From: Hadesarchaea archaeon
GTDB taxonomy: Archaea; Hadarchaeota; Hadarchaeia; Hadarchaeales; Hadarchaeaceae
NCBI GenBank assembly: GCA_012962055.1
Contig: DTYD01000083.1
Span: 1 to 14,088 of the forward strand
DNA length: 14,088 nt
Direction of reading: 5' to 3'
Of this stretch, positions 1 to 14,088 are shown piece after piece. Position numbers and translations under genes: made by a program. A model generated the notes under the pieces. That model was given only the letters and a program-made list of their open reading frames with translations. It did not search any database and was not told the DNA's origin. The stretch's first letter is position 1, and the number at the start of each line of letters is the position of its first letter.

Positions 1-533
1 AAAAACCGGAGGGACGCATCACAGAGGATATCGTGTTGCCCAATCAATTCGGAGAGCCCAAAAAAGTTTTGGTCTTCGCTGAAAGTGAGTTGGCACGTCG
101 GTCGCGAGAAGCTGGAGCAGACATGGTACTCGGTCGAAGTGATATCGAGGCGCTCAGACAGGATAGGAGACGCGCGAGGAAGTTAGTGGCAGAATTCGAT
201 TTCTGCATCGCGCAAGCTGACCTGATGGTATTGGTGGGGAAAGCGCTCGGACCGATCCTTGGGCCTAAGGGAAAAATGCCAAAACCAATCCCACCAACCG
301 CGAATCCAAAACCGATAATTGAGCGTTTGAGACGAACTTTACGTTTAACCGCCAAAGACCAGGCTGTCGTTCACGCGAAGATCGGTGTAGAAAGCATGAA
401 CGATGAGCAGGTCGTGGCGAACGCGCGGGCAGTGCTTGAAGCAGTTTGGCATAGATTAACTGAGCACGGGGGTAGCATCGATACGGTAAAAATCAAAACC
501 ACGATGGGAAGACCGGTTAAAGTTGGGGGGTAA
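1..533 (+). CDS. rpl1: Large-subunit ribosomal protein L1 (uL1), 5' partial
   Basis: This is ribosomal protein uL1, which builds the mobile L1 stalk near the E site of the 50S subunit and in archaea can also repress its own mRNA. The reading frame is already open from base 3, giving 176 visible residues. The first GTG in frame (33-35) is an internal valine: the preceding ten codons (KPEGRITEDI) fit the archaeal L1 region just before the conserved V-L-P, so the true start lies upstream of the window. Recognisable L1 features are the E-A-G-A-D segment, the conserved G-P-I-L-G-P-K-G-K-M-P-K-P block, and the C-terminal V-K-I-K-T-T-M-G-R-P segment. The stop is TAA, two bases before the L10 start, as expected in the archaeal L11-L1-L10-P1 operon. 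Confidence 0.95.
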   Translation, partial: KPEGRITEDIVLPNQFGEPKKVLVFAESELARRSREAGADMVLGRSDIEALRQDRRRARKLVAEFDFCIAQADLMVLVGKALGPILGPKGKMPKPIPPTANPKPIIERLRRTLRLTAKDQAVVHAKIGVESMNDEQVVANARAVLEAVWHRLTEHGGSIDTVKIKTTMGRPVKVGG

Positions 534-535
534 GG

Positions 536-1507
536 ATGACGGGCAGTATTAAAACTGAACGGATAGCCACCTGGAAGCATGGAGTTGTAGGTGAACTTTC
601 CGAACTTCTAGACCGTTACTCAGTTGTAGGAGTGCTTGATATTTCTAATCTTCCCGCATCGCAGTTCCAACAGATCCGCCAGAATCTGAGAAGTGAAGCA
701 AAAATTGTCGTGGCGAAGAACACACTAATGAAGCTTGCATTTCAAAAAGCATCGGAACGAAAGGACCAAAAACTCGGTGAAATGGCCAAATTCCTCGGAG
801 GGCAATCGGCATTGATTTTCTCCACGATGAATCCGTTCAGGCTCAGCAAGTTCCTCCGAGAAAACAGGATCAATGCACCGGCGAAACCTGGTTCTAGATC
901 AGTTAAAGATATCACAATTCCTGCAGGCGAGACCGAGTTCGCGCCGGGTCCTATCGTCGCCGAACTCCAACGCGTTGGAATCAAAGCAAGGATACAGGCC
1001 GGAAAGGTTGTCATTCTTGAGGACTGCCATCTCCTGAAAGAGGGAGATGTGATAACGAGGGAGATTTCTGATATCCTTGCTAAGTTTGGGATCTTACCGC
1101 TCGAGCTCGGGTTGAGGCTGCGAGCGGCCTACGAAACCGGCATGATTTTTGCAGGGGGGACTCTTGAATACGATGAACGAAAAGCCCTCGAACAAATTCA
1201 GTTCGCATGGGCAAGTGCTTTCAACCTGGCGGTAAACGTGGACTATCCAACTTCCGCCACAATAGGAATAATGATATCAAAAGCGTTTATCGCCGCCCAA
1301 AATCTGGCCCTGAACGCCTGCCTCCCGGCATCACAGGTCATGCCCGCGCTGCTGGCTAAGGCCCACGTTGAGATGCTCGGTCTCGCCGTGACCGTCGGTG
1401 CCAAAGATAAGCGTTCGCTGGACAGGGGGCTTATGAGCATGATTGGAATCGCGCCTGATGAAGCTAAACTTGAAAAAACTCCTGAAGAAAAGCCTAAAGA
1501 GGGGTAA
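536..1507 (+). CDS. rplP0: Large-subunit ribosomal protein L10 / stalk base P0 (uL10)
   Basis: uL10 (archaeal P0) anchors the ribosomal stalk: its N-terminal domain binds 23S rRNA next to L11, and C-terminal spine helices carry P1 dimers that recruit translation factors. The product is 323 residues. The N-terminal part has the L10 fold signature (V-V-G-V-L-D-I ... Q-I-R ... A-K-N-T-L-M-K-L-A), and the middle holds the archaeal/eukaryotic insertion (around I-P-A-G-E-T-E-F-A-P-G-P). The end is E-E-K-P-K-E-G. It lacks the hydrophobic G-L-G-A-L-F-G tip that P1 next door carries and that archaeal P0 proteins, as far as I know, usually share. The ATG is two bases after the L1 stop, behind a G-rich stretch, indicating co-translation. 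Stop TAA. Confidence 0.95.
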   Translation: MTGSIKTERIATWKHGVVGELSELLDRYSVVGVLDISNLPASQFQQIRQNLRSEAKIVVAKNTLMKLAFQKASERKDQKLGEMAKFLGGQSALIFSTMNPFRLSKFLRENRINAPAKPGSRSVKDITIPAGETEFAPGPIVAELQRVGIKARIQAGKVVILEDCHLLKEGDVITREISDILAKFGILPLELGLRLRAAYETGMIFAGGTLEYDERKALEQIQFAWASAFNLAVNVDYPTSATIGIMISKAFIAAQNLALNACLPASQVMPALLAKAHVEMLGLAVTVGAKDKRSLDRGLMSMIGIAPDEAKLEKTPEEKPKEG

Positions 1508-1564
1508 AAAGAAGGATAAATAACAGGTCAGGATGCAATGTTTGAAAGATGGAGGGCATAGGAA

Positions 1565-1864
1565 ATGGAGTATGTATACGCAAGTTTGGTGCTGCACGCC
1601 GCCGGAAAGAAGGTGGACGAGGCAGGGTTAGCTGGAGTCTTGAAGGCAGCGGGAGTGCAGGTCGATGAGGCCAGGGTGAAGGCCTTGGTGGCAGCGCTTG
1701 AAGGGGTGAATATAGACGAGGCGATAAAAAGTGCCGCTGTCCCAACTGCAGCTGTTCCAGCAGCAGCCCCTGCCAAGCCAGAGGAGAAGAAGGAAGAGAA
1801 GAAAGCAGAAGAGGAGAAGAAGGAAGAGGAAGCCTTGGCTGGACTTGGCGCTTTGTTTGGGTAA
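1565..1864 (+). CDS. rpl12: Large-subunit ribosomal protein P1 (archaeal L12)
   Basis: This is the acidic stalk protein aP1, present as dimers on P0, which contacts and activates the translational GTPases aEF1A and aEF2. The 99-residue length is typical. Residues 1-60 form the helical dimerisation domain (start [11 protein letters not shown]). They are followed by an Ala/Pro hinge (about 61-75), a highly charged Glu/Lys linker, and the conserved factor-binding tip [10 protein letters not shown]. The start is supported by GGAGG at 1551-1555, nine bases upstream of the ATG. The 57-bp gap after L10 holds nothing else I can identify. Stop TAA. Confidence 0.96.
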
Positions 1865-1930
1865 GTTTCCCGAAATTATTGTAGCTGTCCTCCTCCTGTC
1901 AGCGAAGACTTTTAACTTCTGTTCGAATAT

Positions 1931-4690
1931 TTGCTTGGCGAGGCGAGCCGATTGAGAGATATCTATCGTGTAGATCTTTTTAGGCGTGAAGGATTCGAGA
2001 GCGAGAAATGTATACACTGTGGGCGGATTTTTTGGACGCTTGACTCAGAACGGAAAACGTGTGGCGACACCCCATGCGACGAGTACGCTTTCATAGGTCG
2101 GCCGCCAACGAAGCGGAAGTACTCGCTGCATCAGATGGAACAATCTTTCTTGAAATTTTTCGAACGACACGGGCACAAAATTGTCAACAGATATCCGGTC
2201 GTGGCCAGATGGCGCGATGATATCTTCCTCACGATTGCCTCTATTGCCGACTTTCAACCTTGGGTCACGAGCGGACAGATACCTCCGCCAGCGAACCCGT
2301 TGGTCATCAGTCAGCCGAGCATACGCCTTAAGGACATAGACAACGTGGGGCGGTCCGGAAAGCACTTCACTCTTTTCTTCATGGGCGGCCACCACGCCTT
2401 CAATTCCCGTCGCAAGCGGATTTACTGGAATGACAAAACGGTTGCGTTATGCCACGAGTTTTTGACAAGAGAATTGGGGATAAAGCCCGAGGAGATCACG
2501 TATATCCAGGACTTCTGGGAAGGTGGGGGAAATGCGGGTGAGGACTTCGAGGTAAATATTTGTGGGCTGGAGGTCGCAACGCTTGTCTTCATGCAGTACG
2601 CGGGCGTGGGCGGGAAACGTTCACCCCTGCTGTTGAAGATAGTAGATACAGGATACGGAATCGAGCGTCTTGTCTGGCTGTCCCAGGGGACGGCTTCAAG
2701 CTATGAGGCGATCTTCGGTCCGGTCGTCGAGCACCTCAGAAAACTTACAGGGCTGAGACCACCGTTGACGGAGGTGCTTCGCGAGAATTCGAAACTCGCC
2801 GGGATTATAGATGTCGGAAGCGGTCGAGATTTGAAGCTACTCAGGTCAAGGGTAGCTACGCGAACAGGGTTGAGCGTGGAGGAACTTGATAAGATTTTGA
2901 CACCTCTCGAGACCGTCTATGCTATCGCCGACCACTTGAGGTGTTTGGTGTTTATGTTCGGCGATGGGATAACCCCAAGTAATGTTCGTGAGGGATATCT
3001 GGCGCGAAGCGTGCTCAGGCGCACCTTGGGATTAATGCGGGAGATAGGACTGAAGGCGCCGCTCGGCGAGTTGATGGCGTTTGAACTAGATCAGCTAACT
3101 CCCCAGTTTCCGGAGTTGAACGAACGGAGGGGCTACATCTTGGAAGTCGTCGATGCAGAAGAACGGCGTTATAAGGATGCGATATCCCGGGGTAGGAGGA
3201 TGGTCGAACGGATGGCGGAAGAACTGCGGGCTAGGAGGAAAACTCTGTCTCAAAAGAAACTTATCGAGCTTTATGATACTCACGGATTGACTCCCGAGAT
3301 AGTCAAAGAGGCGACCGCTAAGGTAGGAGTGCAGGTTGAGGTTCCCGAGGACTTTTACATTAAAGTAGCTGAATCACATAGTCGAGCAAGACACACCCCG
3401 ACGTCCTCCCCTCTTGTTTCGAAGGAAAAACTTAGGAAACTTTCATCCACCAAACAGCTTTACTACAGGGACCCATATGCTCGAGAGTTCAAAGCGAGGG
3501 TGTTGCGCACTTTTGATGAGTACGTTATCCTTGACCAAACGGCCTTTTATCCGGAGGGCGGAGGTCAGCCAAGCGATGTTGGTTCGTTGGAAAGCAGGAG
3601 TACCAAGGTGGAGGTGTCTGACGTCATTAAAGTCGGGGATATAGTTCTCCACCGGGTTAAGCATGCCCTCCTGAAACCAGGACAGCGGGTCGTTGGAAAA
3701 TTGGACTGGGAGAGACGGCGCGCGTTGATGGCTCACCATACGGGAACCCACATCCTGCTCGGGGCCGCGCGCAGGGTGTTAGGTACCCACGTCTGGCAGC
3801 AGGGCGCACAAAAAGAGGTAAATCAGGCCCGGCTTGACATTTCGCACTTCAAACGTATTGGAACGGAAGAACTGCGGGAGATCGAGCGTCTGGCCAACTG
3901 GATAATCACAGAGAATCGGGGGGTGAAAGCGACTTTGATGGATCGGAACCGAGCTGAGCGGCAATACGGGTTCGACCTTTATCAGGGGGGCATAGTCCCG
4001 GGAAAGCAAGTCCGGATAATAGATGTCGAGGGGTGGGATACCCAAGCGTGTGCCGGTACCCATTGCGAACACACCGGTGAAGTCGGTTTCATAAAGATCA
4101 TACGCACCGAACGGATTCAAGATGGGATCGAGCGTATCGAATTTGTGGCGGGCATGGCGGCGTTGAAGTTTGTCCAGACCTGCGAAAGACAGCTCGGTAA
4201 AGCGGCCGAGATTTTACGGACCTCACCGGACAGGGTGGCTGTAGCGACCCAACATCTTTTCGATCGGTGGAAAGCAGCGGAGAAAGAAGTCGAGCGGTTG
4301 AGCAAACGGATGGCAGAGTTTCGGTTGTCTGAACTCAAATCGAAGGTTAGACTCCTGGGAAAGGTTCGAGTGGTATGTGAGGAGGTAGAGGGCGCAAGCG
4401 TGGATGAGTTAATAAAAATAGCGAGCGCGCTCAAAGGGGGGGACAAGAAGATTGTTGTGATATTGGGGTCGCGAAACGCTACAGCTAAATTGGTCGCGAT
4501 GGCTGGTGAAGAAGCTGTGGGCGCCGGGGTAGATTGCGGGGTGATGGTTTCCGAAGCTTCGAGAGTACTTGGTGGCGGAGGCGGAGGCAAATCTTCGATG
4601 GGCCAAGGTGCCGGGCCGAAGACAGATTTTCTGATAGCGGCATTCAAGAAAGCAATGGAGATATGCGAAAAGCAGCAGGTTCATGAGTGA
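1931..4690 (+). CDS. alaS: Alanyl-tRNA synthetase, archaeal type
   Basis: Alanyl-tRNA synthetase charges tRNA(Ala) in the cytoplasm and hydrolyses Ser/Gly mischarged onto it. Counted from the TTG at 1931 it has 919 residues. The archaeal N-terminal cysteine module is at C27, C30, C44 and C49 (C-I-H-C ... C-G-D-T-P-C). It is followed by the class II aminoacylation domain (F-F-M-G-G-H-H-A-F near residue 150). The editing domain has the zinc motif H-H-T-G-T-H at 602-607 and its partner C-A-G-T-H-C at 707-712. The C-Ala domain ends with a Gly-rich stretch before K-S-S-M-G-Q-G-A-G. The start is uncertain: a second in-frame TTG lies at 1952 and would give M-R-D-I-Y-R-V, closer to relatives. The 66-bp gap after P1 shows no clear promoter, so read-through from the ribosomal operon is likely. 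Stop TGA. Confidence 0.96.
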   Translation: MLGEASRLRDIYRVDLFRREGFESEKCIHCGRIFWTLDSERKTCGDTPCDEYAFIGRPPTKRKYSLHQMEQSFLKFFERHGHKIVNRYPVVARWRDDIFLTIASIADFQPWVTSGQIPPPANPLVISQPSIRLKDIDNVGRSGKHFTLFFMGGHHAFNSRRKRIYWNDKTVALCHEFLTRELGIKPEEITYIQDFWEGGGNAGEDFEVNICGLEVATLVFMQYAGVGGKRSPLLLKIVDTGYGIERLVWLSQGTASSYEAIFGPVVEHLRKLTGLRPPLTEVLRENSKLAGIIDVGSGRDLKLLRSRVATRTGLSVEELDKILTPLETVYAIADHLRCLVFMFGDGITPSNVREGYLARSVLRRTLGLMREIGLKAPLGELMAFELDQLTPQFPELNERRGYILEVVDAEERRYKDAISRGRRMVERMAEELRARRKTLSQKKLIELYDTHGLTPEIVKEATAKVGVQVEVPEDFYIKVAESHSRARHTPTSSPLVSKEKLRKLSSTKQLYYRDPYAREFKARVLRTFDEYVILDQTAFYPEGGGQPSDVGSLESRSTKVEVSDVIKVGDIVLHRVKHALLKPGQRVVGKLDWERRRALMAHHTGTHILLGAARRVLGTHVWQQGAQKEVNQARLDISHFKRIGTEELREIERLANWIITENRGVKATLMDRNRAERQYGFDLYQGGIVPGKQVRIIDVEGWDTQACAGTHCEHTGEVGFIKIIRTERIQDGIERIEFVAGMAALKFVQTCERQLGKAAEILRTSPDRVAVATQHLFDRWKAAEKEVERLSKRMAEFRLSELKSKVRLLGKVRVVCEEVEGASVDELIKIASALKGGDKKIVVILGSRNATAKLVAMAGEEAVGAGVDCGVMVSEASRVLGGGGGGKSSMGQGAGPKTDFLIAAFKKAMEICEKQQVHE

Positions 4691-4694
4691 GAGC

Positions 4695-4796
4695 ATGGTG
4701 AACTGGAAGGATATAGACGCCAAGTGGCAGCAGGCCTGGCGCGAGGCAAAGTACGACGAACGTTCATATAGCCGTGAGTACATTCGATTCAATTGA
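4695..4796 (+). pseudogene. Displaced 5' end of leuS (remnant)
   Basis: A 33-codon frame starts at ATG 4695, four bases after the alaS stop, and ends at TGA 4794-4796. Its first 19 residues (M-V-N-W-K-D-I-D-A-K-W-Q-Q-A-W-R-E-A-K) match the start of the complete leuS at 5534 at 13 of 19 residues and, by my count, 41 of 57 bases. After that the match is lost, apart from a possible shared D-E-R. It looks like the original, operon-coupled beginning of leuS, cut off from its body by the insertion that follows. The 72% nucleotide identity is too low for a recent tandem duplication of the same sequence. Its GC-rich codons resemble alaS and the body of leuS more than the AT-rich codons that begin the present leuS. 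The peptide could still be translated, but no function is evident. Confidence 0.8.
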
Positions 4797-4820
4797 AAAG
4801 AGCACATATTGGTGGGGGTG

Positions 4821-4949
4821 ATGCAGCAGCAGCCAAAAACGGCATCTTTCTATAGCATGGAAGGTAGTTTACGAGCAGTTAAGTTACTTTCGGTTTTAAG
4901 GCCGAAAAACAAAACAAATCGTAATTGTGATGATGGAAATACTCTATGA
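4821..4949 (+). CDS. Possible small ORF upstream of the endonuclease (42 aa)
   Basis: An ATG at 4821 opens a 42-codon frame (M-Q-Q-Q-P-K-T-A-S-F ... C-D-D-G-N-T-L) ending at TGA 4947-4949. It is preceded by G-rich sequence (GGTGGGGG, 4811-4818) that could act as a Shine-Dalgarno site. In contrast, the endonuclease start at 4927 has no visible ribosome-binding site. The frame overlaps the endonuclease by 23 bases in a different phase. One reading is that it is the frameshifted N-terminal part of a once longer endonuclease, with its D-D-G-N standing where a first LAGLIDADG motif would end. However, the residues before that are not a convincing hydrophobic helix. It may equally be non-coding. 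Confidence 0.3.
   Translation: MQQQPKTASFYSMEGSLRAVKLLSVLRPKNKTNRNCDDGNTL
4888..4907. other. Small hairpin in the inserted segment
   Basis: TTTCGG (4888-4893) and CCGAAA (4902-4907) are perfect inverse complements around an 8-base loop (TTTTAAGG). The hairpin lies within the 4821 frame, 20 bases before the endonuclease start. A 6-bp stem is weak. It could be a structured leader or chance. Confidence 0.25.
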
Positions 4950-5499
4950 CCACCCCGAGCCTAAAAAGATTCGAATCATCCGGAGGGACAAAAACCTGAT
5001 CTATGTAGTGGGTTTTCATGTTAAGGACAGAGCATTCGTTGAGGAATTTGCAAAGGCTCTAAGGGAAATGGAGCTTAATCCGAGGATATACAGAGAGAGA
5101 AAAGGGTTCTACTCTCTTCATGCATGGGGCGCGAATTTTTACGATTGGTACAAATCATTTTGCTCGGATGATGGATCGCCTGATACAGAGCGATTCAAAG
5201 CATTTGTGCATGGATTTGAAGAGCACGTTGTTCGCGGCTTTTATGAGTCCAAAGGGAGCGTGAGTATACATACATCAGGAAACCTTCGTGTACGAATGGC
5301 TAACAAGCGCGCGAAATTGCTGGAGATGATACGAGGCATGCTATGTAGCTGGGGTATCGATGCAAGAATGTATCCCTCACATTTCAATAATTGCTACTCT
5401 TTATCGGTGTACGGAACCAAACAGGTTAACAAGCTTTTGAAAATAATTAATCCATGTATCAAAACGAAACCTCGCTCAATAAACAGAGAAAAGCGATAA
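4927..5499 (+). CDS. LAGLIDADG-family homing endonuclease-like protein, probably degenerate
   Basis: The 190-residue product resembles archaeal stand-alone LAGLIDADG DNA endonucleases, which cut long target sites and promote copying of their own gene. The visible core is the strand/helix segment around residues 25-60 (V-K-D-R-A-F-V-E-E-F-A-K-A-L), typical of the region just after the first motif, and then a LAGLIDADG-like helix at about 101-110 (V-V-R-G-F-Y-E-S-K-G) followed by S-V-S-I. The C-terminal part (L-L-E-M-I-R-G-M-L ... G-I-D-A-R-M-Y) fits the half-domain after motif two. Two things suggest decay. No first LAGLIDADG motif precedes residue 25, and at the position before the motif glycine, where catalysis needs Asp/Glu, there is Lys109 (AAA, one change from GAA). 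The start is unclear: GTG 4927 and ATG 4930/4933 stand in a row with no ribosome-binding site. Codons are more AT-rich than neighbouring genes. Stop TAA. Confidence 0.75.
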   Translation: MMMEILYDHPEPKKIRIIRRDKNLIYVVGFHVKDRAFVEEFAKALREMELNPRIYRERKGFYSLHAWGANFYDWYKSFCSDDGSPDTERFKAFVHGFEEHVVRGFYESKGSVSIHTSGNLRVRMANKRAKLLEMIRGMLCSWGIDARMYPSHFNNCYSLSVYGTKQVNKLLKIINPCIKTKPRSINREKR

Positions 5500-5533
5500 T
5501 TACTCTCAAGTTGTAAACAGATTGTGTGAACGT

Positions 5534-8425
5534 ATGATAAATTGGTCTGAAATAGATGCAAAGTGGCAGAGGGCTTGGCACGAGAGCAAGATCTTTGAAG
5601 CCGAACCTGATGAAAGACCAAAGTGGTATGTCACGGTCGCATATCCATACGTAAGCGGGCCAATGCATTGCGGTCATGCTCGTACCTACACCGTGCCCGA
5701 CGTGATCGCTCGCTACAAACGCATGCGCGGGTTTAATGTCCTTTTCCCCATGGCGTGGCATTTTACCGGCACGCCAATAGTCGGTGCCGCCAAGCGCGTG
5801 GCTAGGCGTGAACCCGAGTTTGTTAAAGTACTCACCGAACGCTACGACATACCCGCGGAGAGACTGAAGGAATTCGAAGACCCCCACCGCTTCGCCACGT
5901 ACTTCGCCCGCGAAAGCGAGTTGAGCTACCGAAAGGGCATGGAGTGGCTGGGCTACTCGATCGACTGGCGCCGAGAGTTCACTACGGTGGATCCCCTCTA
6001 CAGCAGGTTCATCACATGGCAGTACCACAAGCTACTAAACGCTGGGTTGATCGTGAAGGGCAAACACCCGGTGAAGTGGTGTCCGGGCTGTGGAAACCCT
6101 GTGACGGACCACGACCTGCTCGAAGGGGAAGGCACTGAGATCGTAGAGTTCACGCTGCTGAAATACAGGCTGGACGGCTACGTCCTCCCCGCCGCGACAT
6201 TGAGACCCGAGACGGTATTCGGCGTGACAAACCTATGGCTGGGCCCGGATGTGAGGTACGTCGTCGCGGATGTCGGTGGCGAGAAATGGATCGTCAGCGA
6301 GCAGTCTGTGGAGAAGTTACGTTACCAAGGGTACAAAATCGGAGAGGTAAATCCAGCTTCGATTGATTTCAGCAAACGCGTTGAAGTACCGCTCACCCAC
6401 AAGCGCGTGCCGGTGCTTCCCGCCAGTTTCGTGGACCCCAACAACGCGACGGGGGTGGTTGGATCCGTCCCGTCCCACGCTCCTTACGATTACGTTGCCC
6501 TGATGGAGCTCCAGCGGCGGACCGAGATGGCAAAGCAGTACAATATCGACCGCCGCACGGTCGCCGGACTCAAGCCGATCTCCCTGATCGAAGTAGAAGG
6601 GTTTGGTGAATCTCCGGCCATAGACGTCGTGAATCGAATGGGGATCGAACATCAGGCCGACCCGAGACTGGAAGAGGCCACTGCGGAGGTCTACAGGAAC
6701 GAGTTTGCGAAGGGCAGGATGCGCCCCTGGGTCGAAAAATATGGTGGCATGCTGGTCTCCCAGGCAAAGCAGACCGTGCGCGACGACATGCTGAAAAGCG
6801 GAGAGGCAGCGGTGATGTACGAGTTTTCGACGACCCCTGTCACCTGCAGATGCGGCACCAGGGTGGCCGTGAAAGTTGTCGAAGACCAGTGGTTCCTGAA
6901 TTACGCCGACGAGAACTGGAAGGAAAAGGTCAGGAAATGTCTGGCCACCATGCACCTCGTACCGCCCGAGACCCGCGCGCAGTTCGAGCATACGATAAAT
7001 TGGCTTCGTGAATGGCCTTGTGTTCGGAGCGTGGGGATGGGAACGCCCGCTCCGTGGGACCCGAAGTGGATAATCGAGTCCCTGAGCGACTCCACGGTAT
7101 ACATGGCGTATTACACGATTTCCCACATCCTGAAGACGATCGAGCCCGAAAAGCTCACGGACGGGGTCTTCGATTACGTATTCCACGGAAAGGGCTCTCC
7201 AGGCGATATTTCCGTCTCCACGAAAATCGAAAAGAAAAAACTCGAACAGATGCGCCGGGAGTTTGAATACTGGTACCCGCTTGATTACAGGATGTCGGCA
7301 AACGAGCTTATACCAAATCATCTAACTTTCCACATCTTCCATCATGCCGAGCTCTTCCCGAAACACTGCCCCCGGGGGATAGTCAGCTTTGGGATGGCGG
7401 TGCTGGAGGGCCAGAAGATGTCGTCGTCGAAGGGCAACATCATAGCGGTCAACGAAGCCGTCAGGGAACACGGGGCAGACACAACACGCCTTTATCTGGC
7501 GTCTGTCGCAGAACCCTGGCAGGACCTCGACTGGCGCGCGAACGAGGTAGCGGCGATGAGGAGGAACTTGGAACGTTTTTACTCGCTCGCGGGAGAGATA
7601 ATCGCCCTGCCGGACACCGGACACCCGAGCTTTGCACAGCCGGAGCGGTGGATGCTCAGCCGGCTTCAGAGGCACATCGGGGCAACCACCGAGGCGTTGG
7701 ATGTGTTCGAGACCCGCAAAGCCGTACAGCACGTCTTCTTCGGGCTGATGCAGGACCTTCGGTGGTACATGAAGCGGGCCGCTCAGCCGGAGGCGCGCGT
7801 CCACGTGCTTAAACGGGTGCTGGGTCTCTGGCTCAGGTTGCTCGCCCCGTTCACGCCGCACGTATGCGAAGAGCTCTGGAGCCGGATGGGAAAAGAAGGC
7901 TTCGTGTCGGTTGCCCCCTGGCCAAGCGTTGAAGGAGGCCTGATTGACGAGGGCGCTGAGATGGCTGAGGGTTACATCGTCAGGGTAATCGAAGATGTTG
8001 GAAAGATACGGAAGGTGACGAAGGTCATGCGCCCTAGTAAGATCTGCTTCTACGTCGCACAGGACTGGAAATGGAAGGCATACCGCATCGCGATGGAACA
8101 CGTGCGGGCCGGGCGGGTGGATTTCGGCAAGCTTCTCCGCAGGGTTGAGGAAGAGCTGGGGTTAAGGCTCCACAGGGCCGATCTGTCGAAATATCTCCAG
8201 GCGGCTGTTAAGGAGCTCAGGGAAATGCCTGAAAAAGATTTTAACCTCATCGCAAAAACCGAGGTGGACGAGTTTCGTGTCCTGCTAGATGCCGCCGGTT
8301 TCATCCGTGGGCAGGTTGGGGCTGCAGCTGTCCATGTTTTCAAGGCAGATGATCCAAAACGCTATGATCCGCAAGATCGAGCAAGGTTGGCGGTGCCACT
8401 CAGGCCCGCGATTTTTCTCGAGTGA
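5534..8425 (+). CDS. leuS: Leucyl-tRNA synthetase, archaeal/eukaryotic type
   Basis: Leucyl-tRNA synthetase (class I) charges tRNA(Leu). With ATG 5534 it has 963 residues, a normal length for the archaeal form. The HIGH motif is H45-C-G-H48 (in G-P-M-H-C-G-H-A-R-T), and the KMSKS motif is K-M-S-S-S at 628-632 followed by K-G-N. Between them lie the zinc-like C-P-G-C module near residue 180 and the CP1 editing domain. An all-helical tRNA-binding domain and the archaeal C-terminal extension follow. A TTG at 5522 would add four residues, but ATG 5534 aligns with the start of the displaced copy at 4695. The first roughly 50 codons are AT-richer than the rest, suggesting a separate origin linked to the insertion upstream. 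No strong ribosome-binding site is visible, so expression may now depend on a promoter in the inserted segment. Stop TGA overlaps the next region. Confidence 0.96.
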   Translation: MINWSEIDAKWQRAWHESKIFEAEPDERPKWYVTVAYPYVSGPMHCGHARTYTVPDVIARYKRMRGFNVLFPMAWHFTGTPIVGAAKRVARREPEFVKVLTERYDIPAERLKEFEDPHRFATYFARESELSYRKGMEWLGYSIDWRREFTTVDPLYSRFITWQYHKLLNAGLIVKGKHPVKWCPGCGNPVTDHDLLEGEGTEIVEFTLLKYRLDGYVLPAATLRPETVFGVTNLWLGPDVRYVVADVGGEKWIVSEQSVEKLRYQGYKIGEVNPASIDFSKRVEVPLTHKRVPVLPASFVDPNNATGVVGSVPSHAPYDYVALMELQRRTEMAKQYNIDRRTVAGLKPISLIEVEGFGESPAIDVVNRMGIEHQADPRLEEATAEVYRNEFAKGRMRPWVEKYGGMLVSQAKQTVRDDMLKSGEAAVMYEFSTTPVTCRCGTRVAVKVVEDQWFLNYADENWKEKVRKCLATMHLVPPETRAQFEHTINWLREWPCVRSVGMGTPAPWDPKWIIESLSDSTVYMAYYTISHILKTIEPEKLTDGVFDYVFHGKGSPGDISVSTKIEKKKLEQMRREFEYWYPLDYRMSANELIPNHLTFHIFHHAELFPKHCPRGIVSFGMAVLEGQKMSSSKGNIIAVNEAVREHGADTTRLYLASVAEPWQDLDWRANEVAAMRRNLERFYSLAGEIIALPDTGHPSFAQPERWMLSRLQRHIGATTEALDVFETRKAVQHVFFGLMQDLRWYMKRAAQPEARVHVLKRVLGLWLRLLAPFTPHVCEELWSRMGKEGFVSVAPWPSVEGGLIDEGAEMAEGYIVRVIEDVGKIRKVTKVMRPSKICFYVAQDWKWKAYRIAMEHVRAGRVDFGKLLRRVEEELGLRLHRADLSKYLQAAVKELREMPEKDFNLIAKTEVDEFRVLLDAAGFIRGQVGAAAVHVFKADDPKRYDPQDRARLAVPLRPAIFLE

Positions 8426-8432
8426 TGGTCGG

Positions 8433-9083
8433 ATGGTCAGGCTCGGAAACCCGGTCCGCGATTTGAGGTACCTGCTTGATCAGGGATACCACAGGGAACC
8501 AGCCGTGAACTTCGTCTCCAACCATTACAGGTTGCGGCTTCCCGAACGCCACCTGCTCGCGCGCTGCGTTTTTTCGAAGAGGGAAGCAGCCGAACACCGC
8601 CGGAAGGCCGTTGGCGTACAGGAGGTGCGGGGTAAGTGGTTGTCCCTCGACGGCTACAACGTGCTGATAACTTCGGAGAGCATCCTGGCCGGCAAACATG
8701 TAATAAGGTGCGACGATGGATTCGTGAGGGACCTGCGCGCGATTTTCGGCAAGTACAAATTTTCACGGATAACCGAGCGCGCTATCAAGGAAATTTTGAG
8801 AGCCGTGGTGAGAGCAAAACCGAGCAAGGTCGTAGTCCTTTTCGACAAACAGGTCAGCCGGAGCGGTGAGCTTGCCAGGATGGTGAGGCGTGAGCTGAGA
8901 GAACTCCATCTGAAAGGGGATTCGCGGGCAGTGGGAGGCGTGGATTTCAAGCTGCGCGCGTTCGATGTGGTCGCGAGTAGCGATCGGGTGGTGATAAAGC
9001 GAGCGAGAACGGCGTGGGACATCCCGGCCGAACTCCTGAAGCGGAAACGCGCCAAAATCCTGGATTTATCCAAGCTCGTCTAG
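8433..9083 (+). CDS. DUF434 / DUF5616-like conserved archaeal protein
   Basis: This 216-residue protein has no established function that I know of. The first 60 residues (L-R-Y-L-L-D-Q-G-Y ... F-V-S-N-H-Y-R-L ... L-L-A-R-C-V-F-S) match the DUF434 family. The rest looks like the DUF5616 part, with a hydrophobic strand K-V-V-V-L-F-D-K-Q-V-S-R-S-G that might suggest a nucleotide-binding or nuclease-like core, though I cannot show it. ATG 8433 is chosen because the family begins with this segment and it sits eight bases after the leuS stop. A longer frame from 8289 would run deep into leuS. The gene is probably co-transcribed with leuS, which hints at a role in translation or RNA. It ends at TAG, in a CTAG that also holds the stop of the convergent gene. 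Confidence 0.82.
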   Translation: MVRLGNPVRDLRYLLDQGYHREPAVNFVSNHYRLRLPERHLLARCVFSKREAAEHRRKAVGVQEVRGKWLSLDGYNVLITSESILAGKHVIRCDDGFVRDLRAIFGKYKFSRITERAIKEILRAVVRAKPSKVVVLFDKQVSRSGELARMVRRELRELHLKGDSRAVGGVDFKLRAFDVVASSDRVVIKRARTAWDIPAELLKRKRAKILDLSKLV

Positions 9084-9796
9084 AGGCCGCGGCTTTCCTT
9101 CGGGTACTTTGTGTAAACGTACTTGAGTAACTCTGTCAGCGTCATCTCGTTGAACCGCCCCAGTGACCTTAGGGCCTTTTTCTCATCCGCCGGTAGCTTT
9201 TTGTAGAGTTCCCCCGCTGCTTTTGCCCCTTCAGGGGTGAGTTCATATTTTCTCTCGATAATGCAGTCGCCTGCTAGAGTGGAGTCCAAAACCTCCTTTT
9301 CGATTTTGATATAGCCCACTGTTTCCAAATCGATTGCGTCGTCAAGCACATCCGGAGAGTGAGGACCGAACATGTAAGGGGTAAAATTGTATGGGGCCTC
9401 TATTCCCAGCTCCCGCTTCAACAGGAATAGCAGCTTTTGGAGCTTCGTTGCCCCCCTGACTACCCCACCCACAGCGTGAAGAACCGTCAGAAGCCATCCA
9501 CCGCGTCGGGTGGCATCCTCGTTCGCAATCTTTTTAGCGACCGTGAAAAAATCCTGCTCCACCTTTAAAAGCCCCGCTATGTTCTTTCCTCGCTCGGTGA
9601 GCTTCAGCATCTTTCGGAACGGCCATGCCTCCCAGACTTCCTCCTCCACGAGCCCCTCTTTCAGCAGCTCTTGGATGCGCATCTCCACGGTCTGAGCGCT
9701 GCCCCCGACCTCGGAGACCAGCTCCCTCACGTATCTGGGGCGGTCCAGAAGTCTGAGGAGGATCTCCACACTTTTGCTTTTTCGAAGGGCCCTCAT
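9080..9796 (-). CDS. Winged-helix regulator fused to a Panacea/DUF4065-like domain
   Basis: This 238-residue protein probably regulates transcription. Residues 5-75 form a winged helix-turn-helix (K-S-V-E-I-L-L-R-L-L ... A-Q-T-V-E-M-R-I-Q-E-L-L-K-E-G-L-V, then a wing ending L-K-L-T-E-R-G). Residues 110-195 contain G-A-T-K-L-Q-K-L-L-F-L-L (115-126) and Y-M-F-G-P-H-S (141-147), ending Y-E-L-T-P-E-G. This resembles the DUF4065/Panacea superfamily, known from antitoxins and phage-type proteins. No toxin gene is adjacent. The gene is divergent from nrdG, and its ATG (9794-9796) is two bases from an inverted repeat, suggesting autoregulation and control of nrdG. The transcript may be nearly leaderless. 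Its TAG stop shares the CTAG at 9080-9083 with the convergent DUF434 gene. The domain names rest on motif resemblance only. Confidence 0.78.
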   Translation of the reverse strand: MRALRKSKSVEILLRLLDRPRYVRELVSEVGGSAQTVEMRIQELLKEGLVEEEVWEAWPFRKMLKLTERGKNIAGLLKVEQDFFTVAKKIANEDATRRGGWLLTVLHAVGGVVRGATKLQKLLFLLKRELGIEAPYNFTPYMFGPHSPDVLDDAIDLETVGYIKIEKEVLDSTLAGDCIIERKYELTPEGAKAAGELYKKLPADEKKALRSLGRFNEMTLTELLKYVYTKYPKESRGL

Positions 9797-9798
9797 GC

Positions 9799-9822
9799 GT
9801 TATGTGTTTCAGAACACGTAAC
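9799..9822. promoter_or_regulatory. Imperfect inverted repeat, candidate operator 1
   Basis: GTTATGTGTT (9799-9808) and AACACGTAAC (9813-9822) pair with one mismatch around the spacer TCAG. The repeat lies between the shared TATA element and the start codon of the winged-helix gene, over its expected transcription start. This is a typical position for archaeal repressor binding. Confidence 0.6.
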
Positions 9823-9830
9823 ATTTAAAT
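9823..9830. promoter_or_regulatory. Self-palindromic TATA box shared by divergent genes
   Basis: ATTTAAAT reads the same on both strands. It sits about 50 bases before the nrdG start and about 27 bases before the winged-helix start. Transcription starting some 25 bases from its centre would begin near 9850 for nrdG and near 9802 for the regulator. On the - strand the preceding bases GCAAAT fit the archaeal BRE consensus. This is the only TATA-like element in the 83-bp gap. Confidence 0.65.
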
Positions 9831-9835
9831 ATTTG

Positions 9836-9854
9836 CGTTACGAAAATAGTAACG
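9836..9854. promoter_or_regulatory. Perfect inverted repeat, candidate operator 2
   Basis: CGTTAC (9836-9841) and GTAACG (9849-9854) are perfect inverse complements around GAAAATA. It mirrors operator 1 on the nrdG side of the TATA element and ends where nrdG transcription should start. The half-site GTTAC/GTAAC is shared with operator 1. CGTTA, CGTAA and CGTTA begin at 9798, 9817 and 9836, exactly 19 bases apart. Confidence 0.65.
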
Positions 9855-9879
9855 ATTTCCTGACCGAGGGTGATTATGG

Positions 9880-10620
9880 TTGGAATTTAAAGGTTTCCAG
9901 AGAGTATCCCTTCTCGACTATCCAGGAAAGGTCGCGGCGATCGCGTTCGTCGGGGGATGCAATTTAAAATGTGGTTTTTGTTATAACCGAGACCTCGTGT
10001 TGAATTCCCAGAGCATGCCGTCCGTTTCAGAAGAGGAGATTTTGGGACATCTGGAGACAAACCGGAACTGGCTCGACGGATTGGTGGTAACTGGCGGTGA
10101 GCCGACAATCCATCCCGAACTATCGAGCTTTTTGGAAAAGGTGAAAAAGTTGGGGTTCAGTGTCAAGCTCGATACCAACGGCACAAATCCAAAGATGCTG
10201 GCCCTCCTGCTCCAGAAACAGCTTGTCGATTACGTGGCTTTGGATGTCAAGGCCCCCCTGGTGAAAGAGAGGTATCAGGCGCTGGTGGGTGTCCAGGCGA
10301 ACGGAGCGTTGGATGATGTAAGGGAAAGCATACGCATTATCCGGAGTTCTAACGGCATAGATTACGAGTTCAGGACCACGGTCGTCCCGGAGCTAACGAA
10401 AGAAGATCTCCTGCTAATAGCCGGCGACATAAAGGGCGCGAAGCGATACTGTCTCCAGCAGTTCAGGTCCGATGTCCCCCATGTGGATGAGCGATACTCA
10501 GATGTTTCGCCTTACTCATTCGGGTTTCTTCAGGAAGTCCAGCGGGAAATAGCACCAAATTTTCAGATATGTAAGGTTAGAGGTGCGAGGTTGTCCCAGG
10601 TGGGAGGAGCATTTAGGTGA
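9880..10620 (+). CDS. nrdG: Anaerobic ribonucleoside-triphosphate reductase activating protein
   Basis: NrdG is a radical-SAM enzyme that uses a [4Fe-4S] cluster and S-adenosylmethionine to place a glycyl radical on NrdD under anaerobic conditions. The 246-residue product has the cluster motif C27-x3-C31-x2-C34 (in G-G-C-N-L-K-C-G-F-C-Y-N), the SAM-contact G-G-E-P at 72-75, and L-D-T-N-G-T further on. The Y-P-G-K-V-A-A-I-A-F-V-G-G-C opening is typical of the archaeal-type activase (NrdG2 family). The start is TTG 9880, supported by GAGGGTGA (9866-9873) six bases upstream; the ATG at 9876 is out of frame. It leads the run nrdG, small Cys-rich gene, nrdD. The two inverted repeats upstream suggest control by the divergent winged-helix protein. 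Stop TGA overlaps the next GTG. Confidence 0.93.
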   Translation: MEFKGFQRVSLLDYPGKVAAIAFVGGCNLKCGFCYNRDLVLNSQSMPSVSEEEILGHLETNRNWLDGLVVTGGEPTIHPELSSFLEKVKKLGFSVKLDTNGTNPKMLALLLQKQLVDYVALDVKAPLVKERYQALVGVQANGALDDVRESIRIIRSSNGIDYEFRTTVVPELTKEDLLLIAGDIKGAKRYCLQQFRSDVPHVDERYSDVSPYSFGFLQEVQREIAPNFQICKVRGARLSQVGGAFR

Positions 10621-10862
10621 AAGCGAGAGAATCTATGGTCGAAAAGGTTAAGAATATAGCGGAACTGCTGAGGGGGAACGACATCAGCGGAGCGATGGAA
10701 CTTATCGAAAGAGAACTCTGTGATTTCTTTACCAAGAGTTGCGTCATGGAAAATTCGGTAAATCCGAGGAGTACAGCTCTCTGTTTGCATTGCAAAAATT
10801 TTGATGAGGTCAACCTCGTCTGTAAATGGATACCGTTAAGCGTGGAGGAGCGGAATTTATGA
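10617..10862 (+). CDS. Small Cys-rich protein between nrdG and nrdD
   Basis: I do not recognise this 81-residue protein. Residues 7-38 look helical (M-V-E-K-V-K-N-I-A-E-L-L ... A-M-E-L-I-E-R-E-L). The second half has C35, C42, C56-x2-C59 and C69, a spacing that could bind zinc or an iron-sulphur cluster. The GTG at 10617 overlaps the nrdG stop (GTGA), with GGAGGA at 10603-10608 eight bases upstream; ATG 10635 is the alternative start. Its own stop overlaps the nrdD start (ATGA), so the three genes are translationally coupled. This placement suggests a helper in NrdD activation or metal/redox handling. That is inference from position and cysteines only. No signal peptide or membrane segment is visible. 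Confidence 0.75.
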   Translation: MKARESMVEKVKNIAELLRGNDISGAMELIERELCDFFTKSCVMENSVNPRSTALCLHCKNFDEVNLVCKWIPLSVEERNL

Positions 10863-12919
10863 GCGAGATCATCAAAGTGCGGAAGCGCGACGGCAGGATC
10901 GTGGACTTCGATCAGGAGCGCATAACCAACGCGATATTCGCGGCCGCGACCGCTGTGGGCGGACGGGACAGGAGAATAGCAGAGAGGCTGTCCCGTGAAG
11001 TGACGAGAATTTTGGAGGAGAGGCACGCCGGTCAGGTGCCGAGTGTGGAAGAGATTCAAGATATCGTCGAAAAAGTTCTCATAGAGCACGGCCATGCGAG
11101 AACCGCCAAGGCATACATCCTGTACCGCAAGCGACGTGAAGAGATGAGGAAGCTCAAGTCCACGTTTCTCGAAGTTGAGCACATAGTCGACGATTACCTC
11201 GGCATGCGGGACTGGAGAGTCAGAGAGAACAGCAATATGGGATACTCCTACTCGGGTTTGTTGTACCATATCGCCACATCTGTGATCGCGAATTATACGC
11301 TCGACAAAATCTACCCGATGGAAGTCGCGGATGCGCATACCAATGGAGACATACACATTCATGACCTCGGTTCTGGGATCGTCGGTTATTGCGCTGGATG
11401 GAGTTTGCGTCAGCTTTTGGCAGAAGGGTTTAACGGTGTTCCGAGCAAAGTGGCCTCCAAACCTCCGGCCCATCTCGATACAGCCCTGCTCTAGATGTCG
11501 AATTTTCTCGGATCTCTTCAGAACGAGTGGGCGGGGGCCCAGGCTTTTAATGGTGTTGACACAATGCTGGCGCCGTTCGTGAGAAAAGACAAGCTAGATT
11601 ACAGAAAAGTCAGACAGGCAATGCAGACATTCGTGTTCAACCTGAATATCGCTTCGCGCTGGGGCGGGCAGACTCCGTTTACCAACGTGACCCTCGATCT
11701 TACGGTGCCGGAGGACCTGGCAGGGGAGCACGTGGTGGTCGGTGGCAGGCTGAACGGGGGCACGTATGAGGAGTACGCGGAAGAGATGGAGATGATAAAT
11801 CGCGCGTTCATCGAGGTAATGACTGAGGGTGACATGAACGGGAGGCCATTTACTTTTCCGATTCCAACTTATTCGCTCACAAAGGACTTTGAATGGGACA
11901 ACGGCATATCGTCTGTGTTGTTCGAGATGACCGCTAAATATGGCCTTCCCTATTTCCAGAATTTCATCAACAGCGATTTGAGGCCGAGCGACGTGAGATC
12001 GATGTGTTGCAGACTTCAGCTCGACTTGAGGGAGTTAAGAAAAAATGTAACCGGTGGACTCTTCGGCTCCGGTGACTCTACAGGTTCGGTGGGAGTCGTC
12101 ACGATAAACATGTCTCGTCTGGGTTACCTCTCCAAAGACGAGGACGAGTTCTTCGAGAGGTTGGAGTACGTCATGGAGCTGGCCAGGATCTCGTTGGAGA
12201 CCAAACGCGAGATGGTTACGAAGAACGTGGAGAGCGGTCTGTTGCCATTCACCAAACGATACCTCGGAACCCTGAACAACCATTTCTCGACCATAGGTTT
12301 GGTGGGTATGAACGAGGCCCTTTTGAACCTCTTCGGCTACGGGATTGCTACCGAAGATGGCAAAAACTTCGCAGTCAGGACGCTCAAGTTCATGCGTGGA
12401 TGCATCCAAAGGTTCCAGGAGGAGACTGGCCACATATACAACCTCGAGGCGACTCCTGCCGAGGGAACCTCTTATCGTCTAGCGAAGATCGACAGGCGAA
12501 AGTACCCGGACATAATAACGGCAGGCGAGAGGGCACCGTATTATACGAATTCGACTATTTTGCCCGTGGATAGTGGCCTCGACCTCATATCAGTTCTGAA
12601 GCATCAAGAGGATTTACAGACGCTGTACACCGGGGGCACCGTGGTTCATCTGTTCATAGGTGAGAGTCTGGAAGACGGGGAGAGCTGCATGAACTTGGTC
12701 AGGAAAGCCGCATACAACACCAGATTGCCCTACTTCACGGTGACGCCAACGTATACCATATGCCAGGATCATGGTTTTGTTCCGGGCGAGTATCACAAGT
12801 GCCCTACTTGTGGCAGGGATACCGAGGTTTATTCCCGCATTGTCGGGTATTACCGTCCCCTGATACAGTGGAATACAGGCAAGCAAGAAGAATTTCGACA
12901 ACGGATTGAGTTCACTTAG
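10859..12919 (+). CDS. nrdD: Anaerobic ribonucleoside-triphosphate reductase, interrupted by in-frame TAG
   Basis: Class III ribonucleotide reductase makes dNTPs from NTPs using a glycyl radical. Read through the TAG at codon 212 it would be 686 residues, a normal family length. Residues 1-95 are the ATP-cone (K-V-R-K-R-D-G-R-I-V-D-F). C178 in G-Y-C-A-G-W corresponds to one active-site cysteine, and C383-C384 (M-C-C-R-L) contain the thiyl-radical cysteine. C635, H638, C648 and C651 make the C-terminal metal site. G663 in R-I-V-G-Y-Y is the radical glycine. Without readthrough the pieces are 211 residues (10859-11494) and 474 residues (from ATG 11495), each holding part of the active site. The start ATG 10859 is backed by GGAGGAG at 10844-10850. 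No ribosome-binding site precedes 11495. The gene ends in TAG, with a TAA four codons later. Confidence 0.9.
11492..11494 (+). other. In-frame amber codon within nrdD
   Basis: The TAG lies between A-L-L and M-S-N-F-L-G. Relatives as I recall them read A-L-G-Q-M-V-N-F-L-G here, so TAG replaces a conserved glutamine (CAG to TAG, one transition). Both flanks keep strong family similarity with no frame change. The ATG directly after it could restart translation, but the 20 bases before it contain no Shine-Dalgarno sequence. Confidence 0.85.
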
Positions 12920-12937
12920 TTTAAATATAGTTAAATA
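12920..12937 (+). promoter_or_regulatory. Candidate TATA elements upstream of dcd
   Basis: TTTAAATA (12920-12927) and TTAAATA (12931-12937) start directly after the nrdD stop. They could place a transcription start near 12950 or 12960, just ahead of dcd. This would give dcd its own promoter with a short leader. Prediction is from sequence likeness and spacing only. Confidence 0.5.
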
Positions 12938-12974
12938 AGATACGCAGTCATCTTTTTACAGCAGGATGGGGGAT

Positions 12975-13538
12975 ATGTTAAAGTCTGATCGGTGGATACG
13001 CGAGATGGTCACCAAACACAAAATGATCGAACCCTTCGTCGACCACCAAGTTAGAGACGGCAACATATCCTACGGTCTTTCAAGTTATGGTTATGATATG
13101 CGCCTAGCAGACGAGTTCAAGATATACGAACCCAAAGGGGAAAGCGGATTCGATCCAAAGAATTTCGACCGGGGCCTGTTCAGGGATTTCAAGGGAACAA
13201 CTTGCGAGATTCCACCAAATTCTTTTGTGCTCGGAAGGTCAGTCGAGTACTTCAGGATCCCTAGGAAGGTCACGGCTCTGTGTTTTGGCAAGTCCACCTA
13301 CGCAAGATGTGGGGTGCTGGTCAACGTCACTCCTCTAGAGGCTGAGTGGGAGGGCTTCGTCACGATAGAAATAGCCAACTTGGGCCCCAGACATGTGAAA
13401 CTCCACGCCAATGAAGGGATATCCCAAGTGATTTTCTTGGAAAGTGATGAGGAGTGCTCGACCAGTTATAAAGATAAGAAGGGAGTCTATCAGGCTCAGA
13501 AGGAAATAACCCCATCCAAAGTCATGAACAAGCAGTGA
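12975..13538 (+). CDS. dcd: dCTP deaminase
   Basis: dCTP deaminase converts dCTP to dUTP, or in bifunctional archaeal forms directly to dUMP, feeding thymidylate synthesis. From ATG 12975 it has 187 residues. The family start [10 protein letters not shown] favours this ATG over the in-frame ATG at 12966, which would add three residues. The catalytic pattern is present: S107 and R111 in G-K-S-T-Y-A-R, and E132 in T-I-E-I-A-N, which matches the general base of E. coli Dcd. The conserved [11 protein letters not shown] loop precedes it. The C-terminal G-V-Y-Q-A-Q-K fits the lid over the triphosphate. I cannot tell the mono- and bifunctional types apart from sequence alone. It sits between nrdD and thyX. 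Stop TGA. Confidence 0.93.
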
Positions 13539-13590
13539 AACAGCTAGGTGGGCAGAGGATTATTAAGAATAGCTGCTATATTATTCCAGA

Positions 13591-13596
13591 GGAGGT
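13591..13596 (+). promoter_or_regulatory. Strong ribosome-binding site of thyX
   Basis: GGAGGT lies five bases before ATG 13602 and fixes the thyX start. The 63-bp gap after dcd is otherwise AT-rich without a clear TATA box, so thyX may be co-transcribed with dcd. Confidence 0.7.
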
Positions 13597-13601
13597 CAAG
13601 A

Positions 13602-14088
13602 ATGAAGGTCGAACTGATATTCATCACCCCCGACGCTGAAAAATTGATAGAATCTGCCGGTCGCACGTGTTATCAGTCGTTCGGGAAGCAGGGAAAGGAC
13701 ACAGAAAAGGCGTTCATAAGGATGCTCGTCAAGATGGGCCACCTCTCCGTGCTTGAACACGCCTCCGCCACGTTCAGGGTCTCAGGCGTCTCGAGGGCGT
13801 TCACGCACCAGTTCGTGAGGCACAGGCTGTGTTCGTACTCCCAGCAGTCCCAGAGATACGTTGACGAGAGCAATTTCAGTTACGTAGAGCCCGAATCGAT
13901 AAAAAACAATCCCGAAGCCCATTCAAAGTTCATCGAGTTCATGGACGGGGCCAAGAAAACGTATTCGGAGCTGCAAAAGTTGGGAATCAAGAACGAGGAT
14001 GCTCGATTTGTGCTGCCCAACGCCGTGGAAACCCAGATTGTGGCCACCGCGAACCTCCGAGAGTGGCGCCATATAATTGAACTCAGGG
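13602..14088 (+). CDS. thyX: Flavin-dependent thymidylate synthase, 3' partial
   Basis: ThyX methylates dUMP to dTMP using methylene-tetrahydrofolate as carbon donor and NAD(P)H through FAD, as a homotetramer. The window shows the first 162 residues, and the frame is open at the right edge. The ThyX signature R-H-R-x7-S is complete: R73, H74, R75 and S83 in R-H-R-L-C-S-Y-S-Q-Q-S-Q-R-Y. Also present are G-H-L-S-V-L-E-H-A (46-54), which contacts substrate and flavin, and, near the edge, L-R-E-W-R-H-I-I-E-L-R, the region of the substrate-activating arginine. It follows dcd, so dUMP production and consumption are encoded side by side. Use of ThyX implies a folate-type C1 carrier in this archaeon. 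Confidence 0.95.
   Translation, partial: MKVELIFITPDAEKLIESAGRTCYQSFGKQGKDTEKAFIRMLVKMGHLSVLEHASATFRVSGVSRAFTHQFVRHRLCSYSQQSQRYVDESNFSYVEPESIKNNPEAHSKFIEFMDGAKKTYSELQKLGIKNEDARFVLPNAVETQIVATANLREWRHIIELR

Follow-up and report, generated by a model that had tools for sequence, protein, structure and literature searches.

Results

Organization of the alaS–leuS junction

The window, i.e. the whole stretch of 14,088 nucleotides analysed here, is contig 83 of a 745-kb hadarchaeal metagenome-assembled genome (MAG; G000) that comprises 156 contigs and is 77% complete. Between alaS and leuS it carries an insert flanked by two versions of the leuS start, with the following features.

Up to 4690, + strand: alaS, ending 4 nt before copy 1 of leuS begins at 4695
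4290..4751, + strand: tract 94.6% identical to G002, covering the alaS 3′ end and leuS codons 1–19
4695..4796, + strand: copy 1, a leuS 5′ stub of 19 leuS-matching codons, 14 non-matching codons and a stop
4752..5533, no strand assigned: insert separating the two leuS starts, GC 0.417
4884..4893, + strand: TTACTTTCGG, core of a leader element of which the remainder is unrecognisable in the window
4927..5499, + strand: LAGLIDADG endonuclease open reading frame (ORF) of 190 aa, matching PF14528
5534..5890, + strand: copy 2, codons 1–119 of the present leuS, of which codons 1–50 are AT-rich and most diverged; possibly an exchanged segment
5891..8425, + strand: leuS codons 120–963, grouping with same-genus G001 and G002

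The repeated sequence spans 62 nt (4684–4745 versus 5523–5584) with 73% identity and, counted from their ATGs, the two copies agree at 41 of 57 bases and 13 of 19 residues, exactly the counts given by the first-pass annotation, a reading of the sequence by itself that had proposed two diverged leuS starts around an insert. Copy 1 stays open for 33 codons until a stop at 4794, with the match to leuS breaking off after 4751. The pair also stood clear of controls in which the flanks of 40 endonuclease genes were cross-paired, scoring 99 at the protein level (maximum 78 among 1560 cross-pairs) and 40 at the DNA level (reached by 0.2% of cross-pairs). The AT-rich stretch with a LAGLIDADG-like gene, noted in the same annotation, was equally evident, with a GC content of 0.417 in the insert, 0.535 in 4290–4751 and 0.576 in leuS codons 51–963, and with the ORF matching PF14528 (LAGLIDADG_3) at an E-value of 2.6e-9 and 37.6 bits, above the curated cut-off of 22.5. 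None of the NCBIfam models matched this ORF, and a comparison of its product with the PDB gave no meaningful match. Just upstream of copy 2, positions 5500..5529 of the + strand encode LLSSCKQIV and a stop, followed by 4 nt to the ATG, a spacing equal to that of copy 1. This might be a faint trace of an alaS 3′ end, with an equally high score found at 3 of 490 open positions of the insert and in 5.8% of shuffles.

LAGLIDADG genes are frequent in introns, and a join of codon 19 in copy 1 to codon 20 in copy 2 would be in frame, as expected if the insert were a group I or bulge-helix-bulge intron, or an intein, and the two starts were parts of exon and intron. However, Rfam gave no match at E up to 1 across 4500–5800, co-folding of the junctions (one base out of register) reached −22.1 kcal/mol compared with −22.1 kcal/mol for shuffles, a domain search found no intein domain, and copy 2 opens with a start codon that belongs to it alone. 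A spliced element was thus rejected as very improbable. A fragmented and incomplete MAG might also raise the suspicion that the duplicated start is an assembly artefact. Against this, an endonuclease (P0001) and a LeuS (P0002) are known from a second record, both listed with a contig of 17,866 bases and each differing by 1 residue from the window protein, and these separate substitutions make a chimaeric contig unlikely; the metG locus described below is moreover an independent parallel case. We consequently give an artefact hardly any credence.

The junction in related genomes

A LeuS match was present in all of the 61 genomes searched, and the leuS 5′ junction was read in the loci of 20 relatives. 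In 18 of these 20, alaS lay near and upstream of leuS, with short gaps in some; no alaS match was present in the retrieved leuS flank of G011, and in G013 the match ended at residue 911, about 560 bp off leuS. In G005 the two genes are separated by another, unlike insertion about 1 kb long. In same-genus G002 leuS is uninterrupted, with copy 1-type sequence running straight into codon 20. This comparison of insertion-free relatives, which the first-pass annotation had recommended, agreed with its view that the 5′ end of leuS was invaded by an insert bearing an endonuclease gene, relatives showing an uninterrupted junction. The leuS genes of G001 and the window are both AT-rich at their start and both open with ATGATA.

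An imported tract upstream of the insert

Identity between the window and G002 was about 70% in alaS up to 4289, 94.6% over the 462 bp of 4290–4751, and 63–84% per 100 bp in leuS beyond the insert. The change point at 4290 was strong (delta lnL 59.5). On its right side the tract ends exactly at the insertion. Outside the tract, identities to G005, G015, G020 and G006 were 69, 67, 66 and 66% for the window and 78, 76, 75 and 74% for G002, whereas inside it they were 68, 66, 64 and 61% versus 68, 65, 66 and 60%. The window lineage is thus farther from these genomes outside the tract and equally far inside it, and is therefore the recipient of a G002-like piece; G001 was neutral in this three-way comparison (70 and 69% outside the tract, 62 and 64% within it). 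By its sequence, the tract can be read as the product of co-conversion with a G002-like donor, and such tracts are a recognised footprint of homing (PMC2988022).

The upstream copy had initially been taken for a native remnant of the leuS start. It does match the start of a near, unoccupied relative, G002, but that match is local to the tract. Since copy 1 and the last 400 bp of alaS were imported from a G002-like lineage, copy 1 is probably the donor's flank and not a remnant, having probably arrived together with the element. What stands of the earlier view is that this is a leuS start of G002 type; its native history is made improbable by the recent import with the end of alaS. A second patch resembling G002 (90% identity) was found at 13582–14088, and homing is therefore not required for every such tract.

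The endonuclease in the insert

Related endonucleases in G000 (before pheT, nuoD and topIB) and in G006 and G015 measure 261–419 aa, and the window ORF could be aligned only with their C-terminal half to two thirds. Because the first motif is absent and a K occupies what we take to be the acidic, catalytic position of the second, so that the intact motifs of a LAGLIDADG homing endonuclease are not found in this ORF, the enzyme looks dead, having probably lost its N-terminal part and its activity.

Origin of the present leuS 5′ end

The GC content at third codon positions of leuS was 0.46 over codons 1–50, 0.68 over codons 51–119 and 0.71–0.79 beyond, in agreement with the AT-richness over about 50 codons that had been noted earlier. 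For codons 1–50 the mean DNA distance of the window was the highest of 14 taxa (0.34, with G001 and G003 at 0.33), and the odd part may extend to codon 114–119, according to a weak change point (delta lnL 2.0–6.1).

Separate trees for the two parts of leuS, proposed in the first-pass annotation and here made for codons 1–119 and 120–963, gave different groupings. With codons 120–963 the window joined G001 (SH-aLRT 98–99) and then G002. With codons 1–119 it joined G013 at the DNA level (92/89), not G001, and at the protein level it clustered weakly with G003, G013 and two further taxa. Forcing the genus together for codons 1–119 cost 6–13 log units at an AU p of 0.076–0.29, so that common ancestry of the two parts was not significantly rejected; a grouping that united G001, G002 and two near proteins but left the window out was itself marginally rejected (p 0.049). 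G001 is AT-rich over codons 1–119. Derived bases common to the window and G001 occurred at about equal rates in both parts (9 of 53 in codons 1–119, 50 of 261 beyond). Relative-rate tests gave p < 0.01 in 6 of 15 cases, all of them for G002 with G020 or G015 as outgroup, and p 0.05–0.26 in the remaining nine, the outcome being dependent on the reference. No donor of the segment was found, the best LeuS N-terminal matches reaching 87% and including proteins named Hadarchaeota and Hadesarchaea.

Judged from these sequence comparisons, the leuS 5′ end of the window is probably foreign, and the locus may be a site of repeated exchange. The earlier claim that a foreign 5′ segment took over is thus backed by the odd grouping and the divergence of the first codons, but not by the AU tests or the bases shared equally with G001. 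Alternatively, the downstream start could be the resident one, with a G002-like alaS end, codons 1–19 and endonuclease gene recombined in upstream of an unexchanged leuS, the left join lying within alaS and the right join just upstream of leuS. Such a history would agree with the tract and its direction, with the derived bases shared with G001, with the AT-rich ATGATA starts of both genes and with the possible alaS tail before copy 2. It would still require a functional leuS behind the insert of the donor, however, and leaves codons 1–50 more diverged than expected and G001 not the closest row to the window in codons 1–119. We regard it as unlikely, though it deserves serious consideration.

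A completed exchange at metG and a survey of endonuclease flanks

PF14528 was catalogued in 28 genomes, of which 25 were positive, and 44 free-standing ORFs were picked by hand (open frame < 450 aa, with at least two short ones omitted). In the protein-level flank scan of the 40 testable genes, three pairs scored above every cross-pair, namely aspS (146) and metG (100) of G015 besides leuS (99), all at aminoacyl-tRNA synthetase genes. The DNA-level scan (42 of 44 testable) ranked a tRNA 3′-end repeat at an endonuclease gene of G002 higher than leuS (52 versus 40) and gave three more weak tRNA-like repeats (26–29, where the 99% level of the controls was 29); it missed metG, which at 23 lay within noise. 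The leuS locus of the window and the metG locus of G015 both have an endonuclease gene flanked by duplicate versions of a single gene end.

At metG, G015 is 96.5% identical to the uninterrupted allele of G007 over 860 bp, a block that closes with a 32-codon stub matching G007. Next, 2048 bp in G015 replace 825 bp in G007, and from about codon 317 onward the two alleles are 94.3% identical for 1594 bp. The interval in G015 contains an endonuclease ORF of 339 aa and metG codons 1–317 of another type, 88–95% identical to G012 and 40–58% to G007 per 40-codon window. The metG gene of G015 is hence a hybrid of a foreign-type front of about 317 codons and a native 3′ part, as is evident without a tree. 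The predicted exchange of a 5′ end together with a homing gene is thus seen cleanly here, and not in the window. A G012-like donor of this front is likely from the identities, short of proof because G012 and G015 belong to the same genus. G012 has the same metG type without the endonuclease gene, about 35 nt of the 3′ end of which remain before the metG start; by its sequence, we interpret this remnant as a loss scar. In G006, a MAKFYI start resembling that of G011 is joined to a metG of the other type.

The aspS locus of G015 has the opposite polarity and was therefore not counted as support for exchange. There, a 4.4-kb insertion right after the stop codon, where G012 is continuous, contains an endonuclease gene together with an aspS tail of 40 codons. 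This tail shares 62% identity with the used end, which for its part is native-like, being 93% identical to that of G007. In G016 the 3′ end of an endonuclease gene overlaps a tRNA gene, and the endonuclease gene is absent in G012 between flanks 94% and 98% identical.

G000 further carries endonuclease genes immediately before nuoD, topIB and pheT, which in near relatives start behind nuoC, truA and pheS without such a gene (topIB/truA from G002), and G022 retains a broken endonuclease gene before pheT. Codons 1–40 of topIB and 1–120 of pheT look odd, with no long stub. At nuoD the flanks overlap by 10 bp only and the 5′ part is normal, which weighs against a 5′ exchange at leuS. Endonuclease genes thus placed without a long duplicated stub would fit an ordinary intergenic insertion at leuS, beside a local duplication or an unrelated patch, with a meaningless coincidence of the two. 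Yet copy 1, almost identical to G002, is only 72% identical to copy 2, which argues against a local duplicate, and the tract ends precisely where the insertion begins. We consider this explanation improbable.

A leader element common to endonuclease and replication–repair genes

The sequence TTTATAAATTACTTTCGGNNNCCTCTCTCCCCNAAA, or a near form of it, lies upstream of several of these endonuclease genes. A strict pattern was found in five stretches in genome contigs, all of Hadesarchaea MAGs, and a looser one in 17 of the 27 genomes of the order (reversed control, 0 of 27), with none in the three genomes of the window's genus. We compiled 27 distinct sites, comprising the five strict stretches and those loci that were returned for only part of the looser matches. 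At nine of these the next gene is one of replication or repair (MCM 4, NurA 2, and RadA, Hel308 and Topo VI-B), with the MCM genes starting 255–277 nt from the element and those for Hel308 and Topo VI-B carrying inteins. The next gene encodes a LAGLIDADG protein at four sites, TnpB at two and a weak TnpB match at another, a diphthamide synthesis protein at one, and a DDE transposase, 215 nt away, at one. Three sites precede mutually alike genes of 271–280 aa with no Pfam or NCBIfam match, one of which also gave no match in the PDB; four precede genes that had no match, matched weak or helix-turn-helix models only, or were unscanned, and two have no ORF.

A leader private to the endonuclease genes was ruled out by its occurrence before replication and repair genes. 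From its placement, it appears to be a promoter-like element common to endonuclease genes and mcm, radA, nurA, hel308 and top6B. Within its core lies ANTTTC, the hexamer to which Orc1-2 binds in the damage response of Saccharolobus (PMC9738581). This hexamer is the one feature shared with that regulon, and offers a lead to a possible tie with it.

Discussion

Starting from the anatomy of the insert, the tract, the uninterrupted relatives and metG of G015, where a 5′ exchange of like layout has been completed, we infer cleavage at leuS and a foreign origin of its 5′ segment. The reading that we favour, with reasonable though not strong confidence, is that the leuS insert represents the decayed form of a homing cassette, residing in an archaeal chromosome, that carried in a donor 5′ end. 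A free-standing LAGLIDADG endonuclease would have cut the leuS 5′ end, whereupon repair would have copied in the upstream flank of a G002-like donor, visible as the 462-bp tract, together with the endonuclease gene and the donor's diverged leuS 5′ copy. That copy would now serve as the working leuS start and would comprise at least codons 1–19, perhaps extending to codon 119. As leuS is essential and neither intron nor intein was found, any donor in which the endonuclease gene followed codon 19 must have depended on such a second start. Seen in this way, the cassette would be a natural home-and-rescue element, breaking an essential gene and supplying the replacement end; its endonuclease would afterwards have been truncated at the N-terminus and probably inactivated. 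The proposal of the first-pass annotation is accordingly partly supported, its mechanism being right in kind and the history of the upstream copy revised.

Gene-end exchange together with an endonuclease is already known from fungal mitochondria, at C- and N-terminal ends (PMC3630166, PMC7315562). Glomus atp6, atp9, cox2 and nad3 and Allomyces macrogynus atp6 are described as mitochondrial hybrids (PMC3630166) in which, as here, the duplicated ends of a gene lie on either side of an endonuclease gene and the stranded end matches a near relative; the end in use is foreign, as at metG of G015 and probably at leuS. The analogy with Allomyces atp6, drawn at the outset, is apt in this layout, although those cases concern mitochondria, 3′ (C-terminal) ends and respiratory genes, and ours the 5′ ends of synthetase genes in an archaeal chromosome. 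The mitochondrial introns of Tremella fuciformis that show N-terminal duplication (PMC7315562) share with our loci a 5′ gene part duplicated and exchanged with mobile elements, and states of invasion and loss, but are mitochondrial and described as introns, one of them confirmed as real, whereas no intron was found here. Free-standing endonucleases of phages likewise have genes outside introns and co-conversion tracts; they belong to phages, and the accounts consulted do not describe a carried gene end. The synthetic HomeR drive (PMC7968924) also combines an essential target gene with a re-coded rescue, but is engineered, CRISPR-based, used in flies and directed at a 3′ coding end. For exchange of archaeal or synthetase gene ends we found no precedent among the listed titles and abstract openings, which mostly leave out subscription papers, in line with the earlier statement that none was known for an archaeal synthetase gene.

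More tentatively, at somewhat less than even confidence, we propose that Hadarchaeota carry natural home-and-rescue LAGLIDADG elements under a host replication–repair promoter element, which would cut essential, mainly synthetase, genes and restore them with diverged ends that they carry, repeated invasion and loss leaving mosaics. If true, endonuclease-driven gene-end exchange would extend from fungal mitochondria to archaeal chromosomes and to essential synthetase genes. It would explain concretely how synthetase genes can become mosaics, a source of confusion in gene trees, and would provide a natural counterpart of engineered rescue drives, and the common promoter-like element would suggest that selfish endonucleases are co-expressed with the host recombination machinery.

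Composition and possible exchange in leuS and metG of relatives, and two further sites in the window

In the same-genus relative G001, leuS (L007/L041) is AT-rich over codons 1–119, with a GC content of 0.43–0.46 vs 0.53–0.57 later in the gene, as if its 5' end had been exchanged too; this gene also contains a single in-frame TGA. The alaS–leuS junction of G005 is split by two small genes (L042 8280–9247) that resemble a nucleotidyltransferase/HEPN-type pair.

Two metG types were found within one family (L183, G015:C2; L218, G012; L219, G006; L220, G007), with the metG of G015 being a hybrid of types. At the expected start position neither G007 metG, which has ACA, nor the G015 metG stub, which has ACG, carries ATG, GTG or TTG.

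At 13582–14088 the window again becomes highly similar to G002, with 90% identity vs about 75% around this second patch, and recombination with the G002 lineage was thus not limited to leuS. Within an anaerobic ribonucleotide reductase-like gene, a TAG stands in frame at 11492–11494, at a position where G002 has a sense codon; it may represent a nonsense change, read-through or a sequence error. The gene is present as two ORFs sharing one frame:

window 10826–11494, first ORF
window 11495–12919, second ORF

Endonuclease genes at aspS, pheT and tRNA genes

The aspS insertion of G015 contains an endonuclease gene together with a diverged aspS tail, and a short ORF lies between pheS and pheT in G022:

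L151 3323–7742, reverse complement, 4.4-kb insertion immediately 3' of the aspS stop codon
L189 2067–2226, minus strand, short ORF between pheS and pheT, read by eye

The latter, judged by eye, has a helix-turn-helix-like start fused to an endonuclease-like tail, and looks as though it had been internally deleted. Genes for tRNA adjoin endonuclease genes at L166 3577–4350, L176 3804–3905, L150, L163 and L187; at L166 the order is a whole tRNA-Ile, the endonuclease gene and a second tRNA 3' end.

A leader element before repair and selfish genes

An element made up of a TATA-like sequence and ACTTTCGG...CTCTCCCC was found 5' of mcm, radA, nurA, hel308 and top6B, and it also precedes selfish genes (LAGLIDADG, TnpB); the loci are L244–L278 and others. 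Examples are:

L245 6998–7040, minus strand
L247 558
L183, ahead of the endonuclease gene at metG

In its strict form the element is apparently confined to Hadesarchaea MAGs. It may mark a replication-repair regulon that mobile elements would exploit.
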